Positions 1 to 64,000 of a stretch of DNA of 64,000 bases are shown here, piece after piece; position 1 is the first letter of the stretch; the number at the start of each line of letters is the position of its first letter. The notes under the pieces were generated by a model, which saw only the letters and a list, made by a program, of their open reading frames with translations, was not told the origin of the DNA and made no database searches. A program made the position numbers and the translations under genes. This DNA is from a delta proteobacterium MLS_D (lineage in GTDB: Bacteria; Desulfobacterota; Syntrophia; Syntrophales; UBA2210), in the NCBI GenBank assembly GCA_002030015.1, contig LQBH01000013.1, forward strand, positions 62,001 to 126,000, read 5' to 3'.

Positions 1-303
1 GTCCGGTTTCTTCCCAATCCCTTTTTCATCAATTCCCTGAAGGACCTGACGGGTAAAGATCCGGCTGTCGAGGAGTACGTGATGAAATGGAAGGAAACAA
101 AGGTTTTTCTCGATAAGATATTCGACTTGCTTTCTTTTCTTGTTCCGCTTTTTGAAAAAGAAGGAAAGGCCTACCTGAACATAGCAGCCGGGTGTACCGG
201 CGGGAAACACCGCTCCGTCGCTATAGCCAACCGGATAGCCTGTTTCGTGAAAGACCGGGGATACGGCACCAACGTCACCCACAGGGACATCAACAGGGTT
301 TAG
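1..303 (+). CDS. rapZ: RapZ, C-terminal part (5' end outside window)
   Basis: The reading frame is open from the first base and ends at a TAG at 301-303, so only about the last 100 residues are present. They contain the hallmark of the RapZ/YvcJ C-terminal domain: an RFLPNPF block near the start and a GCTGGKHRSV phosphate-binding loop, followed by an R-rich tail. RapZ is a nucleotide-binding protein; in E. coli its C-terminal domain binds the GlmZ/GlmY small RNAs that set glucosamine-6-phosphate synthase levels. Homologues in this phylum lack a proven RNA target. The P-loop N-terminal half lies upstream of the window, so completeness cannot be judged. The next gene is convergent, 20 bases away. 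Confidence 0.9.
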   Translation, partial: VRFLPNPFFINSLKDLTGKDPAVEEYVMKWKETKVFLDKIFDLLSFLVPLFEKEGKAYLNIAAGCTGGKHRSVAIANRIACFVKDRGYGTNVTHRDINRV

Positions 304-322
304 GCCCCGGCTGATCAGGAGA

Positions 323-1651
323 TCAGGGAAGATCGGCCTTACCCAGAATGTTGTCGCGAATCCAGCCCGGATCCCACCACTCAACGGGATTGACAAACTG
401 TTTTCCCAGAAAAATACCGAAGTGCAGGTGATCGCCGCCGGCAAGGCCCGTCATGCCGGAGCGGCCGAGAGGTTCGCCTTTTTCGACGAGAGCACCTTTC
501 TCAGTGTCAACAGATGAGAGGTGTGCGTAGAAACTGAAAAGACCAAGCCCGTGATCGATAATGACGGTGTTGCCATAGATTCCCAGGTATTCCGCGTAAG
601 CCACGATGCCCCTGTTGGAAGCCTCGATAACAGCGTTGACCGTCGAGGCAAGATCGACCCCGTCGTGGAGACTCCCGGTCACCTGACTGCCTTCGTAGGT
701 GTAAGTCCGCCTGTCTCCGAACCCCGCCATGGTTGCGGCGTTGCTCATGCGCAGGAAACGCCCGTCCCAGAGCTTGCGTGGTTCACTCCTGGAACAGATT
801 GCTTCGATTTGACGGGTGTTTTCCCTGCGGAGTTCTTCGTTGACGTAAATAAAGGCTTCAAGAGGCGAGACGTCCCGCAGCGCGGGAATAACGGTCTGGA
901 ATTCAGGCATGGTTGCTTCGAGAAACCTGTCGCTCAGCGGCAACGTCCTGTCCCGGAATGCCGCCTTGCGCACATGGTGAGAAAAGGTGGCGAAAGATTC
1001 ATTGCCGGCCCTGTCGCATGCCGTAATACCGATCTTCATGTTGTCGTCGCGCGCGTCGACGGGGATAGCGAAAAGCACGGCGAAACGGGGACGTGATTCT
1101 TCCGAATCAAAGGGATAACCGGGAAAGAAGGTTGTGTTTACAAGGACGCCGGTTTTTTCGGCCGGTTCTGAAAGGCGGTAAACGACGAGACAAGATCCGC
1201 CGGGATTGATGTAGTGCGCGGAAGTCATCGTTGATATTCGGGGCGGCGTACGGTCGATCGTTACGGGTATGGTGACTGTAGACGAGTTTTTTCTGAGAGA
1301 ATGATCCACGGCCGTTAATATGAGTGTTGCCGGTCCTTCAGAAAGATCGAGCCCGGCCTGGTCCAGAGTCAACCGCATCGTTTTTTTCATTTCACCGGGA
1401 ACGGAAAAATCCATTCCTCCCAGGGGCTGTCTTTTGCCACCCTGATCGACAAAGGCGAGAACCTGGCGCAGGCCTCGACCCTCGTCGCTGAACCTGACCG
1501 AAAATATTGTTTCCGGTCCCACGTGCGTGATGTTGTCCGGCACGGTGACAACGGGCTTTTTCCCCTCAAGGTAGATCGAGCCCTGCCAGATTCCCAGAAT
1601 AATCACGACGACCGCCGCGAGAGCCGCGACGTATGAAGAAGTTTTTTTCAT
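323..1651 (-). CDS. M23-family metallopeptidase, membrane-anchored
   Basis: A 442-residue envelope protein. Residues about 8-26 form one hydrophobic segment directly after a short basic N-terminus, so it is an uncleaved anchor or signal peptide facing the periplasm. The middle (about 35-310) resembles Ig-like and substrate-binding regions of periplasmic M23 proteins. The last 120 residues are a LytM/M23 peptidase domain with the zinc ligands visible: the H-x3-D type motif in HDGVDLA and the HxH motif in HLHFGI, plus the FYAHL block. Family members cleave peptide cross-links in murein or activate amidases. It is a single gene with its own promoter (1688-1715) and divergent from lysE. Both zinc motifs are intact, so it should be catalytic rather than an EnvC-like activator. 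Confidence 0.9.
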   Translation of the reverse strand: MKKTSSYVAALAAVVVIILGIWQGSIYLEGKKPVVTVPDNITHVGPETIFSVRFSDEGRGLRQVLAFVDQGGKRQPLGGMDFSVPGEMKKTMRLTLDQAGLDLSEGPATLILTAVDHSLRKNSSTVTIPVTIDRTPPRISTMTSAHYINPGGSCLVVYRLSEPAEKTGVLVNTTFFPGYPFDSEESRPRFAVLFAIPVDARDDNMKIGITACDRAGNESFATFSHHVRKAAFRDRTLPLSDRFLEATMPEFQTVIPALRDVSPLEAFIYVNEELRRENTRQIEAICSRSEPRKLWDGRFLRMSNAATMAGFGDRRTYTYEGSQVTGSLHDGVDLASTVNAVIEASNRGIVAYAEYLGIYGNTVIIDHGLGLFSFYAHLSSVDTEKGALVEKGEPLGRSGMTGLAGGDHLHFGIFLGKQFVNPVEWWDPGWIRDNILGKADLP

Positions 1652-1687
1652 GCTCGGGGAGAATCCTCTCTGATTCTTTATCGGGGC

Positions 1688-1715
1688 AGTATAATAAAGA
1701 ACAGGTAAATTGCAA
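1688..1715 (-). promoter_or_regulatory. Sigma-70-type promoter of the M23 peptidase gene
   Basis: Read on the minus strand there is TTGCAA, a 16-base spacer and TATACT, placing the start of transcription about 30 bases ahead of the ATG at 1651. Motif match only. Confidence 0.55.
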
Positions 1716-1770
1716 GCGGGACCGGTGCTTTTTCCACTAAAAAATTAATAATTATACTGGATTTGCTTGA

Positions 1771-1799
1771 TTGACCAAAAAACCGGTATCTGATATTGT
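1771..1799 (+). promoter_or_regulatory. Sigma-70-type promoter of the lysE-coaBC run
   Basis: TTGACC (1771-1776), 17 bases, TATTGT (1794-1799). It lies 73 bases ahead of the GTG start at 1872, with a GAGG-rich ribosome site (aaggaggtgagagg) in between. Motif match only. Confidence 0.5.
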
Positions 1800-1871
1800 T
1801 TCGATCCTTTGCATCCAGTTCCGGCGGAACATTACGCAAGGAGGCAAGGAGGTGAGAGGAGGTGAGGGGAA

Positions 1872-2573
1872 GTGTCCGCCCTGTTCGGTATTTTTTTTTC
1901 GTCTTTTGCCGTTGCCTTTTCGGGCGCCGCGGCGCCGGGGCCTGTATTGTCGCTGACCATAGCTGAAAGTCTCCGCCGCGGATTCAGGGCGGGGCCGCTC
2001 ATCATTCTCGGGCACGGCATTCTCGAGGCGTTCCTCCTGTTGTTTTTTCTCCTCGGATTGAGCAATATTCTGTCTCACCCGGTCATTCCTCCGGTTCTCG
2101 GATTGTTCGGAGGCATGTTTCTCGTTGCCATGTCCGTCGGTATGTTTCTGAATCTTGGAAAGAACGGCGGCGGTTCGATCGAGGCCGCGACCGCCGGCTT
2201 GCATGAAAAGACCGTCGGTTCATCCGCCCGTTCGTCATTCCGGCGCAACCCCGTTGTGCTGGGCGCCCTGACGAGCCTGGCAAATCCATACTGGTTCATC
2301 TGGTGGGCGACGATCGGATTCACCTATACTAAAATCTCGGTCTCGCTGGGGACATGGGGCGTCGTGTTTTTCTTCAGCGGCCACATCCTGGCGGACCTCG
2401 CGTGGTATAGTGGAGTATCGTTTTTATTTTCGCGGGGAAAGCGGTGTCTGTCCGGCGCCGTTTATCGTGGAATCATCGGGTGCTGCGCTTTACTTCTGCT
2501 TGTTTTCGGAGTATATTTTATCACTTGGAGCATTGGAAGTAGTGTGCCGGGTAGTGATTTTTCCATGAGGTGA
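1872..2573 (+). CDS. LysE/RhtB-family exporter
   Basis: A 233-residue integral membrane protein of the LysE superfamily of amino-acid and small-metabolite exporters. The diagnostic AAPGP motif sits in the first helix (about residues 19-24), followed by an ESLRRGFRAG loop typical of the family. About six hydrophobic helices can be traced. A polar stretch in the middle carries no strong motif. The second half begins with NPVVLGALTSLANPYW, the family's N-P-x-x-x-x-W signature. The GTG start is chosen because a strong GAGG run precedes it and the AxPGP helix begins at the expected distance. coaBC follows after only 7 bases, so the genes are co-transcribed. The substrate cannot be told from sequence. 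Confidence 0.85.
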   Translation: MSALFGIFFSSFAVAFSGAAAPGPVLSLTIAESLRRGFRAGPLIILGHGILEAFLLLFFLLGLSNILSHPVIPPVLGLFGGMFLVAMSVGMFLNLGKNGGGSIEAATAGLHEKTVGSSARSSFRRNPVVLGALTSLANPYWFIWWATIGFTYTKISVSLGTWGVVFFFSGHILADLAWYSGVSFLFSRGKRCLSGAVYRGIIGCCALLLLVFGVYFITWSIGSSVPGSDFSMR

Positions 2574-2580
2574 TTTTGCC

Positions 2581-3780
2581 ATGTTGTCTGAGAAGCGGAT
2601 TCTTCTGGGTGTTACGGGCGGCATCGCCGCGTACAAGTCGGCCGAGCTTATCCGTTCCTTTGTCAAGGCGGGTGCCCGGATGCGCGTCGTTATGACGGAA
2701 TCAGCGTGCCGTTTCATAACACCGATGACGCTGGGGACGCTTTCCGGCGGCGAGGTATACACCGACACTTTTACGACCACGAAGGACGGTGAGATACCTC
2801 ATATCGATCTCGCGTACTGGGCCGATCTGGTCGTGGTGGCGCCGGCGACGGCCAATATACTTGGAAAAATAGCCAGCGGTATCGGGGACGACCTGCTGAG
2901 CACGACGATGCTTGCCGTGACAGCTCCGGTTCTGCTGTGCCCGGCCATGAATTCGAACATGTATGCCAACCCGGCGGTGCAGGCGAATTTACAAAAACTT
3001 GCCGACAGGGGGTATCGGATTCTCGACGCGGATTCCGGTGATCTGGCGTGCAGAACGACAGGTCCTGGTCGCCTGCCTGATACGGCGGACATAGTGGAAG
3101 CCGTCGAAACAATACTGGCAAAGAAGGATCTCGCGGGTGTCCGTGTTCTCGTAACGGCCGGTCCCACGCAGGAACCGCTCGATCCGGTGCGGTTCATCAC
3201 CAACCATTCTTCCGGAAAAATGGGGTTCGCCCTCGCGCAGGCGGCACGGCGGAGGGGCGCCGATGTGACCCTTGTCAGCGGTCCCGTTTCACTGGACGCG
3301 CCGCCGGGCGTGGAGGTGGTGCCGGTACAGGACGCCCGCAGCATGCGGGACGTAGTTATGAGCCGTCTCGCGGGGTCGGATGTTATCATCAAGGCGGCGG
3401 CTGTTTCTGATTACCGTCCCGGCGAAACTTCTCTCTCAAAAATTAAAAAAAGCAATGAAACATTGACCATGACACTCGAAAGAAATCCCGATATTCTCGC
3501 TTCCGTGGGCGAGGAAAAGGGTAATCGCATTCTCGTCGGGTTCGCCATGGAAACAGAGGATCTCGTTGAGAACGCGCAAAGGAAGCTGGTGTCGAAAAAT
3601 CTTGATCTCATCGTGGCAAACGACCTGAGCGAACCGGGAGCGGGCTTTCGCCACGACACGAACGCCGTTCGCATACTGGACAGGGAGGGCGGCGATGAAA
3701 CACTTCCTCTTATGGACAAGAAAGAGGTGGCCGACCGGGTTATCGACCGGGTCGTCGCCCTGTTGGAGAAGCGGGTCTGA
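2581..3780 (+). CDS. coaBC: Bifunctional phosphopantothenoylcysteine decarboxylase / phosphopantothenate-cysteine ligase
   Basis: A 399-residue cytosolic enzyme that makes 4'-phosphopantetheine for coenzyme A: it joins cysteine to phosphopantothenate with CTP, then decarboxylates the product with FMN. The CoaC half shows the flavin loop GGIAAYK, active-site His74 in PHIDLAY, the PAMNSNM motif at 121-127 and the catalytic Cys157 in LACRTTGPGRLPD. The CoaB half starts near residue 184 with VLVTAGPTQEP, has NHSSGKMG, and the KKSNETL lysines that bind the acyl-cytidylate. Length is normal. Its stop codon shares one base with the start of the next gene (TGATG), implying translational coupling. coaE, a later step of the same pathway, lies 42 kb away at 46143-46766. 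Confidence 0.97.
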   Translation: MLSEKRILLGVTGGIAAYKSAELIRSFVKAGARMRVVMTESACRFITPMTLGTLSGGEVYTDTFTTTKDGEIPHIDLAYWADLVVVAPATANILGKIASGIGDDLLSTTMLAVTAPVLLCPAMNSNMYANPAVQANLQKLADRGYRILDADSGDLACRTTGPGRLPDTADIVEAVETILAKKDLAGVRVLVTAGPTQEPLDPVRFITNHSSGKMGFALAQAARRRGADVTLVSGPVSLDAPPGVEVVPVQDARSMRDVVMSRLAGSDVIIKAAAVSDYRPGETSLSKIKKSNETLTMTLERNPDILASVGEEKGNRILVGFAMETEDLVENAQRKLVSKNLDLIVANDLSEPGAGFRHDTNAVRILDREGGDETLPLMDKKEVADRVIDRVVALLEKRV

Positions 3781-4562
3781 TGGCGTCGGAAGGTGTGGAA
3801 ACAGGGCGAGTACACCTGGAAGAGCGTGAGGAACTGCTCCTGCTGGCGGGTTCTTTGAGGCGCCGCCTCGTTGAAGCGGCGGAAGGGGTTTCCTGGTCGC
3901 GTTTCACCATAACCGGCGTCGAGGCGGTTCCCTTCGAAGAGGTGGAATTTCCGGCGAATGAAGGGATCAGCGGAGAAAGAACCCTGGAGGTGATTCGAGC
4001 GGAACTGGGTGATTGCCGCCGGTGCGGGCTGCATGAGACGAGGCGCAACATCGTGTTCGGCGAAGGCAATCCGAAGGCGGACGTCCTGTTTGTCGGCGAG
4101 GCGCCGGGCGAGCAGGAAGACCGGCAGGGCAAGCCGTTCGTGGGAAGAGCCGGGCAACTGCTGACGAAAATCATCGAGGCGATGGGGCTCTCGCGGGAAG
4201 AAGTGTATATCTGCAACATTCTCAAATGCCGCCCGCCGGGAAACAGGAATCCCCGGCCGGAAGAAATCGAAGTCTGCGAACCGTTCCTGAAGGATCAAAT
4301 ACAGGTGATACGGCCTCGGGTCATCTGCGCCATGGGCAGTTTCGCGGCTCGGACCCTTCTTAAACGGGATGCGCCGATCACCGTTTTGCGGGGGAAGTTT
4401 CATTCTTACGATGGTATTCCCCTCATGCCGACGTATCACCCGGCATATCTCCTGCGGAATGCCGGCGCCAAACGCATGGTCTGGGACGACATGCGCATGA
4501 TAATGAGTCTTTTGAAGGACGATGAGAGAGCCTGTGAAAGTACCCGGAACAATAATGATTGA
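3780..4562 (+). CDS. Family-4 uracil-DNA glycosylase
   Basis: A 260-residue DNA-repair enzyme that removes uracil formed by cytosine deamination. Motif A is GEAPGEQED (107-115) and motif B is HPAYLLRN near the C-terminus, the form expected for family-4 (UDGa) enzymes. The four iron-sulfur ligands are in place: C79, C82, C150 and C166, with the C-x2-C and C-x15-C spacings of the family. About 70 residues precede the first cysteine, a longer and mostly charged N-terminus than the minimal thermophile enzymes have. Its start overlaps the coaBC stop by one base. The oxygen-sensitive cluster fits an anaerobe. Confidence 0.93.
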   Translation: MASEGVETGRVHLEEREELLLLAGSLRRRLVEAAEGVSWSRFTITGVEAVPFEEVEFPANEGISGERTLEVIRAELGDCRRCGLHETRRNIVFGEGNPKADVLFVGEAPGEQEDRQGKPFVGRAGQLLTKIIEAMGLSREEVYICNILKCRPPGNRNPRPEEIEVCEPFLKDQIQVIRPRVICAMGSFAARTLLKRDAPITVLRGKFHSYDGIPLMPTYHPAYLLRNAGAKRMVWDDMRMIMSLLKDDERACESTRNNND

Positions 4563-4586
4563 ACCTGTGAAAGGGGCGCGAATTGC

Positions 4587-5915
4587 ATGGCGAAAGGCAC
4601 AGTGAAAGGCCTCATTCTGGTTGCGATGCTGCTGGCGGTGTTTTGGTCGACTGCGGTTCTTCAGGCAGAGGCGTCGGACCTGGAACAGCCTGTTTTTAAC
4701 GTGATTACCATTGATGCCGCCATTACGCCGGCGGCTGCCGATTACATCGTCAAGAGTATCAACGAGGTCCGTGTTTCAGGTGGCGCGGGACTTGTTATTC
4801 AACTCGACACGCCGGGCGGTCTCGATACGGCCATGCGCGACATAGTCAAGGCTATATTAAATTCTTCGGTTCCAGTCGTTGTGTATGTGGCACCGTCCGG
4901 CGGAAGGGCGGCCTCTGCAGGCGTGATGATCACCATGGCGGCTCATGTGGCGGTCATGGCGCCCGGAACGAACATCGGGGCGGCCCACCCCGTGGCCATG
5001 GGACTGGGCGGGAAAATGGATGAAACCATGGAGAAAAAAGTGGTCAACGACGCGGTCGCCTACACCGTCGGTATTGCCGAGCGCAGGGGAAGAAACACGG
5101 AATGGGCCGAGGCGGTCGTCAGGGAAAGCGTATCCATCACTGCCGAAGAGGCACTCAGGGAAAACGTGATCGACATGATGGCCTTGAATCTGCAGGATCT
5201 CCTGTCGCAGATGGACGGGCGGGAAATAGAACTTCCGTCAGGAACTGTGACCCTGTCGACCGCCGGTGCCGTGCTGCATCAGAAATCAATGGGATTCAGG
5301 GATAAAATATTGACAACGCTGGCGAACCCGAATATAGCATACTTACTGCTGCTGATCGGACTGGCGGGTTTATATTTTGAGTTCTCAAACCCCGGTTCCA
5401 TTCTGCCGGGGGTCGTGGGCGCCATGTCCCTTCTTCTCGCTTTTTTTGCTATGCAGACGCTCCCCGTCAATTACGCCGGAGTGCTGCTGATAATTTTCGC
5501 GGTAATACTTTTTGTGGCGGAAATTATGATAACAAGTTACGGCATGCTTTCCGTGGCGGGGATCATATCACTGGCCCTGGGCTCGCTTTTGTTGTTCGAT
5601 TCTCCCGATCCGGCTCTCAGGGTTTCTTTCAAGGTCATGATTCCCGCCGTTGTTCTCGTAAGCCTTTTTTTTATTACCATTATCGGCCTTGCCGTCAAGG
5701 CTCACGGCAGAAAACCCGCAACCGGAGCAGAAGGGATGATCGGAGCGACGGGGCGGGCGGTGGCGCCCGTTCACCGGCAGGGCGGGCGGGTGTTCGTCAC
5801 GGGTTCATACTGGAACGCAGTCAGCTCCCGGGACATTGAGGAAGGGACGACTGTTCGGGTGACCGCCGTAAAGGGGTTGACCCTTGAAGTGGAACCCCTG
5901 GAGACGGATACATAA
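4587..5915 (+). CDS. nfeD: NfeD-family membrane serine protease
   Basis: A 442-residue long-form NfeD (nodulation efficiency D) protein. A signal peptide (about 1-28) is followed by a ClpP/crotonase-fold protease domain. The nucleophile is the serine of GGRAASAG (S110) and the general base is the lysine of the [12 protein letters not shown] segment (K151 or a neighbour), matching the Ser-Lys dyad known for the archaeal homologue. Four or five hydrophobic helices occupy about 265-385 and an OB-fold NfeD C-terminal domain closes the protein (about 390-442). NfeD and slipins commonly form a pair in which the protease cleaves the slipin's hydrophobic C-terminus; the slipin gene follows directly here. 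Confidence 0.92.
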
Positions 5916-5943
5916 AAGCAGGTTGCTGAAAGGAGAAAAAGCC

Positions 5944-6696
5944 ATGCTGTATACTTTAACAACTATTGTAATACTGGTACTCCTGTTCCTGGCGTCGGCC
6001 ATCCGTATTCTGAACGAGTACGAGCGGGGCGTCATATTCCGGTTGGGGCGGGTGATCGCCACGAAAGGACCGGGACTGATTATACTGATTCCGATCATCG
6101 ATCGTCTCGTTAAAGTGGATATGCGGACCATCACCATGGATGTTCCTCCGCAGGACGTGATAACCAGGGACAACGTTTCTGTCAGCGTCAACGCCGTTAT
6201 TTATTTCAGGGTCCTTACGGCCAACGATGCGATCATCGAAGTGGAAAACTATCTGTACGCGACCTCCCAGCTGGCCCAGACAACCCTTCGAAGTGTCTGC
6301 GGTGAGACTGAGCTGGACGAACTGCTTTCGGAGCGGGAAAAGATAAACGCCCAGTTGCAGCGCATTCTTGATCAGAGCACCGATGCCTGGGGGATCAAGG
6401 TGAGCAACGTGGAAGTAAAGCATATCGATCTGCCCGAATCGATGAAGCGCGCCATGGCAAAACAGGCGGAAGCGGAACGGGAACGGCGGTCCAAGGTCAT
6501 CGCGGCTGAAGGGGAATTTCAGGCCGCCCAGAAATTGCATGACGCCGGCGAAGTGATCGCGAAACAGCCCATCGCCTTGCAGCTTCGATACCTGCAGACC
6601 CTCACGGTGGTGGCGGCGGAAAACAATTCAACCACGCTTTTTCCTATTCCCATTGATATCTTTAAACCCTTTATGAAGCTGACGGAAAAGGAATAA
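5944..6696 (+). CDS. Slipin (stomatin-like SPFH-domain membrane protein)
   Basis: A 250-residue band-7/SPFH protein, the usual partner of long NfeD. The start ATG at 5944 is picked over the upstream in-frame TTG at 5884 because an AAAGGAG site lies 8-15 bases ahead and the product then begins with the membrane hairpin (about 2-20). The stomatin core follows: [15 protein letters not shown], the [16 protein letters not shown] block, then the alanine/glutamate-rich coiled coil ([14 protein letters not shown]). Slipins form oligomeric rings in membrane microdomains. The hydrophobic C-terminal tail [12 protein letters not shown] is the sort of segment NfeD cuts. Confidence 0.92.
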
Positions 6697-6752
6697 AAGT
6701 GAGGCAGTTCATCCGATGCAATGGATGGTTGTACCGTAAGGAGCGATAACAG

Positions 6753-7088
6753 GTGGAACGGAATGAGAAAAAACGGAAGCTGACCGGTGCGCTTATTCTC
6801 ATCGTGCTGGGTGTTCTTATTATTCTCAACACGATGGAACTGTACGAATTTTCGAAAAGCTGGCCACTGCTGCTCATAGTTATTGCTGTATCGACCCTGC
6901 TGCAAAAGGGCAGGGACCTGGGCGGCTGGTTTATAGGAATCGTGGGGGCGGTATTTTTCGTGATCGGCAATTTCGGCGACCAGGTGGAGCGGGTGACCGC
7001 CTATATCGTTCCTGTCCTGCTGATTGCTCTGGGAATATATCTTTTGGGGGATCATCTGAAAGACCGCCGAAAAGGTTCCGGGAAGTGA
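6753..7088 (+). CDS. Small membrane protein, LiaI/LiaF-like transmembrane domain
   Basis: A 111-residue protein with a basic N-terminus and four hydrophobic segments (about 10-26, 34-47, 57-72, 84-99), the pattern of the LiaF/DUF5668 transmembrane domain. It carries no enzymatic motif. The start is GTG at 6753, preceded by aaggagcgataacag. It overlaps the next gene by four bases (GTGA), so the two are coupled, and it follows nfeD and the slipin; a role in membrane homeostasis is an inference from that context. Confidence 0.6.
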   Translation: MERNEKKRKLTGALILIVLGVLIILNTMELYEFSKSWPLLLIVIAVSTLLQKGRDLGGWFIGIVGAVFFVIGNFGDQVERVTAYIVPVLLIALGIYLLGDHLKDRRKGSGK

Positions 7089-7786
7089 CGACAGTCGGGG
7101 ATGCATCAGTCCGGGCCGGGGGCGGAATGTTGTTTCTCTGTGATTTCGACGGAACCCTCAGTCCGGACGACATGGGCCGCGATATTCTGCGACATTTCTC
7201 CATCAATGATGAGTGGAAAGAGGTGACCCGTCATTATGTGAACGGTACAATAGGTTCCCAGGAGGCCTATCGGAGGATTGCCGTGCATATGCGGACGAGC
7301 CGTGAAGAAATGCGTCGTTTTGTCATCGACCGGGGGGGAATCGATCCTGATTTTCCGGCATTTTATGATTATTGCAAAACAAACGGACATGATGTTGTTA
7401 TAGCGTCTGACGGGTTTGATTTCTATATCGAGACGTTGCTCGATAGATACGATCTCTCTGACATCACATATTATGCCAACAGGATTGTTTTTGAAAAAGA
7501 ACGAACGGTAGCAGTCGAATTTCCTCATCGTAACGAAGAATGCAGACACTGCGGTAATTGCAAGCTGGCCATACTACGAAGACTCCGACCATGTTACGAA
7601 ACAATAGTGTACGTGGGAGACGGCCAATCGGATCTGTGCCCGGCTGAAGAGGCGGATCTCGTTTTCGCGCGGGATGTTCTGTATAAACAATACCGTGAAA
7701 TGGGAAGGGATTGTTTTTATTTTAGAAATTTCTCTGATATCCTTACCTATTTCAGGGATGGGAAGACAGTCGCATGGGGTGCATGA
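7085..7786 (+). CDS. HAD-family phosphatase, MtnX-like
   Basis: A cytosolic phosphatase of the HAD-IB (SerB/MtnX) type, 233 residues from the GTG at 7085 or 219 from an ATG at 7127; the GTG gives a GTGA overlap with the upstream stop. Motif I is CDFDGTLS, with nucleophile and general acid aspartates. Motif II is VIASDG, and motif III/IV is a lysine in NCKLAIL followed by YVGDGQSDLCPAEEAD. MtnX homologues dephosphorylate 2-hydroxy-3-keto-5-methylthiopentenyl phosphate in methionine salvage, but no other salvage gene is near, so the substrate is open. A paired-cysteine insertion (CRHCGNC) lies just before motif III. Confidence 0.8.
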   Translation: MTTVGDASVRAGGGMLFLCDFDGTLSPDDMGRDILRHFSINDEWKEVTRHYVNGTIGSQEAYRRIAVHMRTSREEMRRFVIDRGGIDPDFPAFYDYCKTNGHDVVIASDGFDFYIETLLDRYDLSDITYYANRIVFEKERTVAVEFPHRNEECRHCGNCKLAILRRLRPCYETIVYVGDGQSDLCPAEEADLVFARDVLYKQYREMGRDCFYFRNFSDILTYFRDGKTVAWGA

Positions 7787-7951
7787 CGCGTTCGTCGAAG
7801 GTTATAAACGGATAAGTCACGTCACACCCGTTACTGACTCGTTCAGGTTGCCAATAACCGGCGATTATGAAATACTGGCCGCCATTTCTATTATGGATGA
7901 TCGGCGGGAATGGTTCAAAAGAAAAGAAATGCGAGGCAAGGAGAGCCACCT

Positions 7952-9652
7952 ATGAAGAAGTTCGCAATGATGTTTGCCGCGATAATGCTGGTTGCGGCGT
8001 TTACAATTTGCCCGGTCGACGCGGCGGAACAGAAAAAGCTGGGTGTGTTGCCCTTTACGGTTCACAGCTCGGAGAACCTCGATTACGTGAGAAGCGGTGT
8101 CTGGGACATGCTCATATCCCGACTTTCATCAGGTGAAGAGATAAACGTCGCTGACAAGGAAACGATGGCGGCGGCCTTTGAAGGAACGGGGGGAAAAGAT
8201 CTGGTCGCATCGGACGCCTACGAGATAGGGAAGCGCCTCGGCCTCGACTTCGTGGTGTGGGGCAGTATCACCAAGATAGGCAACAGCGTCAGTCTGGATG
8301 GCAAATTACTCGACGTTGACGCCTATACTACGCCGGTCGGCGTTTTTGAACAGACCCGGGGCATGGACGACGTCATTCCAAAAATCAGTGAATTTGCCCG
8401 GAAAATAAGCGCTCACGTGCGGGGCGAGAAATTTAGCGACGAGCCGGAGACAGTGTCGCCTCCCGTGATTGCACCTCCGCCGGGTCCCCGCGAAGAACGG
8501 GCCCGTGAGTTGTCGCCCAGAACAGGCGAACCGGTTGACGTGCTGCAATCCGGCCGGGGAACGCTCACATCGGTCATTAATCCGTCATTTATTATGACGC
8601 CGGAAGTTCTCGACCGACGGGGATTTGTTATGAGTTCCCGCTACCCGAGAAAATTCAAGGGTATGGATGTCGGCGACGTTGACGGTGACGGTAAAAACGA
8701 AATAGTGGTCATAGATCGAACCAACATATTCATCTACCGGTTCGAAGAATCCGGATTCGTTCTCAAGCATACACTGGCAGGTAAATCTTACGATAATTAT
8801 ATTTCCGTCGACGTGGCGGATATCAACGAAAACGAAATACCGGAAATCATAGTTACGAACATGAGGAGAGACCGTCTCTATTCGTTTGTCGTTGAATACC
8901 GCGAAGATTCCTTCATAACCATTCTGGACGGAGTCCGGCGGTTTCTCAGGGTTATCGAAACCGCAGACGGCCCCTGCCTGCTCGGGCAGGAAATGGGATT
9001 GAACGCCGCTTTTGAAAACCCGATTCATGAAATGGTCTGGGAGGGAGAAAATCTCCGGGACGGCCGGCGAATGCCCATTCCCAAAGGACTGTCTGTTTTT
9101 GGAACAACCCTGGCGAGTCTCGACGGCGGACGTACGGAACGCGTTATAGCCCTTGACGTATATGACCGCCTGAACGTGTTTCAAAAAACGAGCAAGCCTC
9201 TGCAGCAGATCTACGCTTTCGGAGCGGGTCAGGAACTGCTGTGGCGCAGTGACGACGCTTACGGTGGGACGGACAACCTTATTGAATATACACCGACGGA
9301 TTCAGGTATTGACGATACCCATGACATCGCCTCGGAAAATGCTTATGCCAATGTCAGGATTCTCACCTACGATCTCAAAGGGGACGGAAAGAACGAGGTG
9401 ATCCTGGTGAAAAACAGGTCGCCGGTGGGCCGGTTGCTTCAAAATGTAAAGATCTTCAACCGAAGCGAGATCTATGGTTTTGAATGGGACGGTCTGGGTC
9501 TCCTGGAAAACTGGAAAACAAAGGCGATTCAGGGGTATGTGACGGATTACCAGTTCAAGGATCTCAATAATGACGGAAAAAAACAGATAGTCCTGGCTCT
9601 TGTGCTGCCGACGTCCCAAAGCGTAATAGTCGCCTACGACTTGAATCTTTAA
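7952..9652 (+). CDS. Secreted FG-GAP/VCBS-repeat protein with TolB-N-like domain
   Basis: A 566-residue exported protein. The ATG at 7952 has AAGGAG 8 bases upstream and opens a clear signal peptide ending at VDAAEQ; the ATG at 7910 does not. Residues about 25-145 look like the FlgO/TolB-N/CsgG-like fold of envelope proteins (KLGVLPF, then WGSITKIGNSVSLDGKLLD). After a proline-rich linker come calcium-type FG-GAP repeats: GDVDGDGKNEIVV, ADINENEIPEIIV, YDLKGDGKNEVIL and KDLNNDGKKQIVLA. Such repeats build a beta-propeller. No catalytic domain is seen. The second half may sit on the outer surface or in the periplasm. The tRNA gene begins 52 bases downstream. Confidence 0.75.
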   Translation: MKKFAMMFAAIMLVAAFTICPVDAAEQKKLGVLPFTVHSSENLDYVRSGVWDMLISRLSSGEEINVADKETMAAAFEGTGGKDLVASDAYEIGKRLGLDFVVWGSITKIGNSVSLDGKLLDVDAYTTPVGVFEQTRGMDDVIPKISEFARKISAHVRGEKFSDEPETVSPPVIAPPPGPREERARELSPRTGEPVDVLQSGRGTLTSVINPSFIMTPEVLDRRGFVMSSRYPRKFKGMDVGDVDGDGKNEIVVIDRTNIFIYRFEESGFVLKHTLAGKSYDNYISVDVADINENEIPEIIVTNMRRDRLYSFVVEYREDSFITILDGVRRFLRVIETADGPCLLGQEMGLNAAFENPIHEMVWEGENLRDGRRMPIPKGLSVFGTTLASLDGGRTERVIALDVYDRLNVFQKTSKPLQQIYAFGAGQELLWRSDDAYGGTDNLIEYTPTDSGIDDTHDIASENAYANVRILTYDLKGDGKNEVILVKNRSPVGRLLQNVKIFNRSEIYGFEWDGLGLLENWKTKAIQGYVTDYQFKDLNNDGKKQIVLALVLPTSQSVIVAYDLNL

Positions 9653-9656
9653 TGGC

Positions 9657-9685
9657 TTGACAGGGAGTGATTTCTAGGGTAATAA
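9657..9685 (+). promoter_or_regulatory. Possible promoter of tRNA-Met
   Basis: TTGACA (9657-9662), 17 bases, TAATAA (9680-9685), 20 bases before the mature tRNA. The -35 box is perfect and the -10 box is poor. Confidence 0.45.
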
Positions 9686-9704
9686 CCCCGCGTCCAAAGC
9701 GAGA

Positions 9705-9781
9705 GGCGGTGTAGCTCAGCTGGTTAGAGCATACGGCTCATATCCGTAGTGTCCGGGGTTCAAGTCCCTGCACCGCCACCA
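9705..9781 (+). tRNA. tRNA-Met (CAT), elongator type
   Basis: A complete cloverleaf with encoded CCA. The acceptor stem GGCGGTG pairs with CACCGCC, then a D-arm with GCTCAGCTGGTTAGAGC, an anticodon stem TACGG/CCGTA with loop CTCATAT (anticodon CAT), and a T-arm CCGGGGTTCAAGTCCCTG. The initiator tRNA has a C-A mismatch at the acceptor end, absent here, so this is elongator Met; an Ile tRNA with lysidine-modified CAT is the alternative but the body resembles the elongator of related bacteria. Confidence 0.93.
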
Positions 9782-9790
9782 GTAACTACG

Positions 9791-9826
9791 AGGGGTTCTG
9801 AAGGCAGGCTTCATAACCCCTTTTTT
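9791..9826 (+). terminator. Intrinsic terminator after tRNA-Met
   Basis: AGGGGTT pairs with AACCCCT around a loop that has its own GAAG/CTTC stem, followed by six T residues. It lies 9 bases after the CCA end. Confidence 0.85.
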
Positions 9827-9840
9827 ATGCGAAGAAGGAA

Positions 9841-9860
9841 GTCCCGCCGATCGGCGGGAC
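9841..9860. repeat. Perfect 20-base palindrome
   Basis: GTCCCGCCGA followed directly by TCGGCGGGAC, with no loop. It lies between the tRNA terminator and the usp ribosome site, so it is in the 5' region of the stress-protein gene. It could be an operator for a dimeric repressor or an RNA hairpin. Confidence 0.6.
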
Positions 9861-9892
9861 CGGATGAGAGTCCTGCTGCGAGGAGGTTGCCC

Positions 9893-10312
9893 ATGTTCAG
9901 TCGCATACTGGTGCCGGTTGATTTTTCCGAGAAATGCCGAAGGTCACTGGACATAGCCGTCAATATCGCCGGCCGTTATGAAGGTTCCATTGACCTCCTG
10001 CACGTCATCGAAACGCTTGTGGATACGGAGTATTCAGAGCTGGAGTCATTCTACCGGAAGCTTGAGCGGAAGGCGTTAAAAGACATGGATGATCTCGTCG
10101 CGTCTTACCGGGACGGGACCGCTGATATTCACACACATATTCTTTTCGGTAATCGCGGACTGGAAATTCTCAATTATGCTAAACAGAGAAACGTGGGGCT
10201 CATCATTATGAATTCCCATGCGGTCGACATAAATCAGCCGGCGCAGGGCTGGGGAACGATCAGCTACAAAGTCGCGCTCCTCTCGCAATGTCCCGTGATG
10301 CTGGTCAAGTAA
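9893..10312 (+). CDS. UspA-family universal stress protein
   Basis: A 139-residue single-domain protein. The ATG at 9893 has GAGGAGG just upstream and opens the canonical FSRILVPVDFS strand, so the longer frame starting inside the tRNA is rejected. It keeps the UspA fold landmarks: VDFS aspartate after strand 1, the LLHVIE strand, and a C-terminal KVALLSQCPVMLVK. The ATP-binding G-x2-G-x9-G-S/T loop is not clearly recognisable (the region reads NSHAVDINQPAQGWGTISYKV), so it may not bind ATP. Family members help survival in stasis and energy stress. It is flanked by the tRNA terminator and a DUF2062 gene and probably forms a short transcript with the latter. Confidence 0.88.
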   Translation: MFSRILVPVDFSEKCRRSLDIAVNIAGRYEGSIDLLHVIETLVDTEYSELESFYRKLERKALKDMDDLVASYRDGTADIHTHILFGNRGLEILNYAKQRNVGLIIMNSHAVDINQPAQGWGTISYKVALLSQCPVMLVK

Positions 10313-10391
10313 TATTTCGTGACATACTAATGAGGATGCGCATCTGATCTCCCGAACCCTCGCTCGAAGGATAAAACAGAAACTGTCGGTT

Positions 10392-10859
10392 GTGCTGGAC
10401 AGCAAGGATCGTCTTCGCGGCGTCTATGTCCACCGTCTTCTGGGCGACCGACTGTTCGCCCGCGAGATATGGCATATAAGCGAGCGTTCACTTTCCGGAG
10501 GGGTGGCGCTCGGTCTTTTTATAGCCTTTACACCAACCATCTCGATACAGATGCCGTTAAGCGCGATCATGGCGATCTGGTTTAAGGTGAACCTGCCCGT
10601 TGCACTCGTTGCGTGCTGGATCACGAATCCGTTGACGGCGGTTCCCATTTACACGGCGGCCTTCAGGGTGGGCCGCTGGATCGTCGATTGTCTTCCTTCC
10701 TTCATTAAGGCTTACGGATTTAGCGGTACCACGGCGCATTACTTTGCCAACGGATTTTACCTCGTCCTGGGCGGGATGATCCTGGGAACGGCTGCTGCGT
10801 TGGCGGGCTACATGCTTGTACGCGCGGCGTGGTGCCTGCTGGGGCTGGAAAGAGAATAA
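10392..10859 (+). CDS. DUF2062 membrane protein
   Basis: A 155-residue protein matching DUF2062: an N-terminal FAREIWHISERSLSGGVALGLFIAF block and the TNPLTAVPIY motif, with about three to four hydrophobic helices. The function is unknown; in relatives the domain is often fused to glycosyltransferases or lies near cell-envelope genes. The start is uncertain. GTG 10392 is the first standard codon, but the frame is open back to 10323 and a CTG at 10344 would give a basic N-terminus more like other family members. It is convergent with hrpA, 67 bases away. Confidence 0.75.
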   Translation: MLDSKDRLRGVYVHRLLGDRLFAREIWHISERSLSGGVALGLFIAFTPTISIQMPLSAIMAIWFKVNLPVALVACWITNPLTAVPIYTAAFRVGRWIVDCLPSFIKAYGFSGTTAHYFANGFYLVLGGMILGTAAALAGYMLVRAAWCLLGLERE

Positions 10860-10926
10860 GGCGCCAGGACGAATGGACGACGGCGCGGCTGTTCACGGTT
10901 GACGATGAGAACAGGCGTATATGACC

Positions 10927-13900
10927 TCACACCATGGCGGTAATCTCGGTCAGGCGCTTTTCAAGGCGCCGTGAAGAAATGGTTTCGGCGGTTTTCAGCT
11001 CGGGGGCGAACAGAGACAGCCGATACTCCTCGATCATCCAGGCGAATTCATCCAGGGAACGTCGTTTTTGCTCCGACGAAAAGGGCGGAAGCGATTGCCG
11101 AATTTTCTCGAGGGCGTTTTCGAATGGAGCGGCCTTGTCGGCCTTTGCCTTGTCCTTTTCAAGATGTGCGATGCCGCGCTCAGCCCTGATTGACAATCCC
11201 CTGAGGTAAACGGGAAGTCGTGAAAGCCGGTTCTCGTCGAATCGGGCGGGGAAATCAGGAGGAACAAGCCGGTCGAGGTGATTTTTCAGCAGGTCGGTGA
11301 AGGCGCTGACACCGACATTGCCGCGGTTCGTTTCTTTCATGTCCAAAAGGCGGCGCCTGATTTCAATATACAGCCCGACCACTGGTTCGACGGTGGCCAT
11401 AATTTCACGTGCCGTCTCGAAAATAAGAGGACGGGCCTGTGCCGCCCGGCGAAGAAATTCTTCCCGCTGACGAATCGTTCCCGGTACAAGTCGCCGTACC
11501 GCGACCCGCGCGAGCATGTCTTCAAACGCCTTTGCGCCGCCCGGCCAGGGAATAGATTGCCTGAGATCATCAGGGAGACGCAAACATTGAAGCAGGTATT
11601 TCCTGTCTTTTGCGAAGTGGAGTTCATAGAGACGCCGGATGCCGTCAGCGTGTTTGAAAAGCGCCTCTTCTTCTGTTCTGTAAAAGCGAACGTAAACGGC
11701 GCTTCCTTCTTCCGACAAGGCGGGATAAACCCGTATTGTTTTTTTTTGTTTCAGCGGTATGTCGATCCATCTGAACAGGTCTTCGAAATCCCATGTATTG
11801 AAAGGACCCTGCTCACCGGTCCGCACGGCCCGCTCGAAATTTTCGTCGATAGCGTGATCGGCGCTGTTCGATACCAGGTCGCTGATATTCCTCGATGCCT
11901 TGAGTTCCCTGTTTTTTTTACCGTCCACCAGGGCATAGCGGACGGCCAGGTGGGCAGGCAGGCTGTCGATCGGCCATGCGGCGGCCGGGACGACGATGCC
12001 GAATCGTTCTATGAGGGCCGACGACAGGGCTTGAAGAAAAGAGGTATCATCACCGGCGGTTTCGCTGTTCAACAGATCCGCGAGTTGATCCGCCGCTGTG
12101 CCGACGGGTATAAGATGCCTGCGGTATTCTTTCGGCAGCCTCTTGAGAAGGGCGTGAATTTTTTCCCGAAGCAGGCCCGGTATCTTCATGTCCGGTGACC
12201 TGCCGGCGACGGCGTGCAGAAGACGAGAGGGAATGTTCAGGGTCACACCGTCTTTCGCAGAGCCTGGTTCGAATCGATAAGTAAGGGAAAATCGTTCCCC
12301 TCCCACGTCGACCTGGTCGGGATAACGCTCCAGTTCTTCCGCGGGCAGCCATCGGCGCAGGTCTTCTTCGCGCATCCTGAGGAACTCGTCGGAACCTTTC
12401 TGTCGAATAATTTTTTTAAGGGTTCTGACATCGTATACCGGTCCCAGGCGTTCCCGGTAGAAACGCACCATGTCTTCCTCATCGACAAGGATCGTTCGCT
12501 TCCTGATCTTGTTTTCCATTGTTTCCACGCGGTCGATAAGAACCCGGTTGTGTTTTAGAAAAGGCGGGAGCGACGTGATGCCTTCCTCCAGGAGAGCTTG
12601 CTTGACGAATATTTCCGACGCTTCCTCGGCGTTGACGGGGCCATAAGAAACGGTACGGCCCGCCACAATAACAAGTCCGAAAAGCGATACCTGCTCTGTT
12701 GCTACCACTTCGCCGCGGAGGGGATCCCAGCGCGGTTCTGACCATGATTTTCGGCAGAAGGAACCGGCCACCTCTTCCAGCCATTCGCTTTTGATCATGC
12801 CGTTCATTCGGGCGAACAATCTCGACGTTTCGACTATTTCGGCCGATACAATCCAGGCCGCACCGCCGTTGAAAAGCCCTGATCCCGGGAAAAGCATGGC
12901 TTCCCGCCCCTTTGCGAAATGGTACATGTTTTTTTCTTTTTTTACGGCAACCTGGGACAGGTATCCGGCAATAATTGATTTGTGGATCGCCTCGTAAAGC
13001 TGTTCTCCAACAAGATTACCGCTGCCGGATGCTTCGGGTGGCAACCCCGATTCATCGAGAATCGCCGCGAGTTCGTCGCGGACGCTCGACCATTCTTTCA
13101 TGCGCCGGAAGGAAAGAAAATGTTTCCGGCAAAAAGATCGTTTCCCCTTTCCCGATTTTCCGGACGAAGATCGATGGAAGGCGTTCCATATATTGAGCAG
13201 GGTTATGAAATCCGAAGCGGGATTGACAAACGCTTTCTGGGCTCGTTCCGCTTCCTGTTCCATGTCAGGCGGTCTCTCGCGTGGGTCCTGGACGGAAAGC
13301 GCCGCGGCAATCACCAGTATCTCATTGAGACAGTTTTCTTCGGCGGCTTCGAGGACGATACGGGAGATGCGGGGGTCGAGCGGCATAACGGCCATGTGAT
13401 GTCCTTGTTCGGTGAGCAGGTACCCGCCGTTTCCGCGCGTGATTGCTCCCAGCTCCAGGAGAATATCGTAGCCGTCTCGAATAGTGCGCGGACGGGGTTT
13501 GTCTATGAACGGAAAGGACGCAATCTCGCCAAGATTCAGGTGAAGCATGCGAAGAATAATCTCGGCGAGATTGGTGCGCAGTATTTCAGGCGGCGTGAAA
13601 TCGGAGCGCTTTTCGAAATCTTCTTCCGAGTACAGCCTGATGCAGATTCCCCGGGCGAGGCGGCCCGCCCGTCCCGTCCGCTGGATGACGCTGCTTTTTG
13701 CCACCGCTTTCACGGGAAGCCCCACGGTCCGACTCTGCGGCCGGTATTCGGCGATCCGGGCGAGCCCCGTGTCGATAACGTAGCGAATGCCCGGAACGGT
13801 GATTGATGTTTCGGCTACGTTGGTGGCGACGATGATCTTGTCTTCACGGGTGGACTGAAAGATAAGCCGCTGCCTTGCCGCGGGAAGCCGCGCGTACAGG

Positions 13901-14871
13901 GGCAGGACCAGGGTGTTTCGGTACCGCCTGTCCTCGAGGGACTCGCACGTTTCGCGGATGTCCTGCTCCGTGGGCATGAAAACCAGTATGTTTCCGCCCT
14001 CCCGGCGTTCTTTTAATTCTTTCACGGCGGCGAGGACCGCTTCGATGTGGGGCGATGACGCTTCGTCGCTTTCCGATGGGTCGGCGGGACGATAGCGGAT
14101 CTCGACGGGCCAGGTACGCCCCGAAACTTCTATAACGGGTGCACCGTCAAAAGCTCGGGAGAATTTTTCAGGATCGATGGTAGCCGAGGTTATGATGATC
14201 TTGAGGTCGTTCCGCTGTGCCGCCAGTTTCTTGAGGAAGCCCAGGATGAAGTCGATATTGATGCTCCGCTCGTGCGCCTCGTCGATGATGAGCGTATCGT
14301 AGCTCCTGAGGAGCGGGTCGGACTGAGTCTCCATGAGCAGGATGCCGTCGGTCATGAACTTGACATATCCCCGGGGGCCGGTTTTGTTTTCAAAACGGAT
14401 CTTGTAACCGACCGATTGTCCCACATGCTCACCGAGTTCTTCCGCAACCCGGCTTGCAACGGAAACGGCGGCGATTCTTCGCGGCTGGGTGCAGCCGATC
14501 AGGCCGTGAACGCCCCGGCCCGCTTCGAGACACATCTTGGGAAGCTGCGTGGTTTTGCCTGACCCTGTTTCTCCCGTCACTACAATTATTCGGTGACGGC
14601 GGATGGCGTCGATGATTGTTTTTCGCTGCGCCAGTATGGGTAGATCGCCGCCGTAGACGACGCGGGGGCGTTCCTTCAGCCGCCTGGTTTTTTTCTCTTC
14701 AGCCCGGGTCACCCTCCGTTCGAATGCCCTTCTCTTTTCTGCGATCGCGGCGTCGTTTCTTCCACGCATTTCATGGTATTCGAGACGTTCCAGTTGACGC
14801 AGAAGCCTGTCACGGTCGTTCGAAAGAACCGTTTTTATGCGGCGCCGCAGGTCGTTTTTTCTTTCAGGCAT
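10927..14871 (-). CDS. hrpA: ATP-dependent RNA helicase HrpA
   Basis: A 1314-residue DEAH-box RNA helicase. The ATG at 14871 is preferred over the frame's first ATG at 15003 because a GAGGA site lies ahead of it and homologues begin at about this point. In order: Walker A GETGSGKTT, TQPRRI (Ia), DEAH (II), SAT (III), the helicase C motif with QRTGRAGR (VI), then winged-helix and HA2 domains, an OB-fold and a long DUF3418 C-terminal region, which only HrpA-type proteins carry. In E. coli it is required for fimbrial mRNA processing and for resolving stalled ribosomes. The length is close to the E. coli protein (1300). It is monocistronic and divergent from the next gene. Confidence 0.95.
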   Translation of the reverse strand: MPERKNDLRRRIKTVLSNDRDRLLRQLERLEYHEMRGRNDAAIAEKRRAFERRVTRAEEKKTRRLKERPRVVYGGDLPILAQRKTIIDAIRRHRIIVVTGETGSGKTTQLPKMCLEAGRGVHGLIGCTQPRRIAAVSVASRVAEELGEHVGQSVGYKIRFENKTGPRGYVKFMTDGILLMETQSDPLLRSYDTLIIDEAHERSINIDFILGFLKKLAAQRNDLKIIITSATIDPEKFSRAFDGAPVIEVSGRTWPVEIRYRPADPSESDEASSPHIEAVLAAVKELKERREGGNILVFMPTEQDIRETCESLEDRRYRNTLVLPLYARLPAARQRLIFQSTREDKIIVATNVAETSITVPGIRYVIDTGLARIAEYRPQSRTVGLPVKAVAKSSVIQRTGRAGRLARGICIRLYSEEDFEKRSDFTPPEILRTNLAEIILRMLHLNLGEIASFPFIDKPRPRTIRDGYDILLELGAITRGNGGYLLTEQGHHMAVMPLDPRISRIVLEAAEENCLNEILVIAAALSVQDPRERPPDMEQEAERAQKAFVNPASDFITLLNIWNAFHRSSSGKSGKGKRSFCRKHFLSFRRMKEWSSVRDELAAILDESGLPPEASGSGNLVGEQLYEAIHKSIIAGYLSQVAVKKEKNMYHFAKGREAMLFPGSGLFNGGAAWIVSAEIVETSRLFARMNGMIKSEWLEEVAGSFCRKSWSEPRWDPLRGEVVATEQVSLFGLVIVAGRTVSYGPVNAEEASEIFVKQALLEEGITSLPPFLKHNRVLIDRVETMENKIRKRTILVDEEDMVRFYRERLGPVYDVRTLKKIIRQKGSDEFLRMREEDLRRWLPAEELERYPDQVDVGGERFSLTYRFEPGSAKDGVTLNIPSRLLHAVAGRSPDMKIPGLLREKIHALLKRLPKEYRRHLIPVGTAADQLADLLNSETAGDDTSFLQALSSALIERFGIVVPAAAWPIDSLPAHLAVRYALVDGKKNRELKASRNISDLVSNSADHAIDENFERAVRTGEQGPFNTWDFEDLFRWIDIPLKQKKTIRVYPALSEEGSAVYVRFYRTEEEALFKHADGIRRLYELHFAKDRKYLLQCLRLPDDLRQSIPWPGGAKAFEDMLARVAVRRLVPGTIRQREEFLRRAAQARPLIFETAREIMATVEPVVGLYIEIRRRLLDMKETNRGNVGVSAFTDLLKNHLDRLVPPDFPARFDENRLSRLPVYLRGLSIRAERGIAHLEKDKAKADKAAPFENALEKIRQSLPPFSSEQKRRSLDEFAWMIEEYRLSLFAPELKTAETISSRRLEKRLTEITAMV

Positions 14872-14949
14872 TGATGCTTTCCTCAATGGTGACGAACCTT
14901 TCGCACTGGCCACGATGAAAGAAAACAAGCGGCGGCAGATTCCGTCGAT

Positions 14950-14978
14950 TTGATTTTCGCCGGTGGTTTGTGTAGTAT
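14950..14978 (+). promoter_or_regulatory. Possible promoter of the Rho-N-domain gene
   Basis: TTGATT (14950-14955), 17 bases, TAGTAT (14973-14978), 50 bases before the ATG. Motif match only. Confidence 0.4.
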
Positions 14979-15028
14979 AAAAACTTATCCCGGCAGAACT
15001 CAATAGTGATTACGAAAGGAGATGCTCC

Positions 15029-15352
15029 ATGTCTGAGGAAAAACCGCTGGATAAATGCACCGTCAAGGAACTGCGTGAGATTGCCATGGGAATAGAAAGT
15101 ATCCATGGGGTCTCGGCGATGAAAAAAGACGAGTTGCTGCGCGCGATAAAGGAGGCGCGGGGGATTTCGGAAGAAAAACCGGTTGAAAAGCCCGTGGAAA
15201 CCATCAGGGAAGTGAAACGGCAGATTCGCGCTCTCAAGGAAAAAAAGGAAGAACTGCGGAATAGTGCCGATCAAATCGGTGTAAAACGATTGAAACGCAA
15301 AATCGGCAGACTGAAAAAGAAGACACGCACCATGGCGCGCGCCGCCTCCTGA
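15029..15352 (+). CDS. Small Rho-N/SAP-like domain protein
   Basis: A 107-residue soluble protein. Residues about 6-50 match the Rho termination factor N-terminal helical domain: LDKCTVKELREIAMGI followed by MKKDELLRAIKEARG, a fold that in Rho contacts nucleic acid. The rest is very basic and helical, ending KRKIGRLKKKTRTM, so binding to RNA or DNA is plausible. The full Rho ATPase is absent and the length shows this is a stand-alone protein, not a fragment. The ATG has AAAGGAG upstream. Function unknown. Confidence 0.7.
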   Translation: MSEEKPLDKCTVKELREIAMGIESIHGVSAMKKDELLRAIKEARGISEEKPVEKPVETIREVKRQIRALKEKKEELRNSADQIGVKRLKRKIGRLKKKTRTMARAAS

Positions 15353-15452
15353 CGGTTTTGTCGTTCTCCGGCGTGTACCATATGTCGGGGAGGAAACAAA
15401 TCGAGACATGAAACAACAGGGGCGGGGTTGAACCCCGGCGCATGGTAAAAGA

Positions 15453-15484
15453 GGGCCGGAACGGTGAAGAGACCGTTCCGGCCC
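15453..15484 (-). terminator. Intrinsic terminator of fdhA
   Basis: A 13-base perfect inverted repeat (GGGCCGGAACGGT / ACCGTTCCGGCCC) with a 6-base loop; on the minus strand it is followed by CTCTTTT. It lies 29 bases after the fdhA stop. Confidence 0.8.
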
Positions 15485-15512
15485 TTGTCGTAACAGCATC
15501 ACGCACACATGA

Positions 15513-18206
15513 TCAGGCAGCTTCGAGTCGGACGGCGCAGACCTTGTACTCGGGAATCTTTGCAACCGGGTCGAAGACCGGGTTGGTGACGAGGTTCACC
15601 GCCGCTTCCCTGAAGTGGAAATTCATAAAAACCACACCGGGCGCCACTCTGTCGGTGATCAACGTTTTCGCCGTCACCGAGCCGCGGCGGGAGGATACCC
15701 TGACCGAGCCGCCATCGGCTATTCCCAGTTTTTCAGCGTCGGCGGGATTGACTTCCACGAGACTTTCGGGATATCGCTCCATCATGCCTTTCGACAGCCT
15801 CGACATAGTGCCCGTGTGGTAGTGATAGAGGACACGGCCGGTGGTAAGAACGAAAGGATAATTTTTGTCCGGTTCCTCGGCGGGCGGCCGGTATTCGATG
15901 GCGCTGAAAAGACCCAACCCGCGGGTGAAGCGGTCTTTGTGCAGGAACTTTGTGCCCGGGTGTTCTTCCGAGGGGCAGGGCCACTGTATGCCGGTATGAT
16001 CGATCCGGTCGTAGGCGATTCCCGCGTAACTCGGCGTCAGAGCGCGGATTTCGTTCATGATATCTTCGGCGCTTGTGTACTGCATTGAATATCCCAGCTT
16101 TTCCGATATTCCCGCTATGATTTCCCAGTCGGCTCTGGCCTGTCCCGGTGCCTCAACGGCCTTTCTGACGCGTTGCACCCGGCGCTCGGTGTTGGAGAAA
16201 GTGCCCTCTTTCTCGGCATAACAGGCGGCAGGCAGGACGACGTGGGCGAGCTTTGTTGTTTCGCCCGGCAGGATATCCTGAACAATCAGAAGGTCAAGCC
16301 GCTTCAGGGCCTCTTCCACGTGTGTAATATCAGGATCGGACATCATAGGATTTTCACCCATCACGTACAGGGCTTTCACCTTTCCTTCATGGGCGGCGTC
16401 CATGACATCGACAATGGTGAGGCCGGGCTGAGCCGGCAGCGTGACACCCCATGCCTTTTCGAATTTTGCTCGTGCCTCATCGTTCGTTACCTGCTGGTAG
16501 CCGGTGTAAACGTTGGGCAGCGCGCCCATGTCGCAGGCCCCCTGCACGTTGTTCTGTCCTCTCAAAGGGTTGACGCCGCCGCCTTCAACGCCCACGTTGC
16601 CACAGAGCATCGACAGATTCGCGGTTGACTTGACGTTGTCAACACCGGTCGTGTGCTGGGTTATTCCCATGGTGTAAAGAATCGCAGCTGTTCCCGCCCC
16701 CGCGTACATGCGGGCAGCCTTGCGTATGTCGTCGGCCGGCACGCCGCATATGTTCTCTACGTATTCGGGCGTGTATTTTTCGACTACGGCTTTCATTGCT
16801 TCGAAATTTTCCGTTCGTGTTGCAATGTATTCCCTGTCTGCAAGATCTTCGGTGATAATGACATTCATCATGCCGTTCAGCAGTGCCACGTCGGTCCCCG
16901 GCCGATGACGGAGCCAGAGATCCGCGTACTTGACCAGTTCGATATTCCGTGGATCGGCGACGATCAGAGGTGTACCGCGCTGTCTCACGGCCCGCTTGAT
17001 GCAGGAAGCGATAACGGGATGGTTTTCCGTGGTATTCGTACCGATTGCGAAAATCAGGTCGGACACCTCGATTTCACCGATTGAATTTGTCATGGCGCCG
17101 CTTCCGAGAGTCGCGGCCAGACCGGCCACGGTGGAAGAGTGTCAAAGGCGGGCGCAGTGATCGACATTGTTTGTTCCGATCACCGCGCGCATAAATTTCT
17201 GGAAAAGGTAATTTTCTTCGTTGGTTGCCCGCGCCGACGAGAAGCCCGCTATGCTGTCGGGGCCGTATTTATCCCTGACAGCCGAAATTTTTTCCGCAAT
17301 ATAATCAAATGCCTCATCCCATGTGGCTTCCTCAAGCTCGCCGTTTTTTCGAATCAGGGGCGTTGTCAGTCGACGGTCACTGTGCACGAAATCCATGCCG
17401 AACCGTCCCTTGGCGCACATCTGGCCGTAATTGGGAGGTCCGTAGTCCCGGTTGCCGGTAACACTCACGATTTTACCGTCGTGCACATTCAGGTCTATCT
17501 GGCAGCCGACGCCGCAGTACCCGCAAGTCGTTCGTACTTTTGTGATCTCCCAGGGCCTTCCCTGAAAACGGGCCTGTTTGAACGTGAGAGCCCCGACTGG
17601 ACAGGCGTCGACACAGGCACCGCAGAAAACACAGTTCGAGTCGATGTAGTCGGCATCGAATGCGGGACCAACTTTCGCGCTGGAACCACGCATGGAAAAA
17701 TCAAGCACCTCGTTTACCTGTACTTCGTTGCATACCCGCACACAACGACCGCAGAGGATACATTTGTTCAAATCCCGGACTATCATCGAATTGGAGTCTT
17801 CAACAGGGTACCCCGGAGGATCGATATTGAAACGTGGTTGTTCGATACCCAGGCGGTAAACCAGGTCCTGTAATTCACAGGCGCCGTTTTTTTCGCAGGT
17901 CAGACAGTTGTGATCGCCTGAAGACCAGAGAAGTTCAACGATAAGGCGCCGCGCCTTTTGTACCCGTTCCGTATCGGTCCGAACGACCATGCCGGGGCTG
18001 ACGGGCATGGTACAGGACGCCACCAGCGACCTGGCTCCTTCAACTTCAACTGAACAGACGCGGCAGGCTCCTACGTTGGTGGTTCCACTCAAGTGACAGA
18101 GCGTGGGAATATAGATGCCGTTTTCAAGAGCCGCTTCGAGAACGGTCTTTCCGGGAACGGTCTCTATCTCCTGTCCGTCAATGTGGATGGTAAAAGTTTC
18201 GCTCAT
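15513..18206 (-). CDS. fdhA: Formate dehydrogenase alpha subunit, selenocysteine-containing, with N-terminal iron-sulfur domains
   Basis: An 897-residue molybdenum/tungsten oxidoreductase interconverting formate and CO2. One in-frame UGA (17142-17144, residue 355) interrupts it in the context [18 protein letters not shown], exactly the selenocysteine site of formate dehydrogenase H, and the frame continues unchanged. Start ATG 18206 has AAGGAG upstream. Domains: 2Fe-2S ferredoxin (C37, C48, C51, C65), NuoG-like His-Cys3 cluster (H99, C101, C104, C110), two 4Fe-4S motifs ([24 protein letters not shown]), the catalytic-domain cluster (TCGYCGVGC...MCAKGR), then the bis-pterin domain and a C-terminal molybdopterin-dinucleotide domain. 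No NuoF-like or membrane partner lies beside it. It has a consensus promoter and a downstream terminator. Confidence 0.95.
17113..17144 (-). promoter_or_regulatory. Selenocysteine codon and SECIS hairpin in fdhA
   Basis: The UGA is at 17144-17142. Fifteen bases downstream on the mRNA, GUGGCC and GGCCGC form a 6-pair stem (17129-17124 with 17118-17113) capped by the loop GGUCU. E. coli fdhF carries the same GGUCU apical loop at the same distance, the feature that SelB recognises. Confidence 0.85.
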
Positions 18207-18239
18207 GATGTTCTCCTTGGACGTCCTTTTTTGTGATTG

Positions 18240-18253
18240 AACCGTCAACGGTT
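18240..18253. repeat. Inverted repeat in the fdhA leader
   Basis: AACCGT-CA-ACGGTT, a perfect 6-2-6 dyad between the predicted fdhA transcription start and its ribosome site. A dimeric regulator or small RNA structure could use it; no family is recognised. Confidence 0.45.
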
Positions 18254-18284
18254 GAAATTCGAAAAGTTCAGTGAAAATAAAAAG

Positions 18285-18329
18285 ATCAAAAAGACCGCTT
18301 CCGTGGTATTCCTCGTTCCCGGAAAGCGG
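18285..18329 (-). promoter_or_regulatory. Hairpin plus U-tract at the 5' end of the fdhA transcript
   Basis: On the minus strand CCGCTTTCC (18329-18321) pairs with GGAAGCGG (18301-18294), one bulged T, followed by TCTTTTTG. It begins essentially at the predicted transcription start. It looks like an attenuator or a 5' stabilising hairpin. Confidence 0.5.
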
Positions 18330-18333
18330 CGGA

Positions 18334-18362
18334 ATTATACCTTTGACACCGTCGAATGTCAA
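18334..18362 (-). promoter_or_regulatory. Full-consensus sigma-70 promoter of fdhA
   Basis: Minus strand TTGACA (18362-18357), 17 bases, TATAAT (18339-18334). Both hexamers and the spacing are exact. The expected transcription start is near 18327, giving a leader of about 120 bases. Confidence 0.8.
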
Positions 18363-18456
18363 AAGATTACTTCTAAAAATAACGCAATAATGGAAACATT
18401 CACGTCACCGATGGATGATTGAAGAGCGGTCGCAGTTTTCCGTCTCAATTTTCTTC

Positions 18457-18485
18457 TTGATTTATCAGGCCCGGTGGTATAAAAA
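18457..18485 (+). promoter_or_regulatory. Possible promoter of rpsF-rpsR
   Basis: TTGATT (18457-18462) with TATAAA at 15 bases (18478-18483) or TAAAAA at 17 bases (18480-18485). It leaves a leader of about 70 bases containing the hairpin described at 18509-18555. Confidence 0.45.
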
Positions 18486-18508
18486 TCCCCTCTTTACAAA
18501 AAGCAGGT

Positions 18509-18555
18509 CTCCTTCCCCGATCCTGAGAGTTCGGGGTGTAAGAGCCGAGAGGAGG
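18509..18555 (+). promoter_or_regulatory. Candidate S6:S18-binding leader hairpin
   Basis: CCCCGA (18515-18520) pairs with TCGGGG (18531-18536) around a 10-base loop. Outside it, CTCCT (18509-18513) can pair with AGGAG (18550-18554), which is the rpsF ribosome site. The 3' internal bulge contains CCG (18545-18547). A CCG bulge between a stem and a hairpin is the published recognition pattern of the S6:S18 autoregulatory motif; here it is a structural resemblance only. Confidence 0.5.
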
Positions 18556-18563
18556 ATGGAATT

Positions 18564-19058
18564 TTGAGAAGGTACGAAGTTGTCTACGTGGCTTTCGACG
18601 ACCTCTCCCAGGAGGAAGCGGACGCACAGCTTGAACGGTACCTGTCCATTATTTCCGGGTACAAGGGAACTGTCGTCAAAGTCGACAAGTGGGGAAAGCG
18701 AAAGCTGGCCTATCCGATTCAAAAACGGCGGGAAGGCTGTTATGTTCTTATCGATTTTGTGGGTGACAGCGCCATTGTTCCTGAAATGGAGAGGCGTTTT
18801 CGGATCGACGACAAAATTCTGCGGTACATTTCCGTCAAGAAGGCCGATAAGGTTGATCTCGAGGAAATCGAACGGGAAATAGCCGCGATTCGTGAAGCGG
18901 CGAAACCGGCCGAGAAAGAAGCGGTGGAGGAACCTTCCGAAGCTGCTGAGACCGGGGACATTGAGGAGAGTGAGCAGGAGCATCAGGAGACAAAGCCGGC
19001 GGAATCGCCGGAAGCGCCCGTGGAAGAAGATGCTTCATCGAAGGAGGTTGAATCATGA
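18564..19058 (+). CDS. rpsF: 30S ribosomal protein S6
   Basis: A 164-residue S6. The TTG start at 18564 has AGGAGG 8 bases ahead and gives the canonical [10 protein letters not shown]-terminus; no ATG fits. The S6 core spans about 1-95 ([22 protein letters not shown], then LRYISVKK). After it comes a 60-residue glutamate/alanine-rich tail, longer than the E. coli glutamate tail. S6 binds S18 and helix 23 on the platform of the small subunit. It overlaps rpsR by four bases (ATGA). Confidence 0.97.
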
Positions 19059-19336
19059 GCTACCCAGCACCACGGCGGCCGGGAGGATCCTCCGGTTCAC
19101 GGGGAGGCAGAAGAAGATTTTATCACAAGAAAAAGGTGTGCCGGTTCTGTGCCGATTCGACCATGAAGATCGATTACAAGAGGCCTGAATACCTTAAAAA
19201 TTTCATTACCGAACGAGGCAAGATATTGCCGCGAAGAATTTCCGGTACCTGCGCAAAGCACCAGCGGGAATTGACAATCGCCATCAAGCGTGCGAGAAAC
19301 CTGGCCCTGCTGCCGTTCGTCGTTACAGAAGGATAG
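19055..19336 (+). CDS. rpsR: 30S ribosomal protein S18
   Basis: A 93-residue S18. The core [13 protein letters not shown], then [29 protein letters not shown] and [11 protein letters not shown] is complete. The cysteines C29 and C32 (VCRFC), a third in GTC, and the histidine of AKHQ make a zinc-binding (C+) form. A glycine/serine-rich N-terminal extension precedes it. The ATG at 19055 overlaps the rpsF stop and has AAGGAGG upstream, so the two are coupled, as expected for partners that bind 16S rRNA as a heterodimer. Confidence 0.97.
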
Positions 19337-19385
19337 GCGCGGGTTCGGCGGAAAACATTTTTTTCAGTATGCAGTAGAGATCATG

Positions 19386-19428
19386 AAGCCGCAACGGGAA
19401 CCTCGAGGTTACCATTGCGGCTTTTTTT
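19386..19428 (+). terminator. Intrinsic terminator after rpsR
   Basis: AAGCCGCAA (19386-19394) pairs with TTGCGGCTT (19415-19423), with an inner AACCTCGAGGTT palindrome, followed by a run of seven T residues from 19422. It splits rpsF-rpsR from rplI. Confidence 0.85.
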
Positions 19429-19690
19429 CATTTTTCGCCTGTTACCGGCCGGCTGTCGATTCATCGGTGTTTTCCGTCCAAAGCTCCGCCGGGTCTTACT
19501 TTTTAAAGACCTTGATTCTCCGACTGTGGTAAGCTATTTTAATGCTCCCGGAACGCTTGGTCCTGTCACTCTATTCCGGTCAGAGAAGGGCGGTTCCGGG
19601 CCGAGTTCCGCCGGGTCGGGGGGTGAGCGTGAAAACAGCCCGAAGCGGCGGATGACCGGCAGAGGCTGAACGACGAAGGAGAGGGATACG
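19429..19690 (+). promoter_or_regulatory. rplI-dnaB upstream region with candidate promoter
   Basis: No gene is seen in this stretch of about 260 bases. It contains TTGATT (19512-19517), 17 bases, TATTTT (19535-19540), and then about 145 bases of untranslated leader that is GC-rich (gggcggttccgggccg, then ccgccgggtcgggggg), without a recognised riboswitch. The rplI ribosome site GAAGGAGAGGG lies at its end. Confidence 0.4.
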
Positions 19691-20137
19691 ATGAAAGTTA
19701 TTTTGAAAGACAATGTGGCGTCCCTGGGAAAGGCGGGGGACGTGGTCAATGTATCGGATGGATACGCCCGGAATTATCTTATTCCCAGGAATTTTGCCCT
19801 CGAAGCGACGGAGGCGAATGTCAAAAAGCTGCAACGCGAGAAGGGCGTGCTCGCCGCGCGGGCGGAAAAAGAAAAGGCCGATGCTTCAGTACTGGCCGAA
19901 CGTATAGGCCTGATGTCGGTTACCGTAGCGCGAAAAGTCGGGGAGCAGGATAAGCTCTTCGGATCCGTGACAGCCCGTGATATCGAGGAAGCGCTTGCCG
20001 CTCAGGACGTCCAGGTGGACAGAAAAAATATTCTGCTTGACGAACCGTTGAAAGAAATAGGGGAATTCCCGGTAAAGATAAAACTTCACCATGGCGTATT
20101 CGGTGAACTGACCGTGAACGTGGTTCCCGAAACCTGA
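19691..20137 (+). CDS. rplI: 50S ribosomal protein L9
   Basis: A 148-residue L9. The N-terminal rRNA-binding domain is MKVILKDNVASLGKAGDVVNVSDGYARNYL with the invariant G-x2-G pattern, a long helix follows (about 40-75), and the C-terminal domain (about 80-148) ends in a G-E-L-T-V-N-V strand. Length is normal. It sits at the base of the L1 stalk. dnaB begins 19 bases later, so they are co-transcribed; rpsR is separated by a terminator. Confidence 0.97.
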   Translation: MKVILKDNVASLGKAGDVVNVSDGYARNYLIPRNFALEATEANVKKLQREKGVLAARAEKEKADASVLAERIGLMSVTVARKVGEQDKLFGSVTARDIEEALAAQDVQVDRKNILLDEPLKEIGEFPVKIKLHHGVFGELTVNVVPET

Positions 20138-20156
20138 ATATCGAAAGACTGGCGCC

Positions 20157-21512
20157 ATGCAAGATGTTGATTCATCACTTCACAAACTTCCTCCACAGAA
20201 TCTCGATGCGGAGCAGTCCGTTCTGGGGGGTATACTGCTGGACAACAGCTCTCTGAACGGGGTGATCGAGGTCATCGGAGCTGATGATTTCTACAGCGAG
20301 GCTCACCGAAGGATATTTTCGGCCGTTCTCGATCTGTCGGAGCGGAACGAACCCTGCGATCTGGTAACCCTCAGCAACATACTGCGGGACAAAAAGGACC
20401 TGGATCGGGTGGGTGGCGAAGTCTATCTGGCGACGCTCGTCGACCAGGTTCCCTCGGCGGCCAACATTGTTTATTATGCGAAGATCGTCAAGGAAAAGTC
20501 AGTTCTGCGCAGTCTCATCGGCGCCGCAACCGGTATTCTGACCCGAAGTTATAACCCCGGGGCCGATGTCGACAATGTGCTCGATGAGGCGGAACACGCC
20601 GTCTTTGAAATATCAGAACACAAGGTGAAGCCGTCCTTTTATCCCATGAAGGAAATCATCAAGGACAGCTTCAAGACGATCGAGACGCTTTTTGAAAAGA
20701 AAGCCCTTATTACCGGCGTGTCCACGGGATACGGCAAGCTTGACGAGCTGACGTCGGGGCTCCAGAAATCAGACCTGATCATCATCGCGGCGCGCCCCAG
20801 CATGGGGAAGACGGCATTCGCACTCAATATTGCTCAACACGCGGCAATTGAACAGAATATTCCCGTCGCTGTATTCTCACTCGAAATGTCGAAAGAACAG
20901 CTGGCATTCAGAATGCTTGCCTCAGAATCACGAGTGGACGCGCAGCGGCTTCGCAAGGGATTCCTGGGTGAAATGGACTGGCCGAAGCTGACGGCGGCGG
21001 CGGGACGGCTTTCCGAAGCTCCCCTGTATATTGACGATACGCCGGCCATTTCGGTGCTTGAAATGAAGGCGAAAGCACGCCGGCTCAAAGCAGAGGCGGG
21101 ACTGGGACTTGTCGTTCTCGATTATCTGCAGCTCATGCGGGGACGGGATCATAGCGTGTCGAGAGAACAGGAAATATCCGACATCAGCCGTTCGCTCAAA
21201 TCCCTGGCCAAGGAACTCAACGTGCCCGTCATCGCCCTGTCGCAGCTCAACCGGCAGGTTGAGTCCAGGGCCGACAGGCGGCCTTACCTGGCGGATCTCC
21301 GTGAATCGGGGGCGATTGAACAGGACGCGGACGTGATCATGTTTATTTACCGCGATGAGGTTTACAATAAATCGGAAGACAACCCCGAACGCGGTTTCGC
21401 CGAGATCGACGTGGGGAAGCAGAGAAACGGTCCAACCGGTAAAATTAAACTGACTTTCCTGAAGGAATACACACGCTTTGAAAATCCCGCCTGGGTGCGC
21501 GACGAGTTCTGA
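20157..21512 (+). CDS. dnaB: Replicative DNA helicase DnaB
   Basis: A 451-residue hexameric 5'-3' helicase that unwinds DNA at the replication fork. The N-terminal domain begins KLPPQNLDAEQSVLGG, which is the family signature, and includes the primase-contact linker. The RecA-like C-terminal domain has Walker A ARPSMGKTAFAL, Walker B LVVLDYLQLM, the DLRESGAIEQDADVI sensor region and the arginine finger in KQRNGPTGKI. Length is normal and no intein interrupts it. It is in the usual rplI-dnaB arrangement and is convergent with rpoH. Confidence 0.97.
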   Translation: MQDVDSSLHKLPPQNLDAEQSVLGGILLDNSSLNGVIEVIGADDFYSEAHRRIFSAVLDLSERNEPCDLVTLSNILRDKKDLDRVGGEVYLATLVDQVPSAANIVYYAKIVKEKSVLRSLIGAATGILTRSYNPGADVDNVLDEAEHAVFEISEHKVKPSFYPMKEIIKDSFKTIETLFEKKALITGVSTGYGKLDELTSGLQKSDLIIIAARPSMGKTAFALNIAQHAAIEQNIPVAVFSLEMSKEQLAFRMLASESRVDAQRLRKGFLGEMDWPKLTAAAGRLSEAPLYIDDTPAISVLEMKAKARRLKAEAGLGLVVLDYLQLMRGRDHSVSREQEISDISRSLKSLAKELNVPVIALSQLNRQVESRADRRPYLADLRESGAIEQDADVIMFIYRDEVYNKSEDNPERGFAEIDVGKQRNGPTGKIKLTFLKEYTRFENPAWVRDEF

Positions 21513-21540
21513 GCGTCGGGAGAAGAAACGATTTCCTGTT

Positions 21541-22416
21541 TCAGGGCGTCTGCCCGGTTTTTGATCCTACTGCGACGTTGTCCTCGAAGTAGGGCAGGGC
21601 GAGCCGCATCTTTTTGAGTGCTTCTTTTTCTATCTGGCGGGCCCGTTCGCGCGTGATATTGAAGGTATCGCCGATTTCCTGGAGCGTCTTCGGCTCGTCC
21701 ACCATGATTCTGTTTTGAATGATATAACTTTCCCGTTCGTTGAGTTTTGCCAGGGCGCCGGCAATGTTTTTTTTCACAAGGGCGCGCTGTTCGGCTTTGA
21801 TCAACAGTTCTTCCTGGTCGGCATCTTCGTCGGCGAGCTGGTCGATGAACAGCGACTCACCGTCGTCGTTAAGTGTTGCATCGAGTGACAGGTCGCGGTT
21901 TGAAAGACGCTGGTCCATCTCGACAACCTCGGATTCCTTAACGTTCAGTAATTCTGCTGCCTCACGGAATTCGGGGTTTTCGGCCGACAATTGTTCGATA
22001 TTGCGCTTGACCTGGTTGAGTTTAAAAAAAAGCTTCCGCTGTGCCTGTGTCGTTCCCAATTTGACCAGACTCCAGCTTCTGATAATGTAGTTTTGCATGT
22101 AGGCCCGTATCCACCAGACGGCATAGGAAATAAGGCGGTATCCCTTGTACGGGTCAAATTTTTTCACCGCGTGCATAAGGCCGATATTGCCCTCCTGAAT
22201 GAGATCGAGCAGGCGCACCCGGTAAGTTTTATACTCGTGGGCGATCTTGACGACGAAGCGAAGATTTGACGTGACAAGTCGTTCGGCCGCTTCCATGTCG
22301 CCGTATTTTTTAAAGCGGACCGCCAGTTTGAATTCTTCCTCGGGGTCGAGAATCTTGAATTTCTGTATCTCCGCCATGTAGCGATCGAGGGAGTCGGTTA
22401 CGGCTGGAAGATTCAT
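21541..22416 (-). CDS. rpoH: RNA polymerase sigma factor RpoH (sigma-32)
   Basis: A 291-residue heat-shock sigma factor. Region 2 is complete (LVTSNLRFVVKIAHEY, LLDLIQEGNIGLMHAVKKFDP, ISYAVWWIRAYM). The RpoH box QRKLFFKL follows and separates it from RpoD and from sporulation factors. Region 4 has LQEIGDTFNITRERARQIEKEAL for -35 recognition. Start ATG 22416. It has its own sigma-70 promoter (22446-22473) and a leader of only about 20 bases, too short for the RNA thermometer that controls E. coli rpoH. clpB, the classical target, begins 1.1 kb away on the other strand. Confidence 0.93.
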   Translation of the reverse strand: MNLPAVTDSLDRYMAEIQKFKILDPEEEFKLAVRFKKYGDMEAAERLVTSNLRFVVKIAHEYKTYRVRLLDLIQEGNIGLMHAVKKFDPYKGYRLISYAVWWIRAYMQNYIIRSWSLVKLGTTQAQRKLFFKLNQVKRNIEQLSAENPEFREAAELLNVKESEVVEMDQRLSNRDLSLDATLNDDGESLFIDQLADEDADQEELLIKAEQRALVKKNIAGALAKLNERESYIIQNRIMVDEPKTLQEIGDTFNITRERARQIEKEALKKMRLALPYFEDNVAVGSKTGQTP

Positions 22417-22445
22417 ACGGTAACTCCTGTGGACATAAATAATTA

Positions 22446-22473
22446 ATTATAGTGTAACCTCCCCAAGAGTCAA
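22446..22473 (-). promoter_or_regulatory. Sigma-70 promoter of rpoH
   Basis: Minus strand TTGACT (22473-22468), 16 bases, TATAAT (22451-22446). Confidence 0.7.
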
Positions 22474-22567
22474 GAAAATGTGGTGACAACTCATCAGACA
22501 TGTTTGAGAGGACAGGCAGTTGAAGAACGATTGTTGCGTGGCGGTCGCGTCTTCGCTGGAGCCGCGC

Positions 22568-22595
22568 TTGACATCATGCAGGGGGTGCTTACATT
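22568..22595 (+). promoter_or_regulatory. Promoter of the diadenylate cyclase-clpB pair
   Basis: TTGACA (22568-22573), 16 bases, TACATT (22590-22595), 63 bases ahead of the ATG at 22658. It does not match the sigma-32 pattern CTTGAAA...CCCCAT. Confidence 0.5.
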
Positions 22596-22657
22596 TATGT
22601 TAAAAAACAGTCAATGGCGAATCATTCGATAATCGGTGATGAGAAAGTGAACATACT

Positions 22658-23539
22658 ATGGAATCGCTCAATGAATTGATACTGGAGTTCGCAGCGAACC
22701 TTCAGAAACGGATCGCGGCCAAGGCAGTTCTCGTAAACGGGGACCTGTTGCCGGAGGGTTGCTTTGAAGAGGGGGCGGTTGTTCCTTCCCGCATGATTCT
22801 CATAACGAGGCAGCGGAGGGAAAACGACGAAGCGGGCTTCTCCTGCACGGGATTCGACGATGTAATCGCCATTCCCGACGTGAGCGTTACCCGCGTGAGC
22901 CAGATGAAAATAGCCGTTATTAAGGGCATGGCCGAAGGGTTGTTTGGAAGGGGCGACCGGCTGATTTGCCTCACCGGGATTCAGCGTCTCGGGTATATAG
23001 ACAGTATTTTCGTTATAGATGTCGATCACGAATTTGAAATTCTTACCACTGAAGACATAACGGATTTCTTTCAGGCGGTCCGCCCCGAGGTCTTTGATAC
23101 TGTGCTGAACATCGCCCTGGAGCTGGCTTCCCAGGGAAGGGAAGGACGTCCCGTCGGAACCATTTTCGTTATTGGCGATCACGAAAAGGTACTGCAACTG
23201 TCGCGTCAGATGATTATCAATCCCTTTCTGGGGTATGCCGAAGAAGAGCGCAACGTTATGGACCGGGAACTCCGGGAAACGATCAAGGAATTTTCCGCCC
23301 TCGACGGTGCCTTTGTGATCAGGGACGACGGCGTTCTCATGACCGCGGGCAGGCACCTGAACGTGGCTCTTGAGAGCGGCAGAGAATTCCCGAAAGGGCT
23401 CGGAAGCCGGCACATCGTCGCCGCGGGAATAACGAACGTGACGGAGGCGATTGCCATTGTCGTGTCCGAATCGACGGGAACGGTGAGGATATTCAGAAAA
23501 GGAAAGATATTCGTCGATATTGAAAAGGCGTTGACATAA
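22658..23539 (+). CDS. DisA_N-domain protein, probable diadenylate cyclase (DacZ-like)
   Basis: A 293-residue protein with the layout of archaeal DacZ: a pyruvate-kinase-C-like domain (about 1-135, starting LNELILEFA and ending before [16 protein letters not shown]) and a DisA_N/DAC domain (about 145-293). DAC domains join two ATP into cyclic di-AMP. The DGA metal motif is present ([10 protein letters not shown], 216-225). The second motif, RHR in most cyclases, reads RHI ([11 protein letters not shown], 250-260), so the last arginine is missing. The C-terminal [13 protein letters not shown] is typical. The next gene, clpB, starts 14 bases later in the same transcript. Cyclase activity is expected but the altered motif leaves doubt. 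Confidence 0.75.
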
Positions 23540-23553
23540 AGGAGATTACATAC

Positions 23554-26160
23554 ATGAGATTTGACAAATTGACACTTAAACTTCAGGAAGCCTTTCAGCA
23601 GGCGGAAAATATGGCTGTGTCCCAGGGCCACCAGGGCGTCGATGTGGAGCATGTCCTGCTGGCGCTGGTATCGCAGCCTGATGGAATCGTTCCCGAGATA
23701 GTGAAGAAAATAGGGGCCGATCCGGGGAGTATCGAAAAAGATCTCAGAAAAACCCTGGAAAAGACACCCTCCGTATCCGGCGCCGGTTCGAATCAGAGAT
23801 ATATAACACAACGGCTCAACACCGTGATGGATAAGGCCTTCAGTGAAGCGTCACGTCTGCAGGACGAATATGTGAGTGTTGAACATGTACTCATGGCGGT
23901 CGTTGATTCCGCCGACGGAGATGCCGCTCGAATACTGAAAAGCCGGGGTGTAACAAAAGACGGCCTGCTGAAGATCCTGATGGAGGTCAGGGGCGGGCAG
24001 CGGGTTACCGATCAGAACCCGGAAGACAAGTACCAGGCGCTCAAGAGATATGCCCGTGACTTTAATGAGATAGCGCAAAAGGGCAAGTTCGATCCCGTAA
24101 TCGGGCGGGACGAGGAGATTCGGCGCATCATGCAGGTGCTTTCTCGAAGAACGAAAAACAACCCGGTACTGATCGGCGAACCGGGCGTCGGGAAGACGGC
24201 TATCGTTGAAGGCCTGGCGCAGCGTATAGTAAACGGCGATGTGCCCGAAAGCCTCAAGGACAAACGGGTGGTCGGACTTGATATGGGCGCGCTCGTTGCC
24301 GGTGCGAAATACCGCGGGGAATTCGAGGACCGCCTGAAAGCCGTACTCAAGGAAGTAACGGAGGCCCAGGGACAAATAATTCTGTTTATTGATGAACTGC
24401 ACACCATGGTGGGCGCGGGAGCGGCCGAAGGCTCAGTAGACGCTTCGAACATGTTGAAACCGGCGCTCGCCCGGGGAGAGTTGCGTTGTGTCGGTGCCAC
24501 CACGTTGAATGAGTACCGAAAATATATAGAAAAAGACGCGGCGCTGGAAAGGCGCTTTCAACCCGTCCTCGTCCAGGAACCGAACGTTGAAGACACCATC
24601 GCGATTCTGCGCGGCCTCAAGGAACGTTACGAAGTACACCACGGCGTCAGGATCAAGGATTCCGCCATTATCGCGGCGGCTACGCTTTCGGACCGGTACA
24701 TCAGCGATCGTTTTCTCCCCGACAAGGCCGTTGACCTGATCGACGAAGCGGCGTCGCGGCTTCGAATAGAGCTTGACAGTATGCCGGCGGAAATCGACGC
24801 CCTGGAACGGAGGATCATGCAGCTCGAAATCGAGCGGGAGTCCCTGAAGAAGGAAGCGGACGACGTTTCGAAAGACCGCCTGGCGAAAATTGAGACAGAA
24901 GTTGAGGCCCTGAAGCGGACGCGGGACGACATGAAAGTGTCATGGTCCCGTGAGAAAGAGGCCATCAAGGGTATACAGTCGATAAAAGAAAAAATAGAGG
25001 AACTTAAAACTGAAGAGCAGCAGGCCCAGCGGGAAGGAGATTTGGCGAAAGCGGCGGAAATACGCTACGGCGCGCTGGTGCAGCTCAAAAGTGATCTCGA
25101 GGGAAAGCTGAGGGAACTGGACGAACTCCAGGCAAAGGGCAAAACGCTGAAAGAGGAAGTGGATGCAGAGGACGTGGCGGAGGTGGTTGCTTCCTGGACG
25201 GGCATACCCGTTGCCCGCATGATGGAAAGCGACGTTCAGAAACTGCTGCACATGGAAGAGCGGCTGAGAATGCGCGTGGTCGGGCAGGATGAAGCGATCG
25301 GAACGGTTTCCAGCGCCCTGAGAAGAGCCCGCTCCGGGTTGCAGGATCCCAACAGGCCCATCGGTTCGTTCATTTTCATGGGGCCCACGGGTGTCGGAAA
25401 AACAGAATTGTCGAAGGCGCTTGCCGAGTTCATGTTTGACGACGAGCAGGCCATGGTAAGAATCGACATGTCGGAATACATGGAAAAACACTCTGTGGCA
25501 CGGCTCATTGGTGCTCCGCCAGGATACGTGGGATACGACGAGGGAGGCTATCTGACGGAAACGGTTCGAAGGCGGCCTTACTCTGTTCTCCTCTTTGACG
25601 AGATTGAGAAAGCGCATCCCGATGTTTTTAATATCATGTTGCAGATACTGGACGACGGAAGGCTCACCGACGGTCACGGGCGGACGGTTGACTTCAAGAA
25701 CACCATCACGATCATGACATCGAACATCGGTGGTCAATGGCTCCAGGATACCGCGCTTTCGCGGGACGAGCAGGAACGGCTGACTACTGAAGCCCTTCGG
25801 GCGACTTTCAAACCGGAGTTTCTGAACCGTATAGACGACGTGATCATATTTAGAGCCCTGACGACCGAGGATATTGCAACGATCGTCCATATACAGGTGG
25901 AGCGGCTGCGCGAGCGTCTGAAAACAAGGCGGATGGATCTCAGGTTAACGGAGCAAGCGGAACGATTCGTTGCCGAGGCAGGCTTCGATCCCGCTTACGG
26001 TGCTCGTCCCTTGAAGAGGGCCCTGCAGAAGAACATCGAAGATCCGCTGGCGACAAAACTGCTTGAAGGTGCGTTCGTTGAGGAAGATATGATCATTGTG
26101 GACGTGTCTGACGACGGCAAGGTGATCTTCGAACGGGCACAGCAGGAACAACGTAGGTAA
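23554..26160 (+). CDS. clpB: ATP-dependent disaggregase ClpB
   Basis: An 868-residue AAA+ chaperone that pulls apart protein aggregates with DnaK. The Clp N domain (about 1-145) with two repeats opens it. The first AAA domain has Walker A GEPGVGKT and Walker B LFIDELH. A long coiled-coil middle domain (about 400-535, rich in glutamate and lysine) is what sets ClpB apart from ClpA and ClpC. The second AAA domain has [14 protein letters not shown] and [12 protein letters not shown]. No IGF/IGL ClpP-docking loop is visible. Length is normal. It sits 14 bases after the diadenylate cyclase gene, without a visible own promoter. Confidence 0.97.
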
Positions 26161-26305
26161 TGTATTACGCAGGTGCGGGAAAAAGCTTTTTTGTGATTTT
26201 TACGGTGATTTGTGTTAGTAAATATTTCGATATGTTGAGTGACGCGGGCTTGCATCCCGCGACGAGTGCAACGATCAAAAGCAGGGCGGCTGCCGGGGAG
26301 GAAAC

Positions 26306-26767
26306 ATGACGGAACGTGAAGAGGAAAAAGGTTTTGTCGTGAAGGATCGTAGAATCTTCAGCGAAGACGGCGATTCGAAGAATAACGTGGCTGAGGAAAG
26401 TCCGAAAAAAAATACGGCGGAAAATGAGAATGCCGATCCGCAGACGGCAGAAGGCGAACCGCTCGGAGACGAGAAAAAGAACGGCGAAAAAAAACCGGGC
26501 CGTGCCGGAGAACCGCCCCCACAGGCCCGGGAAGTTGATTTCTCGAGCTTTCTTTTTTCTCTGTATACTTCAGCGGTGTTGCACTTTGGAGACGTTGAGG
26601 ATCCGGTGACCGGGAAAAAAGAAAAGAATCTCGCTGCAGCCAAGCAGATGATTGATATCGTAAGCATGCTTGAGGAAAAAACCCGGGGCAATCTCAACAG
26701 CGACGAACAGGGCACCATTGACGCGTTGCTCTACGAGCTGAGAATGCGTTACGTGAAGGAATCGTGA
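26306..26767 (+). CDS. DUF1844 protein
   Basis: A 153-residue protein of unknown function. The C-terminal half (about 75-153) matches DUF1844: VDFSSFLFSLYTSAVLHFG, then AKQMIDIVSMLEEKTRGNL and LLYELRMRYV. The N-terminal half is charged and low in complexity (lysine, glutamate, proline), probably disordered. The ATG has GGGGAGG upstream. The stop overlaps the ispE start by four bases (GTGA), so translation of ispE is probably coupled to it. It does not contain a catalytic motif. Confidence 0.8.
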   Translation: MTEREEEKGFVVKDRRIFSEDGDSKNNVAEESPKKNTAENENADPQTAEGEPLGDEKKNGEKKPGRAGEPPPQAREVDFSSFLFSLYTSAVLHFGDVEDPVTGKKEKNLAAAKQMIDIVSMLEEKTRGNLNSDEQGTIDALLYELRMRYVKES

Positions 26768-27612
26768 ATGTCTTTGTGACAAAAGAGTCGCCGGCAAAGA
26801 TCAACCTGATTCTGAAAGTTCTGGGAAAACGGGACGACGGGTTCCATGAGATAGCGAGTCTCATGCAGAGGATCGACCTGCATGACGACATGTCCTTCGC
26901 GTTGGCGGGGCAGGGTATCGCTTTGCGATGCACCGGCATTCCGGTTCCTGAAAACAGCAAAAATATTGTTTACCGGGCGGCGGAGCTTTTTATGCAGAAA
27001 ACCGGAAGGCCGTCCGGTGTTTCCATCGAGATCGAAAAGCGCATTCCCACAGCAGCCGGTCTCGGGGGAGGGAGTTCAAACGCGGCGACGACCCTTCTGG
27101 CGCTCAATGAACTTACATCGGCGGGACTGGACAGGGATACCTTGATGGCTATGGGAGCATCCATCGGTTCGGATGTTCCCTTTTTTATTTACGGAAAGGC
27201 GGCCTGGGCATTCGGGCGGGGAGAACGCCTTGAGGCGGCGGAAAACATTCCGCCGATCTCGCTGCTCGTCTGCAACCCGGGTGTGCCGCTTGCGACGGCC
27301 GAGGTCTACGGAAACCTCAGAATTGGATTGACAAATGAGCCTATCCAATATACGATCCCGCGACTTCAGACCGTTCAACAGGTCGCGCGGGCGCTTGAAA
27401 ACGATCTGGAAGAAGTGTCTGAAAGTCTGTGTCCGGCAATCAGGGATTTAAAGACCAGTCTGGCGGATCTGGGAGCTCTGGGAGTGCTTGTGTCCGGCAG
27501 TGGTCCGACGGTCTTCGGTATCTTTGAAACCAGGGAAGATGTTCTGGCCGCCGGTGAACGGTTAAAAACCGGAATGGGAGTACCTTTCGTGGCAGGTGCT
27601 GGTTCGCTTTAG
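26764..27612 (+). CDS. ispE: 4-diphosphocytidyl-2-C-methyl-D-erythritol kinase
   Basis: A 282-residue GHMP kinase of the non-mevalonate isoprenoid route; it phosphorylates CDP-methylerythritol. The N-terminal SPAKINLIL strand and the RDDGFHEI substrate block are present. The ATP loop is PTAAGLGGGSSNAAT. GSDVPFFI and the C-terminal glycine loop VLVSGSGPTVFG complete the fold. The start is GTG 26764, overlapping the upstream gene. In many bacteria ispE lies next to tRNA-Gln and prs; here an SDR gene has come between them. Confidence 0.96.
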   Translation: MNVFVTKESPAKINLILKVLGKRDDGFHEIASLMQRIDLHDDMSFALAGQGIALRCTGIPVPENSKNIVYRAAELFMQKTGRPSGVSIEIEKRIPTAAGLGGGSSNAATTLLALNELTSAGLDRDTLMAMGASIGSDVPFFIYGKAAWAFGRGERLEAAENIPPISLLVCNPGVPLATAEVYGNLRIGLTNEPIQYTIPRLQTVQQVARALENDLEEVSESLCPAIRDLKTSLADLGALGVLVSGSGPTVFGIFETREDVLAAGERLKTGMGVPFVAGAGSL

Positions 27613-27638
27613 ACGTAATGCACCAGGGAGTCATGGCC

Positions 27639-28391
27639 GTGAAGTTCAGACTCGACGGAAAAAAGGCGTTAGTGACCGGTGGCAGTCGTGGCATCGGACG
27701 TTCCATCGCAATCGCGCTGGCCGAAGCCGGCGCCGATGTTGCCGTTGCAAGCCGAAAACCTGCGGATCTCGAGAAGGTCGCGAAAGAAATCGCGGAGAGA
27801 GATGTAAAAGCTCTTGCCGTTCCGACGCACGCGGGGCGCCTTGACCAGATACAGAGCATGGTGGAAAAAGTGGTGGACGCCTTTGGATCCATAGATATAC
27901 TGGTGAACAATGCGGCCACGAACCCCACCATGGCATCGGCCATCGACGTAGACGAGCGGGCCTGGGACTCGATCATGAATCTCAACCTCAAGGGACTCTT
28001 CTTTGCAAGCCAGGCGGTGGCACGCGTCATGCGGGAACGCGCGGGCGGTTCCATTATCAACGTGGCTTCAATCGCCGGGATTTCTCCCGACGTGCTTCCT
28101 GTTTATTCCATAAGCAAGGCTGCGGTGATTCATGCCACGAAAGTGATGGCCGGGCAGTGGGCGTCCTTCAATATCAGGGCGAACTGCATTGCGCCGGGCC
28201 TGATCAAGACCGATTTCAGCCGGGCGCTCTGGGATAACCCGGAGATCCGCGACGCCGCGCTGAGTATGACTCCCATGGGTCGTGTCGGACTGCCGGATGA
28301 AATGGCCGGCGCCGTTGTATACTTCGCGTCAGATGCAGCCAGCTATGTGACGGGCCAGGTGCTCGCTCTCGATGGAGGCAAGACCATCTGA
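27639..28391 (+). CDS. SDR-family oxidoreductase
   Basis: A 250-residue classical short-chain dehydrogenase/reductase. GTG 27639 has AGGGAG 8 bases ahead; ATGs at 27633 and 27618 are in frame but less well placed. It has the cofactor loop TGGSRGIG, the NNAA motif, serine in INVASIAG and the YSISK catalytic pair, and ends GQVLALDGGKTI. A basic residue follows the second strand (ASRKPAD), which favours NADP(H). The substrate is unknown; resemblance to FabG and to glucose-dehydrogenase-like enzymes is equal. It sits between ispE and tRNA-Gln. Confidence 0.88.
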   Translation: MKFRLDGKKALVTGGSRGIGRSIAIALAEAGADVAVASRKPADLEKVAKEIAERDVKALAVPTHAGRLDQIQSMVEKVVDAFGSIDILVNNAATNPTMASAIDVDERAWDSIMNLNLKGLFFASQAVARVMRERAGGSIINVASIAGISPDVLPVYSISKAAVIHATKVMAGQWASFNIRANCIAPGLIKTDFSRALWDNPEIRDAALSMTPMGRVGLPDEMAGAVVYFASDAASYVTGQVLALDGGKTI

Positions 28392-28440
28392 AGGGGCGAA
28401 GTTTTCCCCGGTGCCGGAAGGCGGAATAAGCGGTCGGCAA

Positions 28441-28515
28441 TGGGGCGTCGTCAAGCGGTAAGACACAGGATTTTGGTTCCTGCATTCGGAGGTTCGAATC
28501 CTCCCGCCCCAGCCA
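28441..28515 (+). tRNA. tRNA-Gln (TTG)
   Basis: Acceptor TGGGGCG pairs with CGCCCCA; D-arm GTCAAGCGGTAAGAC; anticodon stem CAGGA/TCCTG around TTTTGGT (anticodon TTG); T-arm GGAGGTTCGAATCCTCC; encoded CCA at 28513-28515. The start of prs is only 21 bases downstream and no terminator intervenes, so it is processed out of a longer mRNA. The same neighbour, prs, is seen with tRNA-Gln in many Desulfobacterota. Confidence 0.95.
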
Positions 28516-28535
28516 GTATAAAGAGAGATAATACC

Positions 28536-29480
28536 ATGCTTGAACGAATGAGAGTGTTTACGGGAAATTCCAGCAACGTGCTTGCCGGCTTGATCTGTGA
28601 CAACCTCGGCGTTAGTGTCGGTAAGGCGAATGTTTCAACTTTCAGCGATGGTGAAACGCAGGTTGAAATCAATGAAAATGTCCGGGGTATGGATGTCTTT
28701 GTCATTCAATCCACCTGTAATCCCGTCAATTCTTATCTCATGGAACTTCTGGTTATGATCGACGCGCTCAAGCGTGCGTCGGCAGATCGCATTACCGTGG
28801 TCATTCCATATTACGGTTATGCCCGCCAGGACCGGAAAGCCGCCCCGCGGGCGCCCATAACGGCAAAGCTGGTAGCTGACCTCCTCACAACGGCCGGCGC
28901 GAACCGAATTTTGTCGGTCGATCTTCATGCCGGTCAGATCCAGGGATTTTTCAACATTCCTGTGGACAATCTCTACGCGATGAATATTCTTCTGGCATAT
29001 CTTAAGGAAACGTATGCGAACGACAATGTTGTTGTTTCCCCGGACACGGGCGGTGTCGTGCGCGCCAGAGCGCTGGCTCAGCGTTTTGGGGGCGCGACGC
29101 TGGCAATTGTTGACAAGCGACGTGAAAAACCGAATGAGTCGCAGGTCATGAACATTATCGGTGACGTGAAGGGGAAGCGGGCCATCATCGTCGACGACAT
29201 GATCGATACGGCTGGCACCATGGTGCAGGCGGCGGACGCGCTGTTGGAAAACGGCGCTTCGGAAGTCATCGCCTGTTGCACGCATCCTGTTCTCTCGGGA
29301 CCCGCCATTGATCGCATTAAAGCATCACGGATTCACGAGGTAATCGTTACCGACACTATCCCGCTTCATGAAAAGGCGCGGGCCTGCGAACGGATAAAGG
29401 TGCTGACCGTATCGGGGCTTGTCAGTGAAGCAATCAGGCGGATTTACTATAATGAATCCGTCAGCTCTTTATTTGTCTAG
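28536..29480 (+). CDS. prs: Ribose-phosphate pyrophosphokinase (PRPP synthetase)
   Basis: A 314-residue cytosolic enzyme that makes PRPP from ribose-5-phosphate and ATP for nucleotide, histidine and NAD synthesis. ATG 28536 follows a GAGA-rich site and gives the usual short N-terminus. Class-I landmarks are present: FSDGETQVEI, the flexible loop YYGYARQDRK, DLHAGQIQGFF, the SPDTGGVVRA block and the ribose-phosphate loop VDDMIDTAGTM. Length is normal. It forms an operon with tRNA-Gln upstream and rplY-pth downstream. Confidence 0.97.
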   Translation: MLERMRVFTGNSSNVLAGLICDNLGVSVGKANVSTFSDGETQVEINENVRGMDVFVIQSTCNPVNSYLMELLVMIDALKRASADRITVVIPYYGYARQDRKAAPRAPITAKLVADLLTTAGANRILSVDLHAGQIQGFFNIPVDNLYAMNILLAYLKETYANDNVVVSPDTGGVVRARALAQRFGGATLAIVDKRREKPNESQVMNIIGDVKGKRAIIVDDMIDTAGTMVQAADALLENGASEVIACCTHPVLSGPAIDRIKASRIHEVIVTDTIPLHEKARACERIKVLTVSGLVSEAIRRIYYNESVSSLFV

Positions 29481-29494
29481 TCTAGGAGAGAATC

Positions 29495-30166
29495 ATGAAA
29501 ACAATAGAACTACAGGCGAACACACGGCCGCATTCAGGAACCCGGGAGGCGCGAGCACTGCGCGCGCAGGGATATGTGCCGGCCATATTCTACGGTTTCG
29601 GCGTTGACCCGATCTCCCTGTCACTCCGCGAGGAAGATTTCCTGAAAAAGCTTGCCGGGGAACGGGCAGAGGGTACATTCGTGAAGTTATCGGTGCGCGA
29701 CGAGGCCGGAAAGGTATCGGAAAAATTGTCCATCGTCAAGCAGCTGCAGCTTGATACGCTGAAACGTCGTCTCATCCACGCTGATTTCTACGAGATCAAG
29801 ATGGACCGGGAACTGACGGTTGATCTCCAGATCCACTTCACGGGGCATCCCCGTGGCGTCGAAGAGGGCGGCGAAGTGCAGACCCTGAAGCGTGAAGTCA
29901 GGGTATCCGGATTGCCCGGTTTATTGCCCGAGTCGGTCGAACTGGACATCAGCGGGCTCGGAATCGGCGATACCCTGATGGTGGGAGACCTGGTTTTCGA
30001 TGAAGGCATTCGGGTGCTGGACGGCGAAGACGTGGCCCTGATAACAGTGTCAGCCATGAGAGTGACCGCCGAGGAAGAAGAAGTGGCCGAGGAAGAAGTG
30101 GCCGAAGAAGAGGCGGCCGAGAAAGCCGCCGGAGAAGAAGGACAGCAGGAAAAACCGGAGGAATAA
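29495..30166 (+). CDS. rplY: 50S ribosomal protein L25/general stress protein Ctc
   Basis: A 223-residue long-form L25 (TL5/CTC type) that binds 5S rRNA. The N-terminal domain begins with an R-P-H-S-G-T-R-E-A-R-A-L-R block and continues GYVPAIFYG. A C-terminal beta domain (about 95-190) has DFYEIKMDRELTVD and VEEGGEVQTLKREV. The tail is a run of glutamate/valine/alanine repeats. The ATG has GGAGAG ahead. It sits between prs and pth, the standard neighbours. Confidence 0.96.
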   Translation: MKTIELQANTRPHSGTREARALRAQGYVPAIFYGFGVDPISLSLREEDFLKKLAGERAEGTFVKLSVRDEAGKVSEKLSIVKQLQLDTLKRRLIHADFYEIKMDRELTVDLQIHFTGHPRGVEEGGEVQTLKREVRVSGLPGLLPESVELDISGLGIGDTLMVGDLVFDEGIRVLDGEDVALITVSAMRVTAEEEEVAEEEVAEEEAAEKAAGEEGQQEKPEE

Positions 30167-30196
30167 CCCTCGACGGCGGAAAGTTGAGGTGGTTCG

Positions 30197-30787
30197 GTGA
30201 AGCTGGTCGTGGGGCTTGGAAATCCTGGATCCGGCTATGTCCTGACGCGGCACAACCTGGGAGCCCTGATACTGGAAGAGCTGGCTGATGAGGCGTCGGT
30301 GCCCATCGCCAGAAAAGGTAAGGGCGCTCGGTACGGTACGGGAACGATAGGGCAGGAACGAGTCATGTTCGCGAGACCCGAGACGTACATGAATCTGAGC
30401 GGCAGGTCCGTCGGGAATCTTGCCCGGTATTTCGGTATTGCAGTAGCCGACATTATCGTCATTCACGATGACCTCGATCTTCTTTTCGGCGAGGTCAGGA
30501 TCAAGGAAGGCGGCGGTGATGGAGGACACAAGGGGCTCATGTCCATAATCGAACAACTCGGCAGCCCTGATTTTGTAAGGGTCAGAGCGGGAATCGGCAG
30601 GCCGGTTTCGAAAGAAATGGTCGAAGCCTATGTGCTCGGAAGACTGACCGATGCTGAAATGCAGGAACTTCCTCGCATACGGGAACAGGGTTCACGGGCT
30701 GTTCGAGCGGTTATTTCGTCGGGTGCGGAAAAGGCGATGAACGAGTTCAACGCGAAGAGATCAAAAAATTCAGGCAAGGAGGTTTGA
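30197..30787 (+). CDS. pth: Peptidyl-tRNA hydrolase
   Basis: A 196-residue enzyme that cleaves peptidyl-tRNA released by stalled ribosomes. The start is GTG. The active-site pieces are N10 in GLGNPG, the histidine of TRHNLG (about 20) and D96 in VIHDDLDL. FARPETYMNLSG and GGGDGGHKGL are also present. It ends with a basic tail. The position after prs-rplY is conserved in bacteria; ychF, often next, is replaced here by hppA. Confidence 0.97.
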   Translation: MKLVVGLGNPGSGYVLTRHNLGALILEELADEASVPIARKGKGARYGTGTIGQERVMFARPETYMNLSGRSVGNLARYFGIAVADIIVIHDDLDLLFGEVRIKEGGGDGGHKGLMSIIEQLGSPDFVRVRAGIGRPVSKEMVEAYVLGRLTDAEMQELPRIREQGSRAVRAVISSGAEKAMNEFNAKRSKNSGKEV

Positions 30788-30796
30788 GCGAGGGCT

Positions 30797-32845
30797 ATGG
30801 AATTTATTGTGGATTACGCGTGGTTGTGGGGTGCTGTGGGCCTGGTTATGGCTTTCGGCATTTATAGGTACGTCCTTACATTTTCTCCCGGCAACGAAAC
30901 GATGGTGGAAATCATGGAGCGGATCCATGCCGGCGCCATGGTGTTTCTGAAACGGGAATACAAGATTATTTCCATATTTATCGCAGTTGTCTTTGTGATC
31001 CTTGTTTTCGCCCTGGGAATATGGACGGCCGTCGCATTTCTCGTGGGCGCCATAGGATCCCTGACCGCCGGTCTTTTCGGCATGCAGGCGGCGACCCTGT
31101 CCAACGCCCGCACGGCCGAGGCGGCGAGAACGTTTGGCCAGGGGCGCGCCTTGACGGTGGCTTTCTTCGGCGGCTCAGTCATGGGTCTTTCCGTGGCGTC
31201 GCTGGGTCTGGTGGGCCTGGGTATATTTTTCTTCTTTTTCGCTGAAACGGATTACACGGTCATAACGGGGTTCGCCATGGGCGCTTCGTCGATCGCGCTC
31301 TTTGCCCGTGTCGGCGGCGGTATTTTTACGAAAACGGCCGACGTGGGATCAGACCTGGTGGGCAAGGTTGAAGCGGGCATTCCCGAAGACGATCCACGGA
31401 ATCCCGGTGTTACAGCCGACAACGTGGGTGATAACGTGGGCGACATCGCCGGTATGGGGGCTGATCTCTACGAATCCTACTGCGGGTCCGTCATCGCAGC
31501 CATCGCAATAGGCGCGACCATGGGCGCCATGGCGATGCAATGGATGATGCTTCCCATGCTTTTCATTGTGGCAGGCCTCCTGTCGTCGGTGATCGGTATC
31601 GCCATGTTTAATTTTCTCAAGAACATGAAGCCCCAGTCGGCGCTCAGTAATTCACTGTACATCGCCGGCGTGCTTTTTATCGTTCTTTCCTTTTTCGTTG
31701 TTCGCATTGTCACGCAGGGTATGGACGCCGAGTACCTCAAGAGCATCGGCATGATAAGCGCCTACGGACCTTTCTATGCTGTACTGCTGGGAATAATCGC
31801 AGGCATGCTCATCGGCGGAGTTACTGAGTATTACACGGCTCGCGGGCCCGTCAGGCGGATCGCGGAAGCATCGCAGACCGGTCCGGCCACAAACATCATC
31901 AGCGGTTTTGCCGTTGGTCTCGAGAGTGTCGCGGCGCCGGTCTTTTTTATTGCCATCGCCATCTGGCTCTCCTACACCATGTCCGGTCTTTACGGCATAG
32001 CCATCGCCGGCGTGGGCATGCTGGGAACAGTGGGCATGACCATGTCCGTTGACAGTTACGGACCCATCGCGGACAATGCGGGCGGTATAGCGGAACAGGC
32101 CCATATGCCTCCGGAAGTACGCGAAATCACGGACGGCCTCGACGCGGTGGGCAACACCACGGCGGCTATCGGAAAGGGTTTCGCCATTGGTTCAGCGGCA
32201 TTGACGGCATTGGCCATGTTTGCTGCCTACACGACAACGGTCAGTACCTTCCCGGGTTTCGAGAACTTCGCTCTTGATCTTACGGAAGCGCACGTTATTA
32301 CCGGCGTGTTCATCGGTGGCCTGATTCCGTGCATAATGGCGTCCATGACCATGAACGCCGTGGGCGACGCAGCATTCGAGATGATCAACGAAATCAGGCG
32401 GCAGTTCCGTGATATTCCGGGCATTATGGAAGGAACAACGCCTCCCGACACGAACCGTTGCGTCGATATCGCAACCACGGCGGCGCTGAAGCGGATGATC
32501 GCCCCCGGTGTCGGAGCTGTGCTGGCACCCATTATCGTCGGCGTTCTCATAGGACCCCATGCCCTGGGCGGATTTCTGGCGGGAGCCACCCTGACCGGTG
32601 TTATTCTCGGTCTGCTCATGGCGAATGCCGGCGGTGCCTGGGATAACGCAAAGAAATACATAGAGCAGGGGAATTTCGGCGGCAAGGGTTCCGAGGCTCA
32701 CAAGGCCGGCGTTATCGGCGATACCGTGGGTGATCCCTTTAAGGATACCTCGGGTCCTTCAATGAATATTCTTATCAAGTTGATGTCGGTTGTTTCTCTT
32801 GTCATGGTGCCTGCCATCATGGCGATGTACGAAATGATTCACTGA
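30797..32845 (+). CDS. hppA: Membrane-bound pyrophosphatase (K+-dependent H+/Na+ pump)
   Basis: A 682-residue membrane pump that couples pyrophosphate hydrolysis to export of H+ or Na+. About 16 hydrophobic helices. The catalytic face shows [35 protein letters not shown] and, near the C-terminus, [14 protein letters not shown], the three acidic motifs that bind Mg-PPi. The segment [10 protein letters not shown] has alanine where K+-independent enzymes have lysine, so it should need K+. Whether it exports H+ or Na+ cannot be read safely. It starts 9 bases after pth and is followed by a strong terminator. The pump lets syntrophic anaerobes save energy from PPi made in acyl-CoA activation. Confidence 0.96.
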
Positions 32846-32866
32846 TAACAGCCGCATAAACATAGT

Positions 32867-32899
32867 AAAAGGGGGCGCGGGGTACCGCGCCCCCTTTTT
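32867..32899 (+). terminator. Intrinsic terminator after hppA
   Basis: GGGGGCGCGG (32871-32880) and CCGCGCCCCC (32885-32894) with a GGTA loop, preceded by four A and followed by five T. Confidence 0.92.
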
Positions 32900-32965
32900 G
32901 TTTGCGTATGTCCCGGTGATCTGTATTTCATGCCGTCGAAAACCGGCGTTTATTTTACGGGGGAA

Positions 32966-33010
32966 CCGGCGGGCGGAAAGGAGGGAAGAAAACCGCCCGC
33001 CGGCAGGTGT
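32966..33010 (+). ncRNA. Structured element A (hairpin with purine-rich loop)
   Basis: CCGGCGGGCGG (32966-32976) and CCGCCCGCCGG (32993-33003) form a perfect 11-pair stem around AAAGGAGGGAAGAAAA, followed by CAGGTGT. A second copy is at 33271-33318. In the second copy one C-G pair of the stem is replaced by T-A while the loop stays AAAGGAGGGAA-AAAA, which suggests selection for RNA structure. No Rfam family is recognised by eye. The strand and the limits of any transcript are unknown. Confidence 0.5.
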
Positions 33011-33021
33011 TGCGATTCGTG

Positions 33022-33126
33022 ATGGGATTCCGGAACGTCTCTCCTGAATGTTCCGGGATCGTCAGCAACCTTGGTGAAGCGAAATATACGAAACCTGAAG
33101 AAAACGTGCAATTGGCAAGTTGCTGA
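33022..33126 (+). CDS. Possible 34-codon small ORF after element A
   Basis: ATG 33022 to TGA 33126 would encode a 34-residue peptide (begins MGFRNVSPECSG, ends VQLASC). It has no clear ribosome site at normal spacing; the AAAGGAGG of element A lies about 40 bases ahead, across a stem. Element B is likewise followed by ATTCGT-x-ATG and a 36-codon frame, but the two peptides do not resemble each other. It could be chance. Confidence 0.15.
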   Translation: MGFRNVSPECSGIVSNLGEAKYTKPEENVQLASC

Positions 33127-33176
33127 ATCAGGGAGGGAAAAACCCTTAACGGCACTCAGGATGCGGTCCGAATAAA

Positions 33177-33213
33177 AAAAGATGGTTTCATCGATACGAT
33201 GAAACCATCTTTT
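33177..33213. terminator. Strong bidirectional terminator
   Basis: AAAAGATGGTTTCATCG (33177-33193) and CGATGAAACCATCTTTT (33197-33213), a perfect 17-pair inverted repeat with a 3-base loop, A-run before and T-run after. No gene lies ahead of it on the plus strand except the region of element A, so it probably ends an untranslated RNA; on the minus strand it could serve fusA. Confidence 0.85.
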
Positions 33214-33270
33214 CGTATATACGCTGAAGAGCGATAAGGAAACAGCGCTCGTCAGATTCGAGGGGGGGGT

Positions 33271-33318
33271 GCCGGTGAGCGGAAAGGAGGGAACCGAAAA
33301 CCGCCCACCGGCAGGTGT
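33271..33318 (+). ncRNA. Structured element B (second copy)
   Basis: GCCGGTGAGCGG (33271-33282) pairs with CCGCCCACCGGC (33301-33312), one A-C mismatch, around AAAGGAGGGAACCGAAAA, then AGGTGT. It aligns with element A over about 70 bases, including a downstream ATTCGTsATGG. The region 33319-33526 that follows has a possible 36-codon frame (33336-33446) and otherwise nothing recognised. Confidence 0.5.
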
Positions 33319-33444
33319 AAGCCCTTATATTCGTCATGGTGAAAGGTGCCGCTTATGTTCGAGAACCTGTATCTCTTGTTTCGGGAGTGAAAATACCTGA
33401 ACGGGGGGCGGGAATCAATGGGAGTGTTTCTGATTTGTGGAGGT

Positions 33445-33468
33445 AAAAACTCTTATTACAAATAAGGG
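33445..33468 (-). terminator. Possible fusA terminator
   Basis: On the minus strand CTTATT-TGT-AATAAG (33466-33452), extended by two pairs, is followed by AG and TTTTT. The stem is weak. It lies 60-80 bases after the fusA stop. Confidence 0.4.
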
Positions 33469-33526
33469 AAAGGCTTAGTTCTGCTGGAGGATGTTTGCAG
33501 GTGGGAGCCGGAGGAGAGCCCTTCGC

Positions 33527-35560
33527 CTACTGGTGCCTGTCGTACCGGAGGAACTGCATGGAGAAGGTGGCTCTTCCCTGGGTCAGTGACCGTAAATCGG
33601 TCGTATAGCCGAACAAGTGTCGAAGCGGAACGGTCGAGCGTATTTCGGCGACGGGGATCTTTTGTATTATACTTACAACTTCGCCTCCTCTTGAATTGAT
33701 GCTGCCGATGACCTCGCCCGTGAATTCAGCCGGCGTCAGGATATCGACAGACATGACCGGTTCAAGGAGCACGGGGTGAGCGCCGGCAAGGCCGTTTTGA
33801 AACGCCGTCGAGGCGGCAACCTGGTAGCCAAGTTCCGACGACTCGCCTTCACGGTTGGATCCTCCACGTATCGTTACCTCGAGATCAACAACGGGATACC
33901 CGGAAAGAGGACCGCTCAATCCGGCATCACGGATGCTCTGTTCAATGATTTTATGATATGCCGGTGGTATCACCTCCGGGTCGAGCTCGTTGACGACGGA
34001 GAGACGGCCGCTTCGCGGTGCGGGGGTCAGTTTAAGGATGACATGGCCGAAATGCTTCTTTTCGCCGATTTTTTTGTCGAAGGTTTCTTCCGACTGGAAT
34101 TCATTTTCAATGGTCTCGCGATATACGACGCGGGGTTTGCCAACGTTGACGCCGGTTTTAAATTCCCGCTGCAGGCGGTCGAGAACAACCTCGAGGTGAA
34201 GTTCTCCCATACCGGAAATAACGGTTTGCGCCGTTTCTTCATCATACTTGACCCTGAGGGTCGGGTCCTCGGCGGTTAATTTGTCCAGGGCGAGTGAAAG
34301 ACGGGACTGGTCATCGGGCGTTTTCGCCTCGATGGCCCTGGAAATGACGGGTTCGTAAAAATCCATGGTTTCCAGGAGTATGGGGTGCGATTCATCGCAA
34401 ATCGTGTCTCCCGTGCAGGTCTCTTTGAGGCCGACGGCGACGACTATATCTCCGGCGATTGCCTTGTCGACGCGCTCGCGCTTGTTGGCGTGCATCTTCA
34501 TCAGTCGTGCCGTTCGTTCACGCTTCTGTCGCGTGGCGTTATAAACTTCCTCGCCGGCGGACAGCGTTCCTGAGTACAGGCGCAGGTAGGTTATTCGTCT
34601 TCCCTCGTCGGTCATAACCTTGAAGGCGAAAGCGGTGAGCGGTGCGTTCGCCCGCGTTTTTCTGATTTCTTTTTCGCCTGTCAGGGGATTTATTCCCGAT
34701 ACAGGACGGACTTCCTCCGGTGACGGGAGAAAATCAACGACGGCATCGAGCAGCGTTTGAACGCCTTTGTTGCGAAGGGCGGATCCGCAGAGAACGGGGA
34801 CAATATCCAGTAAAAGAGTCCCCTTTCTCAATGCCTGCAGAATTTCCTCTTCGGGTATTTCCTCGCCTTCAAGATATTTCTCGGCGATGTCATCATCCGA
34901 TTCAGCCAGTTGCTCGATCAGTGCCTCACGGTATTTTTCCGCTTCCACCGATGTTTCGGAAGGAATATCGATAATGTTGTAGGTCGAACCGAGAGATTCT
35001 TCGTCCCAGATCACGCACTTCCGGCGAATGAGATCGACGATACCCCGAAAAGTGCCGTTTTCCATGAGAGGTATCTGAATAGGCACCGGAACGGACGCGA
35101 AACGCCCTTTCATTGTTTTTACAGTACCGAAAAAGTCCGCGCCGGGTCGATCCATTTTGTTGATGAACGCTATTTTCGGAACACCGTACCTGTCAGCCTG
35201 ATGCCATACCGTTTCCGACTGGGGCTCGACGCCACCGACGGCGCAAAAGACAACCACTGCACCATCCAGCACGCGAAGCGACCGTTCAACCTCGATGGTA
35301 AAATCGACGTGCCCCGGTGTATCGATGAGGTGAAGATCAAAATTCTTCCAGGGACATGCCGTGACGGTCGACGTGATGGTTATGCCCCGTTCCTGTTCCT
35401 GGGGCATCCAGTCCATGACCGCTTCGCCGTTATGGACCTCTCCGATTTTGTACGTTTTTCCCGTGTAATACAGGATACGTTCAGTAACCGTCGTTTTCCC
35501 CGCGTCGATATGGGCAACAATGCCGATATTCCTGATTTTTGTTAATTGTGCAGCACTCAC
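33527..35560 (-). CDS. fusA: Translation elongation factor G
   Basis: A 677-residue EF-G that drives ribosome translocation. GTPase motifs: AHIDAGKTT (G1), GITITST (switch I), DTPGH (G3), NKMD (G4) and [11 protein letters not shown] (G5). Domains II-V follow, with [11 protein letters not shown] and the domain IV tip region [10 protein letters not shown]. It is not inside a str operon (no rpsL, rpsG or tuf here) but the last gene of a leftward operon with HD, TPR and GerMN genes, so it may be a second EF-G copy. It is a little shorter than the usual 690-700. Stop TAG; ATG 35560. Confidence 0.93.
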
Positions 35561-35607
35561 CTGCCGGTACCTTCCTGTGGCGCGCAGAACAATGGAACCG
35601 CCGCTTT

Positions 35608-36225
35608 TCAGCCGTTTCCCCCGATGATCAATTCTTCATTGAAGACAAAGGGCGATGTCGTGTCGATATGACCTTTGAGCGTCTCCGTGGTCTTTCCTTC
35701 AATCCGAAAGGAGACCTGCTTGAGGGAGGGAATATTCTTTATAATCGTGTTGGCGACGGAATACAGGGTAATCATTTCGCTGGCGCAGCTTCCGGGATGA
35801 AGGTCGATGAGGCTTCTGCCGAAATCGATGACGATGCCGTCTCTCTCCGCCGATATATCGATCAGCTCGCTCTGGGCCGGGATTGTTCTCCCTCCGCCCG
35901 TGTTCGATCCTTCAATCAGCGCCTGTATCAGTTCTCCCGCCTGGTTTTCCATGTTTGAGCGTTTCGGTATATATCGTGTCTCCGGGACGAGAAAACGTTC
36001 ATTCGCGTCGGCGAAATAAAGAATCATCTGTTCTTTTTCCTGTGTTGCGGTGGGACTCGTTCTGTCCCCGATTGGAGGAAACAGGGAATCAAAAAGGGTC
36101 ACAAAGAAAAATATGAGAAATCCCACGCACACGGCGATAATGACACCGAGGATTCCCATCCTTTTCTTCTGCTTAGTTTTCTTTGCCCGCATCTGGCGTG
36201 CTTTTTTTTCTTTTTTTGTCGCCAT
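35608..36225 (-). CDS. GerMN-domain membrane-anchored protein
   Basis: A 205-residue protein. A very basic N-terminus (1-22, lysine/arginine) precedes one hydrophobic helix (about 23-46), which anchors the rest outside the membrane. Residues about 65-200 match the GerMN (sporulation/germination M) domain: [27 protein letters not shown], the TIPA block and [23 protein letters not shown]. The domain occurs in many non-sporulating bacteria, where its role is unknown. It is 47 bases ahead of fusA and 58 bases after the TPR gene, so it belongs to the operon. Confidence 0.82.
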
Positions 36226-36283
36226 GGTCCTGACGATTCCCTTCAGTCGTTTTTCCTGTTCGAGCGTCGCAGAGAAGATGTTG

Positions 36284-37096
36284 TCATTTTTGCCGGGGTG
36301 CGACCGTGGCCAGCAGGTTGCGAGCCTTCGCCGCCGTTTCCGAATCAGGCGCCAGTTCGATCGCGCGTTTCAGTTCCGCCGTCGCATCGTCCCGCATGTT
36401 CATGGCGAGAAGGGCTTTACCCAGGGAATAACGGAAGTTCGCCACGTACGGCGCCTGTTTCACGCATTCCCGCAGGTGCATGAGAGCCTCGTCGGGGCGA
36501 TCGAGATTAAGCAGCAGTCTACCCGCGTTTTCGTGAATAATGGGGCTGATCCTGTTGGGACTGACATTCAGTGCTTCTGTAAAAGCGGCGAGCGCCTTCT
36601 CATAGGCGCCTTTCTCCCGGTATGCCCGACCTGTGTTGAACAGGGCGAATTCGGGCGTTTCATAGAGTACATTATCGAGGGCCTTGCGAAAAAAGGCTAC
36701 GGCTTCGTCGTAGCGACCTTCTTCAAATCGAATAAGGCCGAGATAATTATAAGCCTCCGAGTAATCGGGTTTCAGCTCAACCGCCCGCCTGAAGGCCTGG
36801 AACGAATCATCCCTGAGTCCCCGGCCCCAGAACGAGAGTCCCAGGTAATAGTAAATTTCAGGATCTTCCGGGTTCAGGCGCCGGGCTTCGAAGAGTTCCC
36901 GCAACGCCGTCGTATATTGTCCCGACTCTATATTGGCGATGCCGTTTCTCAGGTGCACATCCGCTGTTTCACGGGTATGACGGTCAGTGGCGCATCCGGC
37001 AGACAGGAAAAGCACCACGACGGCAACGGCGCAGAAGCTTCCCGCCCGGCGACGTACTGAAAGAGAGGTAGGGGTCCCGGTATTACTCTTTCGCAT
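36284..37096 (-). CDS. TPR-repeat lipoprotein (PilF/PilW-like)
   Basis: A 270-residue envelope lipoprotein. ATG 37096 is chosen; it gives a basic N-terminus and the lipobox SAGC, so Cys31 or near would be lipidated. The ATG at 37204 is upstream but inside the neighbour gene. Five to six tetratricopeptide repeats follow (AIELAPDSETAA, LGLSFWGRGL, YNYLGLIRFEEGRYDEAV, FNTGRAYREKGAYEKAL, FRYSLGKALLAM). TPR lipoproteins of this length help secretin assembly in type IV pili; the pilT-pilU pair lies 5 kb away, so that role is an inference. The gene overlaps the HD gene by 14 bases. Confidence 0.8.
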   Translation of the reverse strand: MRKSNTGTPTSLSVRRRAGSFCAVAVVVLFLSAGCATDRHTRETADVHLRNGIANIESGQYTTALRELFEARRLNPEDPEIYYYLGLSFWGRGLRDDSFQAFRRAVELKPDYSEAYNYLGLIRFEEGRYDEAVAFFRKALDNVLYETPEFALFNTGRAYREKGAYEKALAAFTEALNVSPNRISPIIHENAGRLLLNLDRPDEALMHLRECVKQAPYVANFRYSLGKALLAMNMRDDATAELKRAIELAPDSETAAKARNLLATVAPRQK

Positions 37097-37655
37097 TGAT
37101 CCACCAGTCGTCCTTGCCCTCGAACCACCAGTCCGACGAATCTGTTTCAACGATGGTATTCGCCAGCTTTCTGCCGGTTTCCGTGTGAAGTCGTTTGAGC
37201 GCATAGGCTATCCATTGCTTGCTGTACTTGTTGCCGAGATCGCCGCACTCCTTCAATTGCAGTATGAGAGCGATCTGGTCGGCGTCGCGCGCGATGAGCG
37301 ATTCCCTGGTCTCTTGCCCGTTGAATTCAGCAAGCGACGACGCTATTTCATTTCCGAATGAGAGTGTGCCGGCGAGATCGTTTACCGCTTTTTCCTCGTC
37401 CACGCGGACGTACTTCTTGTTGACGTAATTCATGTCGCCCGTCCTGGCTTCGGGAAGATCGTGAAACAGGCACAGACGGAGTATCTGCAGTTCATCGACG
37501 TCCGGTTCGAGTTTAGCAAGGGTGTACCCGATGAAAACGGTTCTCAGAACATGTTCCGATACGGATTCGCGGCCCGATCCCAGAAACTGGTATCCCGTAC
37601 GGGGCGTTCGCTGCAGCATTCCGACTTCAAATAAAAAATTCGCTATGCTCTTCAT
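37083..37655 (-). CDS. HD-domain phosphohydrolase (YfbR/YGK1-like)
   Basis: A 190-residue metal-dependent hydrolase of the HD_3 type. H34 and the HD pair in LCLFHDLPEARTGD plus the aspartate of ARDADQIA make the metal site. Relatives such as YfbR remove phosphate from 5'-deoxynucleotides. The tryptophan-rich tail (DWWFEGKDDWWIN) is also seen in family members. It overlaps the upstream small gene by four bases (ATGA) and the downstream TPR gene by 14, consistent with one transcript. Confidence 0.85.
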   Translation of the reverse strand: MKSIANFLFEVGMLQRTPRTGYQFLGSGRESVSEHVLRTVFIGYTLAKLEPDVDELQILRLCLFHDLPEARTGDMNYVNKKYVRVDEEKAVNDLAGTLSFGNEIASSLAEFNGQETRESLIARDADQIALILQLKECGDLGNKYSKQWIAYALKRLHTETGRKLANTIVETDSSDWWFEGKDDWWINAKE

Positions 37656-37918
37656 GGCGAATCCTTTTTCAGAATCTTTATGCGATTATCCATCATGGCG
37701 CTTATTTTTTTAATTTCCAGCTGGAGTGACCCGATACCCTCGGGTTTCATGGAAGCAAGCCTGTCCACCCGTTCCTTCCAGAACGTAATGGTTGAGATCT
37801 CCTGCTCACGAATTTTCTTGTCGATCCGTGCCTGTATGCTCTTGAGCAATTCCGGATCGGGATCTGGCGTGCTGGCCACTCCATCCTCCCAGAAGTGAGT
37901 GATATGCATCGACAACAT
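37652..37918 (-). CDS. Small coiled-coil hypothetical protein
   Basis: An 88-residue soluble protein of unknown function. It is charged and helical, with ELLKSIQARIDKKI and RVDRLASMKPEG suggesting two short coils. Start at ATG 37918 or ATG 37909. It is the first gene of the leftward operon ending in fusA, and its stop overlaps the HD gene start (ATGA). No paralogue is in the window. Confidence 0.55.
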   Translation of the reverse strand: MLSMHITHFWEDGVASTPDPDPELLKSIQARIDKKIREQEISTITFWKERVDRLASMKPEGIGSLQLEIKKISAMMDNRIKILKKDSP

Positions 37919-37996
37919 CGAGCTGCGATCCTATATCACTTGCCATCTCATTGCAACACCAATTCAGAAACAAAACGTCCGGAAAGCACGGACGGT

Positions 37997-38025
37997 TTGA
38001 CTTTGCGGAGTCACTGGGATATTCT
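37997..38025 (+). promoter_or_regulatory. Sigma-70 promoter of the LysM gene
   Basis: TTGACT (37997-38002), 17 bases, TATTCT (38020-38025), about 58 bases ahead of the ATG at 38084. Confidence 0.6.
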
Positions 38026-38083
38026 GCGCAGCGTGAAAGAGGGCGAGCTGAACCGGGAACGGAAGAAGTCGTGAGGGAATGAA

Positions 38084-39778
38084 ATGAAAGGGAAAGAAAT
38101 CGCATTGTCGGTGATGTTGTGCTGCTTCTTGGCGGCGGGCGTGATCCCGACCGAATGTTTCTCATCGGAAGAAACGGTGGTTCTGTCCTTTTCCAGGCAG
38201 CAGGAGGAAGCGGCGGGACCCGGAATATACCGCGTTCAGAGGGGGGATTCGCTCTATCGAATTCTCGAACGTGAGTGTTCCCTGAAGGATGATGAGATTC
38301 CCCGGATGCTTGAAAAGGTCAAGCAGATCAACCCATCAATTAAAAACATTGACGTGATTTTTCCCGGACAGGAAATCCTGTTGCCGGCAGCGTCCGAAAC
38401 AGGGGATTCTGATGATGCAACCGGGACTCCTTCCGTGAACGGGGAAAGCAAAGAACAAGTAATGGACGACGGTGAATCTGCCGAACGGTCGACAATTCTC
38501 TATACCGTCAGGCCCGGTGACAGCCTCGGAGAAATACTTCACAGGCTCTTCGACATACAAAGCGGTGAAATGAATCGATGCCTCGAGGCCGTAGCCGCCG
38601 CGAATCCGGGAATAACCGATATCAACAGGATTTATCCGGGCCAGAAGCTCACGTTTCCTGATTTTTCGGCGTCTTCGGCGGATACCGCCGGACAGGTGCT
38701 CAGTGAACAGAATGAAAATACTTTATTTACCCTGACTGCGTCGGAATCACTGCCATTCCTGGAAGAAATATTTATCGCGCTTGGTGCGGATATCGTAACC
38801 GAAGGAAACTGGTATATTCCCCTCGCATCGTCGGGCAGAATAACCATTGACTGTGCACGTGTTCCTGTCGCGTCGTTTCCCGACGGGCACCGTATCCTGA
38901 TGGACTGCGCGGGACTGATTCCTTCCTCGGTCGTGGGAACACTCCGTGAGCAGTGGAACAATTACCATGTCATTGCCTGCGGTGATGCCGCGGACCCGCT
39001 CGCAATCATTGACGGAATGGCCGATATGCAGCACGTTCCGCTGGTCGTTGAAAAAACCGGCCGAATGGCCGGCATACCGGGAAATCCCGACGTGCAGATC
39101 TTTTTCGATCGAACAGTCAGGGCTTCTTCAGGTAAAACCGCGGGAATTCGGCTGCTTGATGATGCAGATGAGCCGTTGCCGGACGGGTTGAGCGCCGCAA
39201 TAGGCGCACGGGGTACGACTGTTATCGAAATTTCGGAATCATCGCTGTATTCGCCGTCCTTCGATAGTGTCGCGACACCGGCTTATCCTGCCCGGCTGGA
39301 AGGTCGGACGCCCGTCGATATGGCAATGGAAATTCTTCGATTTGCGGGGCTTGAGGTGCGACGTAACGCAGACGTACCGGTTTTCGTTTCGTCTGAAGAC
39401 GGCTTCAACCTCTCCGTTTCGGCTGACCTGTACCTGGAGCGGGCCGACGGGGCGCTTCTGCTGACGTCGCGGAGTCTGCCTCCCCAGTTTCTTGCTATTC
39501 TCACGGAACGTGGATTCCGGGTACTCGAACTTTCGAAAATGACCCCTGGTGAGGCCATGATCGAACAGGTCGCACGCGCGGCGGGCCTGCCCGTCGAAAA
39601 AAAATATTTTAAATTTTCGCTTTTTCCGGAAAACCCCGACCGGCTTGACCATGTGAGATTTTCAGCAGTCAGGGTCGACGGAAAAGACGGTTCCCTTTAT
39701 TTTGTCGAAGATTCCTTCGATGCCGTATTTTACCGGTTTTTGGTCAACCGGTGGAAAGTATTCGTGGTTGTCTATTGA
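38084..39778 (+). CDS. Exported protein with two LysM domains
   Basis: A 564-residue protein. A signal peptide runs to about residue 27 (FLAAGVIPTECFSS). Two LysM murein-binding domains lie at about 46-105 (YRVQRGDSLYRIL, then VIFPGQEILLP) and 142-200 (YTVRPGDSLGEIL, then RIYPGQKLTFP). The remaining 360 residues contain no named domain; short alternating strands suggest a repeated alpha/beta fold. It is probably held to the cell wall in the periplasm. The next gene begins two bases after its stop, so they are co-transcribed. Confidence 0.75.
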   Translation: MKGKEIALSVMLCCFLAAGVIPTECFSSEETVVLSFSRQQEEAAGPGIYRVQRGDSLYRILERECSLKDDEIPRMLEKVKQINPSIKNIDVIFPGQEILLPAASETGDSDDATGTPSVNGESKEQVMDDGESAERSTILYTVRPGDSLGEILHRLFDIQSGEMNRCLEAVAAANPGITDINRIYPGQKLTFPDFSASSADTAGQVLSEQNENTLFTLTASESLPFLEEIFIALGADIVTEGNWYIPLASSGRITIDCARVPVASFPDGHRILMDCAGLIPSSVVGTLREQWNNYHVIACGDAADPLAIIDGMADMQHVPLVVEKTGRMAGIPGNPDVQIFFDRTVRASSGKTAGIRLLDDADEPLPDGLSAAIGARGTTVIEISESSLYSPSFDSVATPAYPARLEGRTPVDMAMEILRFAGLEVRRNADVPVFVSSEDGFNLSVSADLYLERADGALLLTSRSLPPQFLAILTERGFRVLELSKMTPGEAMIEQVARAAGLPVEKKYFKFSLFPENPDRLDHVRFSAVRVDGKDGSLYFVEDSFDAVFYRFLVNRWKVFVVVY

Positions 39779-39780
39779 GC

Positions 39781-40803
39781 GTGAAAGCGATCGGGCTGTT
39801 TTCGGGAGGCCTGGACAGTATTCTTGCCGTAGAAGTGCTACGTGAACAAGACGTTGACATTGCCGGTGTGACCTTCGAGACGCCCTTTTTCAGTGCCGAG
39901 CGGGCCCGGAAAATCGCCGGGGCCATCGATCTGCCGTTGCGGGTGATCGACATAACCCGGCCCCACCTTTCCATGCTGCAGGACCCACCCCACGGTTACG
40001 GCAAAAACATGAATCCCTGCATCGATTGCCACGCCCTGATGCTTGAAACGGCGGGGAAAATCATGACCGAGACGGGGGCTGATTTCATTTTCACCGGCGA
40101 GGTGGTGGGACAGCGCCCCATGTCGCAGACGGGAAAATCACTGCGCCAGGTGGCGAAACTGTCGGGGTACGGTGATTTTATTCTGAGGCCGTTGAGTGCG
40201 CTTCTTCTTCCTGAAACGGTTCCCGAGATGGAGGGAAAGGTAGAGCGACAGAAACTTCTCGACATTCAGGGACGGGGAAGAAAACGACAGATGGCGCTTG
40301 CCGATCGATACGGCATTTCGTCCTATCCCGCGCCGGGAGGAGGTTGCCTGCTCACGGACCCGGGTTTCTCGGAACGGTTGCGTGACCTGATGCGTTCCTG
40401 TCCCGATCCGTCGGTACGCGACATAGAGCTGCTCAAACTGGGAAGACACCTCAGAATCAGCAGCGACGTCAAGATAGCAGTCGGCCGAAACAGGGATGAA
40501 AACGAGGCGATCCTGGGAATCACGCGCGAGAGCGACATTATTCTCAGTGTGAGGAATGTACCGGGTCCCGTGGTCATTATTCCCGGCGGCGCCGGTATGG
40601 AGGAAGTTGAACGCGCCGCCGCAGTATGCGCCTTTTACAGTGATGCTTCACGGGACGCCCACGTTTATGTCCTGGCCAGAGGAAACCACGCCGAGCGGGT
40701 CGTGGAGACAATGCCGATGGACGCGCAGGAAGTGCGTTCCATGATCATAGAACACCGTCCGAAAAACAAAAATGTCGGCATCGTCAATTCGAACAAGTCG
40801 TGA
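39781..40803 (+). CDS. ATP-pyrophosphatase, tRNA-thiolation-like (ThiI/MnmA-type)
   Basis: A 340-residue enzyme of the PP-loop ATPase group. GTG 39781 (or TTG 39775) starts it. The PP-loop is FSGGLDS at residues 7-13. A cysteine pair in NPCIDCHALML (about 79-82) and a further cysteine in APGGGCLLTD (about 186) match the catalytic and sulfur-accepting cysteines of tRNA thiolases; the GEVVGQRPMSQ motif follows. The last 100 residues are not assigned by eye. It is not a true MnmA, which lacks the PGGGC motif. Whether it modifies tRNA is unproven. Confidence 0.7.
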   Translation: MKAIGLFSGGLDSILAVEVLREQDVDIAGVTFETPFFSAERARKIAGAIDLPLRVIDITRPHLSMLQDPPHGYGKNMNPCIDCHALMLETAGKIMTETGADFIFTGEVVGQRPMSQTGKSLRQVAKLSGYGDFILRPLSALLLPETVPEMEGKVERQKLLDIQGRGRKRQMALADRYGISSYPAPGGGCLLTDPGFSERLRDLMRSCPDPSVRDIELLKLGRHLRISSDVKIAVGRNRDENEAILGITRESDIILSVRNVPGPVVIIPGGAGMEEVERAAAVCAFYSDASRDAHVYVLARGNHAERVVETMPMDAQEVRSMIIEHRPKNKNVGIVNSNKS

Positions 40804-40824
40804 ACATATGGAAGCACGCGCCCG

Positions 40825-42339
40825 TCAGGGTCTGTGCTCGGGTCTCAGCAGGTCTTCCACTGTCTTGACGGGAGCGAACGTGACAAGAGGAACCTCGATG
40901 AAGACGGTGTTCCATCGCGCCATCGATCCGTTCCAGAGTCCCGGAAGTTCGAGCGCTTTCAGTGGCTGTCCCCGGTATGTCTTTTCCGCTACCATGAATG
41001 CTTCGCCATCCCGAAATCGGTACAGGTCGAAGCTTTTTCCCCGGAAATCTTTCAGCCCGCAGGCGATATCCACGGGATTGAAGTGCGTTGAAGAGTTCCA
41101 GATTGATCGCTGTTCTTCAGATGTGCTGTTGACCTGATTTTTCTCGACGATTTGGAGCGTCACCGACCCGTCGTCCTCGTTCACCCAGAAGGGGCCGCCG
41201 CCCGGTTCTCCCTCGTTCTTCACCATGCCGCAGACCCTGATGGGACGGTTCAGGCTTCGAAAAAGGAACTCAGCCTTTTCGGCGGCGCCGAGATGCCGGT
41301 AGGAAGCGGGAGGATGAAGGCAGAACGATTCCCGGCAGAAGCTCTCGACTTCGTCGATAGTCTCGTCGTCGGGAATTGCGAGCGCCTCAAGACGCCGCAA
41401 ATAGTCGAATGCTTTTCTCTGCAGGTGCAGGAGACAGCCTCCCAGTACTTTCTTGTAATAGACGACGTCAGGCTTGAGGCGGTCCGGAACAACGTTGTCT
41501 ATATTCTTGATAAACACAATGTCGCTCTCAAGCTCGTTGAGGTTTTTCAACAAGGCTCCATGCCCGCCAGGGCGGAAGAGCAGGCGGCCTTTATCGTTCC
41601 TGAACGGTTCTCCGTACAGAGTCGCCGCCAGGGTATTCGTGGAAGGGTGCTGCGGGGTCACCGAGACGTCGAATGTCACGCCCCGTTTTTCTTCGTGGAA
41701 GCCGCGAACCAGGTTGATGTGATGTTCCGCGTCTTTCAGGTGTTCCGGCGAAAAGGTGAAATGAACGCGGCAGGTTCCCGCTTCGTCGGCGATGTGCATG
41801 GCCGCCTCCGCGAGCTGTTCTTCGAGGGCGGTGCGAATATCTTCGTCGCTGTAACGGTGAAAGGGAACAAGGGCCTTCGGCGACGCGCCGAGATTGAGAC
41901 CGCGCTCCGTCAGCAGGTACTCGATGGCACTGTCGAATCCAAGGTCCGTTGTGGAAAGGCCGTTCTTTTTCATTATCTCGATCAGTGCGGAGTAAAAGGG
42001 ATAACGGGGAAGGACGTTCAGGAATTTTCTCCGCTCGACGGCGTCCTGCAGATCTCTCAGGCGAAACCAGTTTTGGAACATTCTCGTCGCGGCCCCGGAG
42101 GCGGGTACGAATTTCGTGAACCGCCCTTCCGCGGCAGCTTCGTCGCAGAGCGCCGCGAACCCGGCCGCAGTTATTTCATCAACGGCTTTGATGCCGTCTC
42201 CCTTCGTACAGGGTCTGTTCAGGGCAAGGGGACGGGGGCCCCGCGAGATACGATCCAGCTGGTCTTTCAGGTCGGCTTCCCTGACGCCCATCGAAGCACT
42301 ATCGACACGGTCGTTGTTTGTGAAAAACGTTTCAGCCAT
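40825..42339 (-). CDS. DUF4301 protein
   Basis: A 504-residue cytosolic protein matching DUF4301, of unknown function. The nucleotide-like pieces seen are KFVPASGAATRM, LVPFHRY, PGGHGALLKNL and the tyrosine-rich YYKKVLGGCLLHL block; the first resembles the consensus of nucleotidyltransferases that handle sugars (SGAATRMF), so an enzyme acting on a sugar-phosphate is possible. Start ATG 42339. It is convergent with the ATP-pyrophosphatase (21-base gap) and divergent from pilT. Confidence 0.78.
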   Translation of the reverse strand: MAETFFTNNDRVDSASMGVREADLKDQLDRISRGPRPLALNRPCTKGDGIKAVDEITAAGFAALCDEAAAEGRFTKFVPASGAATRMFQNWFRLRDLQDAVERRKFLNVLPRYPFYSALIEIMKKNGLSTTDLGFDSAIEYLLTERGLNLGASPKALVPFHRYSDEDIRTALEEQLAEAAMHIADEAGTCRVHFTFSPEHLKDAEHHINLVRGFHEEKRGVTFDVSVTPQHPSTNTLAATLYGEPFRNDKGRLLFRPGGHGALLKNLNELESDIVFIKNIDNVVPDRLKPDVVYYKKVLGGCLLHLQRKAFDYLRRLEALAIPDDETIDEVESFCRESFCLHPPASYRHLGAAEKAEFLFRSLNRPIRVCGMVKNEGEPGGGPFWVNEDDGSVTLQIVEKNQVNSTSEEQRSIWNSSTHFNPVDIACGLKDFRGKSFDLYRFRDGEAFMVAEKTYRGQPLKALELPGLWNGSMARWNTVFIEVPLVTFAPVKTVEDLLRPEHRP

Positions 42340-42393
42340 GATTATATTCCTTCGGCGGAGATCCGGTATTTTTTCACGTCCGCCTGTTATCGC

Positions 42394-42423
42394 TTGACAA
42401 AGAGACAGGCCCCTTTTTATAGT
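42394..42423 (+). promoter_or_regulatory. Sigma-70 promoter of pilT
   Basis: TTGACA (42394-42399), 18 bases, TATAGT (42418-42423). The pilT leader is then about 118 bases and contains TCCGTACGGA, a 10-base palindrome. Confidence 0.6.
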
Positions 42424-42547
42424 TACTAACCGTTTTTGTATCGCAATAGTCCGTACGGAACGGTCGGCTCAGCGTCCTGAGAGTATAAACAAACAGATAC
42501 TCCAAGTCAAAAAACCTTCGACGACGACAACACAGAGGAGAATGGTC

Positions 42548-43630
42548 ATGGCGCAGATTGATGCTTTTTTCAAACTCATGAATGAACAGGGTGCTTCGGA
42601 CCTTCATCTGGTTTCGGGGCAGCAGCCGGTCATCCGTATTCGGGGCGACATGGAACGGGTCAAGTACCAGGAACTTGAGAATGATTCTCTCAAGGCTATG
42701 CTGTACGAAATAACGCCGGAACATAAGATTAAGCAGTTCGAAGAAACGGGAGACGTCGACTTCGCCTACGAGATACCGGATCTTGCCCGGTACCGAGCGA
42801 ATTTCTTTCAGCAGAAATACGGAGTTGCCGCCGTTTTCAGGGAAATTCCGAGTACGATTCTGAGTGCCGATCAACTTGGCCTGCCGCCGGTCATTAAGAA
42901 ACTCGCCTCGCTGCCGCGCGGGCTTGTGCTGGTGACGGGACCGACCGGAAGCGGGAAATCGACGACACTCGCCGCCATAGTCGACGAAGTCAACAAGACG
43001 AGAAAAGACCATATCATTACTGTTGAGGATCCGATCGAGTTCGTTCACCAGAGCAAAAGCTGCATTGTCAACCACCGGGAGGTGGGCATTCATACGAAGT
43101 CTTTTTCGGCTGCTCTCAGGGGCGCGTTGCGTGAGGACCCGGACGTTATTCTTGTCGGAGAAATGAGGGACCTCGAGACCATATCGCTTGCCGTGGAAGC
43201 CGCCTCTACGGGGCACCTTGTTTTCGGGACGCTGCACACCACCAGCGCGGCCAAGACCCTTGACCGCGTCGTCGAAGTGTTTCCCGCCAGTCAGCAGGAA
43301 CAGATACGTTCAACCCTGGCCGACGGCATAAGGGCCGTCATAGCCCAGGTGCTGTTTAAGCGCGTTGACAAGCCGGGTCGTTGCGCGGCCCTGGAAATCC
43401 TGATCGCCACTCCGGCCGTTCGAAACCTCATCAGAGAGGCGAAAACCTACCAGATTCCGTCCATGATCCAGACAGGCCGAAAGTACGGCATGCAACTGCT
43501 CGACGACTCAATCATGGAACTGCTGCAGAAAGGCTGGATCGGTCCGGACGACGCCTACACGAAATCGAACGACAAGGCAAAGTTCAGACCGTATCTGAAG
43601 AATCCGCCGACCGATTTCACGGAGGTTTAA
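42548..43630 (+). CDS. pilT: Type IV pilus retraction ATPase PilT
   Basis: A 360-residue hexameric motor that retracts type IV pili. ATG 42548 is chosen because GAGGAG lies 7 bases ahead; ATG 42542 would be too close. Walker A is GPTGSGKST, the Asp box is TVEDPIEF, Walker B ILVGEMRD and the His box TLHTTSAAKTLDR. AVRNLIREAKTYQIPSMIQTG carries the AIRNLIRE-type motif of true retraction motors. Length is normal for PilT. pilU and a pseudo-receiver follow. Confidence 0.96.
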   Translation: MAQIDAFFKLMNEQGASDLHLVSGQQPVIRIRGDMERVKYQELENDSLKAMLYEITPEHKIKQFEETGDVDFAYEIPDLARYRANFFQQKYGVAAVFREIPSTILSADQLGLPPVIKKLASLPRGLVLVTGPTGSGKSTTLAAIVDEVNKTRKDHIITVEDPIEFVHQSKSCIVNHREVGIHTKSFSAALRGALREDPDVILVGEMRDLETISLAVEAASTGHLVFGTLHTTSAAKTLDRVVEVFPASQQEQIRSTLADGIRAVIAQVLFKRVDKPGRCAALEILIATPAVRNLIREAKTYQIPSMIQTGRKYGMQLLDDSIMELLQKGWIGPDDAYTKSNDKAKFRPYLKNPPTDFTEV

Positions 43631-43735
43631 GCGAAGACCGGACGGAACGCGGCTGTTGTTCTCCACGGTGGCTTCATCGATGCAACCGCACCGGCCGGTA
43701 CCCGGCCGGAAAGCTGGCGAAGGGGAGAGTAAGTC

Positions 43736-44911
43736 ATGAGAAAACAGGAAATGGACTTTATTCTGGGACGGATGCTTGATGCGCAGAAAAATGTTTCCGA
43801 TCTGAATGTGACCGTGGGCAAACCATTCCAGGTGGAGAGCTCGGGCCAGCTCACGGCGGTCGACATGGATCCGTCCTTTGAACGGTTGACGTCTTTTCAG
43901 ACGGAGATCATGGCACTGAACCTCATCAACCAGGACAGGAGATTGACGGAGTTCCTGGTAAGGCAGGGATCGTGCGATTCATCCTACGAGTTGCCCGGAA
44001 AGGCCCGCTTCAGGGTGAATATTTTTTCCCAGCGGGGCAGTTACTCCATCGTTCTCCGCAAGCTGGAAACGGAAATTCCCACCAGGCAGCAGTTGAATCT
44101 GCCCGAAGCGTTTGAGAAAATGTCGCAGGAAAAGAACGGCATCATTCTGGTGACGGGTGCCACGGGAAGCGGCAAATCGACATCGCTGGCGGCGCTGCTC
44201 AACGACGTCAATGAAGAGAAATCAGTCCATATCATCACGCTCGAGGATCCCGTCGAATTCCAGCATCGCCATAAAAAGGCGACTTTCAACCAGCGTGAGC
44301 TGGGAACGGATTTCGATTCGTTCGCGAACGGTCTTCGGGCGGCGCTCAGGCAGGCTCCCAAGGTGATTCTCGTCGGCGAGATGCGGGACAGGGAGACGGT
44401 GGAGATAGGTCTCAGCGCCGCCGAAACGGGACACCTGGTGCTGAGCACGCTTCATACCGTGGACGCGGGGCAGACGATCAACCGTATTCTCGGTATGTTT
44501 TCCACGGAGGAGGAGCGGCAGATACGCATCAGGCTGGCGGACACGGTCCGCTGGATTGTCTGCCAGCGACTGCTGCCGAAAGAAGGGGGAGGCAGGGTGG
44601 CAGCCTTCGAAATTATGGGAAGCAACCTGCGCGTGAAGGATACGATTCTGCACGGTGAGTCGGAAGGCAAGACCTACCGCGAAATTATCGAGGCAAGCCA
44701 GGCCTTTGGCATGATTACCTTTGATGATTACATTATCAAGTTGTACGAGGAAGAGCAGATTTCCGAAGAGACGGCCCTTGCCTACGCGACGACGCGGGGC
44801 GTTGTCAACCGTGGTATCGACGGGATCAAGGCCAGACGGGGCGAGGCCACCACGGGGATAGACGGGCTTGAAGTGGACACGGATTACGGCAGAGACCGGA
44901 GAAAGTGGTGA
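43736..44911 (+). CDS. pilU: Second retraction ATPase, PilU-like
   Basis: A 391-residue paralogue of pilT. Walker A GATGSGKST, Asp box LEDPVEF, Walker B ILVGEMRD and His box TLHTVDAGQT are intact, so it should hydrolyse ATP. The C-terminal AIRNLIRE motif of PilT is replaced by SNLRVKDTILHGESEGK, the PilU-like form. PilU needs PilT to retract pili. It starts 105 bases after pilT in the same direction. The gap contains a CCGGCCGG-TAC-CCGGCCGG repeat. Confidence 0.85.
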   Translation: MRKQEMDFILGRMLDAQKNVSDLNVTVGKPFQVESSGQLTAVDMDPSFERLTSFQTEIMALNLINQDRRLTEFLVRQGSCDSSYELPGKARFRVNIFSQRGSYSIVLRKLETEIPTRQQLNLPEAFEKMSQEKNGIILVTGATGSGKSTSLAALLNDVNEEKSVHIITLEDPVEFQHRHKKATFNQRELGTDFDSFANGLRAALRQAPKVILVGEMRDRETVEIGLSAAETGHLVLSTLHTVDAGQTINRILGMFSTEEERQIRIRLADTVRWIVCQRLLPKEGGGRVAAFEIMGSNLRVKDTILHGESEGKTYREIIEASQAFGMITFDDYIIKLYEEEQISEETALAYATTRGVVNRGIDGIKARRGEATTGIDGLEVDTDYGRDRRKW

Positions 44912-44933
44912 GACAAGGGGGAAGGAGCATACC

Positions 44934-45452
44934 ATGAGCGAAGAAAAGACCGTCATCGACGAAATAACGTCACAGTCCTACGATGCCTCCGACAAACCAT
45001 TCGATTTCATCGAGGAGGGACAGGAGACCGCCCTGCTCTGTGAGCCCGACGATTCGTTGAGAGCACTGGCGGGCGAGCAGTTGAAGAGTATCGGGTACCT
45101 GGTCAGCGAGGCGCAATCGGCGCAGGAGGCCCTCAAGAAGATGCGCTATCACATTTACGACCTGGTGCTGGTCAATGAAAAGTTCGATTGCACCGAGGGC
45201 GAGCGAAACCAGGTCCTGGCCTATCTCGAGGAACTCAACATGCAGGTTCGAAGAAAAATGTTCGTGGCACTGGCGGGAACGGAATTCCGCACGATGGACA
45301 ACATGACCGCCTTCAACAGAAGCGTCAACATTACGATCAATAGGGAAAACTTCAAAGATCTTGGTTCAATCATCAAGCGCGGCGTTGCCGAAAATAAGGC
45401 GTTTTATCATGTCTTCAGGGAAATCCTCGCGGAAGCCGCCGGGAGGTCCTGA
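44934..45452 (+). CDS. Degenerate receiver-domain protein next to pilU
   Basis: A 172-residue protein (ATG 44934, GGAAGGAG ahead). Residues about 30-150 look like a response-regulator receiver: LLCEPDDSLRALAGEQL is the first strand and acid pocket, then VSEAQSAQEALKKMR. The phospho-acceptor position reads N81 in DLVLVNEKF where an aspartate is expected, and the downstream Thr/Lys pair is not clear (FVALAG, NITINREN). It is therefore a pseudo-receiver that should not be phosphorylated in the usual way. It has no output domain. Its place in the pilT-pilU operon suggests it regulates or docks on the motors. Confidence 0.65.
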   Translation: MSEEKTVIDEITSQSYDASDKPFDFIEEGQETALLCEPDDSLRALAGEQLKSIGYLVSEAQSAQEALKKMRYHIYDLVLVNEKFDCTEGERNQVLAYLEELNMQVRRKMFVALAGTEFRTMDNMTAFNRSVNITINRENFKDLGSIIKRGVAENKAFYHVFREILAEAAGRS

Positions 45453-45474
45453 AGCGTTATTCGCGACAGGCCAC

Positions 45475-45509
45475 AAAAAAAGCGGCCGGACCTTTCGAGG
45501 TTCGGCCGC
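45475..45509 (-). terminator. Terminator of the leftward carbonic-anhydrase gene
   Basis: GCGGCCGGACC (45482-45492) and GGTTCGGCCGC (45499-45509), one G-T pair, loop TTTCGA; on the minus strand seven T residues follow. The plus side has only CGCTGTTTT, so it may also act for the pil operon. Confidence 0.75.
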
Positions 45510-45535
45510 CGCTGTTTTCGGTGGGCGAGGCGGTC

Positions 45536-46156
45536 TTATTCGTTCTTTTCTCTCAACAGATATGCCCGGGCAAGTTCCCGGTTGACGCGGACCACGTTCC
45601 GGTTCATGTTTTTCATCGAATATTCGTCGGTGATCAAGGGCAGCCGGTCGGCGTCTTGCTGGGTTTTTACGAATGAACCGGCAGGCACATATCGCCCGTC
45701 GGAAATCTCGACGCCCATAAGCATGACGCATGGTTCCAGTACACATCCCCGGCCGACGCGGGACTTGAAAACCAGGCTTTTCATGCCCACGAAGGTGTCG
45801 TCGCCGATCACCGCCGGACCGTGCACCTGTACCTGGTGCGCCAGGGACACGGAGCGGCCGATATACACGGCGTATCGCGCGCCGGCAACCTCGAAGGAGT
45901 TTTCCGCGATCAGGCGTCCTTCGCTTTCTGTTTCCAGTGCGTGAATGATTACGCCGTCCTGAACATTCGAATCGTCGCCGATGTAAATTGGTTGACCTTC
46001 GTCGCCCCGTATGGATGCAGTCGGCGAAACCAGGATATTTGCTCCCAGCAGCACATTGCCGATGACGACAGCCGCCGGGTGGACGTAGGTCGACGGTTCG
46101 ATTTCGGGATACGAAACGGCGGAACTGAAATCCGTCTTGACGTTAGGCTCGATCAT
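45536..46156 (-). CDS. Gamma-class carbonic anhydrase, Cam type
   Basis: A 206-residue trimeric left-handed beta-helix enzyme that converts CO2 to bicarbonate. It resembles Methanosarcina Cam rather than the CamH branch. The zinc ligands are H72 (HALET), H107 and H112 (SLAHQVQVHGPA). Catalytic and support residues R50, D52, E53, N64, Q66, D67 and E75 (the proton-shuttle glutamate of Cam) are all present. The acidic loop after E75 is shorter than in Cam. A signal peptide is not seen, so it is cytosolic. Its start overlaps the end of coaE by 14 bases. Confidence 0.88.
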   Translation of the reverse strand: MIEPNVKTDFSSAVSYPEIEPSTYVHPAAVVIGNVLLGANILVSPTASIRGDEGQPIYIGDDSNVQDGVIIHALETESEGRLIAENSFEVAGARYAVYIGRSVSLAHQVQVHGPAVIGDDTFVGMKSLVFKSRVGRGCVLEPCVMLMGVEISDGRYVPAGSFVKTQQDADRLPLITDEYSMKNMNRNVVRVNRELARAYLLREKNE

Positions 46157-46766
46157 TATTTCCCTCCTTCAGTTTCATCAAAGCGTTCCAGACCCGGTTG
46201 AAGTTGCGTTCCAGACGGTCATGGTCGCCGTCATTGTCAATGACGAAATCGACCAGCGGAATTTTTTTGTTTATGTCCATCTGTGCTTCCAGGCGTGCCC
46301 GGGCCTCCGGCCGGCTCAGCCCGTTACGGGTCATGATGCGTCGAATCTGGGTTTCAGGTGAGGCCCACACGAGAACGGTGGCGTCGAACCGTCCCATCCA
46401 CCCGCCTTCAACGAGGAGGGGAACGTCGGAGACGACGGTAGCCAGAGGATCCTCGCGGCGTATCAGATCGAGGCGACGACTCCATTCCGAGAAGACCGCC
46501 GGATGAACGAGGGCGTTCAGCCGTTGCAGCTGTTCCCGGTCATTGAAAACGACGGCGCCGAGTTTCACACGGTCGATCCGGCCCGCTTCATTGAGAACGG
46601 TTTCTCCAAAGGCGGCCGTGATTTCCCTCCATACCGGTGTTCCCGGTTCCTGGACCTCATGGGCGAGTTGATCGAAATCGATAAGCCGGACGCCCTGCCT
46701 CACGAAAAGAAGGGCAACCGTCGATTTACCGGTTCCGATACCGCCCGTTAAGCCTATGCTGAGCAT
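46143..46766 (-). CDS. coaE: Dephospho-CoA kinase
   Basis: A 207-residue enzyme for the last step of coenzyme A synthesis, phosphorylation of the 3'-ribose hydroxyl. Walker A GLTGGIGTGKST, the DFDQLAHEV substrate strand, the DVPLLVEGG motif and the lid RIMTRNGLSRPEA are present. Length is normal. Its 3' end overlaps the carbonic-anhydrase gene, giving a two-gene leftward transcript. It is divergent from the ABC operon. Confidence 0.96.
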   Translation of the reverse strand: MLSIGLTGGIGTGKSTVALLFVRQGVRLIDFDQLAHEVQEPGTPVWREITAAFGETVLNEAGRIDRVKLGAVVFNDREQLQRLNALVHPAVFSEWSRRLDLIRREDPLATVVSDVPLLVEGGWMGRFDATVLVWASPETQIRRIMTRNGLSRPEARARLEAQMDINKKIPLVDFVIDNDGDHDRLERNFNRVWNALMKLKEGNNDRA

Positions 46767-46835
46767 GTGTCGTATCTATCACAGGCGGTTTGCGCCGGCA
46801 ATTGGAAAGTTGCCGCCTTTCTCGGGTTCCATGTC

Positions 46836-46864
46836 TTGACAGTGGTGGAAAAAACTATTATGTA
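46836..46864 (+). promoter_or_regulatory. Promoter of the ABC/GldG operon
   Basis: TTGACA (46836-46841), 17 bases, TATGTA (46859-46864). A start near 46871 supports GTG 46896 as the first codon of the ABC gene. Confidence 0.5.
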
Positions 46865-46895
46865 TGTCGGAATTCACTACGGCAGGGAACCATCG

Positions 46896-47612
46896 GTGAT
46901 CAACATCAGAAAACTAAAAAAACGTTTTGGTCCCATCACCGCCGTTGACGGTGTTTCTTTTTCAGCGGTGAAGGGAGATGTGCTGGGCTTTATCGGTCCC
47001 AACGGCGCGGGTAAAACCACGACTATGCGGATGATAGCCTGCCTCACGCGTCCCGATGAAGGAACGGCGGAAATCAACGGCTTCGATATTCGTAATGATT
47101 CGTTGAACGTCAGACGTTCCATCGGTTATCTGCCGGAAAACACCCCGTTGTACGGTGAGATGACCACACTTTCCTTCCTGAGATTTATCGTTGACATACG
47201 GGGTATTACCGGTGGCGATAAAGAGCGGGAGATCGAGCGCGTCATCGATATATGCTCACTTGAAGAGGTTGTTCACCAGTCCATCGAAACGCTTTCGAAA
47301 GGATATCGAAAGCGGGTGGGGCTGGCCCAGACACTGATAGGCGATCCGGCGGTTCTTATTCTCGACGAGCCGACGGACGGTCTCGATCCGAACCAGAAAC
47401 GCGACGTACGCTCCCTGATTATGAACATGGCGCAGAACAAGTCCATCATTGTGTCCACCCATATTCTCGAAGAGCTCGAAGCGATCTGTAACCGGGCGAT
47501 TGTCATCAACCGTGGACGGATTGCCGCCGACGCAACGCCGGAAGAATTCAGGAAACAGGGAGGCGGCAGAATCGACGAATTTTTCGAAACCGTGACGAGG
47601 GGAAGTGAGTAA
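46896..47612 (+). CDS. ABC transporter ATP-binding protein
   Basis: A 238-residue ATPase for an ABC-2 exporter (ABC-2A/NatA type). GTG 46896 has AGGGA ahead and lies behind a promoter; ATG 46860 falls inside the promoter -10 box. Walker A GPNGAGKTT, Q-loop absent as usual for this group, signature LSKGYRKRVGLAQ, Walker B LILDEPTDGLDP and H-loop THILEELEAI are intact. Its TAA overlaps the next ATG (TAATG). It powers the permease and GldG-like partner encoded next. Confidence 0.9.
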   Translation: MINIRKLKKRFGPITAVDGVSFSAVKGDVLGFIGPNGAGKTTTMRMIACLTRPDEGTAEINGFDIRNDSLNVRRSIGYLPENTPLYGEMTTLSFLRFIVDIRGITGGDKEREIERVIDICSLEEVVHQSIETLSKGYRKRVGLAQTLIGDPAVLILDEPTDGLDPNQKRDVRSLIMNMAQNKSIIVSTHILEELEAICNRAIVINRGRIAADATPEEFRKQGGGRIDEFFETVTRGSE

Positions 47613-48343
47613 TGCGTACGTCACTGGTCATTATGAAACGTGAATTGCAGGGGTATTTTTCGACACCCCTGGCCTATGTGTTTCTTTTCGTTTTTCTGTT
47701 TTTCGCCAATTTTCTCACATTCCGGAGCCCTTTCTTCGAGGCGCGCCAGGCGGACCTGAGGATTTTCTTCGATGTGCTTCCGATTCTTTTCATATTCCTG
47801 GTCCCCGCAATCGGTATGCGGCTCTGGGCCGAGGAGCGTAAGTCCGGGACCATAGAAATGCTTTTCTCGCTGCCTGTCCGGGTTGGAGAGGCGGTGCTGG
47901 GGAAGTTTCTGGCCGCCTGGATTTTTATAGGAGCATCGTTGCTTCTTACCTTTCCCATGATAGTAACGGTGAATTATCTGGGGTCTCCCGACAACGGCGT
48001 TATCGCCGCCGGCTATCTGGGGGCCTTTTTGCTGTCCGGATGTTATCTCGCGGTGAGCCTGTTCTGTTCGTCGATCAGCAGCAGCCAGGTGGTGAGTTTC
48101 ATCCTTTCCGTGATGGTCTGCACCGTCTTTGTTTTCGCCGATTATCCGTCGGTGCTGGTGGTTCTTCAGAAATTTCTGTCTGCGGGAATGATAGAAGCAG
48201 TGGAAAACATGAGCTTTGTCGTTCATTTTGAGTCAATCAGGCGGGGCGTTATTGAATTCACGGACATAACGTTTTACGTGATTTTCATCGCGGGCTGGAT
48301 CTCGGCCGCCTGTGTTGTTCTGCATGGACGGAGGGAAGCGTGA
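47612..48343 (+). CDS. ABC-2 type permease
   Basis: A 243-residue membrane protein with about six hydrophobic segments. It matches the ABC-2 permease group related to GldF and NosY: MKRELQGYFSTPLAYVFLFVF near the start, then ERKSGTIEMLFSLPVRVGEAVLGKF after the second helix. It has no ATPase motif, and works with the preceding ATP-binding protein. Its stop overlaps the next gene's ATG (TGATG). Confidence 0.86.
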   Translation: MRTSLVIMKRELQGYFSTPLAYVFLFVFLFFANFLTFRSPFFEARQADLRIFFDVLPILFIFLVPAIGMRLWAEERKSGTIEMLFSLPVRVGEAVLGKFLAAWIFIGASLLLTFPMIVTVNYLGSPDNGVIAAGYLGAFLLSGCYLAVSLFCSSISSSQVVSFILSVMVCTVFVFADYPSVLVVLQKFLSAGMIEAVENMSFVVHFESIRRGVIEFTDITFYVIFIAGWISAACVVLHGRREA

Positions 48344-50235
48344 TGAACGACAAGAAACGAACGGCGGCGGCCCTTTTGTGCATCGCCGTCATCACATTTT
48401 GCGGCATAACGATCTGCGACCATGCGGGCCGGTTTCTTCGCGTTGATCTGACGGAAAATAAACTCTACACGCTGTCCGACGGCACCAGGTCCGTCGTCGA
48501 AGAACTGCGCCGTCCCCTTGAAATGAAATTATATTATGCCAGGACGGCGGCGATGAAAGGACCCGAGACGATCCGTGCTTACAACAATTATTTTTTTTAT
48601 ATACGGGATCTGCTGCGGGAATATGAATCGTTGTCGAAGGGAAGGCTGAAATTGTCGGTCATCGACCCGAGGCCTGATTCGGATGATGAACTGGACGCCG
48701 TCAGATACGGGCTGAAGCGCTTCAGCGCCGGCGATGAATCTTTTTTCTTCGGACTTGCCGTTGTATCAGAGTACGGTCGAGAAGCGACGGTTCCCTTTTT
48801 TGCCCCCAACCGGCAGCCGCTGGTGGACTACGAAATTTCATCTGCCATTTACAGCGCCGCCACCGCGACGAAGAAACGAATCGGCATTCTGTCGTCACTC
48901 CCGGTTTTCGGCGGGGGTATGTCGCCCTACATGGCTGAAATGATGCGGATGCAGGGCCGGGATGTTCCCGAAGAATGGAACATGATGGGGCAGTTGAAGC
49001 ATTTTTACGAGGTGGTGCAGGTCGACGACAGTAACGACATTGAGAAGATCGACCTGCTCATGATTGTACATCCGAAGGGACTTTCCGATCATATGCTGGC
49101 GGCCGTTGACGATCACGTTATGAAGGGCGGCAGGCTTGTTGTGTTCGTGGATCCTTACTGTGTCGTCGATCCCGAGAAAGATCACGCGAAAAGAACGTCC
49201 GATTTGAACAGTCTGCTTGAAAAATGGGGATGCCGCCTGCGGCCCGATGCCTTTGCCGCAGACCGATCGCTCGGCCTGGAGGTACAGCTGGGACCGAACG
49301 AACCGTCCGAGCGGCTCGCCACCTTTATGGACCTGCGAGGGGAATCTCTTAACCGTGACGATGTCGTCACAGCGCGCCTTGAAGCGGTGCGCGTTCTTTT
49401 CGGAGGCGTTCTCGAGTCGACCGATGTGCCGGGTGTTCATTTTGAACCGATTGTTGCAACATCCCCGTCGGGGAACGTGGTGAAGGCGTCGCCGAAGGAC
49501 GTTGTTGTTTTTTCTAATCCCGACATGCTGAAGCGGGTTCTCGAAGACGGAGAAGAATCTGTCGTGCTGGGGTGCAAGTTGACGGGAAGATTTAACAGTG
49601 CGTTTTCCAGAGCGATGCCGGGGAGCGACGCGACTGCGTCAGCGGAAGAACGGGTACATTCGAACGAGACGTCGCCGGAAACGACGATAGTCGTTTTTGC
49701 GGACGTGGATATGTTGAATGATTTCGTTGCGTTTCAGGATACATTCTTCGGTGTTGCGCCCCTGGGTGACAACATGAACCTGCTTCTGAACGTCATGGAA
49801 AACCTCGGTGGGGCGCAGGCACTGTCCACAGCGCGGGCCAAGGGGAAATTCAGCCGTCCCTTCGAGGTGTTCGACCGGATTGAGGAAGAGGCGGAAGCGG
49901 CGACGGCAAAAAAGGTGGCGGCCGTCGAGGCCGAAATAGCCAGGTATCAGGAAGAATTACAGTCACTCGGCAGGCAGCCGGGTGGAGACAGTGGCGTCGT
50001 CATGCAGGGAGACGTGATACAGAAGAGGCGTCATCTGGAGGAACGGCTTCTCATGGCGCAGCGTGAGTTGCGTGAATTGAACCGTGACAAGCGATTGCGT
50101 ATCGAGTCTCTCGCAGGCACTGTAAAATTTTACAACACGCTGGCGGCGCCATCTGTTATTCTCCTTGTCGCCCTGATTGTCTTCCTGGTCAGACGGTACA
50201 AAAAAAACAAATATCTGGGAGTGCGCCATGAGTGA
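48343..50235 (+). CDS. GldG-family ABC auxiliary protein
   Basis: A 630-residue protein that in Bacteroidota is GldG of the gliding-motility ABC transporter, widespread elsewhere with an unknown substrate. One N-terminal helix (about 8-26) is followed by a large soluble domain with LTENKLYTLSDGTRSVV, then FAPNRQPLVDYEISSAIY and LLMIVHPKGLS. A coiled coil (about 515-580) and a last helix (about 600-620) close it. It forms one unit with the ABC ATPase and permease. Its last bases overlap the next gene by eight. Confidence 0.85.
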   Translation: MNDKKRTAAALLCIAVITFCGITICDHAGRFLRVDLTENKLYTLSDGTRSVVEELRRPLEMKLYYARTAAMKGPETIRAYNNYFFYIRDLLREYESLSKGRLKLSVIDPRPDSDDELDAVRYGLKRFSAGDESFFFGLAVVSEYGREATVPFFAPNRQPLVDYEISSAIYSAATATKKRIGILSSLPVFGGGMSPYMAEMMRMQGRDVPEEWNMMGQLKHFYEVVQVDDSNDIEKIDLLMIVHPKGLSDHMLAAVDDHVMKGGRLVVFVDPYCVVDPEKDHAKRTSDLNSLLEKWGCRLRPDAFAADRSLGLEVQLGPNEPSERLATFMDLRGESLNRDDVVTARLEAVRVLFGGVLESTDVPGVHFEPIVATSPSGNVVKASPKDVVVFSNPDMLKRVLEDGEESVVLGCKLTGRFNSAFSRAMPGSDATASAEERVHSNETSPETTIVVFADVDMLNDFVAFQDTFFGVAPLGDNMNLLLNVMENLGGAQALSTARAKGKFSRPFEVFDRIEEEAEAATAKKVAAVEAEIARYQEELQSLGRQPGGDSGVVMQGDVIQKRRHLEERLLMAQRELRELNRDKRLRIESLAGTVKFYNTLAAPSVILLVALIVFLVRRYKKNKYLGVRHE

Positions 50236-51268
50236 TAAACAACTTGCAGCGCTGGGCGTTGCTGCGCTGATCATGGTATTACTCACGGTTATAATAACCC
50301 GCGAGGCTCCGGTTACCACGGACGATGCCTTTAAACGTGGAAGCTACCTTGTTCAGGGTCTCGATCCGCAGCGGGTTGACGGTATTTACCTGGAACGCGC
50401 GGGTGAATCCCTTCGCCTGGCCCGGTCCGGAGAACGGTTTGTGATTCGCGACAAGAACGACTATCCTGCGGTGACCAAGCGGGTGAACGATCTTTTTATG
50501 ACCGTTGTCGGCATCAGATGCGATGAGTTAGTGACGGCCGACAGCGATAACCACGCGACGCTGGGCGTGGACGGCGGAGAGAGAAGCACGATCATCAGGT
50601 TTCTCGATGAAGATGGAAAGCCGAAGCTGGGCGTCATAATCGGGACCGCGAAGGAAGAAAATCGAAGCATTCGATCGTATGTACGCCTTGAGGGCGACGA
50701 CCGCGTTTATCTTTCTGAGAGAACGATCCCTTTCGTCAATGTCGATTTCGGTGGATACGTGAGAGAACGTTTCTTCGAGGAAGCCGAGAATCTCTTTACG
50801 GAACTCCGGATCGTAAACCAGCGGGGACGCGTCGCGATACAGAAAAAAGACGGAGATTTCATCGTTGAAGGAGTATCAGACGTTGACGGGAAGGCTGCGG
50901 GCGATCTTCTGAACCGGGTTGTCACTATGCGCCTTACCGATATCGCGGGGAAGGGCGACATCGACGACATCACCTTTGAAACGGAGCTGACGCTGGTTCG
51001 GCGGGACAAAATTATTCATCGGATAAAACTGGGATCGCGAGACGGCGCCTGTTTCGCAAAACTGGAGGCGATCGCTGATTTTCCCGGAGGGGAGATCGTT
51101 ATTTCACCGGACGAGTCCGACGAATCGCTGCGAGAAAAAGAAGCATTGATCATTGCCGCGGAAGCGGTGGATACATTCAACGAGCAACACCAGGGGTGGA
51201 TCTACGAAGTGGACGGCGCCTGCGGTGATTTTATTTCGAAAACACCGGCTGAACTGTTGCTGGAGTAA
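50228..51268 (+). CDS. DUF4340 protein
   Basis: A 346-residue protein with an N-terminal helix (about 5-20) and an extracytoplasmic DUF4340 domain. It often lies next to GldG-type genes, as here. ATG 50228 (overlapping the GldG stop) is chosen over a GTG 51 bases upstream because the membrane helix begins at once. Patterns seen: QGLDPQRVDGIYLER, SYVRLEGDDRVYLSERTIPF. The role may be handling material moved by the exporter; no direct evidence. Confidence 0.78.
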   Translation: MSDKQLAALGVAALIMVLLTVIITREAPVTTDDAFKRGSYLVQGLDPQRVDGIYLERAGESLRLARSGERFVIRDKNDYPAVTKRVNDLFMTVVGIRCDELVTADSDNHATLGVDGGERSTIIRFLDEDGKPKLGVIIGTAKEENRSIRSYVRLEGDDRVYLSERTIPFVNVDFGGYVRERFFEEAENLFTELRIVNQRGRVAIQKKDGDFIVEGVSDVDGKAAGDLLNRVVTMRLTDIAGKGDIDDITFETELTLVRRDKIIHRIKLGSRDGACFAKLEAIADFPGGEIVISPDESDESLREKEALIIAAEAVDTFNEQHQGWIYEVDGACGDFISKTPAELLLE

Positions 51269-51307
51269 TCCGGTGTCCGCCGGCATGAATCGACACGCGG
51301 AACTATC

Positions 51308-51649
51308 ATGAACGACGGGAAAGAACTGGAAGAAGCGGGAAAATTCGAACTTGACCGATACCTGGGTCCACCGAAACGTCCTGAAGGTCATGTTTCATTC
51401 ACAGGCGCCCTGGAAAAGCATCCCCACAACCCCGAGAAAATAGTTCTCATAGTCGATCCGTTCAGCAGTCATCTTCTCTGTTACGAATTCAACAGGGCCG
51501 ATATCGGCGGCCTCGAGGAATTGCCGAGCATCGCCACAAGCGACGGCGAGGCGGTTCACATGTACAGAATCTGGGTACGCAAGGGTTCGATCGGCGTACA
51601 ATCCATTCCCTTCATCGTGGACGATATCGCCGGAAAGTGGAACCGTTAG
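51308..51649 (+). CDS. Hypothetical protein
   Basis: A 113-residue soluble acidic protein, not recognised. It contains PEKIVLIVDPFSSHLLCYEF and RIWVRKGSIGVQSIPFIVDDI, alternating strands without an obvious catalytic set. It lies 39 bases after the DUF4340 gene and 45 before the CoA-transferase gene on the same strand, so it may be part of either unit. Confidence 0.55.
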   Translation: MNDGKELEEAGKFELDRYLGPPKRPEGHVSFTGALEKHPHNPEKIVLIVDPFSSHLLCYEFNRADIGGLEELPSIATSDGEAVHMYRIWVRKGSIGVQSIPFIVDDIAGKWNR

Positions 51650-51694
51650 CGTTCCGCCCGCCGTTCCGGCGACGACAGGAAGGATAACCCTGCC

Positions 51695-52888
51695 ATGGAT
51701 TCCATACTTTCCGGTATTCGTGTGCTTGATCTTTCGCGCCACATATCCGGGCCCCACGGCGCGTCTCTTCTGGCCGATCTCGGCGCCGAAGTAATACGCG
51801 TCGAACGGCCGGGAGGCGAGGAGGACCGGTACATGGGACTTCAGGGACCATCCGGTGACGGGTTCATGTTTCTCAACCAGGCCCGTAACAAGAAGGCCGT
51901 TACGTTGAATCTCGTGGCGGGAGGAGAGGCCCTTTCACTGTTCCTGGAACTGGTGAAACGATCGGACGTCCTGATCCATAATTTCAGCACCGGCGCGGTC
52001 GAGCAGATGGGAATTTCCTATGAGCGGCTCAGGTCGGTTAATAAGGCTCTTGTTTACGCGGAAATTACCGGTTTCGGAAGCAGCGGTCCCTACGCGAGAC
52101 GGCTCGGATTCGACCAGATAGCCCAGGCGATGTCCGGCGCCATGCACCTCACGGGGTTTCCGGACACGCCGCCTCAACGATCGGAAGTACGTTACGTGGA
52201 TTTTGCCGCCGGAGCTTATGCCGCGCTGGGTGTCGTGACGGCTCTTTACCACCGGCTCCTGACCGGCGAGGGGCAGAAAGTCGAAACAAATCTTCTTCAG
52301 ACGGGAGTGGTTTTGAACGCCATGGCCATAAGCGAATACGAGACTGCCAGAAAGAAGCGATCACGCATCGGCAACCGATCCTGGTACACGGGGCCGTCGG
52401 ACCTGTACCGGTCGCGGGACGGACGGTGGGTGTATGTCTCGCTGGTTACGAAGGGCCTGTTCCGACGTTTCTGCACGCTGATAGGACGTGAGGACCTGGC
52501 GGCGCGACCCGATCTCGAAACCGATTACCAGCGGTTTCAGAAGAAGGACGAGATCGATGTTCTCGTAAAAAACTGGGTCGCAGAACGCGACGCGCGCGCG
52601 TGCGAGGAGGAACTTTATAATGCCCGTCTGCCCTGCGGTATCGTGAATGATGTTGATGAGGTAGCGTCGGATCCACAGGTAGCCTGCTCAAACGCACTCG
52701 TTGATGTGAAACTATCCGGAGGAGAAAAACTGAAACTGGCCGGTATTCCCGTCGGACTGTCGCACAATCCGGGTGCGGTTACCAGGCCGCCGCCCGCAAC
52801 GGGCGAACACAACCGGGAAATTTACCGAGGATTACTCGGCATCAACGACGAAGATCTGAACAGGCTCATCGAGGAAGGAATTGTCTGA
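51695..52888 (+). CDS. Class III CoA-transferase (CaiB/BaiF family)
   Basis: A 397-residue cytosolic enzyme that moves CoA between carboxylic acids. The family start is GIRVLDLSRHISGPHGASLLADLGAEVIRVE. A catalytic aspartate is present in VRYVDFAAG (about 169), the position of the covalent aspartyl-CoA in formyl-CoA transferase. GFGSSGPYARRLGFDQIAQAM is the usual binding segment. The substrate is unknown; carnitine, succinyl and aryl derivatives are all known for the family. It lies downstream of the ABC/GldG operon. Confidence 0.9.
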   Translation: MDSILSGIRVLDLSRHISGPHGASLLADLGAEVIRVERPGGEEDRYMGLQGPSGDGFMFLNQARNKKAVTLNLVAGGEALSLFLELVKRSDVLIHNFSTGAVEQMGISYERLRSVNKALVYAEITGFGSSGPYARRLGFDQIAQAMSGAMHLTGFPDTPPQRSEVRYVDFAAGAYAALGVVTALYHRLLTGEGQKVETNLLQTGVVLNAMAISEYETARKKRSRIGNRSWYTGPSDLYRSRDGRWVYVSLVTKGLFRRFCTLIGREDLAARPDLETDYQRFQKKDEIDVLVKNWVAERDARACEEELYNARLPCGIVNDVDEVASDPQVACSNALVDVKLSGGEKLKLAGIPVGLSHNPGAVTRPPPATGEHNREIYRGLLGINDEDLNRLIEEGIV

Positions 52889-52942
52889 TCGGCGGCGGTC
52901 GATTCCGCGATATTCAGAGGGATTGTCCCGGACGGGTGAACA

Positions 52943-52971
52943 TTGACAGCGGACCGGGTCTTATCTATGCT
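52943..52971 (+). promoter_or_regulatory. Sigma-70 promoter of the HAD gene
   Basis: TTGACA (52943-52948), 17 bases, TATGCT (52966-52971), 39 bases ahead of the ATG at 53010. Confidence 0.65.
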
Positions 52972-53009
52972 GGGCAACAGTCAGATGTCATATTCCTGAA
53001 GGTGAAACC

Positions 53010-53855
53010 ATGGTCTACGAAGAGCTGATCCGACGCTATTCCACGCCCATGAAACCCGTCGCAGCCTCCCTTCCACCGAAGGGTTCACCGGTCAAGCCGG
53101 TGAGGGCGGTACTCTTCGATGTTTATGGAACATTGCTCATCAGCAGAGCGGGCGATATCGGCGGGGCTCAATCGGAAGCCGCCTCGAGAATCGATGAAAT
53201 CGCTGAACTGTGCCGGGGATACGGTTTGACGATAGAGGCCGGTCTGCTGCTTGAACGCTTCTTCAGGAACATTGAAGCCGAAAAAAAACGTCTGTCAGAT
53301 CAAGGCGTGGAATTTCCCGAGGTGCTGATCGAGGAGATATGGATGCGGGTCCTGGATATAAAAGACCGGGATCTGGCCAGGCTTTTCGCCCTTGAATTCG
53401 AATTGACCGTAAATCCCGTCTATCCCATGCCCGGTCTCGCAAAGCTTCTCGACGGACTGCGGAACAGGGGACTGGAAATGGGAATCATTTCGAATGCCCA
53501 GTTCTACACGCCTTTTCTTTTTTCGGCCCATCTCGGCCGCGACCTTGAAGGACTGGGGTTCAGGAAGGATTTACTTTTCTTCTCGTATAATCTTGGTTTC
53601 GGAAAACCGGGCGGTGCCGCTTTTGAAACCGCCGCTTTAAATCTCGAGAAAACCGGTGTCCGACGGGAAGAAACACTTTTCCTTGGGAACGACATGTTGA
53701 AAGACATACTGCCGGCTCGAGCCGCGGGGTTTCAGACTGTTCTTTTCGCCGGCGACAGCCGATCGTTAAATCTTCGAGAAGACGATGACCGATGCGGGGC
53801 GGTCAAGCCGGACATGATCATAACGGACCTCGCGCAATTGCTCGATTGTCTTTAA
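53010..53855 (+). CDS. HAD-family hydrolase
   Basis: A 281-residue HAD-IA hydrolase. Motif I is LFDVYGTL (about 35-42). Motif II is GIISNAQ, motif III the lysine of GFGKPGG and motif IV FLGNDMLKDILPARAAG. Residues 1-30 are an extra N-terminal segment before motif I. A cap domain lies between motifs I and II. The substrate is unknown; sugar phosphates and haloacids are possible in the family. It has its own promoter. Confidence 0.82.
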   Translation: MVYEELIRRYSTPMKPVAASLPPKGSPVKPVRAVLFDVYGTLLISRAGDIGGAQSEAASRIDEIAELCRGYGLTIEAGLLLERFFRNIEAEKKRLSDQGVEFPEVLIEEIWMRVLDIKDRDLARLFALEFELTVNPVYPMPGLAKLLDGLRNRGLEMGIISNAQFYTPFLFSAHLGRDLEGLGFRKDLLFFSYNLGFGKPGGAAFETAALNLEKTGVRREETLFLGNDMLKDILPARAAGFQTVLFAGDSRSLNLREDDDRCGAVKPDMIITDLAQLLDCL

Positions 53856-53964
53856 AAGTGGAAAAGATGGAAAGGCCGTCTTATTCTGCAGGCATGAAAG
53901 CGAACGATTCACCGGAAGAAATGAGGAGAGACGCTGCCGAGGTCTCGCAAAAAGGGGATGGTAA

Positions 53965-54864
53965 ATGAAGAGTAAAACAAAAACAGTACTTGCCTGGTGT
54001 GGGGCGATTATCATCGTTGCGGTCGTCGCCGCCATGGTGCTGTTGTACCTGACGGGAAATGATTCCGGCGATGCGGCAAAATATTCGCGGACGGAAAAGC
54101 CCATTCACATTGGTGAAATAACGAATGGAGCGGCACAGGACAGGGTCGTTTCAGCAAAGGGTGAAGAACGGCCGATGTCATCCGGGGAGTCAAGTGCGAG
54201 CACCGGCCGGACGGGTATCGATGAGAATAACGATGGCAAGGATGCCTATCAGAAACACCTGGAAGCGATACGGAGTTTCTGCAGTTACCTTGACGAACAG
54301 GACTACGTTAAGAAATACGATGTTACCGAAGGCGTCTATTTCAGGATGCTCGCGGTTATCGACAAGCTTTCGCGACACACGCCGTCTCCCGTGGCGGAGG
54401 CCAGCGATACAATGCGTCTTACCGCCAACCTGTTCCATTTTTACCGGGTCATGGGGAGAAAAGACACGCTGCTGGCGGCGGAAATTCTTCTGAGGGAGCG
54501 GGATCGAATAGAGGCGATATTCCCTCATCTTTACGGCTGGTTGATGCTTGACTGCAGGCATCCCCGTCCCCGGACATCGGTTTCTCTCGAAACCCTCTAT
54601 GAATACGGCGCCTATTTTCTGACCAGTCTCGGCGGCCGTTCTTACCTGGCAAGACGGGATTCAAAAATCGGATTCCTGGTTCGTTATTATTCGTTGCTGG
54701 TTGTTGAGCAGGCGGACGCGCAACAAAAAAATTATTACGGCGTCGATCTTCTGCCCTACGCAGAAATGCTTGCCGTCGACGCAACAGTCATCAGCGGCCT
54801 TGAACATAAACCGGGTTACGAGGCGAAACTGAAAGAAATAAGGGGAAAATTGCTCACGAGGTGA
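53965..54864 (+). CDS. Membrane-anchored hypothetical protein
   Basis: A 299-residue protein of unknown function. One hydrophobic helix (about 8-29) is followed by a low-complexity linker (about 30-90) and a helical domain (about 95-299). No named fold is recognised. It starts 109 bases after the HAD gene and ends overlapping the GpsA-like gene by 11 bases, convergent. Confidence 0.5.
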   Translation: MKSKTKTVLAWCGAIIIVAVVAAMVLLYLTGNDSGDAAKYSRTEKPIHIGEITNGAAQDRVVSAKGEERPMSSGESSASTGRTGIDENNDGKDAYQKHLEAIRSFCSYLDEQDYVKKYDVTEGVYFRMLAVIDKLSRHTPSPVAEASDTMRLTANLFHFYRVMGRKDTLLAAEILLRERDRIEAIFPHLYGWLMLDCRHPRPRTSVSLETLYEYGAYFLTSLGGRSYLARRDSKIGFLVRYYSLLVVEQADAQQKNYYGVDLLPYAEMLAVDATVISGLEHKPGYEAKLKEIRGKLLTR

Positions 54865-56068
54865 AGCGGGACAGGGCGCCCCGGTTTCTTCGGTACCAGA
54901 ACTTCGGCATGATGTGATACAGCGTCCGCGAAAGGGGACCGATATATTCTCTTTTGCGGAGGTCGAACTGGCAGGCCTGGATGATCTGTTCGCGAATTTC
55001 CTGCTTGGTTCCCCCCTCGTTGAAAATTCGGTAGGTGCTTCGGAAGAGGGGACTGTACATGTTTTTCTTTTCCAGATAACGGTGAACATTTCTGATGGTG
55101 TTGGGGCCTTCCGGTGTTCCGTCGATTTTTTTCAGCACGTTCATGTTGGTCTCGATCGGATTTCCGTTATAGCACTCGTAAAAAAATTTGCCGTAGCGGT
55201 AATTCTTGCTTGCCATAGAAGATATCGTCACATACATGTCGCCTACCCCCGCCTGGCTGTAGAACGCCTGAAAGCTGCCCCCCAGGATTCTTGAAAGAGC
55301 CCTGATCTCGACGCCGGCCCGGGCGAAAATCGTGCCGCCGATTGAGCGACCGAGGTCGATCTGGTCGACGGCGCCCTTCAAGTTTGCCACGATATTCTTG
55401 AGCGCACCGCAGGCTTCAACGCCTACGGGATCGAAGTTATAAAAACAGCTTATTTCCCGCCGGTTCTGCCTTAGTAATTTTTGAACCATGAGAGACGATG
55501 ATTTCCTGCCAGCGACCGACAGACAGACGGGGTTCCCCTGGGCGATATCGATATCGAAAAAGGGACCGCCGACACACACAAGATCGTATTTTTGCTTGAG
55601 ATCGAAAAAATGATTATGAATTAACTGTGACGGCGTGATCAACTCGCGGGTTTTTTCGTCCGAAGCAAGTCCCTTGATCGGTGAGATGAAACAGGTTGAT
55701 CCGGATTTCCTGGCTATCATGGGGCGAAGGTAGTTCAGTATTTCCGGAAGCCTGGGCATGGTGACAGAGAGAATAATGAAATCATTTTCTTGTACGAGTC
55801 GTTCGAGATCATTGGTGGCCGTCACCAGGTTTGGCAAACGGGGGACCCCGCCTGACCGTCCGGGCATATCGGCTAGACTCTGTGTGAAGTGACGGGGATT
55901 GAGGTGTTCCGCGTTGATGGCATTGCACAGGTCCGTGTCATGGTGGAAAAGCATGACTTTTTTCCCGTCCCGTCCGAACTTGTAGGCGAAAGCCGTTCCT
56001 AATCGTCCCGGGCCTATAATCCCGATGCTGGACGGGTCAAGATTTTTCATGACAGACTGGAGTGACAT
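54854..56068 (-). CDS. Glycerol-3-phosphate dehydrogenase-like protein (GpsA family)
   Basis: A 404-residue NAD(P)-dependent dehydrogenase. The Rossmann loop is GIIGPGRLGTAFAYKF and the second strand ends LFHHDTD. The C-terminal domain has GVEACGALKNIVANLKGA, matching the catalytic-lysine helix of GpsA, and YSQAGVGDMYVTI. It is about 70 residues longer than typical GpsA at the C-terminus and glycerol phosphate binding is not certain. ATG 56068 has AGGGGA ahead. It follows the acyl-CoA synthetase gene by 61 bases in the same direction. Confidence 0.72.
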   Translation of the reverse strand: MSLQSVMKNLDPSSIGIIGPGRLGTAFAYKFGRDGKKVMLFHHDTDLCNAINAEHLNPRHFTQSLADMPGRSGGVPRLPNLVTATNDLERLVQENDFIILSVTMPRLPEILNYLRPMIARKSGSTCFISPIKGLASDEKTRELITPSQLIHNHFFDLKQKYDLVCVGGPFFDIDIAQGNPVCLSVAGRKSSSLMVQKLLRQNRREISCFYNFDPVGVEACGALKNIVANLKGAVDQIDLGRSIGGTIFARAGVEIRALSRILGGSFQAFYSQAGVGDMYVTISSMASKNYRYGKFFYECYNGNPIETNMNVLKKIDGTPEGPNTIRNVHRYLEKKNMYSPLFRSTYRIFNEGGTKQEIREQIIQACQFDLRKREYIGPLSRTLYHIMPKFWYRRNRGALSRFTS

Positions 56069-56129
56069 TTTACGTTTCCCCTGTCCGGAACCCTGTTCCG
56101 GGGTTTCCCGGAACATATTCCCGGCGAAA

Positions 56130-57551
56130 TCACTGTCGTGCGCGCACAGTAGTGTTCCTGCGCTCAAGCCAGGTAAAATAGGCTTGCAGGACGTACACGG
56201 TGTCCTGGATATTACGGTACACGGGAAAGCCCGCTTGTCTGATGATGTTGTAGGTGGCGATGCGTACCCGCTCAATATCGATATTATCTTCGGTAAAATT
56301 CGCCAGAATGGGGATGACGGTCTTCTTGACATCCCGCGCCATGTCGAGAATGGTTTGCTCGCTGTTTTTCACATTGAGAAAAAGTTCGACCGCGGCGATG
56401 TAATCAACGGAAAAGTACGGTACGATAACATCTATGCCATCATCATCATCGAGCGCCTTCATGGTGTGGGCCATGACGGCGAGATCGAAACCGTACGCGC
56501 CCAGGTCCACGGGATTGACCGTCGAGGTGTTTACATCTTTTATTTTTTCGAGGATTTTTTGCTGTGTGTGATCCTGGAGTTCGGGCATTTCAAGCCCCGC
56601 TCTCACGGCTATATCGGAAAAAAGAACGGACATGCCGCCGCCGGCTCCAAGAAAGCCGACACGCCTGCCGGAGGGAATCCGCCTGGTCGTTCCCAGCATG
56701 ACCAGGTCCATCATGTGATCGAAATTTTCCACGAGGATGGCGCCGTGTTGACGGACGGCTGCCGACCAGATCGTGTAATTCGACGCCATGGCGCCCGTGT
56801 GGCTGGAGGCCGCCTTGAAGCCCTGGCTGGTCTTGCCGCCTTTGAGGATGATAACGGGCTTTTTCTCTGTGGTTTGCTTCAGGGCGGCGAGAAATTTTTC
56901 CGTGTCCTTGATGTCCTCGATGTAGCAGGCGATAAGTCTGACGGTGTCGTCATCGGCAAAGTAATCAAGAAAGTCTTCAACCCGTATGTCTATCTGGTTG
57001 CCGTAGGACACCACCTTGTTGAGCCATATCTTCCTCGTCATCGCGAGGCTCATGAAATTCCCGGTGATTCCGCCTGACTGGCCGAGAAACGCGACGGAAC
57101 CGGGTGACTGTTCCTGAGGAAGATACCCGAAGTTTATTTTTGATTCGGTGCAGTGCACGCCGACGCAGTTTGGACCAATGATTCGCACGCCACCTTTATG
57201 TGCTTCCCGTACCAGTTCTTCTTCCAGTTTCCGGTTTCCCGATTCCCCGAATCCGGAAGTAAAAAAGTGAACGAACTTGAATTTTTTGCGCGCGGCCGCC
57301 CGAATAATGTCGATGGACTGTCCGACCGGAGCGGCGACGATCGTCAGGTCGATTCCATCGGGAAGCTCATCTATGGAAGAAAGCGCGGGTGTTCCGTTGA
57401 TCTCCTTGTGTTTCGGGTTAACAGGGTACAGTGCGCCCCGGTACCCGGCGCCCTGTATGGTGTGAAAGTAGGGGATCTTCCCGCCTCCGAGAGACGCGGA
57501 TGCGCCGATAACAGCTACACTTTCAGGATAAAAAAGTCTGTCAAGATCCAT
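56130..57551 (-). CDS. ADP-forming acyl-CoA synthetase, alpha-type subunit
   Basis: A 473-residue protein of the NDP-forming acetyl-CoA synthetase family, which makes ATP from acyl-CoA and ADP. The CoA-binding Rossmann domain starts ESVAVIGASASLGGGKI. The succinyl-CoA-synthetase-like domains follow, with GPNCVGVHC, FLGQSGGITGNF and the phospho-histidine in SSHTGAMAS. The ATP-grasp beta domain, fused in many archaeal forms, is not present here; an encoded beta subunit is not seen nearby. It is the first gene of a unit with the GpsA-like gene. Confidence 0.85.
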   Translation of the reverse strand: MDLDRLFYPESVAVIGASASLGGGKIPYFHTIQGAGYRGALYPVNPKHKEINGTPALSSIDELPDGIDLTIVAAPVGQSIDIIRAAARKKFKFVHFFTSGFGESGNRKLEEELVREAHKGGVRIIGPNCVGVHCTESKINFGYLPQEQSPGSVAFLGQSGGITGNFMSLAMTRKIWLNKVVSYGNQIDIRVEDFLDYFADDDTVRLIACYIEDIKDTEKFLAALKQTTEKKPVIILKGGKTSQGFKAASSHTGAMASNYTIWSAAVRQHGAILVENFDHMMDLVMLGTTRRIPSGRRVGFLGAGGGMSVLFSDIAVRAGLEMPELQDHTQQKILEKIKDVNTSTVNPVDLGAYGFDLAVMAHTMKALDDDDGIDVIVPYFSVDYIAAVELFLNVKNSEQTILDMARDVKKTVIPILANFTEDNIDIERVRIATYNIIRQAGFPVYRNIQDTVYVLQAYFTWLERRNTTVRARQ

Positions 57552-57723
57552 TTTACACCGACTCCTTGAATGTTGCCGACAATTCCGACGAATCGTTGTC
57601 GGATCAGATCAATGCCGCGTTCCTTATCTATCAGAACAACCTTGATAGTCAACCGAAAACTCTGAAAAAGGATTCGCGAAGATCGGCGGAAACAATACAA
57701 GGTATGGAATTTGTATTATTATT

Positions 57724-57752
57724 TTGACATAGACATGTAAATGCTCTACAAG
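57724..57752 (+). promoter_or_regulatory. Promoter of efp-epmA
   Basis: TTGACA (57724-57729), 17 bases, TACAAG (57747-57752), about 63 bases of leader before the efp ATG at 57823. Confidence 0.5.
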
Positions 57753-57822
57753 GGACCAGCCGACCGGGTGTCATAGCGGTCCGTGAAAAGGCCGACTTAC
57801 AAGAGATGGAGAATTACTGTTT

Positions 57823-58386
57823 ATGTATGAAGCGAGCGACCTGAGAAAAAACCTGAAAATTCAGATCGACGGAGAACCTTACGTGGTGACTGATTTCCAA
57901 TTCGTCAAGCCGGGGAAAGGCCAGGCCCTGTATCGCTGCAAGCTTAAAAACATGATCACCGGGTCGCAGTTTGAGCGGACCTTCCGCTCCGTTGACTCTT
58001 TTGAAGAGGCCGATCTTCAGGAAAAAAAGATGCAGTATCTTTACCGTGAAGAGAATAAGTATTGTTTCATGGACAACGAAACATTCGAACAGGTGTACCT
58101 GACAGTGGACCAGGTGGCCAATGCGGCCGATTTCATGGTCGAGAACGTGGATGTAGATATTCTTTTCTTCGGTGACAAGCCCCTGGGAATTACTCTGCCG
58201 AACTTCGTCGATCTCACCGTAACCAAGGCGGATCCGTGGGTAAAGGGCGACACGGCCGCGGGCAACGCCAAACCCGTCGTCGTGGAAACGGGATACCAGC
58301 TCCAGGCGCCCCCCTTTGTCGAAGAAGGCGAGAAAATCAGGATAGACACCAGGACGGGGGAATACGTCACCCGTATCAAGGACTAG
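57823..58386 (+). CDS. efp: Elongation factor P
   Basis: A 187-residue EF-P that helps ribosomes through polyproline stretches. Three OB-like domains: SDLRKNLKIQIDGEPYVVTDF, then FRSVDSFEEADLQ, and the C-terminal TGEYVTRI. The tip loop is KPGKGQA; lysine 32 in this frame is the position modified by beta-lysyl addition in E. coli (K34). The modifying enzyme's gene, epmA, follows 8 bases downstream. The EpmB aminomutase that makes beta-lysine is not in the window. Confidence 0.96.
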   Translation: MYEASDLRKNLKIQIDGEPYVVTDFQFVKPGKGQALYRCKLKNMITGSQFERTFRSVDSFEEADLQEKKMQYLYREENKYCFMDNETFEQVYLTVDQVANAADFMVENVDVDILFFGDKPLGITLPNFVDLTVTKADPWVKGDTAAGNAKPVVVETGYQLQAPPFVEEGEKIRIDTRTGEYVTRIKD

Positions 58387-58394
58387 CATTCCCG

Positions 58395-59321
58395 ATGGAC
58401 GAACAGTGGCGACTGGCGCGGAAAAGCGAAGCCCTGAGAATCCGCTCCGCCATGATTCAGGCTGTTCGCCTTTTTTTCATTGATCGCGACTTTCTGGAAG
58501 TGGAAACACCGCTTCGAATTCCCGAGATCGCCCCCGAGGCGCACATCGAAGCGCCGGCCTCTGAAAACTGGTATCTCCAGACATCACCGGAACTCTGCAT
58601 GAAACGTCTCCTGGCGGCCGGTTACCCACGATTGTTTCAGGTTGCCAGGTGTTTCCGAAAAAATGAGCGGGGACAACTTCATCTTCCCGAATTCACCATG
58701 CTCGAGTGGTACGAGAAAGGCGCCTGCTACCTTGATCTCATGGAGCGCTGTGAAGATTTGATAGGGTTCATAGCGGAGAAACTGGATCGGGGAGACGTTC
58801 TTGTCACGGCCGAAGGCCGGCGGATTTCGCTGGAGAAACCCTGGGAGCGTCTGCCCGTCACGGAGGCATTCCGCCGCTACACTTCCCTGACGCCCGAAGA
58901 GGCCGTTGCGCGGGATCGTTTCGACGAGGTCATCGGTTTCGAAATAGAACCGAACCTGGGACGCGGCAGGCCCACTTTTCTCTATGATTACCCCGTGAGC
59001 CTGGGTTCGCTGGCTCGGTTAAAGCGGGACGATCTATCTGTTGCGGAACGGTTCGAGCTTTACCTGGACGGGATTGAACTGGCGAACGCCTTTTCTGAAC
59101 TGAACGACGAGGTTGAGCAGGGGCGGCGTTTTGAAAACGAGCAGCAACGGCGCGCCGCCGACGGCGGAACTGTTTACCGGGAGCCGGAACGGTTTCTTGC
59201 CGCGCTGCCGCATCTTCCCGATTCCGCGGGTATCGCGCTGGGCCTGGACCGGCTTATCATGTTGTTTGCGGGAGCGGCTCGCATCGACGACGTTGTCGCC
59301 TTTACGCCGGAGATGCTTTAA
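58395..59321 (+). CDS. epmA: EF-P-lysine ligase EpmA (PoxA/GenX)
   Basis: A 308-residue lysyl-tRNA-synthetase paralogue without the anticodon domain. It activates beta-lysine with ATP and attaches it to EF-P. Motif 1 is FLEVETPLRIPE, motif 2 is FRKNERGQLHLPEFTMLEWY and motif 3 is IALGLDRLIML. The ATG at 58395 is chosen since the frame upstream overlaps efp. The length equals the E. coli enzyme (about 325). The pair with efp is close, so they are co-transcribed. Confidence 0.94.
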   Translation: MDEQWRLARKSEALRIRSAMIQAVRLFFIDRDFLEVETPLRIPEIAPEAHIEAPASENWYLQTSPELCMKRLLAAGYPRLFQVARCFRKNERGQLHLPEFTMLEWYEKGACYLDLMERCEDLIGFIAEKLDRGDVLVTAEGRRISLEKPWERLPVTEAFRRYTSLTPEEAVARDRFDEVIGFEIEPNLGRGRPTFLYDYPVSLGSLARLKRDDLSVAERFELYLDGIELANAFSELNDEVEQGRRFENEQQRRAADGGTVYREPERFLAALPHLPDSAGIALGLDRLIMLFAGAARIDDVVAFTPEML

Positions 59322-59362
59322 CATAATCATGCTGACGGAATGACGGGGTGAGGCGGGCGATG

Positions 59363-60142
59363 CTATTTCCGCGATGCTTCTTCCATCGCCAGCACGGCGG
59401 CGCCGATGGCGCCGTTCACCTGGGCCCGGGGGGACACCTCGACAGGAATTTCCAGTTTTTTTTCAAGGGCTTTTACGACGCCCACGTTCCGGGCGACGCC
59501 GCCGGTCATCATGAGAGGGGGGCCAACACCGGCCCGATGGGCGAGGGTGGCGACCCGCGCGGCCACGGATTCGTGAATGCCGGCGATAATATCTTCCCGC
59601 AGCTCCCCTTTTGCGATAAGCGATATCACTTCAGACTCGGCGAAAACGGTACAGATGCTGCTGATCCGCGAAGGCTTGCTCGAGCGAAGCGACAGGGGAC
59701 CGAATTCATCAAGGTCCACTTCCAGCGCCCGCGCCATGACTTCGAGAAACCGGCCAGTACCGGCGGCGCACTTGTCGTTCATGGCGAAATCTTTTGTCTT
59801 TCCCCGGTCGTCAATCACCAGGGCTTTGCTGTCCTGACCTCCCACGTCGACGACGGACCGCACGTCGGGGTTGAGATAATGTGCGCCGGCCCCGTGACAG
59901 ATGATTTCAGTCAGAGTTTTTCCGCCGAAATCGGCGCTGTTGCGCCCGTAGCCTGTTGCAACGACGGCTGCTAAATCGGCCGACCGGAGCGAGTATTCCC
60001 GAAGCAGTTCGTCCAGGACCCGCCGTCCCGCCTCTGATGGATTGTACCCCGTGAGAATAATCTTTGTTCCAATGATGCCGTTTTCATTGATAACGGCCGC
60101 TTTTGTCGTAATTGACCCTATGTCAATGCCAGCGGTATACAT
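59363..60142 (-). CDS. ATP-dependent activator of 2-hydroxyacyl-CoA dehydratase (HgdC-like)
   Basis: A 259-residue BadF/BadG/BcrA/BcrD-family ATPase of the actin/Hsp70 fold. Phosphate loops: AGIDIGSITTKAAV and VVDVGGQDSKAL. Two cysteines, C125 (MNDKCAAGTG) and C164 (ISSICTVF), match the pair (C127, C166) that hold one 4Fe-4S cluster at the dimer interface of HgdC. Such activators inject one electron into a dehydratase at the cost of ATP. The start is ATG 60142, two bases after the upstream stop. It is oxygen-sensitive in the known family. Confidence 0.88.
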   Translation of the reverse strand: MYTAGIDIGSITTKAAVINENGIIGTKIILTGYNPSEAGRRVLDELLREYSLRSADLAAVVATGYGRNSADFGGKTLTEIICHGAGAHYLNPDVRSVVDVGGQDSKALVIDDRGKTKDFAMNDKCAAGTGRFLEVMARALEVDLDEFGPLSLRSSKPSRISSICTVFAESEVISLIAKGELREDIIAGIHESVAARVATLAHRAGVGPPLMMTGGVARNVGVVKALEKKLEIPVEVSPRAQVNGAIGAAVLAMEEASRK

Positions 60143-60144
60143 TA

Positions 60145-61401
60145 CTATGCGTGCCTTTCGTGTTCCACCCGGTTTCTGATCAGTTCCATGAAGGCATCAA
60201 TTCTCGTTTCGGTCTGGGCTTCCGAAAAACTGCGCTCGTCGACCATGTGCGATTCGATCAAAAGACAGGGAATGTCGAGGCGCTCCCTGACCATGCGCTG
60301 TATGTCGTACTGGCCGAAGGAATAAGGCTTGCAGCTTCGATTGGAGTGCATGACCAGGCCATCCACGGAATATTTTTCCGCCATTTCGATGATGGTGTCC
60401 GCCATCTGGTCAACGCCGATGTTGAGATACATGCGCGTGTATCCCTCGGCCATGGAATCGAGAAAATGTTCATCCTCGATGTAGCGCAGCGACCTGCACC
60501 AGGCGGTATTATAAGTGTCCGCCACGAGGGCGGCGTCGTGGGCGGCGAATTTGTTCGACAGCCATTTGAGGCGGTACCAGATGGGAAGGTTGTCCCACAG
60601 AAGGCGGTACCGTTCGTTGGGGACAGCGCCGATTCCTTTTGCCACGCGGTCTTTCATTTCAGTAAGCAGGTCGCGGTAGTAGTCGACGGCGACCTGGGTT
60701 CCCCGCAGGGTGACGATGAGGGCCAGGTGATAAAAACCGTCAAAGGCCGTGAGAGGCGACGGCCTGAAGGCGGCCGTGTCAAGGACGGCCTGCCAGTACC
60801 GCTGGCCTTCCAGAGACAATTTCCCCACGTGGTCCATGCGGTCGTAATCAAGCTTTTTCCCCGTGACCTGTTCCAGGAAAGACACGTACTCGAGCACCTG
60901 CTGTTTGACGTAGCGTTTCGATTCTTCGTGATAGTCGGTGTGACACATGGGAGTGTCAAATATGAACAGCGGAACATCGAAGTAACGGGCCAGCACTTCG
61001 TACCACTTCATGACCGTGCCGCAGATATTGTTGCAGGCCACGAGCATGTCGGGACGGGGAAGACCCCCGATGGGGCCGCCGTTCGTCACGGAGGAGGCGA
61101 TATCGGATCGCGCGTACGAACAGAGGTCTCCACTGTAACCCATCGCCTCCGCCTGTTCGCAGAGGGCGCCTCCCATTTTTGAAGCCCCGATCATGGCGCC
61201 GTGGTTTTCGGGGTAAACGGGAATGATGTCCATGGCGATCAGCGGTTCCACGGGACCGCCGCTGGTTATCCACGCGACCTGTTTCCCCGAATCCGCGGCT
61301 GTTTTCGCCTCAATGTAGTAGCCGGTCATGATTTCTTTCATTTTCGCGTCCATGGCTATGGGCGGTGACTGGATTCCACGGGCTTTTCCGTCGTCGGTCA
61401 T
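60145..61401 (-). CDS. 2-hydroxyacyl-CoA dehydratase/benzoyl-CoA reductase-like subunit
   Basis: A 418-residue HgdB/BcrB-family subunit. ATG 61401 lies 19 bases after the upstream stop; the longer frame is not used. Conserved cluster-region cysteines lie in MLVACNNICGTVMKWYE, then WCRSLRY and NRSCKPYSFGQ; the first group is where the subunit binds a 4Fe-4S cluster in relatives. Length suits BcrB or HgdA/B. It would form the catalytic core with the 61421-62542 product. The substrate is unknown: hydroxyacyl, aryl or other CoA esters. Confidence 0.85.
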   Translation of the reverse strand: MTDDGKARGIQSPPIAMDAKMKEIMTGYYIEAKTAADSGKQVAWITSGGPVEPLIAMDIIPVYPENHGAMIGASKMGGALCEQAEAMGYSGDLCSYARSDIASSVTNGGPIGGLPRPDMLVACNNICGTVMKWYEVLARYFDVPLFIFDTPMCHTDYHEESKRYVKQQVLEYVSFLEQVTGKKLDYDRMDHVGKLSLEGQRYWQAVLDTAAFRPSPLTAFDGFYHLALIVTLRGTQVAVDYYRDLLTEMKDRVAKGIGAVPNERYRLLWDNLPIWYRLKWLSNKFAAHDAALVADTYNTAWCRSLRYIEDEHFLDSMAEGYTRMYLNIGVDQMADTIIEMAEKYSVDGLVMHSNRSCKPYSFGQYDIQRMVRERLDIPCLLIESHMVDERSFSEAQTETRIDAFMELIRNRVEHERHA

Positions 61402-61420
61402 GAGAGACTCCTTAATGTAC

Positions 61421-62542
61421 TCAGAGCGTGTAGATAAAGGTTTCGAGTCTGGTCGCAAGCTGGCCCTCCGGTGGAAGACTGTCTTCGACCTCAATCAGCG
61501 TAACGGGAATATTTTTTGCTTCGAGGTATTCCTTGAGATAGGGATAGTCGAAGGCGTGAGGATCACAGAACTTGAGCAGAAAAAATAGTATTCCCTGCAC
61601 TTTGTGTTTCTCGGCCATTGCCGCGAGCGCTTCCCCGCGGGCCGTATTGGACAGGTGTTTTGATGGACAGGGACGCCGTTCGAAATATCTTCGGGCAATC
61701 GCCTTAAGGTGATCTCCCGTCGGATCGATGAATCCGTCGAAAGCACGCGATCCCGTGCACAGATCATCCCATACGACCACGCCGCCCGAATTTTCCACCA
61801 TGGAGTAGAAATCGGGATGATCGCAGAGGCTGCCCGCCACGAGAAGACGTTTTTTGTCGTCGGTTCCGCCGGTTCGGTAACTCCCCGCCTTGATTTCTTC
61901 GAGAAGACGCGAAAGGCGGCCGGGAAGTTCATCCCGGTTAAGTATCATCGAAGCCTTGACAATCGACGACACGCGGCTTCCCGATATACAGTCCGGATCG
62001 CGTGACCGCATGAGGTACAGATCGTCGAGCCTTTTTCTGGCGGCGTTGAAGGTTTCGATGGATCGTGCCAGGGCCGCGTCGTCGATTTTCGATCCGGACC
62101 ATGCTTCCAGCTCACATTTGAACCGCTGCAGAATATCTTCGAGATATTCACGGGCAAACCCGGAGTCGAGTCGAACCGGGTGAACCACGTCGGCGAAGAA
62201 ATCGAAGTGCGTATTGAGACGCCAGATATCCGACAGGCGTTGAATGGTGTCGCAGGTATGGGGGAAAACAGCGCCGTCGAGAAATGCCAGAGTTCCGTCA
62301 AGAGCGCTTTCGAGCACGCCCCGTGCCAGAGAACAGCAGTAGGCCTGCAGGTGGCTGTCGGCCTGAATCGTGGATTCCAGCGTGCCGAAAAGCCGAAGCG
62401 GATGTACTCCCGCAGCGTGGATGATCTCTTCAGGGGCGTAGGAACAGAGGTACCCCAGAACGGGGGTTCCCCCAGCCTTGATCCCGGCGCCGTAACGTTC
62501 CGGCTGATCAGCGGCCTCGAGGAAATGGTCAAGCTCGTTCAT
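61421..62542 (-). CDS. 2-hydroxyacyl-CoA dehydratase/benzoyl-CoA reductase-like subunit, second
   Basis: A 373-residue HgdB/BcrC-family subunit, first gene of the leftward unit. ATG 62542 has AAAGGAG ahead. Conserved cysteines are in LGYLCSYAPEEIIHAAG, AYCCSLARGVLE, PHTCDTIQRL and FCDPHAFDYPYLK, the positions that hold the cluster and substrate in the family. Only one activator gene is present, as in 2-hydroxyacyl-CoA dehydratases; class I benzoyl-CoA reductases have two ATPase subunits. This favours a dehydratase, but the substrate is not known. Confidence 0.82.
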   Translation of the reverse strand: MNELDHFLEAADQPERYGAGIKAGGTPVLGYLCSYAPEEIIHAAGVHPLRLFGTLESTIQADSHLQAYCCSLARGVLESALDGTLAFLDGAVFPHTCDTIQRLSDIWRLNTHFDFFADVVHPVRLDSGFAREYLEDILQRFKCELEAWSGSKIDDAALARSIETFNAARKRLDDLYLMRSRDPDCISGSRVSSIVKASMILNRDELPGRLSRLLEEIKAGSYRTGGTDDKKRLLVAGSLCDHPDFYSMVENSGGVVVWDDLCTGSRAFDGFIDPTGDHLKAIARRYFERRPCPSKHLSNTARGEALAAMAEKHKVQGILFFLLKFCDPHAFDYPYLKEYLEAKNIPVTLIEVEDSLPPEGQLATRLETFIYTL

Positions 62543-62863
62543 GGAAGCTCCTTTCTCCGTCACAATCGCGGTTGAACGAGTGTCCGTACAGAAATGCAAA
62601 GGAATGCCTGGACAGGTACCATAGAATGATGAAGCTGTCATGCATTTTTTACGATCTGTTCGAACTCATCGCGAGCGGAATGTAATGCCGGCCCTTTGCG
62701 TTCTTCAGGCTGAGCAGACAACACCCGGGGAATAAGCTTGCCCCTTTACTGGTATTTTATTGACTTACTCTTGCGTATTATTCATAGTACCTGTTCAATT
62801 TATCAGAAACAGAGACGATGGAATCAGAGCGGATACATCGGCAGTGATGAAAAGTAGAGAGTA
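62543..62863 (+). promoter_or_regulatory. Divergent intergenic region with candidate promoter
   Basis: No gene is seen in these 321 bases. Rightward, TTGACT (62760-62765), 17 bases, CATAGT (62783-62788) could drive the regulator gene at 62864. Leftward, no convincing promoter for the dehydratase unit was found; part of the stretch just behind it is AT-rich (gcattttttacgatctg). Confidence 0.35.
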
Positions 62864-64000
62864 ATGGGAACCCCGGTCAGAGTCTTGATAATAGAAGATT
62901 CAGAAGACGACAGTCTCCTGGTGGTGCGCCGGATGAGACAGGGCGACTATGATCCTGACTGGTTGCGGGTTGAAACGGCGGAAGCGATGACGGCCGCTCT
63001 TCATGAAGAAACATGGGACCTGGTTCTCTGTGATTATAAGCTGCCGAAATTTGATGGTCTTACTGCCCTCGAAATTTTTAAAGACAGTGGTCTGGACATA
63101 CCCTTTATTCTTGTTTCGGGGGACATCGGGGAAGAAATCGCCGTGGAAGCAATGAGAGCGGGCGCTCATGATTACATTATGAAAGGAAACCTTGCGCGCC
63201 TGATTCCGGCGGTTGAGAGAGAACTGAGGGAAGCGGCCTCACGAAAAGAAAAAAGAAACGCCGATCAGGAATTACAGCGGAGCAGGGCGCTTCTCGAAAG
63301 CGCCGGCCGAATGGCGCGATTCGGCGGCTGGAGCGCGAATCTCGCAGACATGAGGGTGACATGGTCCGACCAGGTGGCGGTACTTCACGAAGTGACACCC
63401 GGTACGTCCCTTACCGTGCGGGAGTGGATCGAATTTATCGCTCCCGAATCGAGGGACGGGATAGCCCGGGCGTTTGAAGAATGCTCGAGACGGGGTGTGC
63501 CCTACGACGAGGAAATGGAAATAATCACCGCGCGGGGAGGTCGACTCTGGGTCCGGACCACGGGAAAGGCCGTTCGAGACGAATCGGGTACGATCGTGGG
63601 CATACAGGGGGCGTTTCAAGATATCACCGAGAGCAAAAAAAATGTCGAGAAACTACGGAAAGCCTTGGGAGCGACCATCCAGGCAATGGCCGCCGCCGTG
63701 GAAACAAGGGATCCCTATACCGCCGGCCACCAGCGGAGAGTGTCAGACCTGGCCCGCTCCATCGGCGCGGAAATGAAGCTCGACCTGGACGTTATCGACG
63801 GCCTCCGCATGGCCGCCTCCATTCATGATATCGGAAAAATATCCGTGCCCGCTGAAATTTTGAGCAAACCGACGAGGCTTTCGAATGTTGAGTTCGATCT
63901 CATAAAGACGCACTCGCGTGCCGGGTTTGACATTCTTAAAGATATTGCATTCCCCTGGCCCATTGCGCGCATAGTTCTCGAACACCATGAGCGGATAAAC
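62864..64000 (+). CDS. Response regulator with PAS and HD-GYP domains (3' end outside window)
   Basis: An open frame of 379 codons running off the window. A receiver domain (about 1-120) has acid pocket IIEDSEDDS, phospho-acceptor in VLCDYKLP and lysine in DYIMKGN, all intact. A PAS/PAC domain follows (about 145-260, FGGWSANLAD, then GKAVRDESGTIVGIQGAFQDITE). The last part is an HD-GYP domain: VETRDPYTAGHQRRV, then SIHDIGKISVP and LEHHERIN at the edge. HD-GYP enzymes degrade cyclic di-GMP; the GYP motif itself is past the end. The ribosome site is weak. Confidence 0.88.
   Translation, partial: MGTPVRVLIIEDSEDDSLLVVRRMRQGDYDPDWLRVETAEAMTAALHEETWDLVLCDYKLPKFDGLTALEIFKDSGLDIPFILVSGDIGEEIAVEAMRAGAHDYIMKGNLARLIPAVERELREAASRKEKRNADQELQRSRALLESAGRMARFGGWSANLADMRVTWSDQVAVLHEVTPGTSLTVREWIEFIAPESRDGIARAFEECSRRGVPYDEEMEIITARGGRLWVRTTGKAVRDESGTIVGIQGAFQDITESKKNVEKLRKALGATIQAMAAAVETRDPYTAGHQRRVSDLARSIGAEMKLDLDVIDGLRMAASIHDIGKISVPAEILSKPTRLSNVEFDLIKTHSRAGFDILKDIAFPWPIARIVLEHHERIN

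Follow-up and report, generated by a model that had tools for sequence, protein, structure and literature searches.

The gap between hppA and fusA in the stretch of DNA analysed here (the window, 64 kb long) almost certainly holds members of a family of small RNAs that are read from the minus strand. We think it probable that they are tandem paralogous genes of a family spread over the whole order Syntrophales, with anti-Shine-Dalgarno loops that silence mRNAs encoded in trans. The family is real and apparently undescribed, and the window contains a duplicated, single-loop version of it that lacks a sigma-54 promoter. Each copy consists, within about 211 nt in total, of a promoter-like TTGNNN-N17-TATNNT site, a hairpin exposing the anti-Shine-Dalgarno sequence UUCCCUCCUUU, and an intrinsic terminator. 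The features of the locus are as follows, with the evidence for each in brackets; R2 is the full-length covariance model described below.

30797..32845, plus strand: hppA, flanking gene outside the RNAs (open reading frame)
32866..33076, minus strand: small RNA 1, predicted extent (R2 match with E 3.8e-13; fold z -6.3)
32867..32898, minus strand: terminator hairpin of small RNA 1, which may also serve hppA in the plus sense (fold)
32966..33003, minus strand: hairpin A of small RNA 1, 11-pair stem, loop UUUUCUUCCCUCCUUU (alignment, fold)
33083..33111, minus strand: promoter-like site of small RNA 1, TTGCAC 33111-33106, N17, TATATT 33088-33083 (genus comparison)
33172..33218, minus strand: terminator hairpin of small RNA 2, U-tract at about 33180-33174 (inverted repeat, fold)
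33173..33383, minus strand: small RNA 2, predicted extent with its 3' end near 33174 (R2 match with E 3.7e-19; fold z -5.9)
33224..33255, minus strand: hairpin B of small RNA 2, CUGACGAGCG...CGCUCUUCAG (predicted fold; covarying helix 2 in relatives)
33271..33312, minus strand: hairpin A of small RNA 2, 12-pair stem with one G.U, loop UUUUCGGUUCCCUCCUUU (alignment, fold)
33390..33418, minus strand: promoter-like site of small RNA 2, TTGATT 33418-33413, N17, TATTTT 33395-33390 (genus comparison)
33527..35560, minus strand: fusA, flanking gene outside the RNAs, near the RNA locus in relatives too (open reading frame, synteny)

An earlier note on this DNA had described two hairpins in the gap, and their stems, loops and flanks are all found in the sequence where it placed them. 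Copy 1 has its arms at 32966-32976 and 32993-33003 around a loop at 32977-32992, copy 2 its arms at 33271-33282 and 33301-33312 around a loop at 33283-33300, and AAAGGAGGGAA, AAAA, CAGGTGT and ATTCGT-x-ATGG are common to both. They are indeed two copies of one element, but the distance between them in register is 306 bases and not 305, and the one mismatch reported for copy 2, which is A.C on the plus strand, becomes a G.U wobble when the minus strand is read. Within the 64 kb window the loop block GGAAAGGAGGGAA has only two occurrences, both of them in the hppA-fusA gap, and no third copy was found elsewhere in the same genome. A known mobile repeat, the identification that the note had named as fatal to its proposal, was rejected on the grounds that the genome has only these two copies and that they have no match in phage or plasmid records.

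When 19 hairpins are aligned in the window's minus-strand sense, the invariant loop CCCUCCUUU is carried on a 12-pair stem. Paired letters fill 97.7% of the stem cells, as opposed to 36-60% in all slid registers, and four pairs change on both sides. Because what pairs as G.U on one strand would be an A.C mismatch on its complement, the wobble cells of these stems identify the RNA as the minus strand: there were 17 G.U and no A.C cells in the 19-hairpin seed alignment, and 51 G.U as against 9 A.C cells among 95 distinct hairpins. Terminator hairpins followed by U-tracts are in the minus sense in both the window and its relatives, and no sigma-70-like promoter was found on the plus strand at the window locus. 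The GC-rich hairpin at 32866-32898 is flanked by T on both strands and could terminate both hppA on the plus strand and small RNA 1 on the minus strand. Folded on the minus strand, the two window RNAs and one homologue (z -8.2 for the latter) were each more stable than 200 of 200 dinucleotide shuffles.

Homologous hairpins were found in the same genus, family and order as the window in a search of its relatives. We built two covariance models, both of which give rough E-values: R1, a model of the hairpin made from the relatives found by BLAST, and R2, a full-length three-helix model made from 19 relatives outside the window's family, with the window copies excluded from the training set. R1 (E <= 0.01) had matches in 86 of the 155 Syntrophales genomes, and R2 likewise in 86, so that homologues with preserved stems, for which the earlier note had asked, are present across the order. 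Among 395 genomes drawn from the phylum, R1 (E <= 0.001) matched only members of the Syntrophales; a genome-wide pattern scan picked up the Syntrophales loci together with many unrelated ones. The remaining 69 of the 155 genomes have no match, and one large family is almost entirely without the RNA, which therefore is not essential. Both window copies are matched by R2 over their three helices, at 33171-33316 for RNA 2 and at 32862-33008 for RNA 1.

The family has a common layout, in which hairpin A with the anti-Shine-Dalgarno loop is followed by a C-run, by hairpin B (CUGA...UCAG, then UUUAUAUA) and by hairpin C, which is the intrinsic terminator. The motif returns in many families, as UUCCCUCCUUUU in the loop of hairpin C ahead of the U-tract, a feature that is frequent and not universal. 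Many relatives thus have a CCCUCC loop in the terminator; both window copies lack this second motif loop, having ordinary terminator loops and one motif loop each. In the three-helix alignment 96% of the cells are paired (38-56% in slid registers), and 13 of the 30 pairs show two-sided changes, which involve 33 cells, a level reached in none of 500 shuffles. Together with the order-wide homologues, the promoter-like sites and the terminators, this covariation bears out the suggestion in the earlier note that the preserved structure belongs to tandem small RNA genes.

No Rfam 15 family reached its gathering threshold. The candidates considered and rejected were all below threshold: ar15 (AbcR), which gave 30.5 bits with copy 1 (32866-33002, minus strand) against a gathering threshold of 40, CsrC, which gave 20 bits on the plus strand against 61, STnc, SR6 and Chlorobi-1.

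Several variants of the hairpin arrangement were observed. At L118:1501-1657 (G005) three hairpins of the CCCUCC type or related to it follow one another, which suggests that loops were gained by local duplication, and in G010, G012 and G014 two A-type hairpins are separated by about 80-95 nt. At L021:1492-1545 and L023:1494-1546 a CCCUCC-loop hairpin stands alone, with no other part of the RNA, shortly upstream of apparent DUF35-type or 3-hydroxyacyl-CoA dehydrogenase genes; these are possibly cis-acting leader versions. Two more CCTCC-loop hairpins are on the minus strand at 4326 and 2101 of L043, a record labelled 'Deltaproteobacteria bacterium'.

Outside the window's genus most loci have a sigma-54 promoter. 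With the pattern TTGGCAY-N5-TTGCW, a score of at least 10 of 12 and a search range of 450 nt upstream, a site was found at 50 of 66 such loci, compared with 3.4% of random control stretches; at a score of at least 11 the figures were 34 of 66 and 0.3%. The opposite strand of the same stretches contained no sites. In some loci the promoter is 50-170 nt from the RNA; in others it stands before a small open reading frame that we call X, usually about 280-420 nt from the RNA. The stop codon of X lies just before hairpin A, and X immediately precedes the RNA in about 36 of 68 loci. The X products are small charged proteins encoded behind the sigma-54 promoter (for example at L116:1131-1373, in L106 and in L074), mostly of 58-93 amino acids, with the motifs FF[L/I/V]S and a C-terminal FFL[P/S]; those tested had no Pfam or NCBIfam match.

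Of the 68 loci, 50 have a gene for a sigma-54-type AAA+ activator upstream in the same orientation, and the one activator sequence that was read from end to end contains GAF, sigma-54-interaction and Fis-type HTH domains. The ychF gene is convergent with the RNA in 34 of the 68. In larger regions fusA, a TrkA-N ion channel, a cyclic-nucleotide-binding protein and the activator precede the RNA, with ychF or hppA beyond it. The block of fusA, TrkA-N channel, cyclic-nucleotide-binding protein and GAF-AAA+ activator is conserved in L182:1089-4994, L188, L187 and L189. In G007 pth, rplY and prs come after the RNA; the channel and the cyclic-nucleotide-binding protein are present there, and the stretch read contains no activator open reading frame.

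The window has the order prs-rplY-pth-hppA / RNA1-RNA2 / fusA, and by synteny it resembles the locus of the relatives after loss of the activator block and X. X is absent, none of the eight copies in the window's genus, including those of the window, has a sigma-54 promoter of score 10, and a search of the same genome for an orthologue of the activator found only relatives at 38-48% identity. All eight genus copies instead have TTGNNN-N17-TATNNT at -102 to -108 from the start of the hairpin model and share an upstream block, AWTCAGNAAC. From these promoter-like sites the 5' ends are predicted near 33383 and 33076, giving RNAs of about 211 nt. Probably the RNA genes were duplicated in this genus and sigma-54 control was lost, with sigma-70-like promoters taking over.

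The most probable function of the RNA, in our judgment, is repression of trans-encoded mRNAs through its anti-Shine-Dalgarno loop. The minus-strand loop is predicted to be unpaired or weakly paired and is complementary to AAAGGAGGGAA, and its letters are invariant while the stems vary, as expected of a seed. The loops would pair with Shine-Dalgarno sequences (AAAGGAGGG) of mRNAs from other loci, and this pairing would block their translation. In the relatives, the sigma-54 activator would set off this repression when its GAF domains sense a signal. There are 17 AAAGGAGGG-N3-9-ATG sites in the window's own genome, compared with 5 for the reversed control pattern. The genes at these sites, as named by eye, include livH-/livK-like, dctP-like, acyl-CoA dehydrogenase, CoA-ligase, biotin-carrier and rubrerythrin-like genes; several of the sites precede uptake and catabolic genes, and several are found again, with an unchanged spacer, in the two closest species. 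Within families, counts of AAAGGAGGG-ATG sites showed no consistent difference with the presence of the RNA in a table judged by eye. Hfq (PF17209) was not detected in the genome, which is 96% complete, and pairing would therefore need either no chaperone or a different one.

The loops could instead bind a protein that recognizes CU-rich RNA, perhaps X itself, in which case the RNA would be a protein sponge or scaffold. Two identical loops in one RNA do resemble repeated binding sites, and X is the immediate upstream neighbor in many loci, but there is no X at the window locus or at loci with a separate sigma-54 promoter for the RNA, and the invariant letters are the exact complement of a strong Shine-Dalgarno sequence. 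We consider this explanation unlikely. Somewhat less likely again is a purely cis-acting element in the 3' untranslated region that only stabilizes or terminates the mRNA of X (or of the activator), with no function in trans. Such an element would account for the position of the RNA directly after the X stop codon in about half of the loci and for the last hairpin being a terminator. It would not account for the loci with a sigma-54 promoter 50-170 nt from the RNA and no X between them, nor for the window's genus, in which X is missing and the RNA is preceded by a promoter-like site of its own, and termination needs no invariant loop letters.

A general damping of translation, with the anti-Shine-Dalgarno loops titrating many Shine-Dalgarno sequences or competing with the 16S tail and without a defined regulon, is very unlikely. 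The earlier note had mentioned in passing that the minus-strand loop would read like the 16S 3' end, and the loop CCCUCCUUU does resemble the 16S tail ACCUCCUUUCU of L208, the one relative in which the tail pattern was recognizable as 16S; however, the preferred partner of CCCUCC in the loop is AAAGGAGGG, and there are few exact sites, the 17 before ATG being the count for the window's own genome. The reading that the note favored, a plus-strand RNA whose Shine-Dalgarno-like or AAGGA loops would act as a sponge for CsrA, we can practically dismiss: CsrA was detected in the genome and AAGGA is within the plus-strand loop, but the wobble asymmetry, the U-tract terminators and the restriction of the relatives' sigma-54 promoters to the minus-sense strand all indicate the minus strand, and no sigma-70-like promoter was found on the plus strand. 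A sponge of the CsrB/RsmY type was rejected as well, since it requires several GGA loop motifs and the minus-strand loop has no GGA.

Repression in trans by the anti-Shine-Dalgarno loop could be part of a larger scheme, which we put forward only tentatively. The RNA would be an undescribed, order-wide, sigma-54-activated and Hfq-free riboregulator that tunes substrate uptake and acid catabolism, its terminator doubling as a second anti-Shine-Dalgarno loop and the X proteins, a new family with FFL motifs, binding or maturing it; the window's genus would have duplicated the RNA and rewired it to housekeeping promoters.

Members of the Syntrophales live by fermenting fatty and aromatic acids together with methanogenic partners. 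A literature search that had most subscription papers outside its reach found no paper on small RNAs in the order. If our interpretation is correct, the family is an order-wide counterpart of the alphaproteobacterial anti-Shine-Dalgarno RNAs, is controlled by sigma-54 in most loci, works in one or more genomes in which Hfq is not detectable, and combines terminator and seed in one hairpin. The RNA locus is compact and could be tested in a cultured Syntrophus strain.

None of the known systems with which we compared it is the same family. In Vibrio the gene of the sigma-54 activator LuxO, a response regulator, is beside a sigma-54-driven gene for a Qrr RNA, and the Qrr RNAs act with Hfq. The Syntrophales loci similarly have a sigma-54 activator adjoining the small RNA gene, but their activator has GAF domains and their RNA has no Rfam match. 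CJnc230 (FlmE) of Campylobacter jejuni is a sigma-54-dependent 3' untranslated region RNA of 98 nt with an anti-Shine-Dalgarno stretch, CCUU, that is single-stranded between two stem-loops, and it is linked to flgE (PMC11187230). It shares with the Syntrophales RNA its sigma-54 dependence, its position and the anti-Shine-Dalgarno motif, but no similarity was found between the two.

The X-RNA units of the relatives resemble an operon of a small protein and RNAs such as CcaF1-CcsR1-4 of Rhodobacter sphaeroides, in which a small protein gene, the RNAs and an intrinsic terminator follow a promoter for the alternative sigma factor RpoH (PMC10253847). However, X has no Pfam match whereas CcaF1 is a DUF1127 protein, sigma-54 takes the place of RpoH, and the window locus has no X. 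With AbcR1/2 (alpha-r15, RF02345 ar15) the window RNAs have in common the tandem paralogues, the CUCCC-rich loop, the intrinsic terminator and the proposed targeting of uptake genes. The AbcR RNAs are Hfq binders, however, and no Hfq was detected in the window's genome; nor did the homologues L106 and L116 match ar15.

By analogy, the nearest functional parallel of the Syntrophales RNA is alpha-r14/NfeR1, the 'cuckoo' RNAs of the Alphaproteobacteria. These are Hfq-independent RNAs of about 120-150 nt with three hairpins, an ultraconserved CCUCCUCCC anti-Shine-Dalgarno loop and variable stems, and their target candidates are mostly ABC transporters (PMC10746234). In both cases hairpins with variable stems expose a C-rich anti-Shine-Dalgarno motif. 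The Syntrophales loop differs in being CCCUCCUUU, not CCUCCUCCC, in all 19 aligned hairpins, and in place of three motif hairpins the window copies have one motif loop, many relatives two and the L118 region three. The Syntrophales RNA is also set apart by being mostly under the control of sigma-54 and an AAA+ activator and by carrying the motif in its terminator in many members.
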